64,000 bases of DNA from Yarrowia lipolytica (lineage: Eukaryota > Ascomycota > Dipodascomycetes > Dipodascales). The translations under genes were made by a program, and so were the position numbers. The notes beneath the pieces were generated by a model. That model worked only from the letters and a program-made list of their open reading frames with translations. It searched no databases and was not told the origin of the DNA. Below are positions 1 to 64,000 of the stretch, in pieces (within the stretch, counting starts at the first letter, position 1; every line of letters begins with the position of its first letter). The stretch is from contig NC_090775.1 of NCBI RefSeq assembly GCF_001761485.1, forward strand, positions 3,107,001 through 3,171,000. The letters are read 5' to 3'.

Positions 1-1256
1 CAGCTGGCTAGCACCGACTTTGATTGGCTTGAACAGGTTTGGAGTAGTCATTGTTACTTCAGGTCGGCAAAAAATGGTGTATTAAGATTGTTGCAAGGAA
101 GGACAAGCCACAGTGATACCATCTTGGGCAGTCTTGCTTCGTTGTGCAGCTCACATGTATTGCGCGGTTAGTGGGCGTTATCGGACGTTAGGTACAGTAA
201 GCAAATTACAGGAGTAAATTCAAGTGATGGCAGTCCAATGATGTGATGTAGACTTCGCTACTGGATATAATATAAGCCCATAATCCCTGCAGAAGGAGTA
301 TGAGATATGAGTTACAGTAAGTTGCTGAATCACTGTGGATCATAAGGTACAAGAACAAGTGACATAACGTTTCTAGAGCTTACCAGTGATGAGAAGATGT
401 CGCTTATGACGCTGACCGATACCCGTACTCGTAAGAGTACCTGTACACCCCCAATAGGCAGGGTAGGAGTACCAGTACGAATACCAGTACATGTACTCGT
501 ACGGTACAGGTACTTTTAGCCGTACATCTCCGCGCCAAATCTCTCAGCAACACTATAGAAAGCTGGATCAAACATACTGTAATGATGATACTGTCCTCGC
601 GGGCGACCTCATCGTCAACCCTTCTACCTCTTACGTAATAATAAATTAGCTAATAAATTAGAACGTACGAGACTACAAATGAGCTGTGCTAGAGAACCAG
701 GGTGAAGAGCCAGCTTCAGAAAATAGTGGTTACTGACAACAGCCATGTAGCTACAACTACGCAGGCAATACCTGGCACAGGTACTAAAGATAGCCTGGCA
801 AGAACCAAGGAAAGGGTATCTCTACAGTAAAGCCGGACCCATAATCACCTATGGGGTATCCTGGATGGTTATGTAAGAAAAGGAAGAGGAGAAAAACAAA
901 AACAAAGAGAGAAAAAGAAAATGAGAAGCCGGAAGGTGCAGAAGATGTAAAGACATGAATGCAGAGAAATGCAATGATGTGTACACACAAATAGAATATA
1001 ATGCAAAATAAATAAATATTTTGAGATCATGACTGTGTCACATGAGCAGGATTGAAATCAAAACTCGATCATCACAAGGAACCGCCGCTTTGAATGCGGA
1101 CGGGAGAGAGGAGCACTGCGAGGCTTGGAGTGGTAAGGCGCGGAAGGGTGGGGCGCGGAAGGCGCACACGCTGTGTGTGGAATGATGCTTCGCAAAGAGA
1201 AGCGTCTACAAAAGTAAGTGGGTCAAAACAAGGATGACATGGAAATACCGTCATGC
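1..1256. other. Intergenic, 3' flank of the NAB3-like gene
   Basis: No convincing gene. Around 420-520 there is a dense run of GTAC-centred near-palindromes (for example gtactcgtaagagtac and gtaccagtacgaatacc), and 875-930 is A/G-rich low-complexity sequence. The short ORFs here have no recognisable domain. Confidence 0.6.
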
Positions 1257-3287
1257 TCAACCCTTGAGATTCGCCAGCTGGTCCAAAATGTTCTTGACGT
1301 TCTGGCCGGGATCGGCAGAAGTGGGAACAGGAGCAGCAGGCTCATCTCGACCAGACAGAGGCTCAGACACAGGCTTGCGATTTGTGTGTTGAGCAACATA
1401 GGCTGATGGTTGAGGACGGTTGGATACAGGGCCATATGGGAGGGGGCCCGAACGGCCGCGATCGTTGTTACGATCATTGTTGCTGTTGTTGTTTCGATCA
1501 TTGCGGTTGCGTTTGGAGAAACCGTTCTTGTTGCCACCGTTGCCATTGTGGTGTCGAGGAGGCTTGGCAGGAGGTGGCGACGGGGAGGGAAACAAGTTGG
1601 GGATTGTATTTGACATGAACGGCGGCATGAATGTGCTCTGCTGGGGCTGGGGCTGGTGTTGCATGGCGGCCTGCTGCTGCAGCGCCAGAGCCACTTTTTG
1701 GAGGCTCATGGTATCAAGACGGTTCTGAAGAGCCATGAGAGTCGCCACCTGATCGTTGGACAGAGTGGGGATGCCCATGGGCATCCCCATTGGACCAACT
1801 CCAGGAAGAGCCATGCTCGCGGGATTGGGAAGACCACCAATGCCAGGGATGGCAGGCATTCCGTAGTATCCGTTGGTTGAGATGGGCTGAGGCGAGCTCA
1901 TGTGAGCAGGAACCACAGGGTGAGGCTGGAAGTTGGCCATTTTCTCACGTTTGACTCGCCCGAGGAGCTCAATGGCGACCGGAATGTCGACCATTTGGTA
2001 CTCATCGAATCGAACACCGCCATCGGGGGCTGGGTGGAATACCTGGAGGTTCACCTTGTTGGCCTGCTGGTTGATTCGCTCGACAATGATCAGACCAAAC
2101 ACCCGCTCTCGGATGAGCTGGTTGACAATGTCTGGAAGGGACTCCTTGACGGACGTCCGTGGCTGCAACCACTGGTAGTTGACAGACATGCCGTTTTGTT
2201 TGAGAGGGCGTTCTACCCGGTGGACGAAATCTCGGTCAACACGAGATTCCATCACAATTTGGACCTCGGGAATAATGTGAGGCTTCTTACGAGACAGGAG
2301 GTCTCGTCGTCGCGACCGGCCCCGGTCGCTGTTGCGGTCAAGATCGGACCCAGCCGGAGAACGGCTTCTATACCGGTCACCGTTCTTGTAGCCGGTCGGC
2401 GACACAGACCGACGGCGCTCCCGATTCTTACACTGCGGTTGGGCCACCTCGAGCTTGAGGTAAAATCCCCGCAGGTACCGGCCATTCTCGACCTTCATGG
2501 CACGCTCGCAGTCTTCGGGACAGAAGTATTGCACAAAGCCGTAAGCACGTTTGATAGAGATCTGGGCCAGCCGTCCGTATTGATTGAACAGCTTGAACAG
2601 CTCCATGGTGTCGATACGGTCGCCGGGAAGGTTGCCGATGAACATCCGCGAGCCGACAGGGAACTTGTCCCAGTTGCCCGAGGTGATGTACTCGGACTCG
2701 ACACGTCGATATTCAGAGAACTGGGATGCCTCCTCGGGGGTGAGTGGCGATTTGATTTCAGCCTCCGACACGGGCTCCGTGGGCGGCACGTCGTAACCGC
2801 CATTGGTGCCGTTGATGCCATTCGAGCCGTTCGAGCCGTTGGTGCCGTTCGAGCCGTTGGTGCCGTTGGTGGCATGTGACAGCGGCTGGAGGATGCGTTG
2901 TAGAGAGTCTGCAGCAGCAGTTTGTGTGTTATTATCGTGTTGTTGTTGGCCACTACATGCACGTAGCAAGTCGTCGAGGTTGTCAACGTTTGTGTCATTT
3001 CCGTGGCCGTTGGTGTGGCCGTTTGTGTGTGTGTGTGTGCTGGTATCTTTGTTGTCTGTGTTTGAGTCGGTGGGTTCGTACTTGGGGCTGTAGTGGTCAT
3101 CATCGTCGTCCAGCGACGACGATGATGACGTTGCTCTGTCAGCACTCATTATGGATTCTGTGGACGTCGACGTTCCCGAAGACGAGGCCGAATCCACGCC
3201 TGAACTCGAACCTGAGCCGGAAGGCGGGCGAGAGACCGAGTTTTGAGGCACATCAATCTCTGCGTTCCCTCTGTCGGAGTCGCTCAT
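1257..3287 (-). CDS. NAB3: Nab3-like RNA-binding protein (RRM, ncRNA transcription termination)
   Basis: Predicted 676-residue nuclear RNA-binding protein. One RRM lies at about 213-283, with RNP2 MFIGNL (215-220) and RNP1-like RAYGFVQYF (247-255). It is followed by an RS/RE-rich linker (about 288-335) and a conserved globular segment at about 337-445 of the kind that follows the RRM in yeast Nab3. The C-terminal part is Pro/Gln-rich and ends in the short helix-like NVKNILDQLANLKG, resembling the Nab3 tail. The N-terminus is Ser/Asp-rich with NGT/NGS repeats (about 141-163). In budding yeast Nab3 works with Nrd1 and Sen1 to terminate short non-coding transcripts. The open frame continues upstream without an ATG, so the start is placed at the first ATG (3287). 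A TATATATA run touches that ATG, which is odd and leaves the true start open. Family assignment is by remembered similarity. Confidence 0.72.
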   Translation of the reverse strand: MSDSDRGNAEIDVPQNSVSRPPSGSGSSSGVDSASSSGTSTSTESIMSADRATSSSSSLDDDDDHYSPKYEPTDSNTDNKDTSTHTHTNGHTNGHGNDTNVDNLDDLLRACSGQQQHDNNTQTAAADSLQRILQPLSHATNGTNGSNGTNGSNGSNGINGTNGGYDVPPTEPVSEAEIKSPLTPEEASQFSEYRRVESEYITSGNWDKFPVGSRMFIGNLPGDRIDTMELFKLFNQYGRLAQISIKRAYGFVQYFCPEDCERAMKVENGRYLRGFYLKLEVAQPQCKNRERRRSVSPTGYKNGDRYRSRSPAGSDLDRNSDRGRSRRRDLLSRKKPHIIPEVQIVMESRVDRDFVHRVERPLKQNGMSVNYQWLQPRTSVKESLPDIVNQLIRERVFGLIIVERINQQANKVNLQVFHPAPDGGVRFDEYQMVDIPVAIELLGRVKREKMANFQPHPVVPAHMSSPQPISTNGYYGMPAIPGIGGLPNPASMALPGVGPMGMPMGIPTLSNDQVATLMALQNRLDTMSLQKVALALQQQAAMQHQPQPQQSTFMPPFMSNTIPNLFPSPSPPPAKPPRHHNGNGGNKNGFSKRNRNDRNNNSNNDRNNDRGRSGPLPYGPVSNRPQPSAYVAQHTNRKPVSEPLSGRDEPAAPVPTSADPGQNVKNILDQLANLKG
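2803..2876 (-). repeat. 9-bp coding minisatellite (Asn-Gly-Thr/Ser units)
   Basis: Imperfect tandem 9-bp units inside the NAB3-like CDS encode a run of NGT/NGS/NGI tripeptides. It is likely unstable in length between strains. A (GT)n-like stretch encoding HTHTNGH follows at about 3024-3041. Confidence 0.75.
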
Positions 3288-4759
3288 TATATATAGGAGC
3301 AGTTGCGGGCAACAGAAAAATGTGGCAGCACAACTGGTATGTGGTGGGTTGAGTAAACAGAAACGTAACTGCGTATGGACAAGAGTACTCGAAGTGGACA
3401 GGTATACTGCGGTGGACAAATGTGTGGACAGGTGTACTGTAGTGAGAAGAAAAACGTGTGTGCGTGGACGTGGATGAGGAGGAAGAAGCGTTGTGTTCTT
3501 TTGCTTCCTTCGGTTCTTAAAAGACAAAACAGCAGCTTGGGGGGAGCACTGTGAAGGGTGCCTTGCCGATTAGAGTTACCCCCGTAAAGACTTCTTGCCT
3601 ATTACCCGGCCCAGCATCCGAAGAAACACCCAAAATGTGCAGTATTATTTAGAGTTTCATACCATGGGACCAAAAGACAGCCGAGTAAAGCGAAGGCCAA
3701 GAGAACCACATCCAAGGTAACTTTTAACAGCAATGAAAGAGATCTAAACAAATGAACTAGCTGTAACTATCTGCAAGGAATATGTTGTCTTTGGCTTACC
3801 TCTCTACCCCGTTACCAACAGCCTACAGTGCCCGTATCTACCTATACCCGCCATATTCCTCTCAAAGGCCTATTATGTTCAACGTTTCACGTTTCACTGC
3901 AGTGATCATAGCAAAGATACCTTGTTCATTACAGACCAGACCAGCATGTACTTCGGGCGGAAGTACCAAATCTACTTGTACATACTGTAGCCGATCGATC
4001 ATCAATCCTATAGCTGAGTGAGGGTTTAATAGATGGGATATACTACTTGTAGTTCAGGTGGTACAAGTCTGTTATGCAATAGGTACACTAGAGCTTTTCT
4101 CGCCGTTCTATAGACTATATACAGGTACATACGAGTAGATACGCCGTCCTCACCACTAGCTGGACGGCCCCTCCAGGCTCATGTGGCATCCTTAAAGTAG
4201 AGTATTTTTTTGCCCCCGACCTGGACCAAACCGCTTGATTGGTCCTTTCGATGCAGCCACCGTATTCGCATATATTCGCATGTAGGCTATCGCGCCGGCT
4301 CATGTCTACAGTAGGCGAAACTCGTGATACACATACGCATTCTATATACAGAAACGAGTTAAAACAGCATAAAGCAGGTCCATGGCGTCACCCACGAGGT
4401 TTAGCATCGTTTCGACTGTCGTCTGACAGAATGTGGGCTGTCAAACGAAACGTTTCTCCACAAAACCATCGAATAATGAAGAATGTAGGCCGGGATTTAG
4501 GTTGGCAACCGATAAAACCGAAAAAGTGAGAAGCATCAAAGCAAGTCTTTCTCTCCGATCCGTCATGCGTCTTACCCTTCCCCGCCGAAGCGGACTACAA
4601 GCACAGTAATAAATAAATAATTTATTGCATCCATGATTATGTAACGCACTTAGATTCCCGCCAGCGAAGTTCCACGAGAAGGTACTACATGATGAGTATG
4701 TAATCACAACTCTCACAGCCATATGGCGATTATGTAATCACCGCTCCTCACTTGCTTCA
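3288..4759. other. Intergenic between NAB3-like promoter and APC15-like 3' end
   Basis: This holds the NAB3-like promoter, including five spaced TGGAC(A) motifs between 3374 and 3470 (see separate entry). The rest is AT-rich with scattered TACTTGTA motifs. I see no gene; small ORFs near 3782-4021 and 4239-4722 lack domain or codon support. Confidence 0.55.
3374..3470 (-). promoter_or_regulatory. Array of TGGACA repeats upstream of NAB3-like gene
   Basis: On the plus strand tggaca occurs near 3376, 3394, 3412 and 3425, with tggacg near 3464. Two copies extend to GTGGACAGGT(A/G)TACTG. The spacing is irregular (about 13-20 bp for the first four). The array lies 90-180 bp upstream of the chosen ATG and could be a transcription-factor array, a Nab3/Nrd1 autoregulatory region, or a simple minisatellite. 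Function is not established. Confidence 0.4.
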
Positions 4760-5680
4760 CTACTCCAAATCCATACTCATATCGCCATCATCGTCGGAAA
4801 GAAACCGTCGCATGTGACTGCTGCTGTTGCCAATGCTGCCCAGGCTCACGTTGCCAATGCTGTCGTTGCCAACACTCACATTTCCAAGAGTCATGTTGCT
4901 GACGTTGCCACGATGCGGGTTGATGGGTGTGTTGCCAATGTTGAGTTCGCGAGTGTTGTTCGTGATACTGCTGTCAAGGGTTCCGTTGACCAGAACATCG
5001 CTTCCGTCATCATACTCCTCCTCAGCCAAGAAGTCATCCTGGTACTCTGCTTCATCGTAGTCATCGTAGTCATCGTAGTAATCAGATCCCTCCGGGACAT
5101 CATCATCCAGATCTCGCTCTTCAATACCCTGATCACCTCCTTCTCCATCACCGGACAGCACATCTTCGCTGACCTCCAGACCACTGAACTCCGTGTTTGT
5201 GTCAAGTGTGAGATGCGTTCTGCCAGTGTTGTCTGTGGGCTCTCCTCCGATTTCGAGCTCTTCTTCTACCACCAGAAATGAGCCCTCTTCCTCCTCAAAT
5301 TCGTCGAATTGAGTATCTGTCTGGTTGTTCTGTGGTGAGTCTTCCTCCTCGTCTTCGTCTTCCTCGTCCAGACATGCTTGCAGAGTCTTGGAAAACCCTG
5401 GGGGTTTCAGATATGTGTATCCGAGAGTGCGGATGTTACGCAGGTACAACTGCCGCATCTCCTCGTCACGCTCCAACGACCTTGTGGAGGCCATGAGATT
5501 GGTGTTCTCGTCTCCCCAAGGCTGATCCACTAGGGAGCTAGCGAGAAGATTGGAGCGTCCCAGGGTGTTTGCAGAGATTTGTGGCGTAGATTTCTTCGAA
5601 TTTAATGGCATGAGAGCATGTGCACGAACATATGAAGGTCTCCAGATGTCTGGATTGACTCCTAATGGTGGTAAGTTCAT
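4760..5680 (-). CDS. APC15: Apc15/Mnd2-like anaphase-promoting complex subunit
   Basis: Predicted 306 residues. The N-terminal 100 residues look like the fungal Apc15 family: a hydrophobic/proline start (MNLPPLGVNPDIW), a short helix rich in charged residues, then the block RNIRTLGYTYLKPPGFSKTLQ split at 81-101, whose KPPG..KTLQ core is characteristic. It is followed at once by an acidic stretch (DEEDEDEEED). The rest is strongly acidic and low complexity, ending in repeated GN(V/I)S motifs (about 247-287). Apc15 (Mnd2 in budding yeast) helps turn over mitotic checkpoint complexes on the APC/C ubiquitin ligase. ATG at 5678-5680 opens the frame. It is divergent to COX10 across 875 bp. The assignment rests on the short N-terminal block only; acidic tails are uninformative. 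Confidence 0.62.
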   Translation of the reverse strand: MNLPPLGVNPDIWRPSYVRAHALMPLNSKKSTPQISANTLGRSNLLASSLVDQPWGDENTNLMASTRSLERDEEMRQLYLRNIRTLGYTYLKPPGFSKTLQACLDEEDEDEEEDSPQNNQTDTQFDEFEEEEGSFLVVEEELEIGGEPTDNTGRTHLTLDTNTEFSGLEVSEDVLSGDGEGGDQGIEERDLDDDVPEGSDYYDDYDDYDEAEYQDDFLAEEEYDDGSDVLVNGTLDSSITNNTRELNIGNTPINPHRGNVSNMTLGNVSVGNDSIGNVSLGSIGNSSSHMRRFLSDDDGDMSMDLE

Positions 5681-5973
5681 GGTGTGTGTTGAGGAATTAA
5701 GAGGTTCGGTCTGGAACTAAGCTGATTCAAGTTGTCAAGTTAGCGCTGATTAAGTGTCTGTTGAAATCTGAATGAGTTTGATTAGTAAATAGTGTGATAA
5801 TGGAGTTGTGCCGTGTGTTGTGTAATGTGGTGATGTGATTGATGTTGATAAGTGTAACTACAACGACTGTTTGCAAAGCTTATTTTATGATTAAATTGTA
5901 TCCACTTTAGTTGAATGAACAAGTAGTGTGCGTGAGTGTTTACTTGACTGGGGTAGTTAGAAAGTGTATAAAA

Positions 5974-6004
<31 letters not shown>

Positions 6005-6555
6005 GGGTTCCTACTTTTAGCGCTTATATCGTTCTGTTTCACTCATACCCAACGCTGAGACACCACTTTAGCAAAGCAGCAAGTCAAGACATTGCTCAAT
6101 AATAAAAAGAATACTCAATTACTACACGGATCAGCTTCAATATTTCTACTCACCTTACCTATGGCACCTCAAATCAAAATCACCCCAAGTAAGCATCAGT
6201 CCCTCGTCTCAGGATGGTCCCACATTAGAATAGAGTGTCAGATCATTGGTCACTTGAGGATGTCAATAATCATTAGTGTTATTAGTAAGAATAAATGTTG
6301 AAAAAATGCCACAATCTAGCTGACATATTTCTAACGTCATATGACAAACGTCCGCCCTCTATATACAATACCTCTTAGTCTCCATTATCGAGCTTCGCAT
6401 CTTGCCCATATCCATATCCTCTTTGCGCCCAACCTGAAATTGGACATCAGCTGAAATCGAACGTGGAGCCGTCCACCTACATTATTCGTTTTTCTTCACC
6501 CTGCCGTCCATTGGATACCACACTACGTGCGAAACGACCTTTGCGGCCCTCCAAA
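5681..6555. promoter_or_regulatory. Divergent promoter region APC15-like / COX10
   Basis: 875 bp between two divergently oriented genes. It contains a (CT)13 tract at 5978-6004 and a TATA-like ctatatacaa at about 6359. ORFs in this region are short and unsupported. Confidence 0.55.
5978..6004. repeat. (CT)n microsatellite
   Basis: 27 bp of uninterrupted CT dinucleotides in the divergent APC15-like/COX10 promoter. Pyrimidine tracts of this kind are common in yeast promoters and may exclude nucleosomes. Confidence 0.95.
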
Positions 6556-7971
6556 ATGCTGCTATCGAACGTAGCGGTCAATCGTACGGTTGTCCACACC
6601 CAGCTCGTGTCGGGAAGCCGGTCCGCTCTTCACGCCCTGTCTCGGACATCACACTCAGTGCCAGTGACACACACCCATCAACGGAGACACATCTTTTCAC
6701 ACAAACGCCGGCTGTCGTCCTCGACCCTCGCGATCCCGTTCGCTCTCAGCAACACTAACTCCGCCACAACCGCTCCTCTTCAGTTTCTCTCAAATGTGTC
6801 TCTTTGTCGAGTTACTCCAGGAACGATCACCACTAGTGCTAAGGCTACCGCCCCCAATCTCGACAAGATGAGCGCCGAGGCGGCCACAACAGCTGCCCAG
6901 GCTTCCGCAAGTCCGGTGGAAGACTCCTTTCTGAAAAAGGCCGTTTCGTGCCAGTCGGAAACAGAAAGAGAAGCCGTCATGGCAGCCCGAGCAGCAAAAA
7001 AGGCCCTTAGAGAAACCAAAGAAACATGGTGGGCACCCTACGTTGCCCTGACTAAACCCCGGCTGACCGTTCTCGTTGTTCTCTCGGCGATGTCGTCCTA
7101 CGCACTCACTCCGGAGGCTGTTTCGCTGACTAATCTACTGTTCCTGACGGTGGGAACTGCTCTCTGTTCTGGATCTGCCAATGCTATCAACATGGGACGT
7201 GAACCCGCTTACGACTCGATGATGACTCGAACTCGAGGTCGACCCGTTGTACGTGGTGCAGTCACCCCAAACCAGGCATTCACCTTTGCTGGCATCACAG
7301 GTACCGTGGGAACCGCGGCTCTCTATTTTGGAGTCAACCCGACAGTGGCCATTCTGGGTGCGTCCAACATTGCGCTCTACGGAGGTCTATACACCACCCT
7401 CAAGCGAAAACACATTATTAACACGTGGGTGGGAGCTGTGGTTGGAGCTATCCCCCCTCTCATGGGATGGGCGGCTTCTGGAGGATCTCTTCTGCATCCC
7501 GGTGCTTGGTGTCTGGCTGGACTTTTGTACGCATGGCAGTTTCCACATTTCAACGCCCTGTCGTATAGCATCCGAGACGAGTATAAAAAGGCCGGCTACG
7601 TGATGACTGCATGGAAGAATCCCGGCCTGAACGCCCGAGTCGGTCTGCGGTACGCACTGCTCATGTTCCCTCTCTGCGTCGGACTCTCCTACTACAACGT
7701 AACCGACTGGTGGTTTGTTCTAGACTCGTCGGTGCTGAACGCATGGATGGCATGGTGGGCTTTCAAGTTCTGGCAACAGGAGAACGTCAACATTGCCCTG
7801 GCTGCTGCAGGAAAGCAGTACTCACAAAACCCATTTGCCCGGAAACTGTTCTGGGGCTCAGTCGTGCATCTTCCCGGTGTGTTGCTGCTGGCCATGATCC
7901 ATAAGAAGGGCCAGTGGGATTGGTTGTTTGGACCCTCCGAGGATGAGAAGAAAAAGACTCTCAGCAGCTAA
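6556..7971 (+). CDS. COX10: Protoheme IX farnesyltransferase, mitochondrial (heme O synthase)
   Basis: 471 residues. It transfers a farnesyl group from farnesyl diphosphate to the heme B vinyl group to make heme O, the first step to heme A for cytochrome c oxidase, in the mitochondrial inner membrane. About 150 N-terminal residues are Ser/Thr/Arg-rich and fit a mitochondrial presequence plus linker. The UbiA-type core begins near residue 155 with W..YVALTKPRLTVLVV. The prenyl-diphosphate/Mg-binding motif N-x3-D is seen as NAINMGREPAYDSMMTRTRGR starting at N209, with several membrane segments after it. The frame is open upstream to a GTG at 6463, but the first ATG is at 6556 in good context (CCAAAATG). 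The stop is TAA at 7969. It is convergent with the glutaryl-CoA dehydrogenase gene. Length and motifs are normal for Cox10. Confidence 0.95.
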   Translation: MLLSNVAVNRTVVHTQLVSGSRSALHALSRTSHSVPVTHTHQRRHIFSHKRRLSSSTLAIPFALSNTNSATTAPLQFLSNVSLCRVTPGTITTSAKATAPNLDKMSAEAATTAAQASASPVEDSFLKKAVSCQSETEREAVMAARAAKKALRETKETWWAPYVALTKPRLTVLVVLSAMSSYALTPEAVSLTNLLFLTVGTALCSGSANAINMGREPAYDSMMTRTRGRPVVRGAVTPNQAFTFAGITGTVGTAALYFGVNPTVAILGASNIALYGGLYTTLKRKHIINTWVGAVVGAIPPLMGWAASGGSLLHPGAWCLAGLLYAWQFPHFNALSYSIRDEYKKAGYVMTAWKNPGLNARVGLRYALLMFPLCVGLSYYNVTDWWFVLDSSVLNAWMAWWAFKFWQQENVNIALAAAGKQYSQNPFARKLFWGSVVHLPGVLLLAMIHKKGQWDWLFGPSEDEKKKTLSS

Positions 7972-8294
7972 TGTAAATATGTATATAGGTCGATAAGACA
8001 GGTTCTGATTAGGGAGAGAAGGTGTATTAGCGGAGAGTCGTGATACAGTAGCTGGAGATGATATTGTAATCACATGCTCCGATATCTGATGGTTTATAAT
8101 TACAGTCAAAGATATCAAAACAATCATTCAAATAATTCATTGGTCCGCTTGAATGTGTCATCTTCTCTACAATAGTAACTTTGGCAGAATATTGTTGCTT
8201 CTACATTGAGTATTTGCTTCACCGCCCTTATTCATTCCATAACGTCATTATAATTATATGCACTTTTTCTCCGTTCAATCTTTTTGCTAATCCC
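7972..8294. other. Convergent 3' intergenic COX10 / glutaryl-CoA dehydrogenase
   Basis: 323 bp of AT-rich sequence separating two convergent stop codons. It should hold both 3' UTRs and polyadenylation sites. No gene seen. Confidence 0.7.
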
Positions 8295-9548
8295 TTAAGC
8301 AAAAGCCTGGACGCCGGTCATGGCTCTTCCCAGGATGAGAGCATGGATATCAGACTGGCCCTCATAGGTCTGGACAACCCACAGGTTGGCGGCAATTCGG
8401 CCAATGTGGTACTCGTCAGAGGCAGCGTTACCGCCAAAGATCTCCATCAGGTTTCGAGCGCCAGCGAGGGCTCGGTCACAGTTCTGTCTCTTAATCATGG
8501 AGATGAGCTCGGGAGGACAATTGCCGGCATCCTTGAGCCGGCCGACCTGAATGGCAGCGACCTGTCCGTAGGTGGCATCGGTCAGAGCGTCAGCGAGCTT
8601 CTTCTGGATGAGCTGGTACTTGGCCAGAGGCTGGCCCTTAAACTGCTTTCGGTCCAGAGAGTACTCTCGAGCGAGCTTGATGGACTCGGACAGAGCGCCC
8701 ATGGTTCCCCAGGCGATACCGTATCGGGCAGAGTTGAGGCAGGTGAAGGGGCCCTTGAGACCGGTCACCTCGGGGAACATGTTCTCCACAGGGATCTCAA
8801 CGTCGTCCATCTGGATCATACCGGTGATGGAGGCTCGCAGAGCGGTCTTGTTCTTGATGGCGGGAGTAGCGAGGCCGGAGGCGACCTGAGATCGCTCGAC
8901 AAGGAAGCCTCGGATCTTACCGTCCAACTTGGCCCACACAACCATGAGATCGGCAATAGGAGAGTTAGTGATCCAGTTCTTGGCTCCATTGAGCACAATG
9001 ACGCCCTTCTTAGTAGGGTGCATCTTGGCGACGGTCTCCATGGATCCAGGGTCGGAACCGTGGTTAGGCTCGGTGAGACCGAAGCAGCCGATCATCTCGC
9101 CGGAGGCCAATTTGGGCAGGAACCGGTCCTTCTGCTCCTGGGATCCAAACTGTTCAATGGGGTGCATGACCAGCGACGACTGCACAGACATGGCAGATCG
9201 GTAGCCGGAGTCGACCCTCTCGACCTCTCGGGCCACGAGACCGTAAGCGACAGAAGACATGCCGGGGCATCCGTGGCTCTTGACGGTTGTTCCGAGCAGA
9301 CCAACCTCACCCATCTGCTTCATGATGCTTCGGGGGAACTCCTCGGTTCGGTAGCCCTCAAGTACCTTGGGGTAGAGCTCTGTCTGGCAGAAGTCTCGAG
9401 CAGCCTCAGCCACGGCAATCTCGTCCTCGGTGAGAAGAGAGTCCAGCTGGAAGGGATCCTGCCAGTCCATGGCGGCTGTGGATCGGTTGACGGAGGAGGT
9501 AGCAAAGCCTCGGGCAGCAGGTGCCAAACGGGAGATTCTGGTAAGCAT
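8295..9548 (-). CDS. Glutaryl-CoA dehydrogenase, mitochondrial
   Basis: 417 residues of the acyl-CoA dehydrogenase family. It oxidises and decarboxylates glutaryl-CoA to crotonyl-CoA with FAD in lysine and tryptophan breakdown. The closest remembered match is human GCDH: shared blocks include DSGYRSAMSVQSSLVMHPI, GCFGLTEPNHGSDPGSMET, NSARYGIAWGTMGA and EGQSDIHALILGR. The catalytic base is the Glu of YEG (E396). The N-terminus (MLTRISRLAPAARGFATSS) is a typical mitochondrial presequence with a likely cleavage near RGF-AT. The start is the ATG at 9548; the frame extends upstream only to a non-ATG codon. A TATA element on the minus strand (about 9613-9620) lies roughly 65-70 bp upstream. There is no peroxisomal SKL-type tail. 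Highly confident. Confidence 0.95.
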   Translation of the reverse strand: MLTRISRLAPAARGFATSSVNRSTAAMDWQDPFQLDSLLTEDEIAVAEAARDFCQTELYPKVLEGYRTEEFPRSIMKQMGEVGLLGTTVKSHGCPGMSSVAYGLVAREVERVDSGYRSAMSVQSSLVMHPIEQFGSQEQKDRFLPKLASGEMIGCFGLTEPNHGSDPGSMETVAKMHPTKKGVIVLNGAKNWITNSPIADLMVVWAKLDGKIRGFLVERSQVASGLATPAIKNKTALRASITGMIQMDDVEIPVENMFPEVTGLKGPFTCLNSARYGIAWGTMGALSESIKLAREYSLDRKQFKGQPLAKYQLIQKKLADALTDATYGQVAAIQVGRLKDAGNCPPELISMIKRQNCDRALAGARNLMEIFGGNAASDEYHIGRIAANLWVVQTYEGQSDIHALILGRAMTGVQAFA

Positions 9549-10884
9549 TGTGTGTTTTGTGTTGGCGACCGTGGTTGTGTTGTGGAGAGAAAGGACGTGT
9601 TGGATCACAGCTCTGTTATATAGTTACTTCGGAGAGGTGCTGTGAGAATAGAGTTCCCGCCAGCTTTGTGTGTGCGGCACAAATTGCAATGTGAACAAGC
9701 TACAGGTAGACTCTGGGGAAGCTGCAGGTAGACTGGCGCGTAGCAGAAGGGAATTTATACCGCCAACAGTTGATGGAAAAAAACCCGGGGAATATGTTAT
9801 TTTCAATAAAAGCCGCACACAGGGAACTACAGACGCTGAAACAAGGGACACGGATGGAAAACGTTGGATTCTGCAGTGTCTAGAGGGGTATATATAGGCA
9901 TGAGTCAGAGTGGAGCTTTGGATTGAAAAGGAGCTCGGTGAAATCACGGAGTGCAAGAGAGCATTGTAATGAGAAGTTTTGGAGTGTATTTCGTTAGTGT
10001 ACTAGTGCTGTGTGCTATTGTGATCTGGACTGCTCATTTTAGACCCTCGGTAACACCACTTTAGACACTTCTATGTCCACCCTCATTATATATCGACCTA
10101 TATACCTCTCTCATTCGTCGTTGTCTGCGTCATGCACCCCACCTCGCGCTAAAGTGTCCAGTGCATGAGTATACAATAAGTGATGAATAGTGGGATGCTG
10201 TAAATATGGGTTTAGGGTGGTCTGTGGAGGATCTGACAGCTGAGTGAATTTTTAGAGGCTGAAATACTCGACAGTGGAATATCAGGCAAAAAAACATTCC
10301 TCCAACAGTATATCTCATCTCCTGAAAATCTCCTTGAAAGCATATCTCCTCGTAGCTTGTAGTTATAATTACCGTGCATACAGATCATTCCAACAAGGAG
10401 GTACTATCTCGGCTATGAGGTGGACTATCAGGGATCCTGAAAGACAATGGATTTGTTAAGGGCCGAAATGCATTTAGATCAACTGATGACTGGATAGCTC
10501 AGGGGGAAAAATTGGTGTCATTAGAAACGTGTCTATGTAACTGTTCACCTTGCTATCCCTTGTTCAAGCTGTAGAGCAGCTTTCAAGACAATTACAAGAG
10601 AGATGGAGAGTATTTGACACATCCAGATGCTCCATTGGTTTGATATTTATAATTCAACTGTGTATATCACTATCTTGAGGTGATATATTGAAACAGCTGC
10701 GTTCATTTCAATCTTCTCACCTCTCTCTGTCTCTACAACAGCGATACTTGTATGAGTTTACCATTGGCACTGTACGTACGATATACCTTTACACTTACTT
10801 TTACAGCATAATTACAACTCATAATATGTCAGATACGTTCACTCGAAAAGATTTTATATGGAGTCTCCATGGTCCGATCAGGGA
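9549..10884. other. Intergenic upstream of glutaryl-CoA dehydrogenase
   Basis: This contains the TATA-bearing promoter of the dehydrogenase gene (TATATA near 9615; a second TATATATA near 9890). The remainder up to 10884 shows no convincing gene or RNA. Confidence 0.55.
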
Positions 10885-11352
10885 TTATCCCAACAACCGA
10901 TTAACGAACAAGACCATTCCCAGAGCCGAGTTTCCACTCGACAGGGCTGAGCAGACTGTTCGTCTGACCCGACTAGTGGTCTGTCCAACTCCTCTGATGG
11001 CCAGATTAAGCAACGGAACCTCTCCCTGGCTCATCTCCGACCTCAAAGTTGACATTTCTTCTCTCCACTCGCTCGGAGTGTTTGCCCAGACTCGAGAAGG
11101 CACCATAACTGGTGCCTCGTAGGTAGTATTGCGCTCGATTTCACGGATCGTGCGACGTGAAATAGCATTGGGTATCGATCGGCGGAAAAAGGTGCCTCTT
11201 CGCGCCTTGGACATCTTCTCCTGGCGTTTGCGCTCGGCCTCAACCGTTTGGTACAAACGTGCCTTTGCGGTATCACCTACTCCGGGTATCTTTCTGCACT
11301 GAGATCTGAGACTTCGTGTCCAAGTCTTGCACGGTAGAGGAGGTGTGTTCAT
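10885..11352 (-). CDS. Small hypothetical protein, basic
   Basis: 155 residues starting at ATG 11350-11352. I do not recognise it. The N-terminal half is basic and probably helical (KARLYQTVEAERKRQEKMSK, then RRGTFFRRSIPNAISRR); the C-terminal half is less structured. There are no membrane segments or signal peptide. Codon choice is ordinary for the window. A 98-residue ORF runs on the opposite strand over 10826-11122, so only one of the two is likely real; the minus frame is longer and its composition looks more protein-like. It lies just beyond the Pol III zone (tRNA-Ala-like and structured RNA), whose sequences do not overlap it. Confidence 0.42.
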   Translation of the reverse strand: MNTPPLPCKTWTRSLRSQCRKIPGVGDTAKARLYQTVEAERKRQEKMSKARRGTFFRRSIPNAISRRTIREIERNTTYEAPVMVPSRVWANTPSEWREEMSTLRSEMSQGEVPLLNLAIRGVGQTTSRVRRTVCSALSSGNSALGMVLFVNRLLG

Positions 11353-11580
11353 TGTGATGTGGTAGTTGAAATCCTGAATTTTTGCAGACGAATTGGTGAT
11401 TAAATTTCTAGCCGTATTCCACCCAAATCGGTTACGACAAGCTGGGTGTTAACGAGCACAAAAACTGTCAACAGCAGCAAAAAACAAGGTGGTTTAAAAT
11501 TTAGTGGTTGTGGCAACAGTGTACGTAGGGGCCAAACACAAACACCATGGTCTGTCAGCCCAAACAAGGTTCTTGAGGAG

Positions 11581-11588
11581 AAAAAAAA
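11581..11588 (-). terminator. Pol III terminator (T8) of tRNA-Ala-like gene
   Basis: Eight A on the plus strand give T8 on the minus strand, one base after the predicted tRNA 3' end, as expected for RNA polymerase III termination. Confidence 0.7.
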
Positions 11589-11589
11589 G

Positions 11590-11664
11590 TGGACGAGGAC
11601 CGGGTTCGAAACCGGTGACCTCAAGCATGCAAAGCCCACGCGCTACCCACTGTGCTACACGCCC
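11590..11664 (-). tRNA. tRNA-Ala(UGC)-like gene, possibly degenerate
   Basis: Minus-strand sequence folds as acceptor GGGCGTG / CTCGTCC, D-arm with the usual GTGGGTAGCGCG, anticodon stem TGGGC/GCTTG and loop TTTGCAT, giving anticodon UGC (alanine). A-box and B-box sequences are recognisable (GGTTTCGAACC) and a T8 run follows. Oddities: the T-loop appears to have 8 bases (TTTCGAAC), one extra C sits between T-stem and acceptor, there is a T-T mismatch in the acceptor and an A-C mismatch in the D-stem. It could be a diverged functional tRNA or a recent pseudogene. No CCA is encoded. No 5S gene is fused to it, unlike some Yarrowia tRNAs. Confidence 0.55.
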
Positions 11665-11819
11665 AAACTTCTAAAAATTTGTTAGAAACACAGGCCCGGA
11701 CTTCGGTTGGTTTTGACTGGTAATACTGGGCGACTTGCCAAGGCAAGTCCGTTGAGCAAAATACTCGTGTTGAAAGGGGTCAATAATCGATATCCCCAAT
11801 AAATACATGGGAAATGAGG

Positions 11820-11834
11820 TATATATATAATAAT
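11820..11834 (+). promoter_or_regulatory. TATA box upstream of structured Pol III-like RNA
   Basis: The run tatatatataataat ends about 17 bp before the predicted RNA 5' end. An upstream TATA is common for yeast Pol III genes such as SRP RNA and U6. Confidence 0.45.
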
Positions 11835-11850
11835 ACAACGGACCCAACTG

Positions 11851-12143
11851 ACGGATCTGTAACTCAAACGGTCGAGTCCCTGAGGACTCCAGACCCCACG
11901 AGATGGGTTTTGACCCAGAACGGGAAACTACAAGGACCCCCTTGAGAGTTGACAGGGTAGACGTCACCTTCTGCGTCCGCAGTCGCGATCATCGCGACGT
12001 CCGGGATTACCGACAGACGGGCGAGAGGTGCAGGACTGACAGTTTTGACGCGGGAACAGCAACTGAGACCGACGACGGGTCGATGGCCTTGTCCATAGGC
12101 ACAAGAACCCACTAAAAGAAGATCGTTTCCTAACAAAAATTTT
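11851..12143 (+). ncRNA. Candidate signal recognition particle (7SL/SCR) RNA
   Basis: A GC-rich, non-coding block of about 290 bp in AT-rich flanks. It starts 17-30 bp after a TATA box, has a TGTAAC motif near the 5' end (11859-11864, compare the UGUAAY loop of fungal SRP Alu domains) and a near-B-box GGTCGAGTCCC (11870-11880), and ends at TTTT (12140-12143). Visible pairings: hairpin GAGTCC-CTGA-GGACTC (11874-11889); end-to-end helix 11904-11911 with 12104-12111; inner helix ACAAGG (11930-11935) with CCTTGT (12087-12092); hairpin GTCGCGA/TCGCGAC (11982-11998); stem CAGTT/AACTG (12040-12065) whose loop holds GGGAACAGC. This matches an SRP Alu domain, long helix 5 and two S-domain hairpins, and the expected 270-nt size. 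I could not place the conserved helix-8 internal loop with certainty, so RNase P/MRP RNA remains possible. Confidence 0.5.
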
Positions 12144-12191
12144 CGGAGGAAATTTTGAGGTCAACAATTGTGAATTATGTCAAAAAAACGC

Positions 12192-12300
12192 TGAATCATT
12201 AGAATAAAAAAAAAAAAAAAAAAAACTGTAATGTAATGAATCATTAGAATAATAAAAATAAATCGTGTAATGAATCATTTGAATAATAAAAATAAATCGG
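12192..12300. repeat. Tandem A/T-rich repeat (34-bp unit) with poly-A run
   Basis: Two adjacent 34-bp units beginning gtaatgaatcatt (12233-12266 and 12267-12300) follow a partial third copy (12192 onward) that runs into about 22 A. They lie just downstream of the structured RNA gene. Confidence 0.8.
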
Positions 12301-12959
12301 GTAAAGAGGAGGAAAAGAAGAGAAACGCGAAGACGAGAGCACGATTGTCATGCGCTCTTCTGAACACCCGAATCCGAGTCCGATGTTGTGCGTATACTTG
12401 TACCGCGGAAATGAGGTACAAGAGATAGGGAGACGAAGTCACAAGGTGAATGACTTACGATAAGAAAAAAAACAGCCATGACATACAAAATCGCAGAATA
12501 AACAACCTCAATCCTGACGATGGTCCAGAAGTGTAAAGTTAGGGGTTGTCAGACCTTTGAGGGCTGTCGTTCAGTTCGTTAATGTTGGTCGGACCTTAGC
12601 CCCAGATCGATTGTCGATAGCAATCTTGTATTTGTAAGGCTTGTTGGAAGGAGCAGACGAAGAGGAAATGTCAAGGGGTTTATATAGTTGTCATTCCAAG
12701 CTAATATTTATCGATAGCTTTCATATAAAAGTTGTATCACAACGGTATAACTGCATTATATTTTGTGAACGCATGCATTCTAGTATTGATAGAATGTACA
12801 ATATGAAAACCGACGGAGCATCAACTGTACAACGACCAGTGCTTCTGATTATTATTTTTAAGTCTGGCTACACAAGGGTTGAACTGACCTATTGGTTTCA
12901 CTCACATTCTTGTCATTGTGTGTATATATATAATCATTCTATGAGGAAGTAGGGTTAGT
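12301..12959. other. Intergenic downstream of HFD1
   Basis: AT-rich sequence with no supported gene. It contains the HFD1 3' region. A 103-residue frame at 12641-12952 has no recognisable features. Confidence 0.6.
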
Positions 12960-14519
12960 CTAGAGCAGAGCCTTGACACCAGCAGCTCCGATGGCGACAA
13001 TAAGGACCCAGAACCAAATCTTTCGGAAGATTCGGATCAGCACGTTGGGGTATACGGAGCCGGTTCGGGGGAAAATGGGGCCGACCAGCAGCAGGTTCTT
13101 GACCATGCTTCGCTTGGTTTTGGTGTAGGGGGCGTATCGCACGTCCTGAAGAGGCTCCAGAAGCTTGGGCTGGTTGAGGTAGGTTTGTCGGTGGGTGAAG
13201 GCCAGGAAGGAGTCCTCGCCATGGTAAGCACCGTAACCGGACATGCCGACACCACCAAACGGAGCCTGGACACATCCAACGTGGATCAGAGTGTCATTGA
13301 AGATAAGGCCACCAGAGTTGATCTGGGACTGGATGTAGTCGCCCTCAGAGGCCTTGTCAGTGAAGACGTACATGGCAAGAGGGGTGTCGTGGTTCTCGTG
13401 CACGTACTTGATACCCTCCTCGACGGATCGGGCAGTGAGAATGGGCAGAAGAGGGCCGAAAATCTCGTCCTCCATCAGGGAATCATTGTCGGGGACCTTT
13501 GCGACGACAGTAGGAGCGATGAATCGAGTCTTCTCGTCAGTGTTACCTCCAGTAATGATCTCTCCCTTGGACTTGCTCAACATGGAGGTAAGTCGGTTCC
13601 AGTGGTTGGGGGTGGCGATCTTGGCAAAGTCGGGGTTGTACTGGTCAATCTTACCACTGTAGAACTCGTTAATCCAGTACTTGCAGGCGTCGATAAACTC
13701 CTGCTCCACCTCGGGCTCGACAATCACGTAGTCGGGAGCCACACAGGTCTGGCCAGCGTTTACCACCTTACCCCACAGGGCTCGCTTAGCGGCAAGCTTG
13801 ATGTTCTTGCAGTTCTTGGTGACAAAAACGGGCGACTTACCTCCGAGCTCGAGGATGACGGGTGTCAGGTACTTGTTGGCGGCAGTGGCAATGATCTTAC
13901 CGACAGTGTGGTTACCAGTGTACATAATCTTGTCGAACTTCTGCTCGAGGGTCTTGGTGACGACGGGGACACCTCCCTGGATGGCCTGGAAGACGTCGGG
14001 GTCGAGGGCCTTGGTGCACAAGTCGCCAACAATTTTGGAAGTGTGGGGGGCCATTTCGGAGAACTTGACAGCCACAGTGTTACCGGCAGCCAGAGCTCCA
14101 ATGAGAGGAGACACGGTCAGCATAAAGGGGTAGTTCCAGGGCGAGATGATGAGCACGTTTCCAAGAGGTCGCTTTCGGATCTTGGGGGAGGAGATGGAGT
14201 ACTGCAGGTTGGTCTTGACGTCCTCGTCGGCGGCCCACTTCTTGAGGTTGGCAACCACGTTGTTAAACTCGCCCCACAGGAAACCCACCTCGCACAGGTC
14301 AGTCTCGTGCTTGGGTCGGCCGAGATCCTTGTACACGGCGTCCTTGATGGCCTCGACATTGTCTCTGAGGACGTAGTGCAAGTTTCGAATCTGGTCCAGT
14401 CGGTAGTTGAGATCGAGGGTCTTTCCGGATCGGAAGCCCTTTCGCAGTCGCTGGATGTCGCCAGGAATCTGGTCGAGAGGAGTGGCAGGCACAATGGATT
14501 CCCAATCAAAGGTAGACAT
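12960..14519 (-). CDS. HFD1: Fatty aldehyde dehydrogenase, tail-anchored
   Basis: 519 residues of the class-3 ALDH family. It oxidises long-chain aldehydes to fatty acids with NAD(P)+, in alkane/fatty-alcohol and sphingolipid breakdown. Visible motifs: GNVLIISPWNYPF (120-132), catalytic Glu224 in VILELGGKSP, nucleophile Cys259 in NAGQTCVAP, EIFGPLLPI, and GGVGMSGYGAYHG. The last about 20 residues (IWFWVLIVAIGAAGVKALL) form a C-terminal membrane anchor, as in Hfd1-type enzymes of ER, lipid droplet or mitochondrial outer membrane. The start is the ATG at 14519; the frame extends upstream only to a TTG. A TATATAAAG box (about 14562-14571, minus) sits 45-50 bp upstream. Y. lipolytica has four HFD paralogues; the number 1 is from remembered chromosomal position next to OIL1 and is not verified. 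Confidence 0.9.
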   Translation of the reverse strand: MSTFDWESIVPATPLDQIPGDIQRLRKGFRSGKTLDLNYRLDQIRNLHYVLRDNVEAIKDAVYKDLGRPKHETDLCEVGFLWGEFNNVVANLKKWAADEDVKTNLQYSISSPKIRKRPLGNVLIISPWNYPFMLTVSPLIGALAAGNTVAVKFSEMAPHTSKIVGDLCTKALDPDVFQAIQGGVPVVTKTLEQKFDKIMYTGNHTVGKIIATAANKYLTPVILELGGKSPVFVTKNCKNIKLAAKRALWGKVVNAGQTCVAPDYVIVEPEVEQEFIDACKYWINEFYSGKIDQYNPDFAKIATPNHWNRLTSMLSKSKGEIITGGNTDEKTRFIAPTVVAKVPDNDSLMEDEIFGPLLPILTARSVEEGIKYVHENHDTPLAMYVFTDKASEGDYIQSQINSGGLIFNDTLIHVGCVQAPFGGVGMSGYGAYHGEDSFLAFTHRQTYLNQPKLLEPLQDVRYAPYTKTKRSMVKNLLLVGPIFPRTGSVYPNVLIRIFRKIWFWVLIVAIGAAGVKALL

Positions 14520-16108
14520 TTTTATTGGTGGTGTGTTTGAGGAAGGAGGGAGAGCGTTCAAGCTTTATATATCCCATCGTTACATGCTGGCAAGTCTGTC
14601 GTCATGCATATGTTAATCTGGGGTTGGAAGGTTATTTGAGAGTGATTGAATGGGCCAATTTTGACGGGGAGTTGAATGTATACAAATTCGGCTGAGAAGA
14701 TTCTACTGGTAGCAATTTTCGTGTCCAACAATATTATCTAACGCCATTAGAACTGTCCATATTTCCCCGCCGCCGTTTATATCGTCCAACTCTATTACCA
14801 AGTCCCACTTTCACATGTTCTTGTCCTGAACCTTGCTGTAGAAGTGTCGAGAACATGACGCGATGTTAGATATATTGGGGGACACTTTTGAGATCAATTA
14901 GTTGAAGAAGTAATAATATAGACCTATCAGAGCTGATTTCACTTTTGAATCACCTCAATAAATTCTTCCAGTCCCAACTGAAGGGCTGATGTGGTGTCGG
15001 AATATGAAAAGCACTATGCAACAGCATTTTTAGACGAGTCAACAAAGGAGTCGTTAGAGACAACTGTTGGCGCTAAGCTGATGGATACGACAAACAAGGA
15101 ATATGAGACTGAGACATCAACCGCAACTTAATGACTACAGGAGAGGTGTTTTTGTGTTCATATCACATCGCCGTTCGTGGAGGGGACTATGGTAAACATG
15201 TATAAGCCCTCATTTTACCCACCTCGTATACTTGCTTGCCTCTTCCCGCGTTCACGCTCTGGCATTGAGTTTAGTGTGTCGATCCCCCAACGAACTAATA
15301 TGGGGAAGTGAAGGGTGGCAAACGTCTCGCGTATGTCATGCAGAGAATTTCGGCTTTAGTGGTGAGCACCGATTTGAAGGGGCCAACTTCATCATGTCAT
15401 CCGATTTATTGGGGTGGGGGGATGACAGAAGCGTCTTTCTTATATCGCTTGCTGTTGTATTGGGTGAGTGGATAACAACTCTCCAAGTAGGAGCGTGTTT
15501 CCACAGAAAGTCGCTTGAGAGCGTGTACATGAATGCAACCCAGATCTATGTTAGAACAGAAGATATACAGGTACTGTACCGATATGTGTACATACTATAC
15601 GATACTGCAGAAGAGATGTCGATGATTGTAAAATAATTGCTGGACTGTCTATGTTCTGATTCCTTGATTATGACTACATGTTTGTGACCACGCTCAGATC
15701 TACAGCATGTACGTGTACGTAGGCGGACTCTGTTATGATAGCTACATCTATGTTAATGGTGCCTGATAAACTTGTTGACGCTATTTGGAAGCCATATCAT
15801 TCTCTAATAGCCCATCATCAGATAAAAAATCTTCTGGACATTTCACTTCTCATGGAACTTCTTTTTCACCTATCACACTCATTAATACATCTACTACTGT
15901 ACAGTACAAACCCATTGTAGCTCACATCTATATACCCATGGTTTCAGCACTCTTGAATACACATCCATCCTCCTATATCCTCTTTCATACTCATCTTGAT
16001 CTCATTATACTATACAATACATACTTGTGGACTGGTGCTTGCGGTCGGGGCAGCACTCCTCCTCTTCATCGTGAATAAATAAGCCCTTGAGCTGTCCTTG
16101 CTCTCCGT
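14520..16108. other. Intergenic HFD1 promoter to BYE1-like 3' end
   Basis: About 1.6 kb. The HFD1 TATA box is near 14562-14571. The rest is AT-rich with scattered GTAC palindromes (for example 15570-15600). ORF 15232-15636 lacks a usable ATG and recognisable domain. Nothing else supported. Confidence 0.6.
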
Positions 16109-18577
16109 CTACCTCTTCTTGGCCTGGTCGATAATGGACATCAACAAAGCTGGGTTCTGCAACAGGTCGTTCTGAGCAGGCGCAGCAGGAGCGTTTCGGA
16201 GATTGGGATCGTTCAGAAGCGTTTTGAGTGCGTCCAGATCGGGGGGAGGAGCTCCAGTAGGCTTGCGAGGATGGGCAGCGGGAGCGATAGGAGTTCCAGA
16301 TTGGGCCATGTGATGTGCAGGAGCACCATGCATACCCAATGGGGCGACGGGGACTCCGGGCATACCAGCTGGAGCGATTGGCACCCCAGGTACTCCCATT
16401 GGAGCTCCAGGCACTCTTTGAATGCCGACAGGAGCTCCGTATACCCCTCCCTGAAATCCTGCATAAGGGGGGACGACAGGAGCTGGACCCACAGGAGCAT
16501 TCACTGGTGCAACAAGAGTAGGAGCAGCAGGAGTCACTGGGGTGGCAGTAACCGGAGGTGTACTCTTTCGGGCGTCCGAAGCACGTCTGCTAGCGTTTCC
16601 AGCATTGCCAGCATTCTGCTTCACTCGATCTCTCATAGACTGTCGTTTCGGAGGGTGCTTCTCGCTTGAAGCCACATGGGACTCCACACTAACTGCTGCT
16701 CCTCGCTTGGGACTCAGCTTTCCAACAATATACAGAGCCACCAGCAGCGGTCTGGACCGTTTCAGACTGCTCAGCTCGACACTAGGTTTCACAAGAGAGC
16801 CCAAAGTGTAAGGAGGAGCATCATCGGGAGCCAGCGGGATCAAATACGCGTCTTTGACAAGCGTCGACCGGTTATGAATCACTCCATACTTTGATCGAGA
16901 GTGGAAATACTCATACAACTTATAATACGCCTCTCTGTCGGACTCTGATGAATCTGAAGGAAGCAAACAAAAGGCTGCCACGTCTCTAGTCCCGGCTCCA
17001 AGTACCTTGCTAAGATAGGGATCGGCCTTTGACTTATCCAAGCGACCCTCGATAGTAAGAGGCTTACTGGCGTAGAAAACGGAGCCCCAGGAAACATTGG
17101 GGTTGAAATGGACCGAAGAAGAGCCCAGAGAAAAGGCAGCACAGGATGTCTTGTCGAGTCCAGTCATAGGTACTGTTCCCGTCCACACAAACGGAGCCTC
17201 AGAGATAGTAGTCCAGTCATCCGTCTCAGCCTCTCGAGCCTCTCGAGACACATCTCCAAGAATACCATTCACCTTATCTTCGTGATCGGAATTGTGATCG
17301 TGATCATGTTCATGATCCGACTCTCCCTGGGCCAGATCAATGTCCCGTTTCCACTTGGGCACTATTGGCGAGTTGGAAGACTCTTTTGGGGAGTTTGAAG
17401 TCTTTGAGTCCGCTTCGCCGTTGGCACCTTCGATATCTCTGACGGCTCGTTCAATCTGATTTCTCGACTCGGCAGCCTCTTTCCCGTCTCCATCCCGTTG
17501 TCTTTCCATCTTCAGAGCCTGATCCACATTGTCAATGTACTCTTCGTACTCTCCAACAATCTCCTCACCCTTATGAGTGCGTCTGAGCCGGGGAGCTTCG
17601 TCCACAACAAGCACTGTGTCTCTGATAGCTTCTGCTCGTACCTCTTCGGCCAGCTTTTGCAATTCAGGATTCATCATCTCCTCAGAAGACATTGCCACAA
17701 GAGTTTGGGGTGTCACCTGGCCTGTCATGACCCGAATTCGGAGAGTCTCGTTCTTGGAGTCACGCAGGTTGAACGAGAGAGTCCGGAACTTGTCTCTGTA
17801 GTTGGATCCAATCTCAGGCTCCACTGTTCCATAAGCGTCGTACAGCTCCTGTTCGATGGTAAGAGCTAGCGTCTCACAAAACTGCTCGGGAGACACGCCT
17901 GCTCCGGGAGAGTATTTGGAGGTTGGAACGGACACAAAGATGCCCTTGAGAGCCGAAGCAGCGCTTTTACGCACCTTTTCGGTGATATCATCGATATGTC
18001 CCACCCGTTTGTGTGTTGATTTCGAGACTCTAGCCACAGGTTCTTTCTCAGCTGTCTCGTTGTTAGGAACATATGTGGAATCATATTTCTCATCCTTGTC
18101 GTTTGAGTCCTTCTCCTCCTCTCCCTTGCCCTTATCTTCACTCTCTTCTTGGGCTTCGGTGGTTTCCTTCTCTTGTGTCTTCTTCTCAGTGCACTCGTTG
18201 CAAACGTAATGATCAGGAACCTGCTCAAGATCATTGGTTTGCAACACGCACTGCGAATGCTGCCATTCCAGACAGTCCTCGCACTCAATCATGATCTTGC
18301 CGTCAGAAGGATCGTCCTCTGTAGCTCCACAGGGACATCTGACCACTCCCTCCTCGTCGTTCTTGCTCTTTTTGCGCGCTTTAGATCTGGTTGTCGTCTT
18401 AGCTTTGGTTGGTGTCTTTAGCTTGGTCGTCTTGGGGTTCTTGTCGCTTGTCTTGGGGTCCTTCTTGTCACTCTTTACCTTGCCGGGCTCCTCCACAGCC
18501 TCCTCATACTTGGAATGTCTGCCTCGGGTAGCTCGAGTGGACCGCCGTCTTGCGGGCTCCGCTCCATCTACCTCCAT
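16109..18577 (-). CDS. BYE1: PHD / TFIIS-central / SPOC domain protein (Bye1-like)
   Basis: 822 residues. A Lys-rich N-terminal tail precedes a PHD finger with the full Cys4-His-Cys3 set (C81, C83, C99, C102, H107, C110, C126, C129), expected to read H3K4me3. A TFIIS central-type domain at about 190-340 (ITEKVRKSAASALKGIF; NLRDSKNETLRIRVMTG) would dock on RNA polymerase II. A SPOC domain follows at about 463-620. The C-terminus is Ala/Pro/Gly-rich with repeated PGVP/GAPxG motifs and a final helix. This architecture is that of yeast Bye1, which associates with Pol II at the 5' ends of active genes. A His/Asp run (DHEHDHDHNSDHED) lies near 421-434. ATG at 18575-18577. No catalytic motif of TFIIS domain III is present, as expected for the family. 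Confidence 0.85.
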   Translation of the reverse strand: MEVDGAEPARRRSTRATRGRHSKYEEAVEEPGKVKSDKKDPKTSDKNPKTTKLKTPTKAKTTTRSKARKKSKNDEEGVVRCPCGATEDDPSDGKIMIECEDCLEWQHSQCVLQTNDLEQVPDHYVCNECTEKKTQEKETTEAQEESEDKGKGEEEKDSNDKDEKYDSTYVPNNETAEKEPVARVSKSTHKRVGHIDDITEKVRKSAASALKGIFVSVPTSKYSPGAGVSPEQFCETLALTIEQELYDAYGTVEPEIGSNYRDKFRTLSFNLRDSKNETLRIRVMTGQVTPQTLVAMSSEEMMNPELQKLAEEVRAEAIRDTVLVVDEAPRLRRTHKGEEIVGEYEEYIDNVDQALKMERQRDGDGKEAAESRNQIERAVRDIEGANGEADSKTSNSPKESSNSPIVPKWKRDIDLAQGESDHEHDHDHNSDHEDKVNGILGDVSREAREAETDDWTTISEAPFVWTGTVPMTGLDKTSCAAFSLGSSSVHFNPNVSWGSVFYASKPLTIEGRLDKSKADPYLSKVLGAGTRDVAAFCLLPSDSSESDREAYYKLYEYFHSRSKYGVIHNRSTLVKDAYLIPLAPDDAPPYTLGSLVKPSVELSSLKRSRPLLVALYIVGKLSPKRGAAVSVESHVASSEKHPPKRQSMRDRVKQNAGNAGNASRRASDARKSTPPVTATPVTPAAPTLVAPVNAPVGPAPVVPPYAGFQGGVYGAPVGIQRVPGAPMGVPGVPIAPAGMPGVPVAPLGMHGAPAHHMAQSGTPIAPAAHPRKPTGAPPPDLDALKTLLNDPNLRNAPAAPAQNDLLQNPALLMSIIDQAKKR

Positions 18578-20427
18578 ATTGATTACGTACGAGAAATGAG
18601 TGGGTACGGTACTGTGAGTAGTACTTGTACGAGTAGTGGTGTTTCTAGGTGGAGTGTGTCCTGCTGCTTACTGATTAGGAGGGGCAAGTAGGGTAACTTA
18701 AAGTCGTGTGCAAGGGGATAGAAGGCGGTATATAAGTTGGACTTCTGGTGACAGTGAGTGATATAAATCACGTATAATATAGATGTCATGTACTTGTACT
18801 TGTGACTGTGTATTTATTTATTGAATATACCGGTGAGGTTTCCAAAAAAATTAAAAAGTATCATCAAACAAAAAAAATTGCAAATACCATACCCTTCTCA
18901 AATAGTGTGCATACTACCAAAAATAACAGGCGGTTAAAAACAACACATTCTACAAGTACACGTACTTGTGTTAGAATAAAAAAACCTGTAAAAATCCCAT
19001 GAACCCGAATCCGAGTCCAATGTGCTGGTTTGACATTGTGACAGGTCCTAAATAGCTGAAATGTATTTCCCTGGAATATAAAAATATATAAAAAAAAGGG
19101 CATAAATGGGATGACAGGCTGATATTAACCTTGTTCAGATCATTGCATTGTCACGTGATTGCTCAGACTATCATGCATTAGTTGGAAAGTCTTTCTGAGA
19201 CCTTTGGGGCTAATTTGACGTGCCAATACGACACAAGGAAATAGCTGCTACAGGTGTATCGTATCGTACCACATGGGTAGCTTCGCACGCATCAAAAAAC
19301 TCAGATACAGCTCCATGTTCACAAATTCGGTCTCAACTGTCACGTGACTACAAGTCGTGCAGATGTTTATCAAACAAATATCATTTATTCAGGGCTACAG
19401 TATGTACATACAATACGATAGTACATACGGGTCGTATCTAGCGAGACTAATGATGTGTTCGGTAGGTACTTTATCGTACTTCCATAGTTACTGTAGATCC
19501 AATGAAACAGCTTCGTTACTGTAAGTACGCGTATTGTATCGTACTAAGTACTTGTGCTCTCACCATCACTCACTCTCCTCCTCCACAACCCACAAAGTGC
19601 TGCCCTGGCACCACTTTGTATGTTTGTTGAATCCATCGATGCTGAGGAAAACACATCTGCACTCTGCACACATGTATTTCTGTGTTTTGGGCATGGTAGT
19701 TAAGTCTTGGTTCTCTGAGGAGGACTCTACATGTATATGTAGGTCTCAAACGAGATCACGAACACTGAACGGGACAAGATGTGCAGAAAATGAGTGCTGC
19801 AATACGTGGTCATGAGACTAGCCAATCTGCGAGGAGTGTGTACAGTATCTTACATTCAAAGAGACGTGTCTGAACCACAACATTTCAGTCCGAATATGGG
19901 ACAATAGAGACACCCAATGTGGTCCGGCTTGTATCATCACTCTCCAGAAGCGCCGAAGTCATTAACCAAGTTGCCGACATTTCAGGTATTGTATTTTACG
20001 TACTGTATATTATACATTCTGGGCTTGTCATATAACATTTGCGCATACGATACTGTAGGTCAGGACCGGACACATACAATGGATACAATGGGGCACACAA
20101 TCCTGCCACACAGGCACATCAGAAGTTGGGGCTGATGAACAAGCCAAAAGCAAATGACGTAATTCATCACCCAGTTCCACGTTCATCCCTTCCAAGCCCC
20201 TTACGCCACAAGTTGCTAATCATGCATAATTCGTAATCTATATTGTTTTTTTTTTTTGTTGGTCCTAGACTCCGAGTATGGATCTAGGATCAACGCCCTT
20301 TCGCGCCAACTCCCGTTCCAGTCCAACTCCTCCACAAGTCCATGAAAAAAGGTCGTATTCACGTCCATGGCATCAATATCCCTTCGAGTCCATGATCAAC
20401 CATACTTTTTCGCTTTGCTCAGGAATC
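18578..20427. other. Intergenic BYE1-like promoter to CRD1 3' end
   Basis: 1.85 kb. The BYE1-like promoter has tgtacttgtacttgtgac near 18787-18805. CACGTGA elements occur near 19153 and 19343. A T-run lies near 20246-20256. No supported gene or RNA. Confidence 0.6.
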
Positions 20428-21315
20428 TTACTTCTCGTTCAACTTCTTTCCCTCAAAAACCATGGGCTTGGCTTGCTGGGGATAAGGCAGAATCTTGACG
20501 GCCGTCTTGGAAAAGACATACGACATTCCTGAAAGGAAAGTAGTGGCTCCCACAAAGTAGCCGTAGTAGGTCATGCCAACATCAAATGCAGCCATGTCAG
20601 CAAAGGTGCCAATGATCGGCTTGCTCATCACCAGACCAATGTACAGCATCTGGAAGGCCGTGTTGTACTTGGAGATGGTGGTGGGGTTCACCTCGGCACT
20701 GGGGATGGAAAAGTCCCAGAACCGGGTGAAGGTCTTGGGAGGAGGCAGCGAAATGTATCTGTAGTAGAAGGCGCTGAGTCCGAGGCCAAAGTCTCGGCCG
20801 AGAATCAGGGTTGTCAGGTAGACGGGCATCTCTCCCGCTGCAGCCAGACACACCGTCAGTGTGATCATGAGAAACTTGTCTGCCAGGGGATCAATGACCG
20901 ATCCCACCACACTCTTCATGTCGAATTTCCGGGCAATGTAGCCGTCCAGCATGTCTGTGACACACGAGTACACAAACAAACCCGTCGCCAGCACCTGCTC
21001 GTGTTGGATCACAAAGTAGCCAATCAGAGGAGCAGACAGCAACCGAGTGAAGGTCAGAATGTTGGGCAGGGTGTACAAATTCTCGTGGATTTCCGACGGG
21101 AGCAAAGTGGCAGGTCGCTTGAGAGGGTCCAGGTTGAGTTTCTTAAGCACGGGACTCTTAATGTCGCTCTTGAGCACCTCGGTCTGTGTCGGTTTGGACG
21201 AGTTCCATCTTGCTACAGGATGTTGAATGCCTGCCCGCAAGGGAGGCCGCAACGTGGCCTGGAGAATCCGGGACCGCGGAAGCCCAATTATGTGAGGTCG
21301 AAGAGTCCGGATCAT
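20428..21315 (-). CDS. CRD1: Cardiolipin synthase, mitochondrial
   Basis: 295 residues. It condenses CDP-diacylglycerol with phosphatidylglycerol to give cardiolipin in the mitochondrial inner membrane. The CDP-alcohol phosphotransferase signature D-x2-DG-x2-AR-x8-G-x3-D-x3-D is complete (D121, D124, G125, A128, R129, G138, D142, D146). The eukaryote-type block PTTISKYNTAFQ that follows is typical of Crd1. The N-terminal 40 residues are Arg-rich and acid-free, a good mitochondrial targeting sequence. There are about five hydrophobic segments. The start is ATG 21313-21315. The gene may matter for lipid biology here together with the nearby HFD1, inositol-transporter and OIL1 genes, but no operon-like arrangement is implied. 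Confidence 0.93.
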   Translation of the reverse strand: MIRTLRPHIIGLPRSRILQATLRPPLRAGIQHPVARWNSSKPTQTEVLKSDIKSPVLKKLNLDPLKRPATLLPSEIHENLYTLPNILTFTRLLSAPLIGYFVIQHEQVLATGLFVYSCVTDMLDGYIARKFDMKSVVGSVIDPLADKFLMITLTVCLAAAGEMPVYLTTLILGRDFGLGLSAFYYRYISLPPPKTFTRFWDFSIPSAEVNPTTISKYNTAFQMLYIGLVMSKPIIGTFADMAAFDVGMTYYGYFVGATTFLSGMSYVFSKTAVKILPYPQQAKPMVFEGKKLNEK

Positions 21316-22236
21316 CTGTTGAGAGATGTGGCTGGGGTTCTGTCGTCTATGAGGTTTTTGATTTTTCCTCTGACTTTCTGTGGTGACAAACTCGCTAAAC
21401 TTTGTGTGGTCCGATGTTGGGGACGAACTTTGGTTGGGCGGAGGGACTCGAAGTCGGCGTTTGCGTGCAACAAAAGAAGCGGAAATACGAAGTGGGTCGT
21501 TTTAATAGCCAGCCTCTAGCGAATGTACGATCATTATTTGTTACTGTTCTTCGTTGACCCAATTAGGAAGCCCCGGTTCTGAATCCTTAGTTATGCCGAG
21601 GCATAAGACTAATTTACCGTGTCCTAAAGTAGGGCACATGCGACCGTTCAACCAAATCTTCCAGGAAAAGCGAACCTGGCTGCAGAAGGGTAATTTTTGA
21701 AGGTCAACGGTGTTGTACAATATATGAAACGATATGCTGAGGAGACCTTTCTATTGCCTTCTCAGTTCCATTAATAGTCGCATGATATTTACTTAACTGT
21801 TTTTAACGATTCATGACCGCCTGAAGTAAACCGTACAAGTAAGTCTCAATGTAGCGCCTGTGGCGTACTTGTCCTCGCACTATGAGTACCTACCGGTGCG
21901 AGTACGAGTTCAATAATCGTCTCGACAGCGCCCAAGCTGTACAAGATCAAACAGCAACCCAGAAGAGCAAGGAAGACATGACAAGGTGATGCTTGAGCCA
22001 TGTACGGGGAAGACAAAGCCGTAAAGAGTGGAATACAGATAGAAGTAGTAAATGCTGTCTCTTCAGATTATTTGGGAAAGAGATAATATTATAACTGAAT
22101 TTACTCGAATTTCTGTGAACAATTCATTTTAATTACACCATTATTCCCCCTTTATAGACATGCAACCTTATTTCAACACCAAACGCGTCTTAATTAATGC
22201 CTAGTAATACATCACCTCACACGACGCACTCATGAC
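21316..22236. promoter_or_regulatory. Divergent intergenic region CRD1 / unknown acidic protein gene
   Basis: About 920 bp between divergent genes. No clear TATA was singled out. GTAC-rich repeats occur near 21835-21910. No gene supported. Confidence 0.5.
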
Positions 22237-22920
22237 ATGAGCCAGAACGAAAATGGGGACAAGGAAACACCATCTGAGACGACAGAGTATCATGTGAACT
22301 CGACCAATCTGTTTGACAAGGGGAATACTCCATTCAGACGGAGTTTGGGGACAAACAGCATTACTGGGACAAACAGCAGTCCAACAAGACAGAACGCGAA
22401 AAATCCAAACAATTCGACTAAATTATTGAAAATTACGAAAGTGACAAAAATCGATGCGGAGAGTAAAGGAGAAGACGGTACAACCTCACTTAGCGTGAAT
22501 GTGGGTGCCCATGAAGCAGATCAGACTGCAGGATCATCGTTGAACGTGGAGGAGATATCTAACGAGATTCCTTCCTTCTCAGCCTCCCTGGCCATGTTTG
22601 AGAAGGAGTGGAACTCCATTATCGACAAGTACTCTAACGTAGAGGACCAGGGCGATGTGGTGGACCTGGCAAGTGGCTCCATCGTTAAGAACAATGGACA
22701 TTTGGAGCTGCTGGAAGATGAGGAGGAGACGATATGGGATTGCATGTTCCCGATACACAAAGAGGGAGAGGGGAAAGGTGACGAGGCAGCTGTTTCAGGA
22801 CCACCAACTCCGTCGCTATTGCAACAAATGGGAGAGTTTCAGAGCGATTCTGAAGACGAGGTGGAGGAGAAGGAGGAGAACACCACCAAGAAGAGACGAA
22901 TCAGTTTGTGGGATGTTTAG
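22237..22920 (+). CDS. Unknown acidic protein with C-terminal basic motif
   Basis: 227 residues, not recognised. It is polar and mostly disordered: Ser/Thr/Asn-rich for the first 90 residues, then a possible helical block (about 110-135, SFSASLAMFEKEWNSIIDKY), an acidic middle (LEDEEETIWDCMF), another acidic run (SDSEDEVEEKEEN) and a basic end TTKKRRISLWDV. The terminal KKRR could be a nuclear localisation signal, and RRIS is a possible basophilic-kinase site. Start ATG at 22237. A second ATG five bases upstream (22232) is out of frame and stops after two codons, so it may act as a minimal uORF. It has no membrane segment. It could be a cell-cycle or chromatin regulator, but the sequence does not show this. 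Confidence 0.65.
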   Translation: MSQNENGDKETPSETTEYHVNSTNLFDKGNTPFRRSLGTNSITGTNSSPTRQNAKNPNNSTKLLKITKVTKIDAESKGEDGTTSLSVNVGAHEADQTAGSSLNVEEISNEIPSFSASLAMFEKEWNSIIDKYSNVEDQGDVVDLASGSIVKNNGHLELLEDEEETIWDCMFPIHKEGEGKGDEAAVSGPPTPSLLQQMGEFQSDSEDEVEEKEENTTKKRRISLWDV

Positions 22921-25510
22921 CGGAGACTTCTCAACCTCTTGAACAATACACGGACATACAATGCTCGTACTATACTCACGAAAATATTACCTACTTTTCC
23001 ACATAGACTATTTCATTCTAATCATATTTATTGAACCGAATCCACTGGGTGACAACTGAGAACAATAACATCTCTCAACACCCGCTAAATATAACATCGG
23101 TAACCCCGGCTTACTGCAAAGGCCACTTCTCGCAGTTGTACTCACAATTGTACGCCCAGTATGGTTAGCCCGGTGCATACGACTATTCCAGGTACATACG
23201 AGGGGAGCCGTTTCAGAACAGAAGTACAGCATCTATATTTGGAGGGGTTGAGTGGGTGGGGCGTCTGTTGCCACTAGTACAGGTACTTGTAACTAAAGTG
23301 GTGGCATTGAGCTTCCTAGCAATAGCACCCGTCATGTCGAGTGCCGCAACAGTGGCACTGATATACCGCGACATCTGCTATCATGCTATCCACCACACAC
23401 GAACAAGGACAAGTACACAGTAGAATTGTAAAAATCCAGGAACTCCGTCAGCCTTGTGTTTCATTTTGAGAGGAGGTAGTTAATTATAGGAATACGAATC
23501 GGGAGAAAGAGACTTGTAACAGTGGTTATTAGGCGGAAAACGTATTTGGGGGGATGTCTATACAGTACATACGTACCAATGAAGACACCCAGTTCACTTG
23601 AAACGCATGTAGCACATTCTTCGACTTCACGGGTAGCAGTAACACTCGTCTACAAGGCGTCTTTAGAAGCCAGCTCCACCACCTCTGAGAGTAGCTACGA
23701 AGCAGCTGGAGTACATACGTACAAGCGACTTGTAGGTTACAACGGTCTATCGGAAAAAACAACATGGATTCCACTGTACGTAGCTGATACTGTACTTGTA
23801 GTGTAGCGCTACAAAGTGGTCGGGATTTGAAATATGCTGTTTGTTCACATCCCCTGCTACGATACTTGTACTGCACATACTGTAGATCGGTCACCCTATT
23901 CAGCCATACCATACTTGTATGTAGACCAGAATACTACCCCGTATATCGAACGGAAACGACGACCCCCACTCTGGCCTCTCACATCGCAGATCATCCCAAT
24001 GTCAAAGCAAGTGTATCCTTGTATCGTACATGCTACAGTACCTCCGATCGGTTATTATTGCCAAAGCACGCAGAATACCTACTTGTAGGTCTGGACATGC
24101 CGATCGTTCCGGTTTGAGATTCCGAAATCGTTGCTGCTGGCTGCAGAGGGCATATAGATGAAGAGTTCGTGCGCACACCCGCCTGTAAAGGGTTTCATTT
24201 CGTGTTTGGGTGCATTCACTCGTGGGAAAAGGACGCAAAGGGCACCTACTTAGCCGTTTCTCCCGCTCTGGGCACTTCTCAAATAGTGTCACACCTGTCC
24301 CTTTTTGGTAACAGCGCTGTACAGTCAGATAATGACAAGGTTACGTTGGGCCTTGTTTCATTTTTCAGCGCTTGGACGTGTGACTATCGTCTGATAGTGC
24401 GATATTATTTGTATCAGCTTTCGCAGCCGCCAGAACAGCAAGAAAGTGGAAAAAAACAGTCGTTCATTTTTTTGCCTCCAATTTTAGACCCTCTAATCTT
24501 CATCCCTAAATACCTCATTTAAATGTCACAAGCGTTCATTTTTCGATATGTCCACCCTCTATGTCGATAACCCCTTCGCTCCCAATTAGGTTGCAGCCTA
24601 TCCCGATCCGGCCAAATAATTATGCGGGTGCCCTGAAAGGGGATGCGGGTTTCTAAGACCCAAAACCAACAAGGGAAAGGAAGAATGTATACTGTAGTGG
24701 AGAAAATGGCCACTTGACGTCGTCACAATGACACACCACTAGTGTTCAAATAAAATACTACCCTACACAGCCTTCAAATAGTGCCGCTACAGCCCCTAGT
24801 TTCAGGTGGCGGAAGATATCCGCACATTCGCTCGCCAATCGCGCATTTGCGCATGGGTCATTAATCTCACATGAAGGGTTCATCGCTTTTTCTCGTCACG
24901 TATGTACTCCTGATTCATTTCCACCATGTGTGACACCATGCTGTCAAGTACAAACCCTATTTACAAGATGTAACAGATGTGCCTGGCTATCAACTCTATT
25001 TGTAACGCGTAACGCGAAACAATTGGATTGTTATGCTGTCTACCTGCGTAGGGCTGGCAGGGGTCCAGACCCGACCGTATGGTGGGCAGCCCCAAAACGA
25101 CGCACAAAACTCAGCAACACGAACGTAACGTCGTTGTGTCCTACACTAAATAGCTTTATGTTTACCGACTCTTGAGTTGCGATTGTGCTAGTTTAACCTA
25201 CCGTGCAGGTAAGACCTTTGCCACTGAGAGATATATCAGGTGAGCGGTGGGCAGGTGATTTTTGACTTCATAAATCTTCGTTAATCGAATAAATTCAGAA
25301 AAAAATCAGGGGAAATCAGGAACCCTTAGAAACTACATCATCCTGGGAGTCTGTGACAGTGGTTTGAATTTGACTGTTTCATAGCCAGCCTCCCTCTACA
25401 GACTGGTCAGCGATCATCGAACAAAGGGGAATTTCGAATTCAGAAAGATAAATAACAGCGTAAGCAGTTGCCCGTTGAACAGGCAATAAATAGATCCCGG
25501 CGCGCCAGCG
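22921..25510. other. Long intergenic stretch, 2.6 kb
   Basis: No supported gene. TACTTGTA/TACAGTA motifs recur (23275-23290, 23780-23800, 23860-23920). ORFs up to 127 residues overlap each other on both strands and show no domain. Nothing tRNA-like was found. Confidence 0.55.
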
Positions 25511-25693
25511 CTACCAGGCCTTCTTGTAGTAATCCTCCCACATCTTCACGTGGACTTCAATCACGTTTCGATCCAGATCCGGGTACATGTTGTACAGATG
25601 GTCTACCATCTGGTCGATGGACCGGCACAGATGGTGCGTTCTGACGTGCACCTGGGCGACCTTGTCGTGTTGGTCAGACCACTTGACTGCCAT
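25511..25693 (-). CDS. Very small hypothetical protein (60 residues)
   Basis: ATG at 25691-25693 gives 60 residues with many His, Asp and aromatic residues (HHLCRSIDQMVDHLYNMYPDL, ending EDYYKKAW). It is probably two helices. The frame is open upstream to a non-ATG codon. A TATATATA box lies on the minus strand near 25911-25918. No family is recognised. Composition is more protein-like than random ORFs nearby. A second ORF of similar size lies 1.2 kb away in the same orientation; any relation between the two is weak. Confidence 0.45.
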   Translation of the reverse strand: MAVKWSDQHDKVAQVHVRTHHLCRSIDQMVDHLYNMYPDLDRNVIEVHVKMWEDYYKKAW

Positions 25694-26867
25694 GTTTTTT
25701 CGAGTAAAAAGATGTTCTTGAAAGTGTGTGGTGATTACCAAGAGGTTGATGCAAAATGCAAGTGGCGAGAAATGCGGTGGACGGTGTTGCTGGCACAAAG
25801 GAGTGGGTACCAGGTAACAGAGAGGGGCAGGTGATGGTGGTTGTTGCGTGTGCGTGGTGGTTGGAGGGTGTGAGAGAACTGGGCGTTACACAAATGGGTC
25901 ACAGACTGAGTATATATATACTGACGTTTGTCATGTGGGGCTTAACCTCAGGGGGAGAAGTTTATTCGGGTTCTCAAAAAATATTGGCGTGCAGAAGGCG
26001 CTTTGTTTGTGAGTGGACCGGACCTACAGACACACAAGCAGGCACAGATGTGGGCTGAAACGTGAGATAGAAAGAAACAAGTGTGCTCTAACCTGCAACG
26101 AGAAAAAAATAGCCAGTCGAAATATCTGCTCCTGTTTCAGTTTCAGAGGATGGGGTTGCGTGGTTGGCTGGGGATTGGTGTGCAGCTGCTGGACCAGTGT
26201 TTCTTTCCGATCACTACTACAAATACAGTAGCTCTGTCTGCCGTTTCTTGATACTGTGCTCAGACCACCGGAGCTGTCTGTTCCGTTTTTCAATTCTGCT
26301 CGTCCTCTCAATTTTTTCTCTTTTCTCTTCCGCCACGCTTCACTTGTTCCATGCATGTGTGCCTGTCTGTCAGTGTTTTGGCTTTTAAGCTCGCCTGCAA
26401 GGTTGACTTTGGAATCCGTCTGCACCTGGGACTCTCAGACTTTAGGGGGTCGATTTGTGTCAGATTGTGGAGGAGCTAAACCACAAAGACCGGCGGTGAA
26501 ATAATAACCGGCTGTAAAGGCCCCAAAATAATAAAGGGATGTTACGTGACGCGTGTCCCGACGATGAAGATGAAACCTCCTACAAGTAGTAGTCATAGTG
26601 ATAAGGGTCAGATCAACTACACAAGTGGACTGTCACTTTATGCACTACTGTAGGAGACACAGGACCAGTCGAAAGCTCTTGGGATCCATTGGCCCCATTG
26701 TATACCGCACGCGAATTCCAGATGTGTGACATTCAGATGTCGTATCGTAGATGTTGTAGCTACAGTACTCGAACTGTGCAATTGGACAGTATGGAACAAT
26801 TGTTAGAATATATTAAATAATGTTGCGTTTTGTGTGTGTTTGTAGATGTTTTGTAGTTGGGTGTGGA
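25694..26867. other. Intergenic between two very small ORFs
   Basis: It includes a TATATATA element (25911-25918) suited to the 60-residue ORF. The remaining sequence has no supported gene; the minus ORF at 26024-26425 lacks a domain and sensible composition. Confidence 0.5.
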
Positions 26868-27029
26868 TCACATCACACCCTTCCAATACTTGACTCTCTT
26901 GAGCACGAAGGAAAACTCGTGGCCGGGCAGATGGGGCATCAGAGTCACCGCAGAGGTTTCGCACGTCTCCCCAATGTTGAGCTCCACGTAGTTTGCCACA
27001 ATCTGATCTTGTTCGTATCCCCAGGCCAT
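26868..27029 (-). CDS. Very small hypothetical protein (53 residues)
   Basis: Read directly: ATG at 27027-27029 starts a 53-codon frame ending in TGA at 26868-26870. The peptide begins MAWGYEQDQIVANYVELN and ends KRVKYWKGVM. Codon choice is strongly biased to the C/G-ending codons of the well-expressed genes here (GTG, CTC, AAG, TAC), which argues for selection. A TATATA element on the minus strand near 27158-27166 is about 130 bp upstream. It was too short for simple ORF cut-offs. No family recognised and no membrane segment. Confidence 0.45.
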   Translation of the reverse strand: MAWGYEQDQIVANYVELNIGETCETSAVTLMPHLPGHEFSFVLKRVKYWKGVM

Positions 27030-29522
27030 GTTGCTTGACGACTTGTGTGTACCGACTGTGTAGTTGACGACTTGTCTGTGAGACTTGGGTGGGTGTGGTT
27101 GAAGGGTTGTCTTTGATCGCCCGACTTGTGTCTGATGGTGGATCAGTTACATCCCGACCTATATAAATACACACATACCGCTTGTGGCTGGCCAATGCTG
27201 ATACAGCCCTGGTTTGGGTTTTACCACACTCCTAACAACCACCCCCCCAGTTTGAATAATATAATATCGCTTTTTAGCATTTTGAAGCCAGTGGAATCCT
27301 GTTCGAATTCTGAGCGCCCCGGAAATGGAATAGACCGGGTAAGTACGTCTTCCAGGGACTTCTCCTCAAAAGAAGCGTTTTCAAACGCCCGGAAACGGAA
27401 ATCTAACTGAGGATCTCACTACAAGTAGATGCGTTTTATCCGCTCGTAGGCCGCCTAAGGGCTCCGTTAGCTTGAAAATACATCTCCGTCGATCAGACCA
27501 AAAAAAAACAGGGCCACAGTATTTTGACTTTGCACATTCGTGTTTCTGAGTGATAGACAGTCAACCAACTTAGGGGTTGGCTGTTTTACTTCTCAGGGGT
27601 AAGGTGATTGACATTGTGACTGATTGATTGTGATTGTGGTTGTGATTGTGAAATAATTGTACAGCACGTACTTGTGTCAGCCGCTCCCACTCATATGTAC
27701 AAGTGTACCCAGGTATCGATATGTAAGGGAACTCCTTCCATTATTCTCACTAACAAATAATGGAAGGAACATGCATGGTAGGAGTCGAGGTTAGCGTACG
27801 CACGGAAAATACTGTGCCATCTCCGGGTCTCCAACCAAAACCACCACCAAAACAGGGCCCTATCGTTGGATAGTGGTGTAATCCTGAGACTACAATGTAG
27901 GGTGAAGTTTACCCGGTCGCAGGAATGCGGAGTAAAGTGATTTTACTGGCCACACAGACCAGCTAGAAAAATATAGAAAAAATAAATGTGCCGATAATGA
28001 TCTCACAAACTCATTAAACCCTTTTTTATCTCATAAACTGTAGAATTTCTGATTCTGAGGGTCTCTCCATCCTCTCGCACTGTATGCATCTTGACCCAAG
28101 GTGTGCTGATAATATAAACACTTATTATTCGGCTAGTTTGGGGCCAGTTTAAACAGGGAAACTCTCAATATGTTGACCATCCTCCAATAGAGACAGCGCT
28201 AAAATATATGATGTCCCAGATCATTCCAACCCCCTTAAACAGCTACATTTTCACCCTATACCCAGATACAAAACAGGTCAAATAAAGTTGCTGCACGATT
28301 GAAAAAAATTACTGTCCGCCACCAGAATAGAGTTTCGAGATAACCTATATAAGCATGGGCACACCCACACCCAGTTCTTTTCTGTAAGTGACGTATTCCA
28401 TAGGATCATTTCTATAGGACATGTCTCTCATGACTTCTTAAAAGAAGCCACTTATTCAAACTTGGTTGATGAGATAGAACCTGCAAACCCCAGAGTGAGA
28501 ACACATTTGTTTGATTGTTTGTCCTTGTGACTCAGTCATCTTATTATTCCCGGCGCGCAAGCGTTCAAGGAGCGATGATCTTGTCCCTTTGTTTGAGCCT
28601 CTCTGGAGGAGTGACTTCGGGTGGGTTTGTATGGCAGTCTGACAAGTTTCCAGAGGCTTCTCTTGGTTATTAGATAGATGAATCGTGACTATTTGTACGT
28701 GTATGCAACATTGGATCGTAGAGTGAATGAACAGTGTGAACATGTACCATAAGATACTTCTACTACTGTACTCTCGTGCATGGGAGAGTAGGAGCTGGAG
28801 CGATAGCAAAGAGATCAATTGGAGATTGGAGTCTTCTAAGTGATGTATGTCCTCTCTCTGGAGCCACATATACTATTCTTGTACTACAGTACATTCCAGC
28901 ACTCGTACAACAGTGATCTACCTTGTAGCTCTCGTATCTCCAAAGTGTGTTCTAACATCAGACTGAAGCAAACTATGGGTTGGAGAATGAACTGGGGATG
29001 TAAGGGCAAAAAAAGGGAAAGCCTCAGCTTGACGCTTGGTAAAAGAATTGCAGCACCCCAGGATTCTCGTTATGGTTCCCCACTACAATACTAACTGGGC
29101 TCTCTGGTGCTTGACTATGGCTGATCGGAACGGGAAGCCGTATTTTTCACCAGGATATGGCCGCAACTGGTTTCAAGGATGGTCAAAGTGGATTGGACAC
29201 GCTGATTAAGTCACGTGAGTCCAAAAAAAAAAGTCCATAAAAAAAGTCCCGATGAAAATTCCCTACAATTAGGGTGAAATTTGAAATGTTCTACTTCAAT
29301 GCCTTTTATGAGTTCCGGCGTGGTTGTGTATACATCTCGACATCCTAAATACAGTAACATCATCATAGAGAAATACTAAACTGTGCGGTAACAGCTCGGA
29401 TCGTGGCTTCTAATTAACCACTTGTAAATTTTCTACATCACACATCTACCAGTAGTATACAATCAATTTGCGCTATTGCAACTAATAAATAATGTTCGTT
29501 GTTCCTACTCGTACAAGCACGA
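27030..29522. other. Long intergenic stretch, 2.5 kb
   Basis: Apart from the promoter of the 53-residue ORF it holds two hairpins (27554-27585 and 27733-27768) and AT-rich sequence. The ORF 28456-28869 has no domain. No RNA gene could be folded. Confidence 0.55.
27733..27768. repeat. Perfect 13-bp inverted repeat (hairpin)
   Basis: TCCTTCCATTATT at 27733-27745 is followed after 10 bases by its exact reverse complement at 27756-27768. It sits in the middle of a 2.5-kb intergenic stretch and is not adjacent to any CDS. Confidence 0.9.
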
Positions 29523-31145
29523 CTACTTCTTGTAGCCTCTCTTGGCCTCATCAGACAGCCGCATACTCTCCTTGATGTTGAAACCTCCCGTCAGCAGCTG
29601 TTGAATCTGCTCCAGATCCATGCCGGAAGTCTCGGGATACAGGAAGAAGACAAACACTTCTCCGAGAGCACAGAGACCGGCGTAGAAGGAAAATGTTCCA
29701 GTGGGGGTGATATTTTCCAACATGGTCAGGAAAGTGGAGGACACAATGAGCGATCCTGCCCAGTTGGTGGCAGTGGCCATGCCAGTTCCAACACCTCGGA
29801 CGGAGATGGGGAACAGCTCCGACTGCTGCCATGGCACATTACCGATACCAGTGGCGTAGAAGGCGACGTAGACGAGCTGAGCAACGAGGACCACGTATGC
29901 CCATCCGGAAATGTGTTCCTTATCGAGCTCATGGTTGGGGTTCTTTTCCTTCTGCTTGTCAAGGAAGTGGAAAGCAATGGCGTTGACAACGAGTCCCAGA
30001 GACATGCCCCAGATGGTTCCCAGGAGAATTCGGCGTCGTCCAATACGGTCAATGACCATAAAGGCGACAATGGTGAAGACAAAGTTCGTTCCAGCAACGA
30101 TGATGGAGACGGCTGTGGCGTTATCAAAGCCCACCACCTCAAAAATGGTAGCAGAAAAGTACATGAGCGAGTTGAAACCACAAAACTGCTGGATTCCCTG
30201 CAGTCCACAAGCAATTATGAGGGCTCGCAAGTTGCTGGGTACGCAATAAAGTTCCTTCATAGTGTTTCGAGCTCGCGCCATAGTGGACAGGCCGGACTCC
30301 TTGTATGCGTTGTGGAGCATGAGTTCGTGGAGCTTTCGGTCGAGAAGGTTGTCGTCATCGGTGGCATATGTCTTGGCCAGCACCTTCTTGGCCTCAGCAA
30401 TCTTATTCTTTCGAACAAGATATCGAGGAGTCTCGGGCATGAACACAAAGATGACCATTTGCACAAAGGCAGGCACCATAGACAGACCAACTAGAATTCT
30501 CCATCCTTGGTGCACGTGGGCCATGCCAGCACCAATTCCGTAGGCCACAAGCTGTCCTCCGGTGATAGCCAGGACGTTGAGAACGACAAGACGACCTCGG
30601 ATTCGAGTGGGGGCCAGCTCGGAAATGTACAGAGGAGCACATAGAGATGCAATACCCACGCCCCATCCCATGACGAATCGGCCTCCGATCATGGTCCACA
30701 CGGCGTGAGCTCCACACTGAATGGCAGCTCCAACCAGAAACAGAATATTGGCAAAGGTGATAACCCACTTTCGGCCAAAGAAGTCGCACATGGCTCCGGC
30801 AATAACTCCTCCAAGGAGAGCTCCCAGGGACGTGGAAGCAGTAATCAGCTCCTTATCTCCGTTGGAAAGGGCACGTCCAAGATCCTCCTTGATGACCACC
30901 AGAGCTCCAGAAACATAGCCCGTGTCGTATCCAAACAGGAATCCGGAAATGGAGGCCAGGGCAACCAGCACAAACACAAACGGCGAGATTTTCTCGGCTT
31001 CTAGGTTGCCTTCCGAAATGGAACCAGTGGTCTCGTCCTGAGTACTAGTACTGGTCAGGCCTCTCATGATATGGGTCCCTTCATCGGCACTGCTTCCAGA
31101 CGACGACTCAGAGGTCGTGATCTGGCGGTTTTTGTCCAGCGACAT
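29523..31145 (-). CDS. ITR1: myo-Inositol transporter (MFS, Itr1/Itr2 type)
   Basis: 540 residues, 12-TM sugar-porter family of the plasma membrane. It imports myo-inositol with protons for phosphatidylinositol synthesis. Sugar-porter motifs are present: DFFGRK after TM2, IRGRL, PETPRYLV, RIGRRRIL and PETSG. Compared with remembered yeast Itr1, several blocks are nearly identical (VPSNLRALII.CGLQ.IQQF; FNSLMYFSATIFE.VGF; IGNVPWQQSELFP; ATNWAGSL), which separates it from hexose transporters. The N-terminal about 70 residues are Ser/Thr-rich and cytosolic. The start is ATG at 31145; the frame extends upstream only to a TTG. A CACGTGA element lies about 200 bp upstream (near 31340), a possible bHLH site. 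It could also transport other polyols or sugars. Confidence 0.85.
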   Translation of the reverse strand: MSLDKNRQITTSESSSGSSADEGTHIMRGLTSTSTQDETTGSISEGNLEAEKISPFVFVLVALASISGFLFGYDTGYVSGALVVIKEDLGRALSNGDKELITASTSLGALLGGVIAGAMCDFFGRKWVITFANILFLVGAAIQCGAHAVWTMIGGRFVMGWGVGIASLCAPLYISELAPTRIRGRLVVLNVLAITGGQLVAYGIGAGMAHVHQGWRILVGLSMVPAFVQMVIFVFMPETPRYLVRKNKIAEAKKVLAKTYATDDDNLLDRKLHELMLHNAYKESGLSTMARARNTMKELYCVPSNLRALIIACGLQGIQQFCGFNSLMYFSATIFEVVGFDNATAVSIIVAGTNFVFTIVAFMVIDRIGRRRILLGTIWGMSLGLVVNAIAFHFLDKQKEKNPNHELDKEHISGWAYVVLVAQLVYVAFYATGIGNVPWQQSELFPISVRGVGTGMATATNWAGSLIVSSTFLTMLENITPTGTFSFYAGLCALGEVFVFFLYPETSGMDLEQIQQLLTGGFNIKESMRLSDEAKRGYKK

Positions 31146-32506
31146 TAGTTCGATCGAAGTCAATGTTGTTGGTTGGTGTCAATGAGACGTGTAAGGTGTA
31201 TACTCGAAGTACAATTTACAAGTATCTGTGTACAAAGCTAACTAAGCACCGACGCTAACCGAAAAGTCAATGTTGCACTAGAGATTTACTTGGTGTATGA
31301 CGATGTAGGTGGGGGTCACCTGACTCAAAATGAAGCTGGTCACGTGATGAACCATGTGGAGTTGTCTTTCCCCCCCTAATCGTGAGTAATATCCTTGCCA
31401 AAGCGCTCTACGCAAAACAATTCTAGTTTGCTATCCACACGGCATTTTGGATTTTACAGTTAACCCGCTGTAAACGAGAAAAAAAAATTAATTAAGGTCA
31501 AGATTTCGACACCAGAAAAGTTTTTGTGACCCCCAAATTATCCGCCCTCCTCAAAGGAAGAGTGCACAAACCCTACTTTATGGGAGTCTCGATAGCGGGA
31601 GGAATGATGTTAAGAGGAATGGGAACATCAATTATTTTCTGGTTTTTTTTAACAATTTTATACGATTTGTTGGAGTTTTTTTTTGTCTCCTTGTTTAGCT
31701 CACGATTTATCCTCCGTAGCCGTTCCGTCCCGTTCCACCCGCCGCTTATTACTTGGGACGCCGTAGCTCCTCCAATACAGTACGATCCGTACATACAGGC
31801 CGCAGCTGCTGGACTGAATGCTGCTCGCGTGCATTGTGATGACTTGTTTTATGTTGATTGGATGTCAGAGGGAGATCCGCGTTAACATTGATCCGTTTGT
31901 CCGAGTAGGCTCACAGTAGTGACAACTGTAGAGACGACTGTCTCGGAACTATAATCTGCTTGACCATCTTAGAATAAACCACCACCATACCCTGTCAAAC
32001 AAGTCTCAGGGCTGCATTTCTGTCTCAGCCCCGTCATGCCAAGAGGCAACGCGAGTGGAGTGAGAGTCACGCTATCTATGATGCAGTATCTGCCTGGAGG
32101 TGGATCGCGTTTGCTTGTATTTGCACTTGGTAGGTTGTGCGGTTTGATGGAAGCAGACCACGTTGTCTTACAGTAAATGGTTTCAGCTCTAAACACGTCT
32201 GAGTCGATCCTCCTAAAAGTGCGGTGGCTGGCCATCCTTGACTCTGAAGATAGATATACACAACCTTTCACAGATGATGAATTCCTACGCAAATGCCTCT
32301 GTTCTGTCACTACAGTAGCTTCTTGGATCCGTGAAAGGAATTTACCAATGGATCATCTTGGACTACGGCATGTACTCATACAGTAACTCACACTGGTACA
32401 TCAAGAAATCAAGAACCCATCAAATTCTTACAATTGTAGTACTTGCAACTCCTGCAACTATGTACCCGTATCTCGACTAAAATGTCCTATACACTATATA
32501 CTGATA
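31146..32506. other. Intergenic inositol transporter promoter to GAL7 3' end
   Basis: It contains the transporter promoter (CACGTGA near 31340), one doubtful small ORF (listed separately) and otherwise nothing supported. Confidence 0.5.
31580..31885 (+). CDS. Doubtful small ORF with one membrane segment
   Basis: First ATG at 31580 gives 101 residues with one strongly hydrophobic stretch (about 17-38, IIFWFFLTILYDLLEFFFV) and a polar tail. No homologue is recognised, and the hydrophobic run comes from T-rich DNA, so this may be chance. It is listed because it is the only frame of any size in 1.3 kb. Confidence 0.2.
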   Translation: MGVSIAGGMMLRGMGTSIIFWFFLTILYDLLEFFFVSLFSSRFILRSRSVPFHPPLITWDAVAPPIQYDPYIQAAAAGLNAARVHCDDLFYVDWMSEGDPR

Positions 32507-33565
32507 TTACAAATCATACAACCGCTTGGCAGCCCCTTCGGCAGTAATGTCTCGCTGCGGCATTCCCAGCATCTCGAATCCGACCTGGAACTTCTTGACG
32601 GAGGCAGATCGCAGAAGAGGAGGGTAGAACAGGAGCCGAAGATGCTCGTAGGGACAGTTCTCAACGTCCACAAATGATTGATGAATACCCATTGAGTAGG
32701 GGAAAGAGGTGTTGAAGAGCTTGTCGTACTTTTTTGTGATCACCGAGATGGCGTCGGCAAGATGCTGGACTTGTTCCTTGGTCAGCTTTTTGATGGAAGA
32801 AACCCGTTCCTTGGACACAATCATGGTCTCAAAAGGCCAGACGGCCCAGTAAGGAACCACCACGAGAAACGAGGCATTCTGGTAGACGATTCGTTCGTTT
32901 TTGGACATTTCCAAGTTGACGTAATCGACCAGAAGATCACGGTTCTTTTCGTCCTTGTATTTCTTCAATGAATCAAACTCCATCTGGGGCTCTTCAGGAA
33001 CAATACTGGTGTTCCAGACCTGGCCATGGGCATGAGGGTTGGAGCAGCCCATGGTAGCTCCCTTGTTTTCAAAAATCAGCGAGTACTTGATTCCTCGACT
33101 CTGAGCCTCTGTGTACATTTTCTGCCAGGTCTCAATCACCTTTTCGATCTGCTCAACAGTCATTGTAGCAAGAGTCACATTGTGTTTGGGCGAAAAGCAA
33201 ATAACCTGACAGTATCCGAACACATCTTCTTTTCGCAGAAGGTCCAGGTCGAGAGCAGTAGACTCTGTGTGCTCCTTTTGGGCCTCCTCAACGACCTTCT
33301 CCACTTCCGCAGTTTTCTCAAAAACAGCACTGAAGTCGTTCTCAAACACGAAAGTGTCCTTGTAGTCCGGGTTCATCTCCCCGTTGATTCGAGCATTTCG
33401 AGGACACAGATAGCACTTGTCGTCGTACTCGGGCTTCGTGTCCTTGGTGGGCTCTTCTTGCTGTCCCTGCCAAGGTCGCTTAGCTCGATGAGGTGACACC
33501 AGCACCCATGATTGTCGCAGCGGGTTGTATCGTCTGTGAGGAATGTCGGATGCCACAAGAGTCAT
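32507..33565 (-). CDS. GAL7: Galactose-1-phosphate uridylyltransferase
   Basis: 352 residues, HIT superfamily, Leloir pathway: UDP-glucose + galactose-1-P to glucose-1-P + UDP-galactose, cytosolic. Visible: N-terminal HRRYNPL..WVLVSPHRAKRPWQGQ, metal-site CYLCPRN (C51, C54), FENDFSAV, the active-site block MGCSNPHAHGQVW (H178-A179-H180) and C-terminal GIHQSF..EHLRLLFYPPLLRS. The second His of H-x-H is the nucleophile uridylylated during catalysis. The middle residue is normally Pro (HPH); here it is Ala, read from codons CAT GCC CAT. Length is normal. The start is ATG at 33565; the upstream frame lacks another ATG. The other Leloir genes are not in the window. Confidence 0.95.
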   Translation of the reverse strand: MTLVASDIPHRRYNPLRQSWVLVSPHRAKRPWQGQQEEPTKDTKPEYDDKCYLCPRNARINGEMNPDYKDTFVFENDFSAVFEKTAEVEKVVEEAQKEHTESTALDLDLLRKEDVFGYCQVICFSPKHNVTLATMTVEQIEKVIETWQKMYTEAQSRGIKYSLIFENKGATMGCSNPHAHGQVWNTSIVPEEPQMEFDSLKKYKDEKNRDLLVDYVNLEMSKNERIVYQNASFLVVVPYWAVWPFETMIVSKERVSSIKKLTKEQVQHLADAISVITKKYDKLFNTSFPYSMGIHQSFVDVENCPYEHLRLLFYPPLLRSASVKKFQVGFEMLGMPQRDITAEGAAKRLYDL

Positions 33566-34641
33566 ATCGTGAGTTTTGTAGCGGATCGTAAACACGTGGA
33601 TCAACACTTGGGGGAGAGAGATGCAAAAGATGGGCTAAAGCAGATCGGGAAAAAGCTGGGGTTTATCCGGAGCGGAGGTATAATCGGCTTTGAGTTCTGT
33701 ATTAAACTTCAATAAGATGGGGTGAAGGTAAGGGACTAGAGTTGCAATATTGAGGGTGACAGGGGGTTTTTATGGGTGTTTTTGTGAGTTGAGGATGTTT
33801 AAAGTCTATATATTTGTTGATTTCCAATTTCCAATTTCTTTTTTGGACTAGTTTTGGGCTACTCTCGGCCTACTTACGGCGCGATGGTGTTTCAACATCA
33901 TTTTTAATTTAATAGTCCACTGGGGGAGCTTCGCATTACAGTAAATATTAGTCATCTACAGTACCATTAGAAACGGCTGTTTATAGCTAATATATCAGTT
34001 TCTTTCATTGTGTGACTATTCTTCATCTTCTTCAATACCTGCACTTTTGTGTATCGTATAGCTACAGTATTTTTTGTACTGTAAGAGGAGTGGCTCAAAT
34101 GCTCGTCCACCCTGATTTTCTGCTCTGCTTGACATCCAAAGAGAATGTTGAGGCGAATAACGCTTAACGCTTCTTAACGCTTCTTTGCGTTTCTAAAAAA
34201 ACATGTTACTGTAGTACAGCATGCTTCATATGATCACATGACTAGCAAATAATAAATTCATTATCTTTCAGTGCTGATTAATCTAAATATCCCCCTTTTT
34301 ACTACGGTTCATCTCGCGTAAGCAATTTACAGTAGATTGGTGGTTTATTGTTAGGGGACTGTACAAGTATTCCAAGTAGGAGTACAAGTACATACAAATA
34401 CGAGAACAATTTCTACAGTACTTGCTGGATAAAAGTGAGAAGTAAGATGGTTTTAATGTGGCAGTGTTGTGCATTTTATTACTTGGTTGAAGATGCTAAG
34501 TCATTTTACATACCACAATAGCTCCGGACAAGTTGGTCGTACTACCCCTACAACACGACGCACAATCTTCTTACAGGACCATGCATAAAAGTTATCCAGT
34601 TACTCATCACACGATCTCTTTACCTTACAAACTTGTGCAAC
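33566..34641. promoter_or_regulatory. Divergent intergenic region GAL7 / 2OG oxygenase
   Basis: 1.08 kb between divergent genes. It has AT-rich segments, a tatatattt near 33808 and several TACAGTA motifs. No supported gene. Confidence 0.5.
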
Positions 34642-35340
34642 ATGGCCAAAAGAACTGCTAAACCAACAGCGAAATCAGCAAAAATCACAGCCTTTCCTTG
34701 GCCCAAGTCTCTGCTCGACAATGACCCCTCCAAGTCGTACAAGGTCCACACTGAGACGATACTCAAGGACCAGATTTACGTGATCCATGGGTTTCTACCC
34801 GCCAAAGTCTGCAATGATCTGGTTCAAACCATTGTTAAGACGGACGCCGACGACACACACACTTTTAAGATGGAGACGACACCGCTGACGAAACGAAAAG
34901 ATTATGCTGCTCGGGTCAACGATCGAGGGGCAGTGGAAGATACAGGGATCTGCAACTACCTCTGGCACCAGCTGGAGCCCATTATCGAGTCTGATCCGGA
35001 GCTGTCAGAGTTCAAATCGGCCTTTGGACTCAACCCCAACATTCGAATGTACAGATACACCCCTGGGCAGTTCTTTGATCAGCATTACGACGAGGCGGTA
35101 AGATGCAAGGTGGGATCGACTGTCTGTACTACACGATGGACGTTGCTACTGTACTTGTCAGAATGCCAGGGAGGTCAGACTATGTTCTACGAGGATGGAG
35201 GGAAGTCGTACGAGGTCCAGCCCACTAATGGCAGTGTACTGCTGCATAAGCATGGAGAGGACTGCCTGTTGCATGAAGGACGAGAGGTGACGGCGGGTGA
35301 GAAGTGGATTCTCAGATCGGACATTGCTTGGAAGAATTAG
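34642..35340 (+). CDS. 2-oxoglutarate/Fe(II)-dependent oxygenase, prolyl-4-hydroxylase-like
   Basis: 232 residues. A double-stranded beta-helix of the P4H-like family. The Fe(II) triad is H148-x-D150 (RYTPGQFFDQHYDEA) and H211 (CLLHEG); the 2OG carboxylate probably binds K221 or R225 in GEKWILRSD. The conserved lead-in GG.T.FYE (QGGQTMFYED) is present. It has no signal peptide or membrane segment, so it is likely cytosolic or nuclear, unlike collagen-type P4H. The start is ATG at 34642 (the frame opens at TTG 34633). Such small fungal enzymes are widespread and their substrate is mostly unknown. Codon use resembles neighbours. Confidence 0.8.
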   Translation: MAKRTAKPTAKSAKITAFPWPKSLLDNDPSKSYKVHTETILKDQIYVIHGFLPAKVCNDLVQTIVKTDADDTHTFKMETTPLTKRKDYAARVNDRGAVEDTGICNYLWHQLEPIIESDPELSEFKSAFGLNPNIRMYRYTPGQFFDQHYDEAVRCKVGSTVCTTRWTLLLYLSECQGGQTMFYEDGGKSYEVQPTNGSVLLHKHGEDCLLHEGREVTAGEKWILRSDIAWKN

Positions 35341-36257
35341 CGAGCAATATCGAAGCAATTTGACTGACGATGGTGAGCCATGGCAAAAGAGACTCTGACA
35401 GATAGTAATCAGGATAACTGAGACTACAGAGACACAGGGCTTGGAGTGTTCTGGCGGCAGTGGAAGTGCCTGTGGTAGAGTCAGAAAATCTACGACCACT
35501 CCGGCACTTATATAGCATCTTGAGCACAAGCTGGGGGGTACAGTCCTTAGATGATAAGTGATACACTCCGGATCACCTCCTCCCCTATAGGACTGATAGA
35601 CGACGTATTGTATGGACGTGGGAAAAGTTACGGTCTTCACTTGTTGAAGTATGTAGTGCACGACAGCAGTGAACACAGGACTGACAGGACTGCCTCTTGG
35701 TTTCTTTACTAAAGTGGATTTCATACTTAACCTTTTGTCAAGTATAATAGTCAACGTTGTTAGCTTCGTGGACATGAGCCGAATGAATAACTACTGCGGT
35801 CAGCAGTTTCGGTTCTTCCCCTTTGCCATTCTTGTAAGTATGTACCACATCTTCTCATTATCTCAAAACTTCCATGTCACAGTACATACTGTACTCTTTA
35901 ACAAGTACAGTACAGAAGCTAAAATACCCTTTTAGATTACTCAGAGCAATGCCATAAATATCCTTCCAATAGCGGCTATGGTCCACGATTACTCGATTTG
36001 AAAAAATGAATCTGCTAAACAGCTCAGCACATCCAAGGTGTGCTCTTCATATTTCTCTCACCTGGTCACATGATCGCCCCACCGCCTTACTCTCGTCCAT
36101 ACAGTCTATCTTGCTCCCAACTCTATTGCTCCAAAACGGGGGTGCGCATGTCATCATGCATGAAGAGTACTTCTTCCTGCCGCTGAGATAATGGTGTCAT
36201 ATAACCACCTACTCATTTGCCACACACCACACAAAACACAGACCCACCTCACGCACA
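35341..36257. other. Intergenic, 2OG oxygenase 3' end to YPI1
   Basis: It holds the YPI1 promoter. A 205-residue minus ORF (35158-35775) overlaps the oxygenase 3' end and is rejected. No other gene seen. Confidence 0.55.
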
Positions 36258-36638
36258 ATGTCACACAACCAGCAGGCCGCACAGCCATCGTCGTCACGCA
36301 CACAGGTGATTGAACGGGAGGCGTCTCCAGGTGTTCTGACCGTACGAGGAGCCGCCGAAGACGAAGACTCCAACGTTCGATTTACAGAGGAAGTCGTGGA
36401 CAACGAACACATGGACAAGAAGAAGTCGAAAATCTGTTGCATCTACCACCCGCCGGCCGAGTTTGGCGAGTCGTCCGAGGAAGAATCGTGTGGCTCTGAC
36501 GATTCTGGACCCGAATCCGATGAGGGAGATATTCCTAATGCCCGAAAACCCAAGAAGAAGAACAAGGGCAAGTGCGGAGGACACAGAGACCCTTCTCCCA
36601 ATGCGTACGAGCGAAAGCCACGACCCAAGAAGAACTAA
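36258..36638 (+). CDS. YPI1: Type 1 protein phosphatase regulator Ypi1 (inhibitor-3 family)
   Basis: 126 residues, intrinsically disordered. The conserved core at 39-78 is nearly that of PPP1R11/Ypi1: [20 protein letters not shown], then [22 protein letters not shown] is the RVxF-type docking site for the PP1 catalytic subunit Glc7; the Cys-Cys and HPP segment is the second signature. The C-terminus is basic ([15 protein letters not shown]) and fits nuclear localisation. In budding yeast Ypi1 acts with Sds22 in PP1 maturation and nuclear targeting. Start ATG at 36258 in CACAATG context. Length is normal for fungi. Confidence 0.93.
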
Positions 36639-36964
36639 TCGTTACAACAATATGCATTTTTACACCAACAAACACGATAACCGCGCTACTTTTGTACAGA
36701 CATATGTACCTACAACACTGTAAGATAGGAATTGTTTTTTTGATGATTTAAGAAAGAAGGAACCAAGTAATTGTGGTAGCTCTGTATCTTTTAAGTAGAC
36801 TGTACGTTCTACTCATACTGCTCTGTACATTTCTTGTACTGTACTGTAGAGATCTCTTGGGTACAGTACAAGCTTACTAACACAAGTCGGGATGTGAAAT
36901 AAGGTTTTTGATCTCTCCATGCCTTTACCTGGAAATCAAACTAGACCAACAACATCATCGCAGA
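36639..36964. other. Short intergenic YPI1 / SRP14
   Basis: 326 bp with several TACTGTAC/TTGTAC repeats (36800-36870). Presumed YPI1 3' end and SRP14 promoter. Confidence 0.5.
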
Positions 36965-37432
36965 ATGTCGAGACTGACCAACACAGAGGTGAGTACGATT
37001 TTAGAGGACGATTAAGGGATTGCTCTTGATTGCTCTTGAACCAGGAGGGCTTTGGGCTGATCCAATCGGCTAGAACTTGTGACACAAACCCATGAATGAA
37101 ACGATCAGAGGCCATCAATATCTCACTACCCACAGCTAACACAGTTCATCTCGTCGCTCAAGGACGCTTTCGACGGCATTTCCAAGAAGGAGAAGAAGCA
37201 CTCCCTTTATTTCACACAAAAAAGACTCAGTCCCGCCAACGTGGAGCCCGAAGAGCCTTCAAAGGAGTACCCTCTACTGATCCGAGTGGCTTACACCACT
37301 GGAGGAAAGAAGACCAAGCTGACCACCGAGGTGGACCCTTCTAATCTCGACGAGTTCTGGAAACAGTACACGGACGTAATGAAAGCCGGCATGGCTCTCA
37401 AGAAGAAGGACAAGAAGCGAAAGCGAAAGTAG
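36965..37432 (+). CDS. SRP14: Signal recognition particle 14-kDa subunit, two exons
   Basis: 103 residues after splicing. Exon 1 (36965-36988) encodes only MSRLTNTE; exon 2 (37145-37432) continues FISSLKDAFDGISKKEKKHS and the rest. Srp14 with Srp9/Srp21 binds the Alu domain of SRP RNA and delays elongation. Family features: LTN.EF..SL at the start, SLYFTQKRL, PLLIRVAYTTGGKKTKLTTEVD in two pieces, the YTDVMKAGMALKKK helix and a poly-basic tail ending KKRKRK. The intron has GTGAGT at 36989 and GCTAACACAG at 37135-37144, the Yarrowia pattern. A candidate SRP RNA gene lies 25 kb away in this window. Confidence 0.93.
36989..37144 (+). other. Spliceosomal intron of SRP14
   Basis: 156 bp, phase 0, donor GTGAGTACG, branch site CTAAC two bases before the CAG acceptor end (CTAACACAG). 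Splicing restores the Srp14 N-terminus. Confidence 0.93.
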
Positions 37433-39312
37433 TCGTGAGACAGAACGATTGCGGAAGAGACGGAAAAATGAATGTATTTAATGGTATTTTTGGATGACAC
37501 ACAACATGGGATGGTGAGAGATCGATTGGTGTGCCTGTGGTACAGGTGTTTCTATTGTTGTACCAAGTCTTGCAGAGGATGCGTGTAGTATGTTGCCTCC
37601 TTGGTAGATGTATGATGAACGTCACCCCAGAGTTACAATAGTTCCAGTCGTGAGAGGTTCCAAAGGGTTATCTTAAGACTGTATCGTACCGTAGTGTTAT
37701 GTTTTCCTAGTACACTCGGGTTACTGGTTGGACCTTCGATTAGACACGAGAGAATTGTATCGTAGCACATTTGACCTCAGGATAAGACACTTGTATCACT
37801 AAATGGCGTTCTACGAAACTTTTCGATGAAGTTCATGTGCTAGAAAAGTGTGTCGTGTTTCTTAGAAACACCTGTCCTTTCTTCACAGTGATAGCATGTA
37901 CTGTAATTCGCATTGTACGGTTTGCGGTTTAATACTGGTACGCTCGTACTCATACATACATCGCTACTGACCAGATCCTACTTGGCGATCAGGCGTAATT
38001 GTTGCTGTTGGTACAAGTATTCGAGGACGTAGCTCGTCGGATGCTCCGAAGATGACTTTTCCTATGACATACTGTTTTTGTAACCACCTCCACTGTGTAC
38101 TCTATCAAGATAAATCTCCACTGTACGAATTTAAGGGACAATCAGCTCGCTATAATTTCCTGTTTTTTTCTGCATATTTTTGTTGAAAGCTCTGAGAAAA
38201 TCCAGTCGTTTATACTTACAGTACTGAGACTAACAATGACTGAGCAACGGAATAACGCGCTGTGCTGTGACCGAGAGTCTGATCTTTTGCCTGCTTCCTT
38301 ATTGTGATATTCAAGCCCACCTTATCAGCAGCCACTGTCATACGGATTACATTCACGCCTAATATTTAGACCCCTTTGCACAGATTGAACCACTGATAAA
38401 TACTGTAACTTCTGGCTTCTAACAAGTCACTCAAGCCACTCAATCTTCATGTTCCGACATTTACCGGGCATTCTAAGTCTTAGTCATGATTGTGTAGTAT
38501 GTATTGCGCGTTCGGATGATTCTATAACCAGTTTGAATTTTTTCCCAATACACCTGATTATTTTCCCATGACTTCTCCCTTATTTGTAATTTCACCGATT
38601 TCATTCAAATATTTCCAGCTTTCCGATTAAATCCACCTGCTTGTGGTCAACCCACACATGGAAGTTCTCCCAACCACTCCCACACACGATAAGATGTATA
38701 TGCCCCCAGCCATGGTGGACATGCACAGGAAGAATGCAGTCAAGTTGAACCATGCCCACCCTTGATACAGGATATTGTAAGATATTCAGAGGGGAGAAAA
38801 TTATATCGAGATGTTGAGAAACACCTCATAAATCCATCAAATTATTTATCTCATCTCTACCACCTCGCAGGCCAACCCCACCCTTCTTCTTGTGCACCTG
38901 CCCCATCGGAATCCGTCTTAACTTAGCTTGCTTGGCATGTACCTGAAGTTAAAAGTGTTATCGTGAGTGGACAATTTCATAGAATTCATTCTCTCTACTA
39001 CACTGCCAGTAACAGAGTCAGGAGTACACAGATTCCTAGCGTGTGCTATTCGACCCTAACAGAGCACATTTCCTCAACTTCACGAGCCTTGCATCTCACT
39101 AGACCGCTACGACCGCTTTTAAAACACCACAAAACTACCAAATCAATATCACCCCCACCAGGACAGAGATCCTCTCTACCAGTACAAACACTTCCCGTAC
39201 GTACTCGCCGTCCACAACCATACCTAACTCAACCAGCCCGGCAACGCTAGAGTTGCAACCCACCGAAAGGCACCCTTCTCCCGAGAAATCGTCCCGGTTA
39301 TACCGCCTCAGC
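37433..39312. other. Intergenic SRP14 to MCH1-like gene
   Basis: 1.9 kb. There is no gene, but a possible 5'-UTR intron of the downstream transporter lies at 38963-39062 (separate entry). Scattered GTAC-type motifs occur near 37910-38080. Confidence 0.55.
38963..39062 (+). other. Possible 5'-UTR intron of MCH1-like gene
   Basis: Donor GTGAGTGG at 38963 and CCCTAACAG ending at 39062 give a 100-bp intron with Yarrowia-type signals. Joining the flanks does not extend the downstream ORF, so if real it lies in the 5' UTR. Confidence 0.35.
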
Positions 39313-40590
39313 ATGGACTCCAGAAAACTGGCGCTTCTGTGCTCGTTCCTGGTGGCCTCAGGCTGCGGAACCATGTATGTGTACTCGGCCTATGCTCCTC
39401 AATTGGCCACTCGATTACACTTCAACGCGTCAGAGTCGCAGATCATCGGTCTTTGCGGCACCGTCGGAGTATCGCTTCTGGGTATCGCAGCAGGAATCAT
39501 TATTGACAAATACGGAACCACCACTCCGATTGTGTTGGGTGGCGTGTTTCTGATGCTCGGATATTCTCTCATTACTTTGTGCTACATCAAGTCCATTGAA
39601 AGTGTGCTTCTATGTGCCCTGGCACTCATGGCCGCAGGTTTCGGCTCAGGAATGTCCTTTGTGGCCAGTATCAAGGTGTGTGCGTTGAACTATCCCGAAA
39701 ACAGAGGAACCGCAAGTTCGATCCCGCTAGCGGCTTTTGGACTCTCAGCCTTCTTGTTCTCCACTATAGCAGGTATCTTCTTCCCTGGTAACACTCAGGG
39801 CTTCTTGATACTACTGACAGTACTCACCTCGTCGCTCTCACTGGTTCTGGTGCCCTTTGTGCGAGTCATTCCGGCTGTTTCACACGCGGAAGATGAAGCT
39901 CTGCTTGACGACGGATGCTCATCTTCCTCCTGTGAAAGTGTAGACATCTATGGAGTCTCATTGTTCAAAAGCATCGACTTCTGGAAACATTTTCTCATCA
40001 TCGGATGTATCGCTGGGTGTGGCCAGATGTACATCTACGGCTGTGGATACGTCATTCGAGCCCTTGTGGGTCCCGACGTCGAAACTTCAGGGGTCCAGTC
40101 GTTCCATGTCGCTATGATTTCTTTGCTAAGTTTCTGTGGACGCCTTCTCTCAGGATCTATTTCCGATGTGCTTACCCGCTACCAATACTCTCGTCTGTGG
40201 ATGATCTTCATCTCTCTGGCTCTTGGTCTAGTAGGAAGCTTTCTGGCTACTGTTGTCACTGAAATCTCTTTTCTGTGGATGGTGTCGTTGTCCTTTGGTC
40301 TTTCCTACGGCTTCTGTTACGGAGTCTACCCTACTATCATTGCCGAGATGTTTGGAATGACGTACTTTTCGCAAAACTGGGGTTATTCCGGTTCTTCGGC
40401 GGTGTTTTCGGCGTACTTTTTCACCACCACCTTTGGAAAGGTGTTTGACTCGCATTCCAAGGGCGACGTTTGCTATGAGGGCGTCAACTGTTATAAGTCG
40501 GCTTTCAATATGGCCTTCTACGTCTTTGCTGTGTTTGTCGTCATGATCTTGTACATGATCCACAACAACTACCAGAAGTTCAAACAGTGA
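39313..40590 (+). CDS. MCH1: Monocarboxylate-transporter-like MFS protein (Mch1 type)
   Basis: 425 residues with about 12 membrane segments. It starts with KLALLCSFLVASGCGTMYVYSAYAPQLA and has the nodulin-like/Mch1 signature in TM1-2 (FNASESQIIGLCGTVGVSLLGI) followed by GIIIDKYG. Mid-protein there is a soluble loop with acidic residues (HAEDEALLDDGCSSSSCES) and the second half begins FWKHFLIIGCIAGCGQMYIY. Yeast Mch1 resembles monocarboxylate permeases but is vacuolar and without proven substrate. The start is ATG at 39313; the frame extends upstream only to TTG 39253. Its stop is 96 bp from the stop of the convergent unknown gene. Confidence 0.75.
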   Translation: MDSRKLALLCSFLVASGCGTMYVYSAYAPQLATRLHFNASESQIIGLCGTVGVSLLGIAAGIIIDKYGTTTPIVLGGVFLMLGYSLITLCYIKSIESVLLCALALMAAGFGSGMSFVASIKVCALNYPENRGTASSIPLAAFGLSAFLFSTIAGIFFPGNTQGFLILLTVLTSSLSLVLVPFVRVIPAVSHAEDEALLDDGCSSSSCESVDIYGVSLFKSIDFWKHFLIIGCIAGCGQMYIYGCGYVIRALVGPDVETSGVQSFHVAMISLLSFCGRLLSGSISDVLTRYQYSRLWMIFISLALGLVGSFLATVVTEISFLWMVSLSFGLSYGFCYGVYPTIIAEMFGMTYFSQNWGYSGSSAVFSAYFFTTTFGKVFDSHSKGDVCYEGVNCYKSAFNMAFYVFAVFVVMILYMIHNNYQKFKQ

Positions 40591-40686
40591 AGAGGAGCTA
40601 TTATAAGAATAGTATAGATATATATAGAATAGATGTGATGACATATATTATAAGGTGAAGATGACACTTTCATCATAGGTTTTGTT

Positions 40687-41298
40687 CTAGACGGCCATTT
40701 TTGTCAGCAAAGACATGAGACTAGACATGGCCGTTTCTGGGTCGCTTGGAAACGAGTCGTAATCGTCGTTTCTTCTTCGCCCATCGTCATCCATCTCCAA
40801 CCTCGCCTGGAGACGCATGCGAGCCTCTTTACGAATGGTACGCATGTCCAGATTGCTACTGGGCCATCTGATGACGACATCGAGGAAGTGGCTGGTGAGC
40901 GCCTGGACCTGCTGGGCCTTGAGAAGCTGGGTTTGTAGCGTCTCCATTTTGTCTTCAAATGCGGAAAGCTGCTCGCACGTGAGATGGCCGTTGGATTCGC
41001 GTGTCGTGTGTGTGAGTTCTTGTCCCAAGGCGTCGACTCTGATCCGGGTCAGTCGAATTGTGTCAACAGCGTGTTCTCTCATGAGCACTAGATTGACCAC
41101 CACTTCGTGGAGTGACGTCCTGTTGGAAGGGGTGTCTGTTTCAGACGGTATCGCAGGAACATTGGACTTCATCACGGGGATATCACAGCAACTTGTATGG
41201 CGTTTGGAATGTTGGTGCAATCGGAGGACTGGTATCGAATAATTGTGTGCCAATGGTATCGAATAGTATGGATCAGGTAATTCAGATGATGTGTGCAT
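40687..41298 (-). CDS. Unknown coiled-coil protein
   Basis: 203 residues from the first in-frame ATG (41298), or 161 if the ATG at 41172 (MKSNVPAIPSETDTPS) is used. I do not recognise it. From about residue 65 it is helical: VVVNLVLMREHAVDTIRLTR, a long segment with EQLSAFEDKMETLQTQLLKA and QQVQALTSHFLDVVIRW. The C-terminus is acidic, ending SSLMSLLTKMAV. No signal peptide or membrane segment. The size and helix pattern recall small kinetochore or vesicle-tether subunits, but I cannot assign one. Convergent with MCH1. Confidence 0.6.
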   Translation of the reverse strand: MHTSSELPDPYYSIPLAHNYSIPVLRLHQHSKRHTSCCDIPVMKSNVPAIPSETDTPSNRTSLHEVVVNLVLMREHAVDTIRLTRIRVDALGQELTHTTRESNGHLTCEQLSAFEDKMETLQTQLLKAQQVQALTSHFLDVVIRWPSSNLDMRTIRKEARMRLQARLEMDDDGRRRNDDYDSFPSDPETAMSSLMSLLTKMAV

Positions 41299-41948
41299 CA
41301 ACAATAAAAAGATATGTGTCGCTGGTGTAAAGGCTCGGTCAGTGGCTACGTTGATGCTGTATCAGTGTCAGCATGGACGTTGAGCGTGGTATGGATGTTG
41401 TAGTGTCAAGCAAGTGAAACTGAAGCAGAACTGCCTGTCTGGGATATGAGGCGTATCTTCGGTCTGTGTAGGACTAGGCATGAAGGCAAAGCCAAGTGGA
41501 TGTAAGGGCAAATGAAAGGTGCTTTATTTAAAGTGTCTTGTCTACCGTAGTATGTGACGTCCTGACTGTGGAGTTGATAGTGGTACACGCTACACCGAAG
41601 ATAGAAGTATGAAACTGGTCGATCACTCAGAAGAATTCACGTCTTCTCTGTCTGGCTTACGTCAATCAGCTTCAGATGCAATTTTGTAATGACCTATATA
41701 TAGGGATGCTGATGTGTTGGAATCGAGTTGTGGATACTCAGTCATGATTGTCCTAAAACAGTTGTCTACGGCTTTTGAGTCGCACAGTTGATGGTGTTCT
41801 CATGGTGACTGTGAAGCCACACTGGTTGTGTAACTGTGTGGCTGTCTTGTTAGGAGTTCGATACCGTTGGTGTGAGTTGTACTGGCTGTGAGAACTGATC
41901 CAGCACCTGTCACTAGCAACTCACTTCCGCACTGCTGTCGTGTCGTAT
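41299..41948. other. Intergenic between two unknown coiled-coil genes
   Basis: 650 bp; holds the promoter of the 40687-41298 gene (a tatatag run near 41696-41703). No gene seen. Confidence 0.55.
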
Positions 41949-42335
41949 CTATTGAGTAAAGCCAGGAATGGGGCTCTCATCGGGGTGGGGAAAGCCCTTG
42001 TCGTCTTCGGCAGCGTCGGAAAAGATATCTTCGTCTTCTGCACTGCTGGTTCCACTTCCATTCACGCCAAGAGCCGTGGTGGAGCCGCCACTTGGCCCTT
42101 CTTCCTTGATGGCGTTTTCGATCGACAGGAGCGTGTGTTCAAACGACTCGATTCGCGTCCCGAGCTCGCCTTCCATCACTGCCAGCTTCTTCTGGAGTTC
42201 TTCCAGCTGGCTCTGCAGCTCGATACCAATCTCCATAGGGGTCACAAATTCGGCCTTTTCGGCCTCTGTGGGTAGAAGAGGTGTCATTGGAGCCATGGGT
42301 GCCACCAGTTTGTCGTGGCTGTCGTTGGTTGTCAT
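41949..42335 (-). CDS. Unknown short coiled-coil protein
   Basis: 128 residues from ATG 42335 (the frame opens at GTG 42374). It has a Met/Pro-rich N-terminus, one clear coiled coil (about 36-78: IGIELQSQLEELQKKLAVME, then GTRIESFEHTLLSIENAI) and a Gly/Ser/acidic tail ending DESPIPGFTQ. It is not recognised. The single heptad-rich helix suits a small subunit of a larger complex. No membrane segment. Confidence 0.6.
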   Translation of the reverse strand: MTTNDSHDKLVAPMAPMTPLLPTEAEKAEFVTPMEIGIELQSQLEELQKKLAVMEGELGTRIESFEHTLLSIENAIKEEGPSGGSTTALGVNGSGTSSAEDEDIFSDAAEDDKGFPHPDESPIPGFTQ

Positions 42336-42890
42336 TTTAATGTCGTTTGGTGCGTCGTAGGAGGTTGGTTTCACACTGCTGGATGACGTGCAGGAGGTGC
42401 AGGTCTGAACCTTGTCGTGTAGAAGACCTGTAGTGATGTTAGAGGTATCCTATGTGGAGAAATACAAGAGTTATGGGAGGATTCCGAGGAGTACAAGTTG
42501 TTCTAATTTGTCTCTTTTTTTAGTCAATTCATGTCTTTCAGCTTTTAAGTAGGATGGTGGAATCCTTTCTGAACTGTGCTGTATACAGTGAGGCCATACA
42601 ATTGCCTGAACGATATGCCTGAAAAGATACTTGTATCGTATTCGCACAGTGCTACAACTACAGACGCATGATTACAGAGTATAGCACCGGTATATATACG
42701 AAACTGTACTTGTGGACATATTTACTCTTTTAATAATCCTCAGGGTGGATCTTTTGACTCGTCTCTCTTCTTACCAGTCCTGCTACCCTCACTCTCACAG
42801 TTTGAAACATCTACACACTTCATTATATACTAATTACCGCCGCTCAGGAGGTTGTTGTCCTTCGCAAACTTCATCACTCTTCGTAGGATC
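42336..42890. other. Intergenic MTC1 3' end
   Basis: 555 bp, AT-rich, with a tatatata near 42692-42699. It serves as promoter of the 41949-42335 gene and 3' flank of MTC1. Nothing else seen. Confidence 0.55.
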
Positions 42891-44147
42891 TTACTTCTTA
42901 GTCTCCAGTTTGATACCCATTCGGCTCATGACGTACTCCTGAGCACCCACACCAATGGTCAGACCAAGACCCTCCTCGATCCAGTCAACCACCCAGTCCC
43001 GAGTATCGACACCCTTCTCAGCATGAGGGTTCTCCTTCTCGTCGAGCCATTGGGCCCACTGGGAGGGGAATGCCTGAGAATTGATGGTGGTTCCGAAATC
43101 GTGGTCAGGGTCAGCCACTCGAACGGCAAACTGGAACTTGTTTTCGTCCACAAACGGCTGGATGGACACAAAGATGGAGGACACTCGGATAGTGGGCTCC
43201 TCTTCGGGGATTGAAACCTCAGGGTCATCTTCGGGAGACGGCTCGGGCTTGGCGTCCTTTTTGGTGTACTCTTCCAGAGTGGCCATGGCGAGCTTTTCAG
43301 CCTGCTGGGCGGTTCCCACAAAGGTGTTGAGGTCCCGGGTAACGGAGGCGTCTGATCCTCGTCGGTGACGCTCCTTACCCTTCTGCACCACCAGCTTGAG
43401 CTCTCCTCCGCCCTCCACCTGCTGCATCACCTTGGAAAAGACATTGTAGACAATTGTATCGATGGCGGGGTAGCCGACGAGGTCGTGGAACACATGGATC
43501 TTGAGCTGCTCGTGTCGCGAAATGGGAGGAGCAATGGTGTCCAGAACGGTCGAGAATAACGACTGTTTCTTGAGCATCTCGGTGAGCCCAGCCACAGTGA
43601 TGGCAGGCTTGCTTTCGCCCCGCTCGGCGGCCTCAACCTCCTGGTTGGTAAGCTCCTGCAGCTCCTTGACCTTGGCTTCGGCCTGCTTGACTGCCGCAGA
43701 TGCCGTGTCCCAAATGCCATCCTTGTTTCTATTCCACCAGGACAGAGCAGCTCCAATGGCGGCTCCGGCATCCACGGGGGCAGCAGAAGCAGCGTGGTCG
43801 ACGTCAGAGTCGTCAGCAGTCTCCTTCTTAACAGGCTCTTCCTCCTTGACGCTCTTGACGGCATCCTCAATGCTCATGTTGCCACTCTGGACCTCGCTCT
43901 TCACCATCTCGATGCCAGCCTTGGTGGCGGGAGTCGCCTTGGGGTTCTTGGCCAGTGAATCGAGGAACCCAAGGATATCATCGTCGTCCTTGGCATCAGT
44001 CTTCTTGTCAGCAGCCTTGGAAGAGTCTGTGGAAGTCTCCTTCTTGTCGCTCTTGGAGGTCTTGCTAGTCTTGTCGCTCTTGGCCTCGGACTCTAGAGAG
44101 TCCAGCATGGACAGGACGTCGTCTGTCGTCTGTTTCTTGTCGGTCAT
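42891..44147 (-). CDS. MTC1: Mtc1-like protein (maintenance of telomere capping 1)
   Basis: 418 residues. It begins MTDKKQTTDDVLSMLDSLES, the DDVL..LDSL start typical of fungal Mtc1, followed by Lys/Asp/Ser-rich linker with a second DILGFLDSLAKNP. The conserved core (about 200-310) includes SLFSTVLDTIAPPISRHEQL and HVFHDLVGYPAIDTIVYNVF. The last third is another conserved block ending in WVVDWIEEGLGLTIGVGAQE. Mtc1 is a cytoplasmic/Golgi-vesicle-associated protein of unclear biochemical role, named from genetic interaction with cdc13. A further in-frame ATG at 44234 would add 29 residues; I prefer 44147 because it matches the family start. Confidence 0.82.
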   Translation of the reverse strand: MTDKKQTTDDVLSMLDSLESEAKSDKTSKTSKSDKKETSTDSSKAADKKTDAKDDDDILGFLDSLAKNPKATPATKAGIEMVKSEVQSGNMSIEDAVKSVKEEEPVKKETADDSDVDHAASAAPVDAGAAIGAALSWWNRNKDGIWDTASAAVKQAEAKVKELQELTNQEVEAAERGESKPAITVAGLTEMLKKQSLFSTVLDTIAPPISRHEQLKIHVFHDLVGYPAIDTIVYNVFSKVMQQVEGGGELKLVVQKGKERHRRGSDASVTRDLNTFVGTAQQAEKLAMATLEEYTKKDAKPEPSPEDDPEVSIPEEEPTIRVSSIFVSIQPFVDENKFQFAVRVADPDHDFGTTINSQAFPSQWAQWLDEKENPHAEKGVDTRDWVVDWIEEGLGLTIGVGAQEYVMSRMGIKLETKK

Positions 44148-45758
44148 TGTGTCAGATGTGCTTGTTGTGTAGTGGTGTGCTGTGTTAAACACCTTGTCAT
44201 GCGTGTCCCCCAATCCTCCAAAGGTTATCGCCATGTCCAGGGCAATGCATGGGTGGGAGTTATCTGACGCGTTTTATAGAGATTTTGAGTGAGGGAAAAA
44301 CTGACTAAAATAATAGTTTCGAATAGTTGAGTTGCTTCGTGTAGCTTTCATTTGTTTTTCGACAGTTATATCACTTTTAATACCCCCATCATGGCTTGCC
44401 CTACAAATCTGCACATGCTTTTACAGGTGCTGCTTGTGATGGCGAAACACGTGCGTATGTAGCAAGTGCACCACTAGTGGTGAACGGCTAGCATTGATCC
44501 GAATGGACTGAAAGTAGCTGTTCGATCCTCAGCATTATATGAATGTCATTTTCTGCACACCGAGACTACTGTATGTACTTGTACAGCTGGTGCGTTCGCC
44601 ACTTGGTAAACTAGCATGGCTAAAATGGTACAATACGAAATAAAATATAAAATAGGGTGCACTTGATACAGTAACAGGTAATAACCGAGGATTGTAGCAA
44701 GTACTCGTATTTTTGCATCTACAAGTCCCGAATACATCGTCAATGTTTATATATGACTATGGTTCAGACCATGTAAGCCAAGTGGGATGTGTAAGGAAAA
44801 AAAAGAAATAAACCATATCGCGCCCAAGAGAGCTACTTGTACTTGCAAACCCCTAGCCGTCTCTGGGGCTACAAATGAACTGAGTATCATGGTACAAGTA
44901 GACTGGTAGAAGCAGACAGGTATAGCTCCTATGAGCTGGGTAAAGAACATGTTGATCTGAGTACATACTACAGCAGCACCATACTCTACCCGTGTGTAAC
45001 TTGAGTTGCCGTCAGAGGTATGAAGGAATGACCATGGAATCCTTCAAAACCACCCTTCCAGACCTCTTCCTAGATTCGGTCGACTGACAGACTGGTAGAG
45101 TCAAAATGTCCTTAAAACATGGCAGAGATCATCGGAATGAAGACATTAATCAAGCTATCTGTGTTGGTGACTGGACGGAAATATATTAATGGAAGTTGCT
45201 TTCTTTTTGAACTCGTACTGTTCATAGATATGTAGCTACGGGTACAGTACTTGTACTCGTAGTGTACTTGCACTTATAGTCGTAATTTGATTGAGTACCA
45301 TGAAGCTTTCAAGACAGAAGTATAGGTATGACCTCCACTCCTGAGATCCAATATCCATAACAATTCAAACAGATTAAAACTCGTTTTCACCTGTTATAAT
45401 CTAATGTTTGTTGTGTCTGTTGCTGTCTGTCTCAACTGTCTGTGCAAACCAGGCTCTTTTTGTTTGTTCCTACACATACTTGTACACCAGACTCACTGAT
45501 GAGGATTTTCAAAGTCTTGAAATGACCATTCGGAGCGTCATACAGTCTGAAACAGCTATTATGATATTCCAGTCTCCGAAATCTGTTTGTGCGTTTATTC
45601 ATACAGTGAGAGATAAACAAGATCTCAGACACATCACCCACTTACAAGTTCTAAGAATACAATCGCTCTCTCATAACCAATAAATTCTCTACAAACGTCT
45701 CCAAATTTTGTGCAATAATACATTTTTTTCCTTTATACCTTTGTTACGTGGTATGCGC
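44148..45758. other. Intergenic MTC1 promoter to RPL20 3' end
   Basis: 1.6 kb. There are several GTAC-rich clusters (44560-44590, 45235-45275). A 67-residue hydrophobic ORF (44747-44950) was considered and not accepted. No RNA gene found. Confidence 0.55.
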
Positions 45759-46437
45759 TTAGTAGAAGGTAGAAGGTCGCTTGGAAGCAAAGATGTTTCG
45801 GCTCTTCTGGACTCGGTGGGGCAGAGGGAACTTGAGATCGGGGGCAAGCAGCTGCTTGACGTACTGTCGCTTGACGTCCTCCTCGGACTCGAGCTCAACG
45901 ACCTTGAGGACGTGGATAGATCGGAATCGAGATCGGTGTCGGGCAGCCATGTCCTGGTAGAGCATCTCAACGGCGTTGGTTCGAGAAACGTCTCGGTACT
46001 CCTTGTACATGTTGTGAGTGCCGGATCGGGAATCGTATCGGATCCAGATGCCGAAGTTCTTGACCTTAGTGGGGGTCTTCTCGGAGATCTTGTTGATGGC
46101 AACAATCTCACCGGTGGACTTCTTGACCTTCTTGAGCTGGGTCAGGAAGTACCAGAATCGAGACTTGGCGACAACCTCGTTGGGGGCGAAAATTCGCATT
46201 CGGTAGAGCTTCTGCTCGGGAGCAGCCTCGGTAGGCAGCTTTCGGCCAATAACCTGGTATTCGTTGAGTCGACCCACTGAGTTAGTATTGTATTGAGGAT
46301 ACCCTTGTCTGGTCGTGCGGAGACAACATTATCCAACCCATTATAATGACATCCTCCATGTCTCGATAATCACATTGGTCATGTCGCTTCCATTATTCCA
46401 CCCTCATTATTCACAGTGTCGTCGTTCCGTACTCACT
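45759..46437 (-). CDS. RPL20: 60S ribosomal protein L20 (eL20/L18a), start codon split by intron
   Basis: 172 residues after splicing. Near-identical blocks to yeast Rpl20: [69 protein letters not shown] and the conserved end KRPSTFY. The protein frame in the DNA begins with GTG-GGT and has no ATG. A Yarrowia intron lies directly upstream: donor GTGAGTACGG at 46436-46427, branch and acceptor ACTAACTCAG ending at 46277. Splicing joins the A at 46437 to TG at 46276-46275, giving ATG-GGT-CGA (MGRLNEYQ). So the initiator codon exists only in the spliced mRNA. Other genes of this genome are known to have introns at or near the ATG. Confidence 0.93.
46277..46436 (-). other. Spliceosomal intron splitting the RPL20 ATG (A|TG)
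   Basis: 160 bp on the minus strand. The first exon ends CACAAAAAAA; the donor is GTGAGTACGG; the acceptor is TACTAACTCAG. The intron sits after the first base of the start codon. Confidence 0.88.
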
Positions 46438-49189
46438 TTTTTTGTGATGCTGTCGAAAGTAGAAAGTAACAGACCTTGTACAACAGCAGGTATGAGTGAA
46501 AAAAACCCAAATCGGGAATGCACGTGATGTTGAGGGGGTTTCCTAAATCAGAAAGCAGTCACAAAGTAGGGTAACCGTTGGGAGGAAGTAGTAAGGTTTG
46601 GGTGATTGGTGGATGGGCAAGGAAATAATGAAATCATTGGTTTGGTATATCGTTGATGAGGGCGGAACAATATCTACATGTTTTCATTTCAGTTTCTTTC
46701 TCGTTTTATTCCAAGTTTAGCTATTTGCTTTTATAAGTTTCTGTTACGATTACTTATCGTACCTTACTGTACTCCCACCTGTACTCCCACTTGGTGCTGT
46801 CTGTAAACCAATACTGCAACTACTTTGAGTAAAGTCACGTGAACAGAAAGAGTGAATATAACTCCAGTCGCATGAGCCGTAATTAACAGTGAAGAAGCCT
46901 TTTTGTGTTTCTGATCAATAGGTTTGTTTTTGCGTTGTTCTTAATTCTTAATACTACTTGTAGTTGTTTGAGACGTCTCTTCAGACGACAGACCCACAAG
47001 TATTCGAACCGGTTCAGTACTCGTACTGGTAGCTAATTAGACGTACCCTTCACCTCACGTGTCAGACATATACAAGTTAATTCTGCTGTCTGAAGTTGGT
47101 GTGATACTTTGATAGGAACTTCAGTAACGTCTAAATCGATGTCTATAATACAAAGTACCTCAATTCTTGTTGCTCGTCTCAACACGTTTGGTCCCCCTTG
47201 ATACCACGGCGCAGTGCATGGATTACGTGCATACATCCCACCACCGTGTGTGTGGATGTCGAGGTTTATAGCTTTTCCAGCAACTAAAACCCGAAATCAA
47301 AAAGCGTTTGTGGGAGCTGTCTGGACAATGGATTGATTTCCTTGCTAATCTCAGTTGCGACGCGCCAGTGGGTGTGGCTGCTTGGCCCTCACCTTTGCTG
47401 TGATCGGGTTGCGGGATTGCTTGGATATCCAATAATCAACCTAAAGGCGGTATTATCTAATTAGTTCCAGATGCAAGCACTAGTGCGCTGTATAGCAAGC
47501 GAGCGATTTGGAAAGAGAACGCTTCTGCTATTACTACGTATTACTCTCAAAGATAGCACCTCTTCGTACATGAAGATCAGACACCGTACAATAGCTGAAG
47601 TTAGCTGCACAGGTCATCTGAATCACCAGGTGAGTTTGATGACAATAAGACACATTTGGTAATGAACAAGGATGTGATAGTCTTTGCTTTGCATGTTGTA
47701 CTTGTACCGGTACAGGTACTTGTACGATACTGTACCTGTGCTGAAGATTAACGATTAAAATGGAGCACGTTCTGATTAGCGAGGTGTAGCCGAGGTGCAA
47801 GCTAAGGTACAACTGTGTACGTGGTAGTCGACATGCCTGCTACAATTAGCATGCAGGTGATAGTACACTTGTGATAAGAGCACTACAGACACTCACGCCA
47901 TTCCCTTGGAGACATGTCTGAGATTTGTGTCTCTTGAACTGTTCGGTTTGTTCGTTCCCCAACCGTTGTTCCCGTCATCTTTTTGCATTCCAGCTAACGT
48001 TACGCTTTATAGCAACCCAACGGAACAACTGTGGCCTATGAGCATCGACGACGACCAAAAGAAAATATACAAAACGGGATGGGAGCGAAAAGCAAAGTGG
48101 GGCGTTTTGGACAACGGACGAAAAAGAAAAGTGGGCCACTACGCTGCATCCACGTTTCTACATTATTTTCAGCGCCGTAGCTACACTGAACAAGTACGAG
48201 TACAGGGCTAGATCACGTGGGAATACAGGTGTACACAGGTTCTGCACTGTACTTGTAGAATACAGATACTGTAGCCTATGATGGAGATTCTCTCTCGTTG
48301 CAAAGGACTTTGCGATAAAGATAGTTTCCGGGTCCGTCCGTGCTCTACCCATCGGTGACGTCACCCAAGCTTGTGCCCATCTGAGTGTGGTACAGCCCTG
48401 TGGTATGTACAGCTGGCATGGTGAGAAGCCACGGCTCATAGGGGCAGTACAGGGGATGCAAGACAACTGTGGGATACGAAATACTACGTTGCAGGTAGCA
48501 ATCCAGGTGATGCAAGACGAAACAGCAATCAACAGAGCTGTTTCATATCAACTACGTGCCCCTGTTTGGGAAGGACTCGATTCTTGCAGCTCATGGTTCG
48601 TGCTTTTAACTGCATGTGCTACTGATACAGCCGGTTATGTATTTGATACGCGCAGATCTTCACCAAGTACATTGGACGCGTATCAATGCATCTTGGTATG
48701 GTTCCACGAAAGGATAATATTGTAAATAGTTGGCTCCTAGGGGAGTAACGGTACGATACTCGCAAGGTGGACGTGCTCCATCGCTACGTCGGCTGATGTG
48801 GACTAAGATGTATGCGGTCTAGATCAATTAGCTACTTACCATATTGGTATAGTCTGGATTTACACCAACCCCTTTCATCCAATGTATGCTCATAACACAG
48901 GGATAAGCTGTAAGTACCGGCATCTACTGTACTTATACATCATTTCTCTCCCTTCCTCCACCTGAACCTACTGATCTGTACGTGCGATGAACGATACGAG
49001 CATGTGTTTCTTAACACCATCTAAGGAATGGGTCACAGGAATGCGCTAGTACGATTCTATATTGCCTCGACTACGACTAACTGTATGATACTGTACCTTC
49101 TGGCTACTATGTGGACTACTGTGCTATAGATGGATTACTCGAAATCAGGTTTTATCTATCCTCTTCGTTCTAATCTCTTAACCCCTTTT
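46438..49189. other. Long intergenic stretch, 2.75 kb
   Basis: The first part is the RPL20 5' UTR and promoter. GTAC-rich clusters occur at 47700-47735. GTGAGT at 47632 and CTAAC at 47993 do not combine into a credible gene. No tRNA or other RNA recognised, despite a B-box-like GGTTCGAATAC on the minus strand near 47000-47010. Confidence 0.5.
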
Positions 49190-49891
49190 CTACCCGAAAA
49201 TCTTCATTCGGGAAAAGTTAGCTCGCTTGAAGAAAAACAGAGCCACCAGGGCTAGGCCGGGGGCCACTGTGTAGTAGCTAATGTGCAGAGCATTGTGGTT
49301 GAAGTCCGACTCAAGGGCGAGCAGAATCGTGAATGCCGTTAGACCCCACACCAAGTAACCGCCCACACGGTGGAACTTGTAGATGGCCCGGCCCTTGTGC
49401 ACGGATCCGAACACCTCAATGGGCCACCAGAACTGGGCCGCGCCAACAAGCATCACTAGCACTAGCGCACCATAAGTAATGATGCCAAAGGTTCCGTGCC
49501 AAGAGTAAAAGTGCTCCGCGTGGTTCTTCTCCTTGTTGTAGAGAATCACGCCGGCCCCCACGCAGTAGGCGAGCACTGACAGGGAGTTGAGAATGCCGTG
49601 GAGCTCGCCGCCCACCTGCTTCTGGGCCGCCGATCGAGGCTCGGGCTGAGTGATCAGAATACCCTGGCCAAGCAGGAAGAATCCCAGTGAGTTGAAGATG
49701 GGATGGTACGAAAACAGAATGATGGGCGTGGTCAGCACTCCATATAGCACCGATCCAATCACCAAAAGCAGCCCAATCTGCACGGGAATGGCTGTACCAG
49801 TGTACAGATTGCTGAGCGTCTGGCGCTTGAGCTCGGCTCGGCTCTCTGTGCTTACTCCCTCATTTCCCAATAAATTCTGTCGGTCACTCAT
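49190..49891 (-). CDS. Cytochrome b561-domain transmembrane reductase
   Basis: 233 residues with about six membrane helices. The four conserved heme-ligand histidines of the b561 fold are visible: H63 (SYHPIFNSLGF), H98 (GELHGILNS), H132 (YSWHGTFG) and H174 (YKFHRVGGY). Such proteins pass electrons across membranes, often from ascorbate or other reductants to ferric iron on the far side. The N-terminus (about 35 residues) is polar, with an LLGNEG motif that could act in vacuolar or endosomal sorting. ATG at 49889-49891. It is similar to the small CYB561D-like proteins of fungi; the substrate is unknown. A second, unrelated metal reductase gene lies at 62-63.9 kb. Confidence 0.85.
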   Translation of the reverse strand: MSDRQNLLGNEGVSTESRAELKRQTLSNLYTGTAIPVQIGLLLVIGSVLYGVLTTPIILFSYHPIFNSLGFFLLGQGILITQPEPRSAAQKQVGGELHGILNSLSVLAYCVGAGVILYNKEKNHAEHFYSWHGTFGIITYGALVLVMLVGAAQFWWPIEVFGSVHKGRAIYKFHRVGGYLVWGLTAFTILLALESDFNHNALHISYYTVAPGLALVALFFFKRANFSRMKIFG

Positions 49892-50648
49892 TTTCGAGTT
49901 TCAAGTTTCGAGATTGGTGATGCGTATGTGGGGTTCTGCAAATAAAATGAATCTGATTGATAAGCGACACCCAAACCGCCAACTGTGGCGTGCTTCAAGC
50001 GCAACTCATGAACCTTAGTATTGAGTAATACCTAGTCCTAACCCTCACAAGCCGCACCAGATAATAAAATGCATGTGTGTATACAACCCGATAGCTGAAC
50101 TCTAATACGCGTAACTCCGCCACAATAGATCTACAAGTAGAGGACAAACTACGGGGAAAACACCGCAAAAATACCCCATCAACACAGGAGATATATTATA
50201 TTCTATGGGAAACCCCATAACATGAGCGGATATTTATATCCACCAGGTAATCTCACAGATACACACACTCGGCAAAATGAATGCACTCCGATCAGTGATA
50301 ACAGTCCATGTCTCATCTCCCTCATTACATCACGTTGCATTAGCACTGTAAATCTTTCGACGGGTCACTCGAGGTATGCAACTCGCAATGACCTTAGGTG
50401 CACATCACCTGGGCAACGTACATTGGTAAACAACCATATCTGAAGACAGAAAAATTATCCTCCACCTAAGGGGTGGAGGAACATTTAATGAGTTGTACAG
50501 TATCGTACAGTAGGTACCATAACACAGAACCACTACTGTACGCGTAACACTCTACAAATCACACTCATTAATGAACGTATCTAATAACCTATGACCCTTA
50601 AATTATAACGAAAACTGTCTTGTTAGCAAACCGTCTAGATGACCCTCC
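49892..50648. other. Intergenic b561 reductase promoter to OIL1 3' end
   Basis: 757 bp containing a 9-bp hairpin at 50458-50480 (TCCTCCACC...GGTGGAGGA) and tatattata near 50192. No gene. Confidence 0.55.
50458..50480. repeat. 9-bp inverted repeat (hairpin)
   Basis: TCCTCCACC and GGTGGAGGA separated by TAAGG. Located in the OIL1 3' flank about 190 bp from the stop codon. Confidence 0.85.
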
Positions 50649-51629
50649 TTAAGCAGAAGCAGTAACCTCGTGAACGGCGGTGGGAGCAGCGAGGGAGTTG
50701 TCAACAGCGGAGGTGGTGTGAGGCTGGCTCACGGGAGCAACACCAGAGTTAGAGTCGGCCTTCTCCTCGGGCTTCTTGGCATTCAGAATGGACTGGGCGT
50801 ACTGGAGGCCCTCCTGTGAAAGATCTCGGACAGTGGCGACGGTGGCGTATACTGGACCAGAGACAGTCTTCTTATCGTCGATTTCCGATCGCTTGCCGTC
50901 GTAAACCTTCTGGATGTGTTCTCGGGTGTGCTGGTTGATTTCCTGAATCTGGGAAGTCTGCTGCTCAATCAGAGGTCGGGCTCGGTCAAAAGCAACCACG
51001 GTGAGGCGCCATGCTCGGGCCAGCTCGTTCTCGGCATCAGTCACAATCTCCTGGCCCTTGGGCAGGTAGGCGTTGATCAGGGCTTCGAGACGGTCGTTGA
51101 GAGGGTGGAAGATGGGGTCGAGTCGGGCGTGGACAATGGGCTTTCCATGGGCATCGTAGTAGGTGACAACCTGAGACTGGACTCTGGAGGCAACGTCTCG
51201 GATGGGCTGCACAACCACTCGGGAGACAGTGTTCTTGGTCTCGTCGGCGTACTTGTCGACAGTACCTCGCACGTTCTCCAAGGGCTGGGTCACGATTCGG
51301 CTGTAGACCTCGTCGGGCTTGGTGTTCTTGAGAGAGGGCACGGCCTTGTCGAGTCGGTTGAGGGCCTCGTCGGCAGCGTTGTCAATCTGAGAGATGTAGG
51401 GGGCGGCTCGCTTGACGACGGGCTCGGCGACGGGGGCACCTCGGTTCTGGATGGCCTGGATGAGAGGAACGGCGTTGGATGCAAAAATCTTGACAACGGG
51501 GAAAGAGGCAGCGAAGCCAGTCACGGCAGCAACAGCTGGATACTCGCTCAGGTGCTGGATGAACTTGGACTGGGGCAGAACGTTGCCCTCAATTGGACCG
51601 TTGGAAGTGTTGTCGGCGACAGAAGGCAT
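50649..51629 (-). CDS. OIL1: Perilipin-like lipid droplet protein Oil1
   Basis: 326 residues. It begins MPSVADNTSNGPIEGNVLPQ and has a perilipin-like N-terminal block (HLSEYPAVAAVTGFAASFPV), then amphipathic helical repeats with regular Val/Pro spacing (RIVTQPLENVRGTVDKYADE; TVSRVVVQPIRDVASRVQSQ). There is no signal peptide or fully hydrophobic helix, which fits surface binding to lipid droplets. Oil1 is the abundant lipid-body protein of Y. lipolytica and is related to yeast Pln1; identification is from memory. The start is set at 51629 because a TATAAAAG box on the minus strand (51691-51698) lies 60-70 bp upstream, inside an otherwise possible longer frame starting at 51704. It probably shields stored triacylglycerol from lipases. 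Confidence 0.88.
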   Translation of the reverse strand: MPSVADNTSNGPIEGNVLPQSKFIQHLSEYPAVAAVTGFAASFPVVKIFASNAVPLIQAIQNRGAPVAEPVVKRAAPYISQIDNAADEALNRLDKAVPSLKNTKPDEVYSRIVTQPLENVRGTVDKYADETKNTVSRVVVQPIRDVASRVQSQVVTYYDAHGKPIVHARLDPIFHPLNDRLEALINAYLPKGQEIVTDAENELARAWRLTVVAFDRARPLIEQQTSQIQEINQHTREHIQKVYDGKRSEIDDKKTVSGPVYATVATVRDLSQEGLQYAQSILNAKKPEEKADSNSGVAPVSQPHTTSAVDNSLAAPTAVHEVTASA

Positions 51630-51690
51630 TTTTGTGTGTGTATGCTGTGAGGATGTCTCTTGTGGGTTCGAAAAAGCTGGGTTAGTGAAG

Positions 51691-51698
51691 TCTTTTAT
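51691..51698 (-). promoter_or_regulatory. TATA box of OIL1
   Basis: TATAAAAG read on the minus strand, 62-69 bp upstream of the chosen ATG. It decides between the two possible OIL1 starts. Confidence 0.6.
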
Positions 51699-54600
51699 AG
51701 GCATCAGCGCCCAAATTTATCCGTGCTTGTCTCACTCCCGCATTGGGTTTCATTACCTGCGCTTATCCATTTTGCTGTCAAAGCAAAGTTTTCAGGTGTA
51801 GAGTTCGAGCTTGAAACTCAATCCAAAACAGTGGTTTTTCGGCTCCTGTAGCGGGAAGGTCCGGCTGGAGCCACCCAAAAGCAGAAAAACGAAAAACCTA
51901 GGCTCAGTGTGTGGTGTGGAAAGAAATGGCGCACTAGTGGGCAGCACAGATAGCCATCGAGAACAGCAGGATATCCCCCTGTGTGTCGCGGACCCGTCCC
52001 AGCTGTCATTGCAACGCATCTCGAGCTCACCAGAGACCTCCGACCCTCGGCTCTCGGGATCTGCACCGATAATGAGGTGAGGTCATTCTCAGTGCGCCAA
52101 GATAATTGTTCCGGTCAATCTAAGGGAACGAAATGCATGCAATGCAACTTTGAAAACGGGATGTGCATGAACCTGTGTGTGTGACGCCACGTGAAAGTTG
52201 GAGCGTGCGATAAGATAACCCAGAGTGGAGTTTGCGTTGCTAAGAGCAAGGCCGGCGACGGAAGGGAGGCGACAACAATGGCTGATCGCGGCAGGACGAC
52301 AACGGCTGGTGACCAGAAGGGGGACCATTTTTTGTATCAGTCAAACCACCCGCAGGTTCGGGTAGTGTATGAACTTAAACGAAAAAATAAAACCCCTGCC
52401 AACAGAGTTGTCGTCACTCACGACTAAGACAACCACCCTGCGGAAACCAACAAGGGGTTATAGGCCCATAGTTCTGTTTGTGTTTGTCGTGTGTTTGTGT
52501 CGGGAAGGTACGAGTACTCACCAAGTGTTTAGAGCTAAGCACTGCACTCTAGATATCGCAAGAAAGGGATGTTTTGGAGGAGAAGAAGAGTTGTGTGGTG
52601 CCAGGTGACTCCTTAAATATTGGAGGGCGTGGTTTTGTGGTCTTATCACACAGTGTGTGTTTTCAGTCTTTAGGTGTTCTGTCTATCTAATCAAGTTAAG
52701 GTTTTGGGTTTGCGTAGTGTGCATTTATAAATATACTATTTGGTGACACTCGCTGTATAGCTGTAAGCTGTGGTGACGATGAGGCAAAGTGTGCCAATTC
52801 AGCGTAGTCCAGGAAGCTCAAAAGACGGGAAATTGGGCCAGGATCAGCTATCCATCTACCTCCATGCACTGATCCGTGCCTATCGTGGAGACACACAGAA
52901 CATGATAACTTAGCGTCTAGTCTGGCCCATAGTGCTAGTGCTGTCATGAACTTATTTTTGCAATGCACATGCTGGCCATTTTATTTTCGCTTACGTGCCT
53001 GGTACGAGACAATAGCTGATGCGTATGTTCAGCTCTCGGAAATCTACATCTGAATTCTTTCAGGTCCTCATCCAACAACAACACGAACAAAAGCCATTGG
53101 TATGAGGGGTAGTGTCGATCGTTGTGGATATACGACACTCAACTTAGTCTATTTGCGTTAAATCGGAGACTCGGCAATAATAATGGTGATACAAAACTCT
53201 GATGTGGAACGCGTCTGAGGGCTTCAATACGAGTTGCATCATCGCCAGAAGAGTGACAATAACGAACCTGGAGTGCAGACAGAGCAGCAGACAGGCTCAT
53301 CGGGCCTCAGTTACATGCCGTGTGTATATACTACCAACATGGTACCTCTCCCTCCAAGCGAAAGACGACTACATCTTCAAGGAAGAGCAGCTTTACAGTA
53401 GAAATTTGGTTATCAGTAGACGTTCAAAATGAGCTACGAAATATCCGCTAAATCTGAGGCCCATTATTAGCCCAGATGTTGTTTGCAAGTCCATATCCAA
53501 TGTCTCTCGGATTCCCGGAATAGGCCCCTTGGAAGTCTTTTTTTTTCTCCTTTTTTCAGTCTCTGAAACACGATCGACCCGCTCTGGAGCTCGGTAAAGC
53601 CGAAAGTCGATGTCTACCCTACAAGTAGGTTACACCCGATTCCGACTCTGAGACAGCTTGCTTGTGTCGCAGGAAGGAGATTAGCCCATGGAAACCTGGA
53701 GTTGCACACCATCTGGACTTCTGGCTTTTTGGTGTATGCACAGCCATACCCCGCACTCAACTCTAACCTAAGGCTGGTTGAAACCCTACTGTAGGCAGTC
53801 GAGAGACAAAAAAATTGTATTCTGTCAAGACAAAAGGGCGAAACAAGAGAGCGCGATGTCGAGGGCAATTGGAATGAGCTAAGAGAGCTGGCTACAAGAA
53901 GAAATATAACACCATTGCTTAAAAAGGACTATGGGGGGGTGTCCCCAAGCGGTTGCAGCCTTCATTTATTATTCCGTAACCGGTATCTCCGCCCTGTCTC
54001 GTGTATATCTGTTCCTTCTTGCCGGCTCTCTGCACATGTTTCCCCTCGTCGCTTGTTTGTCACGAGAGGTCTCGAACATAATTACAACAGAACAGACGCT
54101 TTGAGCATGTGAAGATGAAGAAAAGATTATAGAGAGGCTTGTGCAAATTGTTCTAAAGAGGCTATGGGTTCTTTGGCGGCCGCCCTCCAAGCTACATCTA
54201 CAAAATACATACCGTATAATGATCATCGTAAAAGTGGCTCATTTGTATCTTTAGGATCGACGGAAAGGGGAACAATCTGAAAAGCACTTCTTACCGTGAC
54301 CCGAGAGTTACTTGTAACTGTGCCGTGTGCAATGCTCAACAACGGTACCGTCTCTGCTTGTGTAATACCTCACATTCTCGCTACTCCATCCCACTCACAC
54401 GACTCACTCCAGTTATCACATTCCCACTAACCATTCCCTTTCACAAGCATCCTGTCATTGTGTCACATTTTGTGTGGCACGGTCATTGTCCATAGTTGAC
54501 AAATCACCTCCTATGTGTGTCACACTCTCGCCCTTGTTTCTCATCCCTTGTCCGTCAGTTTTCGTATTTCCCCTTTTTCTGTTATTCTGCAGAACAAAGA

Positions 54601-55783
54601 AGCAAGAGTCGTCGTATTCCGCCTGAACCTTGTCGGAGCGATAACTAGACACACCCACAAAATAGACTTGGTAGGAGAACGAAAGTGTAGTGGATATCGG
54701 CAAAACCACCTGTAACGTGCTTGTACAGGGTCCGGGAAATGTGAGAGCTCATATCTGATCCTTTCAGACAGTCTCAAAAGGAACCTCGGCTGCCGGCTCA
54801 CTTACACCCCCCCACTGTGCCTACATCCGGTCCTGGTACAGTCGTTTTCGTGACATGCCACAAACGGCACACATCATATTTTTATGTACTTTACCAGCTT
54901 TGGCTCTTTTTGCCTTCTTCAAGAGCTGCACCTCCGACTACAAAACTGCACGCGGCTCTTTCATACCAACCCTGCATTGTCCTCGCATTTTTTTATTTAA
55001 TTTGATTGTTGTGTTCGTCGGACGAAGGTTGCTATCAGAATTCCGGGCATGTACGGCTTTCCTTTTTTTACCAAGCCTAGACCAACTGTTGCCTGATGCG
55101 GATGAAGAGGGTGCATAGGCCAGCGATAGGCTACCGACAGCTACTAACTGTGTTGATCATGAGTGGGGAAAAAGTGGAGAAAAAGAAGCGCACAGAATCA
55201 GCACTCTTGGAGTTTGTTGGAAGTGCTCGCATGTGATGGGGGGCATGTAAAAATAAAAATAAAAACACGTGACCCATGGAACTGAATGAGTGATGGTAAT
55301 ACTTGTAGACGTTGAACCAAGTATCTGCCAATATGCCGTTTAGAAGTTTTCACCGCACAGAATATAAACGAGACAGCACTTGCGCTACATTCGCACTACT
55401 TGCGCACCATCAGCGACGCTAGTGGCTTCCAATATCCGATAATGTGCGTGTTTCAGCTGTCAATCTGCATCATGGTAGATAAGACGAGGAGATCCATGTC
55501 GAATCTGTAGCGATGAATGCATGCTGTACTATTATTCGATTATTTTTTCATGTGGAGAAACTCTCGTTTCGTACTGTATCACCTGAATGCCGATCCCCAC
55601 AACCTCTAAACACAAGTCTTATAGCTAATAAGTAATCCGATATGTCTATGTGCCAGTAGCTTACACTCTCGGGCGGGTCTCGGGCAAATTGCGGACAGCC
55701 CTCATTTTTTACCTCTTTTTCTCATTATGGATGACAATGCATTTTATAAGCTGTTTCAGATTACATCCCAGGGTCTTACTGAA
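51699..55783. other. Gene-poor stretch, 4.1 kb
   Basis: The longest stretch without a recognised gene. All ORFs are under about 90 residues, overlap on both strands and lack domains. T-runs occur near 53538-53553. No tRNA fold and no repeats with clear ends were found. It could hide short spliced genes or non-coding RNAs. Confidence 0.5.
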
Positions 55784-56902
55784 TTACCACTCGAGCTCCT
55801 CAGCCCATTTGACACCCCGTTGGTTTCTTCTGGTGCGCCGTTTGCGACCGTCGAAAAACCGGTCTCTGATTTCCTTCCCCTCCAGCCGGGCCCGTAGATC
55901 GTTGGCGCTATAAAATCCAATTGGTTCCGAACCCGTTAGTGCTGAATGCAGCGACGAAATTAGTTTGCTGGATGATGGCGTGTTTCCGGACACTCTCAGC
56001 GATGGCTTGAGGTTGATTTCGCGCTTTATGGGGCTACAGATTCGCCCAGGCGACGGTGGCTCGTTATACAACTCGGCCTCCGCAAGTCTTCTGCTTCTTC
56101 GAAGCGGCTGTGTGACATTGGCCGCGAATCCGAGTTGGGAAGACTGAGTACGAGGTGGTGTTGAAGGAGGAGACACTGACGGAGGTTGCCGTTGAACGGG
56201 TTCGATGATTTGAACTGAGCTGTCGTTGTGGACTATTTCTGAGAGGAATTGAACTGAACTGTCGTCCCCATATGAGTCCTTCCCAGAGTCATCTTCTCGT
56301 GCTTCTGCATCCTCTTCAGAGTCGTCCTCGAACACCTTGAGCTTTGGTAGGTGACTGAATTGGAGATTGGACCGGAAGGCAGAGAGTCCTGGCTTGGTCG
56401 GTTCTGTCCCGACAGGAACAATGGGAGGCCCGAGCCTCGAACTGAGCACTGGGATCTTGGTAGGTCGATTTCTTCGAGGTGTGCCTCCGTTTGTGTCTCT
56501 CTTCAGCTCCAGGGGTGAATGGACTTCAAGGGGTGTTATGGAGCCAGGTTTGCGAGTCCACTCCGTTCTGGGTATGCTTCTTGGGGTCCTGCTTCGCATT
56601 TCTGAGTGTGTTTGTGGTCGTGGTGTCCCCTCTGGGTGCTCGATTCTGGTGGGCGAAAAATGAATGTAGTCTCCGAATGAAATTTCGTCATCCTCATCGG
56701 TGCTGATCTCCAGGCTGTCGAGCGTCGGGATGAGCTCGTCGAGCTCCTTCTGTGTAATTTCTGTCTCCGAGTACTCTCTGTCTGCTAGAACGCTTTCGAC
56801 GACCCTTAACCATTCAAACTCTTGCATGTGGTCGTCCAGAGGTAGTTGGTACGGCGAGCTCTGGGCCGGGGTTGCGGTCGAGATGGAAGCTGAGATGGAC
56901 AT
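55784..56902 (-). CDS. Unknown SP/TP-rich protein
   Basis: 373 residues from ATG 56902 (the frame opens at TTG 56944). It is largely disordered, with many Ser-Pro/Thr-Pro sites (for example STATP, FSPTR, RSRTPRS, GSITPLE, VSPPSTPPRT, EPPSPGR) suggesting CDK or MAPK phosphorylation. Two acidic patches (STDEDDEISFGDYIHF; EDDSEEDAEAREDD) alternate with basic ones. A short helix near 30-60 (EFEWLRVVESVLADREYSE) may fold. The C-terminus is basic and then conserved-looking: RRTRRNQRGVKWAEELEW, where VKW resembles a PP1-docking site. No homologue recognised. Possibly a cell-cycle-regulated nuclear protein. Confidence 0.7.
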   Translation of the reverse strand: MSISASISTATPAQSSPYQLPLDDHMQEFEWLRVVESVLADREYSETEITQKELDELIPTLDSLEISTDEDDEISFGDYIHFSPTRIEHPEGTPRPQTHSEMRSRTPRSIPRTEWTRKPGSITPLEVHSPLELKRDTNGGTPRRNRPTKIPVLSSRLGPPIVPVGTEPTKPGLSAFRSNLQFSHLPKLKVFEDDSEEDAEAREDDSGKDSYGDDSSVQFLSEIVHNDSSVQIIEPVQRQPPSVSPPSTPPRTQSSQLGFAANVTQPLRRSRRLAEAELYNEPPSPGRICSPIKREINLKPSLRVSGNTPSSSKLISSLHSALTGSEPIGFYSANDLRARLEGKEIRDRFFDGRKRRTRRNQRGVKWAEELEW

Positions 56903-57744
56903 GGGTCTTTTTTCTGGTGGAGAAGTAGGAAATTCGCCCGCCAACTTATTTCAACCGAAAAAATGCGACTGCTCTCAGTTTCGAACTGTTTGTTGATTGC
57001 CCCAAACAACCTTGCATAAAAAGAAACTCAAACCGGCGACCCAATGTTTGATAAAAGCATATCCTGCTTGTATGCTGTGTAGTCACGGGAGATAGGGGTT
57101 TGGGAACTATGTAGCGGCAAGGAGCGGCTTGTACATACACACACAGAGGCATGTGAGGGGAGATCAGCTGAGAAGGCCACGTCACAGTCCCTCGTCTCTT
57201 GTCTGACTAATGCCTATTATCCGGCCCCTAATTGCACTGTATACTGTGCTCAGTAATTAGCATTGTCGATCTCCTGTCAGGGGTGTGTCGTTCTGTATGG
57301 ATGTGTGTGGGGTGAGAGGCTGTTACCCGGGAGTGAAGTGCGAAGATATATGCTTCTTAATTAACGGATACAACATCAGATGGAGAGTGTATGTGATAAT
57401 TATATACAGCGCAAGACGAACGGGAATGACAAGTCAGCAGCGAGAGCTCCACCATCAAAACAAACACAGAAGCACCACATTCCAGCACCACATTCCGTAG
57501 ACATTCTAGGGATCCTACCTTGGACTGGCGTGACAAAAAACACGGGACTGAAATATACACAACAGGAAGAAAAATAAAGGAGATGTGCTAAACCATCCTA
57601 AACAAACAGACTGACAAAAGGATATGCTGAACAAACACCTGTTAGTCCGCAAATTTGGCACTTTGAAACATTTTATCTATTTTGCAGTATTATTCCAGCG
57701 TCGCTAAGGGATTGGTCTGCAGGTTTCGTACGACAAGTGTAAGA
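56903..57744. other. Intergenic upstream of unknown SP/TP-rich gene
   Basis: About 840 bp, no gene supported. It ends at the Pol III terminator of the tRNA-Asp gene. Confidence 0.55.
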
Positions 57745-57750
57745 CAAAAA
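57745..57750 (-). terminator. Pol III terminator of tRNA-Asp
   Basis: Six A on the plus strand (T6 on the minus strand), five bases past the tRNA 3' end. Confidence 0.85.
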
Positions 57751-57755
57751 AGCTA

Positions 57756-57842
57756 CTCCGCAACGGAGAATTGAACTCCGGTCCCCCGCGTGCTGAACAA
57801 TGTTCTGACAGGCGGAAATTCTAGCCACTAAACTATTGCGGA
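57756..57842 (-). tRNA. tRNA-Asp(GUC) with intron
   Basis: 87 bp. Acceptor TCCGCAA/TTGCGGA pairs perfectly with discriminator G. The D-arm is GTTTAGTGGCTAGAAT, the T-arm CGGAG-TTCAATT-CTCCG. Anticodon stem TCCGC/GCGGG with loop CTGTCAC after removing about 15 bases (GAACATTGTTCAGCA) that follow position 37; the anticodon is GTC. The intron contains a GAAC/GTTC mini-hairpin. No CCA is encoded, and a T6 run follows. No 5S rRNA gene is fused downstream. Confidence 0.92.
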
Positions 57843-59510
57843 TTATGGGTTTTTTTGAGCGTTGTGGTATAACATCAGAAACCAGATGACTAATAGCCAA
57901 GTTTCAACTACCCATTTAAGATCTTGAACACTCAAGAACAAAACAAAATCAAAGTCTTCGACAGATACCACGTTCTGCAAAAGTCTGCACATGGTCGTCC
58001 GTCGAGACGATTGCAAGTTAGTGAGGACCTAAAACTCCATATGAGATGGTTCTGCGACATCCCAGGTGACAGCACATGGTCCGTCGCACTTGAAGTCAGC
58101 GTGGACACGGATAAGCCAGTGAATCGATAAGTCCAAGAGATAACGCCAAGTCTAGCAATCACTTCCAGCTGATCCATCACCACTCACCAACTACACCGCT
58201 CCGCACTTGCTCTTCTGAACAACCGATTCCGAATCTGATTTGCGGTACAACATTGTCTTTGGGCCTCGAGTAGCTGAAAGTATTCCCCTAGAATAAAAAA
58301 GAATAAAAAAGAATAATACAAGCGACGAAATGATGCGGTTTGCAGGTTAGTAGAGTAATAAGGGAAAAGAAACAACCAAACCGCAACCCCCAGAATCGAA
58401 ACAATCAGGACACCGCTTCCAAGTTCAGTTATCACCAAGGTGTAGGCCATTGGATTGTGTGACAATGGCCACGGGGACCGCTATAAAACGACCAGAGGCT
58501 TCACAGATGTTGCTATTTCTTGACGATAACAGCCATAGACGTATGGTGAGACGGTTGGTTCTGTATTATATAGCTAGCGTGAGATCAGTCTCAAGGAGTA
58601 GTGGGTAATAACCGAAAGTGAGCCAACGCAAAGCGCTGTAGTATCGATGTCGGGTATACACATGACACGCTAATAGACTAGTTGTAGCTACTTGTACTTG
58701 TACTTAGGTTGAAGACACCAGGCAGGTCATAGAGTATAGCTTCCTGCGAGAAACCCGGTTGAGACAAGTCTGGCATAGGTAGGTGCGGCTTATCTGGGTT
58801 GGTTAAGAATAGCGATGTCTGTCATGATGTGATCATAGTTCATCAGACGGTTATTTTCATGTTCAAATACCAGCCGCCTTGAATCTATTCGTTCAAAGCT
58901 ACCCCACACAAGTCTCACCATTGGCTAAGACAGGGAAGGTGTGGATTTCTAGAGACCTACATTATCTGAGACATTGTAATAGAAGTGTCAGCAGATATAC
59001 TACCTGAGGAGTCTGGTGATTGCCAAACCGCTTAGTGCCTACTTATGGGTAGAGGTACGTACTTGTACATTGGTTTCCTCACCAGACCTCATACTTTTAT
59101 TGGACCGACTCAACAGTGTACATACTGTACATACTGTACTGTACTATGTACTGAATCAACTCAGTTGTCTAACACCCAATTGCCACCAACTACAGCAGAT
59201 ATACGATATACCTGATGTTAGATCAGACAATGGGATTGAACAGCATTCGTGAAGCACTACTTCAACTCCAGGAGCACTAATAACCCTCAGAACCATGTCT
59301 CTGGCTTCAATTGAGACATACTCAATGCGAGAATAGTGATAGAAATAGCAGAAAAATAACCACTGCTATGTGAGATATACTAGCAGTGTACGTAGGCCAC
59401 GCTACACACAGCAGTTCGAACAAGCACTGTAATATACGAGTATATACTGTACTGCACAACTCATTGTTCCAATCAATCAAAACTTTTGTTATTAGTAAAT
59501 GTACATGTGC
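57843..59510. other. Intergenic tRNA-Asp to Bim1-like gene 3' end
   Basis: 1.67 kb without a supported gene. It contains a triplicated gaataaaaaa near 58290-58315, ctacttgtacttgtactt near 58690 and a tgtacatactgtacatactg run near 59115-59145. Confidence 0.55.
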
Positions 59511-60296
59511 TTAGATGAGGAGGGCGGCGGCAACAACACCACCGATGGCAAGAGCGCCGTTGACGTAGGCCAGAGAGCCGGAGTTCTTCTCCTCGGTAGC
59601 GGAGGCAGAAGCAGCGGCAGAAGAAGCAGCAGAAGAGGCAGCAGCGGAGGTGGCAGAAGCAGAGCCGGAGGCAGCAGAGGACTTGGAGTCAGTCTTGGAT
59701 GCGGAGGCGGAACCGGAGCCAGAAGAACCGTGGGCGTGGCCAGAGGAGTTACCGGAGCCCTGGGTGTTCTCGGCGAGAGAGCCTGCGTTGGCGTTGGAAA
59801 TAGCCTCAGCGGAAACACCGGTAGAGTTCTTGCAGACGGCGTTGAAAGCGTCAACAGAGTTATCAACCTCGAAATCAATGCAATTGTACAGGTTACCGTC
59901 AACAGCCTGCATGATGACCTGAATGGTTCCCTTCTGGCCGTCCTTGAGATCGCCAAGAGGCAGACCAGGCATGCAGAAGTTTCCAGCACCAAGCTCGTTA
60001 ATGGGGCCGTAAAGCACCTTACTGAAGTCCTTCTGGCCATCAGATCCAGACTTGGTACCACAGTCGTCACCAAGACAGAGTCGGTACTCAGTGATGGCGG
60101 AGGTGTGAGAGGTCTTGAGTAGGACATCTACGGACTTTCCGTTGACCTTGAATCGCTCACCGATCTTGTTCAGACCACCGCAGGGGCCCTGGGTCTGAGT
60201 GGGGTGAGAGTCACCTCTCCATCCGGGGTAGTAGACGGTGAAGTGGGCGTTAGCTGTGGCCAGGAGAGTGGCAAGGGCGAGGGCTGAGAGCTGCAT
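59511..60296 (-). CDS. GPI-anchored Bim1/X325-type copper-binding surface protein
   Basis: 261 residues. Signal peptide 1-17 (MQLSALALATLLATANA) gives a mature N-terminal histidine, H18 in HFTVYYPGWRGDS, as in the LPMO-like X325/Bim1 family where the terminal His helps bind copper. A second His (LLKTSHTS) and nearby Asp residues (LCLGDDCG) are candidate ligands. The domain (18-185) has six Cys (QGPCGG, RLCLGDDCG with two, NFCMPG, YNCIDF, AVCKN). A Ser/Ala-rich stalk follows, and a hydrophobic tail (ALAIGGVVAAALLI) fits a GPI signal. In Cryptococcus, Bim1 aids copper import with Ctr1. Here it lies beside a Ctr transporter and a metal reductase. A TATATATA box lies about 60 bp upstream. Start ATG 60296. 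Family assignment is strong; function is inferred. Confidence 0.88.
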   Translation of the reverse strand: MQLSALALATLLATANAHFTVYYPGWRGDSHPTQTQGPCGGLNKIGERFKVNGKSVDVLLKTSHTSAITEYRLCLGDDCGTKSGSDGQKDFSKVLYGPINELGAGNFCMPGLPLGDLKDGQKGTIQVIMQAVDGNLYNCIDFEVDNSVDAFNAVCKNSTGVSAEAISNANAGSLAENTQGSGNSSGHAHGSSGSGSASASKTDSKSSAASGSASATSAAASSAASSAAASASATEEKNSGSLAYVNGALAIGGVVAAALLI

Positions 60297-60314
60297 TGTG
60301 TTGGGTGAGTGATG

Positions 60315-60321
60315 GAGCAAA
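60315..60321 (-). promoter_or_regulatory. TTTGCTC element (CuRE-like)
   Basis: gagcaaa on the plus strand, about 20 bp upstream of the Bim1-like ATG; likely inside the 5' UTR, so perhaps not functional. Confidence 0.35.
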
Positions 60322-60673
60322 GAGTGTCTGGCTATTTTCGATACGAACACACGTCTATATATAGTAAAGGAGTTACATCATGTCACGGAGGTGACGGGGT
60401 AGGCTTCCGAGCGTATATGCTCTGCGACGCATAAGGTTTTTGTCAACAAGCTAATGTAAGATAAGGTTGCTAGCCGTGAGATGTGATAAACAATAGCGTG
60501 TGGTTTAACCGGTGTATCTGAACCTAGTCTTGTGGGTGGTCAGTATGGGGGGGGTCGATAGAAATCAATTGGCCACGTGACCAAAAGTGCATCATTTAAG
60601 CGACACTAAATAGGCGTCTTTTCGTCCGTTCTAAGCCGCTCCTTTACCCTCAGCTTCTAACAGCTCCACCAAC

Positions 60674-60680
60674 GAGCAAA
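60674..60680 (-). promoter_or_regulatory. ATTTGCTCG element (CuRE-like)
   Basis: Minus-strand AATTTGCTCGTT, about 380 bp upstream of the Bim1-like ATG. Core matches the TTTGCTC of yeast Mac1 and related copper sensors. Confidence 0.6.
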
Positions 60681-60957
60681 TTTATGCAGAGGTGCGCATT
60701 TTGAAAAAAGCCTATTTGAACATCACCCAATGAAGCTCTTGAGGATGTGGAGATGAACAGCTTGAGAGAAGCAATTGGCTGTTGCACGCTGGGGGACTGT
60801 GTGGAGGCGACCGCGATCTGCATTCGTATTGAAAAAAATGGGGTGACTTACAGGTTTCGCACGTTTGTTGGTGTGTCGAAGTTACTCGTTTGTACCTACA
60901 GGGGTCATAATCATCAATTCATTATAAGTTAGGTGCAACGTCAAGTGAACCAGAAGC

Positions 60958-60964
60958 GAGCAAA
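60958..60964 (-). promoter_or_regulatory. ATTTGCTCG element (CuRE-like)
   Basis: Minus-strand ATATTTGCTCGC, about 660 bp upstream of the Bim1-like ATG. Confidence 0.55.
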
Positions 60965-61072
60965 TATATCGGTATAATACACTCCGTTATCGCTCGTGCA
61001 TGGATTATTCATCTTGACTCACAAACGAGCAAGTTCTCGCTTATGCGCAGGTGTGCAATAATATCCTCTTAA

Positions 61073-61079
61073 TTTGCTC
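61073..61079 (+). promoter_or_regulatory. TTTGCTCA element (CuRE-like)
   Basis: Exact TTTGCTCA on the plus strand, the full yeast Mac1-type consensus; paired with another copy 35 bp away at 61108. Confidence 0.6.
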
Positions 61080-61107
61080 AGTGCAAGAGTCGTGACAGGG
61101 CTCTGAA

Positions 61108-61114
61108 TTTGCTC
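61108..61114 (+). promoter_or_regulatory. ATTTGCTCG element (CuRE-like)
   Basis: Plus-strand GAATTTGCTCGTAT, 35 bp from the 61073 copy, forming a direct pair as often seen for Mac1-type sites. Confidence 0.6.
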
Positions 61115-61129
61115 GTATCTGCTCACTCT

Positions 61130-61726
61130 CTAGCTTGCGTAACGGGCAAACAGCAGCTCTCCGAGGAAGATGCCGCCGAGAACCGACACAAAGTAGCCCA
61201 CGTTGTAGGTCATGGTGATAAGCATGAGCAAGTAACCCACGCCGGAGAGCACCGTCTGAATGGCTGCTCGAGGAACGTCCACGGAAAGTCTCCAGGGACG
61301 AGGACCTTGTCGAGTAGTCATTGTGGGCGCAGGAGAGGGCTGGTCGGGACGCTCGAGCTTCTGAAGTCGTTCCTGCTCCTCCTCCTCATCGAGCTCATCC
61401 TCGATATCTCGCAGACTCTTGTAGGGCTGGTCTCGGCCGATGTCGTTCAGAGCCACCACCTGCTTGTTGAGCTTGCCACACTTGATGAGCTTCTCGTCCA
61501 GCTTGAACTTCACCACAAACAGACCTCGATAGATCATGGCAAAAAACACAATGAAAATACACGTTCCCGCGTACTGGCCTCGGTTGGAGGGAGTCCATTG
61601 ATCTGAAAACAGAGCGTCCACCATGTTGGAGTGGAAAGTCATGGCCATGCTGTGGGACATTCCTCCGGACGACGAGCCGCCCATGTCCATGCCGCCCATA
61701 TCCATGCTTCCGTGGTCGTGGCTCAT
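61130..61726 (-). CDS. Ctr-family copper transporter
   Basis: 198 residues. A Met/His-rich N-terminus (MSHDHGSMDMGGMDMGG, then GGMSHSMAMTFHSN) binds Cu(I). TM1 lies at about 53-72, followed by a charged cytosolic loop (about 73-148) with an acidic coil (DIEDELDEEEEQERLQKL). TM2 carries the essential M-x3-M (M168-M172, MLITM), and TM3 has the packing motif G-x3-G (G185-G189, GGIFLG). Ctr trimers move Cu(I) inward across plasma or vacuolar membranes. Length and the loop fit Ctr2/Ctr-type fungal transporters; plasma membrane versus vacuole is not clear. ATG at 61724-61726. It is divergent to the reductase gene across a 270-bp promoter that carries two TTTGCTC sites. Confidence 0.92.
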   Translation of the reverse strand: MSHDHGSMDMGGMDMGGSSSGGMSHSMAMTFHSNMVDALFSDQWTPSNRGQYAGTCIFIVFFAMIYRGLFVVKFKLDEKLIKCGKLNKQVVALNDIGRDQPYKSLRDIEDELDEEEEQERLQKLERPDQPSPAPTMTTRQGPRPWRLSVDVPRAAIQTVLSGVGYLLMLITMTYNVGYFVSVLGGIFLGELLFARYAS

Positions 61727-61819
61727 TTTTGTGTGTGAGAAATGGTGTTGGAGTTGAATAAAAAAGAGATGGAAATACTGGAATTATGAGCTGCTGATGT
61801 CTCTTTTTTGAGTTTGATA

Positions 61820-61826
61820 TTTGCTC
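61820..61826 (+). promoter_or_regulatory. ATTTGCTCG element (CuRE-like)
   Basis: ATATTTGCTCGTTT, 94 bp from the transporter ATG and 170 bp from the reductase ATG. Confidence 0.65.
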
Positions 61827-61902
61827 GTTTCAGCTGGAAAATCTGAGTCTATGTGCGAATAGATTTATACTATTACTAGCTAGCGGAACACTATGCATCT
61901 TT

Positions 61903-61909
61903 GAGCAAA
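61903..61909 (-). promoter_or_regulatory. TTTGCTCA element (CuRE-like)
   Basis: Minus-strand GTTTGCTCAAA, 88 bp upstream of the reductase ATG; full TTTGCTCA core. Confidence 0.65.
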
Positions 61910-61996
61910 CTGTAAAGAGTGTGTGGTATCGGAGTCCTTACGACCAGCTCCAGGAGGTTCCTATTCTCAGCAAACTCCCTCGAAGTCACTCACAAC

Positions 61997-63886
61997 ATGG
62001 TCTACGACATTCTGGCCACCGCCAAAAACCAGGGACAGGGCTCATACAACTCGGACGGATCTCCAAGACCAGGGTTTCTGGGAAGAGTTTACTGGATGGT
62101 CATTGGTGCCATTTTGGCAGTAATTACCATTTTCCGCGTGCTTTCGTTACTGCGACAAAAGTACTACTTGAAACGACAAAAGCCACCCAGATCAGACTCT
62201 GTTCCAGCCAAGATCATTGGAGCTATCGTATCTACAGCTCGTGAGGCCTCTCTATTACAGATCCCAGGGTTTGATATTCCTTGGGTCAATTACACGGTGG
62301 AGTTCCCGCCAGTAGGAGACATTCTCATCATTCTCTTTTACGTGATGATTGTAATGCTGCTGCTCTTCTCCAAAATCGACCCTTTCAACCCTATGAACTA
62401 CGAAACTGTGGCCTACCGATGCGGCTGGGTGTCTATTTCCCAGATCTCACTTATCGTCATTCTGGCAGCCAGAAGAAACCTCGTGTCCATTCTCACGGGC
62501 ATTTCTGCTCAGAGGCTTAACCTGTACCATCGATGGACGGCCCGAGTGTTGTTCCTGTGCGTCATTCTGCACCTGGCCCACTTTATCAAGACCTGGGGAG
62601 TCACTCACCAGATTCAGAACCAGGTGTCGACAAATACGTTTGCCCTGAAAGGCTTTGGAGCGTTTGGAATTCTCTGCTGGATCTTCATTTCCTCTTTTGC
62701 GCCCTTCCGAAACATGAGCTACGAGTTCTTTGTGTTCCAACACATTGTTACTATGATTGGATTCATGGTAGCAGTCGTTATCCACGCGCCCAATTACGCA
62801 TACCATGTCGTAATCCCTCCTCTGGCTCTTTTTGGACTTGACAGAGTGCTCAGACTGGTCTGGAACCTGTTCATCAATAAGGCAGGGCTCAAACCTCATC
62901 AGACAGCCCTGAGAGTCGAGCCTGGAGCTGTGGTGGCCACAATTCCCACAGGACTCTCATGGTACCCTGGACAGCACATGTATCTCCGTTTCCCTAACGT
63001 ATCTCCTTTAGAACAGCATCCTTTCACAATTTCCACACTGCCCGGAGACGATATGCAGTTTGTGATTCGTTCAAAGGCGGGATTCACTAAGCGGCTGCTC
63101 AAAAAGGCCTCTCAGCTCCCAGAACACGAGAAAATGACCCTTCCAGTCTACCTGGACGGTCCCTACGGCGAAACTCGTGATTTCAAGCAGTTTGACACCT
63201 CTGTTTTTGTCTGTGCCGGTATCGGAGCTTCTTTCTGCCTCCCTATCGCCGTGGACATTATTAGAAACCAGCACAAGACCATTGCTCGACGTCTCAAGTT
63301 CATCTGGATCACAAAGCGGTTCCAGGACATGGAACTGTATGCCGCCCAGCTGACTGAGCTGCTTGAATGCGCACGAACGTTCTACGATACAGCCTCTGGA
63401 ATCGATGTTGTTGTCGAGATCTTCGCGACTTGTGAAGATGACTGCTGTGGGGCTGTCACTAACTGCTCTAGTTGTTGTTGTGACGAGGTGGCTGTTTCTC
63501 GGGGCGAATGTTGCTGTGCAGCTGGTATCGAGCCCCAGCCGAAAAACGAACTTACACAAGCCCAGACTGCACTTGCTCAATCATCAACGCTTTCTCCGGT
63601 ATACTACGACTTCGTTGAGGCCGGGTACCTGCGTCTCAAGCAGGGACGACCCCAGCCTTATCAGTATAACCGACGAAAGAAGCTTGGATCTGACAAGTCC
63701 TTCTACCGGCTCATTTCGCCGGTCATTTCTATGGCTCAGGGTGAGTCTGGAGTGTGCATTTGTGGCCCTAGACGGTTTACGAGAATTGTTTCCAACACTG
63801 TTGTTGACATCACCGACGACAGGGCAGTTCTGAGAGGTACAGGTAACCAGGCCGTGTACACACACGTGGAGCATTTTGGGTTGTAG
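61997..63886 (+). CDS. Ferric/cupric reductase, FRE family, with cysteine-rich segment
   Basis: 629 residues. Membrane flavocytochrome that moves electrons from NADPH via FAD and two hemes to external Fe(III) or Cu(II). The bis-heme His pairs are spaced as in the family: H178/H192 and H249/H263. The FAD-binding motif is HPFTIS (from H341), followed by GPYGE (388-392) and the NADPH-site VCAGIGASF (about 405-413). A segment at 479-507 has ten Cys in 29 residues (TCEDDCCGAVTN, CSSCCCDEVA, GECCCAAG) inside the NADPH domain, resembling a metallothionein-like insert. The C-terminal CICGPRRF block is present. The start is ATG 61997; the upstream frame has no other ATG. It shares its promoter with the copper transporter. 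No N-terminal signal peptide; TM1 is at about 30-50. Confidence 0.92.
   Translation: MVYDILATAKNQGQGSYNSDGSPRPGFLGRVYWMVIGAILAVITIFRVLSLLRQKYYLKRQKPPRSDSVPAKIIGAIVSTAREASLLQIPGFDIPWVNYTVEFPPVGDILIILFYVMIVMLLLFSKIDPFNPMNYETVAYRCGWVSISQISLIVILAARRNLVSILTGISAQRLNLYHRWTARVLFLCVILHLAHFIKTWGVTHQIQNQVSTNTFALKGFGAFGILCWIFISSFAPFRNMSYEFFVFQHIVTMIGFMVAVVIHAPNYAYHVVIPPLALFGLDRVLRLVWNLFINKAGLKPHQTALRVEPGAVVATIPTGLSWYPGQHMYLRFPNVSPLEQHPFTISTLPGDDMQFVIRSKAGFTKRLLKKASQLPEHEKMTLPVYLDGPYGETRDFKQFDTSVFVCAGIGASFCLPIAVDIIRNQHKTIARRLKFIWITKRFQDMELYAAQLTELLECARTFYDTASGIDVVVEIFATCEDDCCGAVTNCSSCCCDEVAVSRGECCCAAGIEPQPKNELTQAQTALAQSSTLSPVYYDFVEAGYLRLKQGRPQPYQYNRRKKLGSDKSFYRLISPVISMAQGESGVCICGPRRFTRIVSNTVVDITDDRAVLRGTGNQAVYTHVEHFGL
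63430..63520 (+). other. Cysteine-rich coding segment within reductase
   Basis: Ten Cys codons in 29 residues. The spacing CC, C, CCC, CCC could hold Cu(I) or other soft metal. Confidence 0.8.
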
Positions 63887-64000
63887 GAAGAGGGAAAGGA
63901 TGATGAATGTATATATATATATATATATATATAATTTAACACTGCATTTGTATGGAAAGTAGCTATACTTAGCTTACAAAGAGACATATGCGCTCAAGCG
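63887..64000. other. Reductase 3' flank with (AT)n run
   Basis: A perfect (AT)n microsatellite of about 24 bp (roughly 63909-63933) lies just after the stop codon, then AT-rich sequence to the window end. Confidence 0.85.

Follow-up and report, generated by a model that had tools for sequence, protein, structure and literature searches.

Copper-uptake genes and repeated elements in the window

We analysed a 64-kb stretch of Yarrowia lipolytica DNA, called the window throughout (G000:C6:3107001-3171000), against a genome of 20.5 Mb in 6 contigs. Copies of the heptamer TTTGCTC surround genes for a BIM1-like protein, a CTR copper transporter (CTR-A) and a FRE-type metalloreductase, three copper-uptake families that Pfam assignments place side by side. 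The genes, intergenic regions and elements are given below in window coordinates.

59511..60296, minus strand: gene for a BIM1-like, putatively secreted copper binder, 261 aa; PF20238 over cut-off
60297..61129: the 833 bp separating the BIM1-like ATG from the CTR stop codon; contains TTTGCTC five times, four times as ATTTGCTC
60315..60321, minus strand: TTTGCTC copy lacking both flanks (A and R), 19 bp ahead of the BIM1-like ATG
60673..60681, minus strand: ATTTGCTCG element, 378 bp before the BIM1-like ATG
60957..60965, minus strand: ATTTGCTCG element, 662 bp before the BIM1-like ATG
61072..61080, plus strand: ATTTGCTCA element, 777 bp before the BIM1-like ATG, 51 bp beyond the CTR stop codon
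61107..61115, plus strand: ATTTGCTCG element, 812 bp before the BIM1-like ATG, 16 bp beyond the CTR stop codon
61130..61726, minus strand: gene for the CTR copper transporter CTR-A, 198 aa; PF04145 over cut-off, Met/His-rich N-terminus
61727..61996: divergent CTR/FRE promoter, 270 bp, with two elements (61820, 61903)
61819..61827, plus strand: divergent-promoter ATTTGCTCG element; CTR ATG 94 bp away, FRE ATG 171 bp away
61903..61910, minus strand: divergent-promoter TTTGCTC copy (GTTTGCTCA); CTR ATG 177 bp away, FRE ATG 88 bp away
61997..63886, plus strand: gene for a FRE-type metalloreductase, 629 aa; PF01794, PF08022 and PF08030 over cut-off

Judged by eye, the BIM1-like protein has an apparent signal peptide followed by a His, a Ser/Ala-rich tail and a hydrophobic, GPI-like C-terminus. 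In an alignment with the solved chain 6ibh (E 1.5e-7), which we take to be LaX325, this His falls at the N-terminal His of that chain. The copper site of the BIM1/X325 family consists of a His brace and an Asp (PMC7529816). Orthologs of the BIM1-like protein are present in Yarrowia sp. C11 and B02, and its AlphaFold model is of low confidence (mean pLDDT 49). A second BIM1-like protein in the genome (L036:1294-2034, G000:C5:2323566-2327018) has no His at the mature N-terminus position of the alignment and is perhaps not the same kind of copper binder; ATTTGCTCG was not found within 2.5 kb upstream of its gene (BIM1-B). The metalloreductase contains Ferric_reduct, FAD and NAD domains over cut-off, and a PDB sequence search with CTR-A returned one match (E 0.056). 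The window also holds a tRNA gene at 57756-57842 on the minus strand (Rfam, 48 bits), missed by ARAGORN with bacterial settings; ARAGORN gave no useful result on the window and three further loci.

The preliminary description had reported seven exact TTTGCTC copies, four of them sharing the 9-mer ATTTGCTCG, where about 0.2 copies would be expected in 1.6 kb. All seven are present, at 60315(-), 60674(-), 60958(-), 61073(+), 61108(+), 61820(+) and 61903(-), the 9-mer starts at 60673, 60957, 61107 and 61819, and the genome rate gives an expectation of 0.25. The classical Mac1 octamer TTTGCTCA accounts for two of the seven copies (61073 and 61903), TTTGCTCG for four and TTTGCTCC for one, and the TTTGCTC core occurs in more than one copy per promoter. 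The elements at 61072 and 61107 lie 35 bp apart on the same strand. We did not count the copy at 60315 as an element, given its missing flanks and its position just before the ATG; it presumably lies in the BIM1-like leader and is probably incidental. Two near matches, TCTGCTCAC at 61118 and TTGCTCG at 61026-61032 (minus strand), were noticed by eye.

Distribution of the elements across the genome

TTTGCTC has no overall excess in the genome, since its 3213 copies compare with 3412 for the reversed word used as a control. Seven of the ten copies in the window fall in the cluster, and the remaining 62.4 kb contains 3 against 9.8 predicted from the genome rate. Seven copies in 1595 bp correspond to a local Poisson P of 9.7e-9. 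Since it was as a cluster that this stretch drew attention, the genome-wide number is the fairer one: 0.001 such clusters are expected per genome. For four copies of ATTTGCTCG within 1146 bp the expectation is 1.5e-5 per genome, and in 20000 simulated genomes four copies never fell within 1150 bp, a span in which about one chance pair is expected per genome.

The 9-mer had been put forward as a species-specific consensus. It is indeed enriched (151 copies against 80 for the reversed control) but proves too narrow. ATTTGCTCA is enriched to about the same degree (212 against 102), and counts of ATTTGCTC by the bases that follow (GY 93 against 35, AY 120 against 51, AR 92 against 51, GR 58 against 45) place the largest excess before a pyrimidine. 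ATTTGCTCRY, with 213 occurrences against 86 for its reversed control, fits better, and we suggest a consensus of about this form with the core TGCTC. In a k-mer count of the pooled BIM1, CTR/FRE and CTR-B promoters (CTR-B is the second CTR gene, described below), which contains the window cluster itself, TTTGCTC, ATTTGCTC and ATTTGCTCG come top among 7-, 8- and 9-mers. With the window left out, TTTGCTC leads the 811 7-mers and ATTTGCTC the 854 8-mers of the CTR-B and Mn-SOD promoters, a ranking in which Mn-SOD is not independent because the gene was found through the motif. The CTR-B promoter alone ranks TTTGCTC first of 554 7-mers and ATTTGCTC fifth of 575 8-mers.

Enrichment at copper-gene promoters, the check suggested in the preliminary description, holds for clustered copies of the 9-mer. 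At least two copies of ATTTGCTCG within 1 kb occur at four loci in the genome. Two of these are at CTR genes (the cluster described above and CTR-B); the others lie upstream of a DnaJ gene (L054) and in a coding stretch (L055). Single copies are scattered, with 12 of the 30 examined (151 in total) inside ORFs of at least 150 aa, and a single ATTTGCTCG was rejected as a marker of copper genes. ATTTGCTCG is absent within 2.5 kb upstream of all 14 other FRE-family genes, the starts of which were approximated by domain start for all but L048. That gene (L048:505-2359, G000:C6:2431218-2434556) has TTTGCTC 162 and 277 bp before its ATG and is the only one of the 14 with TTTGCTC upstream, in stretches that cover the promoters in part; the FRE-family gene at C2:1455208 has ATTTGCTCAT 1957 bp before its domain start. 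ATTTGCTCG is neither necessary nor sufficient.

A genome-wide cluster scan with ATTTGCTCR covered 343 of 363 sites, taking in 100 of the 120 ATTTGCTCAY copies (on contig C6, those up to 445 kb). Adjacent sites within 600 bp number 17 pairs against 3.4 expected, and these form 13 clusters, some of which are coding repeats. The window's cluster, CTR-B and a Fe/Mn superoxide dismutase gene are among them. The other ten, nine of them inspected in sequence and the tenth known by its position (C3:2221887/2221896), have no evident copper-uptake or Mn-SOD gene. Set aside were clusters inside an ORF (L055), inside a long ORF (L063), in repetitive reading frames (L058), upstream of the DnaJ gene (L054), upstream of phosphoglucomutase (L062), at a K+ transporter (L066), and in coding sequence or without an evident copper link (L059/L065 and L061/L064).

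CTR-B (C3:2839639, plus strand) is one of three CTR matches found in the genome by family search. It carries ATTTGCTCG 76 and 586 bp upstream and TTTTTTGCTCACA about 535 bp upstream; the 590 bp before the gene contain two ATTTGCTCG and one TTTGCTCA, and two ATTTGCTCG in 600 bp have a P of about 1e-5. ATTTGCTCG is absent within 2.5 kb upstream of the third gene, CTR-C. We equate CTR-B with YALI1_C28396g, described as similar to CTR1 (PMC9966917), because locus-tag numbers follow coordinates, a convention checked on SOD1, whose tag in that paper (YALI1_E14988g) maps to C5:1498416-1498826. In Table 3 of that paper, a selected list obtained at the high dose of 1 mM CuSO4, the transcript of this gene as mapped by coordinate changes by log2 -9.551 at day 5 relative to no copper, a drop of about 750-fold, and by -5.962 at day 6, and it rises by log2 3.589 from day 5 to day 6 in copper (PMC9966917). 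The available part of the paper does not name the window's three genes, whose tags, judged by coordinates, would be near YALI1_F31673g, F31687g and F31690g; in the literature consulted, CTR-B is the one Yarrowia gene considered here with published copper data.

The Fe/Mn superoxide dismutase gene found by the scan (Mn-SOD; L060:453-1846, G000:C3:2372800-2376400; PF00081 and PF02777) has three ATTTGCTC at 15, 149 and 263 bp upstream, the nearest recalling the position of the 60315 copy in the window. Three TTTGCTC in 300 bp give a P of 1.7e-5 before allowing for the search. The gene has one intron and its protein starts MSYVLPPLPYAYD, the first exon and intron having been read by eye; no mitochondrial targeting sequence is evident to the eye at the N-terminus, and its PDB relatives are Fe/Mn-type dismutases. 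Mn-Sod3 belongs to the low-copper genes of Candida albicans, and its promoter, like those of CTR1, FRE7 and FRE30, contains a Mac1 motif (PMC7248230); Mac1 of Fusarium oxysporum binds at sod3 (PMC11563359). The Yarrowia Mn-SOD is, on its upstream elements, a likely member of the same regulon. The Cu/Zn gene SOD1 (L056, C5) has one ATTTGCTCAT about 780 bp upstream and two further TTTGCTC; its C. albicans counterpart is repressed, not induced, under low copper (PMC7248230).

Two further loci were noted. One (L067:1966-3500, G000:C4:2116500-2121000) encodes a secreted protein of about 300 aa that consists largely of His-Asp repeats, a possible cell-wall metal binder, and has ATTTGCTCA and ATTTGCTCG upstream. 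At the other (L057:1769-2166, G000:C4:923300-927300), five copies of TTTGCTC lie beyond the 3' end of a multicopper oxidase gene. Three of the five have the form ATTTGCTCR and sit together in about 50 bp. An F-box ORF follows after about 1.2 kb, with no ORF or gene recognised in between. Both clusters are suggestive.

Candidate regulators and interpretation of the elements

Two copper-fist genes are present in the genome, one on C5 (458 aa) and one on C2 (411 aa). The C5 protein (L031, G000:C5:3740563-3741939) is of Mac1 type and has an N-terminal copper fist with RGHR and GRP; Yarrowia sp. C11 and B02 have orthologs that carry the name Metal-binding activator 1. Across an alignment of 11 sequences, RGHR and GRP are kept together with a C-terminal Cys motif (five Cys, one His), which in the Yarrowia proteins reads CxCx3CxCx2CxxH; a second such motif was not recognised in these proteins. 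The C2 protein (C2:1089162) is apparently of the high-copper Ace1/CRF1 type and is presumably the published CRF1. The Cys motif of the C5 protein resembles the REP motifs described for Mac1, which are dispensable in Aspergillus (PMC6354809). Autoregulation of the C5 gene is possible, since ATTTGCTCAC lies in its own upstream region, 333 bp before the ATG (L031:1952, G000:C5:3742272).

We consider it highly probable that these repeats serve a Mac1-type copper-fist activator as its copper-response elements, in essence as the preliminary description had proposed. In favour are the clustering, the gene families that the copies surround, the k-mer ranking, the recurrence at CTR-B and Mn-SOD and the presence of a Mac1-type factor, together with the published fall of the CTR-B transcript in copper and the Mac1 targets of F. 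oxysporum and C. albicans. Because the switches recur at a second CTR gene and at the gene of a copper-sparing enzyme, they are in all likelihood genuine; their kind is already known. Counted against the proposal are the last base of ATTTGCTCG, which departs from the classical TTTGCTCA, the ten ATTTGCTCR clusters away from evident copper-uptake or Mn-SOD genes, the lack of ATTTGCTCG before CTR-C, BIM1-B and the 14 other FRE-family genes, the ATTTGCTCAT at SOD1, and the renewed rise of CTR-B from day 5 to day 6 in copper. The factor responsible is probably the 458-aa C5 protein.

Real copper elements might instead be read by the C2 protein, or by both factors. Both proteins have copper-fist domains that exceed the Pfam cut-off, and TCTGCTC[A/G], suggested for the high-copper factor of Histoplasma (PMC9040751), finds a counterpart by eye in TCTGCTCAC at 61118. 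We nevertheless regard a role for the C2 protein as unlikely, because CTR-B is repressed rather than induced by copper (PMC9966917) and the genes marked by the elements are those of uptake and copper sparing. Less likely still is a different regulator or response (iron, pH or morphology) acting through the elements, with the copper genes as co-targets. The genome-wide excess of ATTTGCTCRY exceeds the needs of a small copper regulon and an iron response is frequent among FRE genes; on the other side, half of the four loci with paired ATTTGCTCG lie at CTR genes, and the word matches the Mac1 core (PMC11563359). A chance cluster of a common word we discount almost entirely, for although TTTGCTC is no commoner than its reversed control and chance pairs of ATTTGCTCG do occur, the expected cluster numbers given above are minute and the elements recur at CTR-B and Mn-SOD.

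Under the Mac1-type reading, scarcity of copper would lead the C5 factor to bind the elements, several of which stand close together, and to switch on the three neighbouring genes. The metalloreductase would reduce Cu2+ to Cu+, CTR-A would import the Cu+, and the BIM1-like protein would bind copper at the cell surface. CTR-A and the metalloreductase would be driven from their common 270-bp divergent promoter with its two elements, and the BIM1-like gene would be served by the four elements upstream of it, of which two lie just beyond the CTR stop codon. With ample copper the factor would fall silent. Factor binding, the response of the three window genes to copper and the identity of the active elements are all inferred.

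A more speculative reading, which we consider rather unlikely, is that this linked copper-acquisition island of binder, reductase and importer, with common elements of a shifted and often G-ending consensus, belongs to a low-copper regulon in which the His/Asp-rich protein and something beside the multicopper oxidase gene might add a cell-wall copper-trapping layer. We know of no such layer in described Mac1 regulons.

Relation to known copper regulons

The analysis puts forward a low-copper regulon open to testing, along with a likely regulator, in a yeast of wide biotechnology use. The compact divergent CTR/FRE promoter should be copper-repressible, and a BIM1-like protein encoded beside CTR and FRE under common elements makes a working partnership of the three testable in a laboratory yeast that is harmless. 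No paper on this Yarrowia cluster was found in the literature searched, which leaves most subscription journals outside; work on copper-responsive Yarrowia promoters reportedly exists and may include CTR genes.

The elements share their core with the Mac1 elements (TTTGCTCA) of CTR1, FRE7 and SOD3 in Saccharomyces cerevisiae and C. albicans, and the target functions (transporter, reductase and Mn-SOD) are the same, with a Mac1-type factor in the genome. They differ in that four of the seven copies end in G (ATTTGCTCG), and the Yarrowia sites are predicted. Mac1 of F. oxysporum binds divergent ctr/fre pairs and sod3 with the consensus DHNTGCTCANNN (PMC11563359). The divergent ctr3/fre9 and ctr1b/fre12 pairs resemble the Yarrowia CTR/FRE pair in having a common promoter with several sites, whereas the Fusarium consensus ends in A, unlike the G-ending Yarrowia form, and the available part of the paper mentions no BIM1-like gene in the regulon (PMC11563359).

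In Pseudogymnoascus destructans and Cryptococcus, the low-copper genes comprise the same trio of functions as in Yarrowia (CTR, FRE and BIM1/CBI1), and in Pseudogymnoascus copper limitation induces BIM1-like, CTR and FRE genes together (PMC12113139). In the available part of that paper, the locus tags of BIM1-like and CTR genes are separate and unlinked, in contrast to the Yarrowia cluster, and Cryptococcus is described there with the single factor Cuf1 (PMC12113139), whereas Yarrowia has two copper-fist genes. Divergent CTR/FRE pairs under Mac1 in Fusarium, together with the co-induction in Pseudogymnoascus, make this a kind of system already known; what is added here is the linkage of the trio, the G-ending form of the element and the species.
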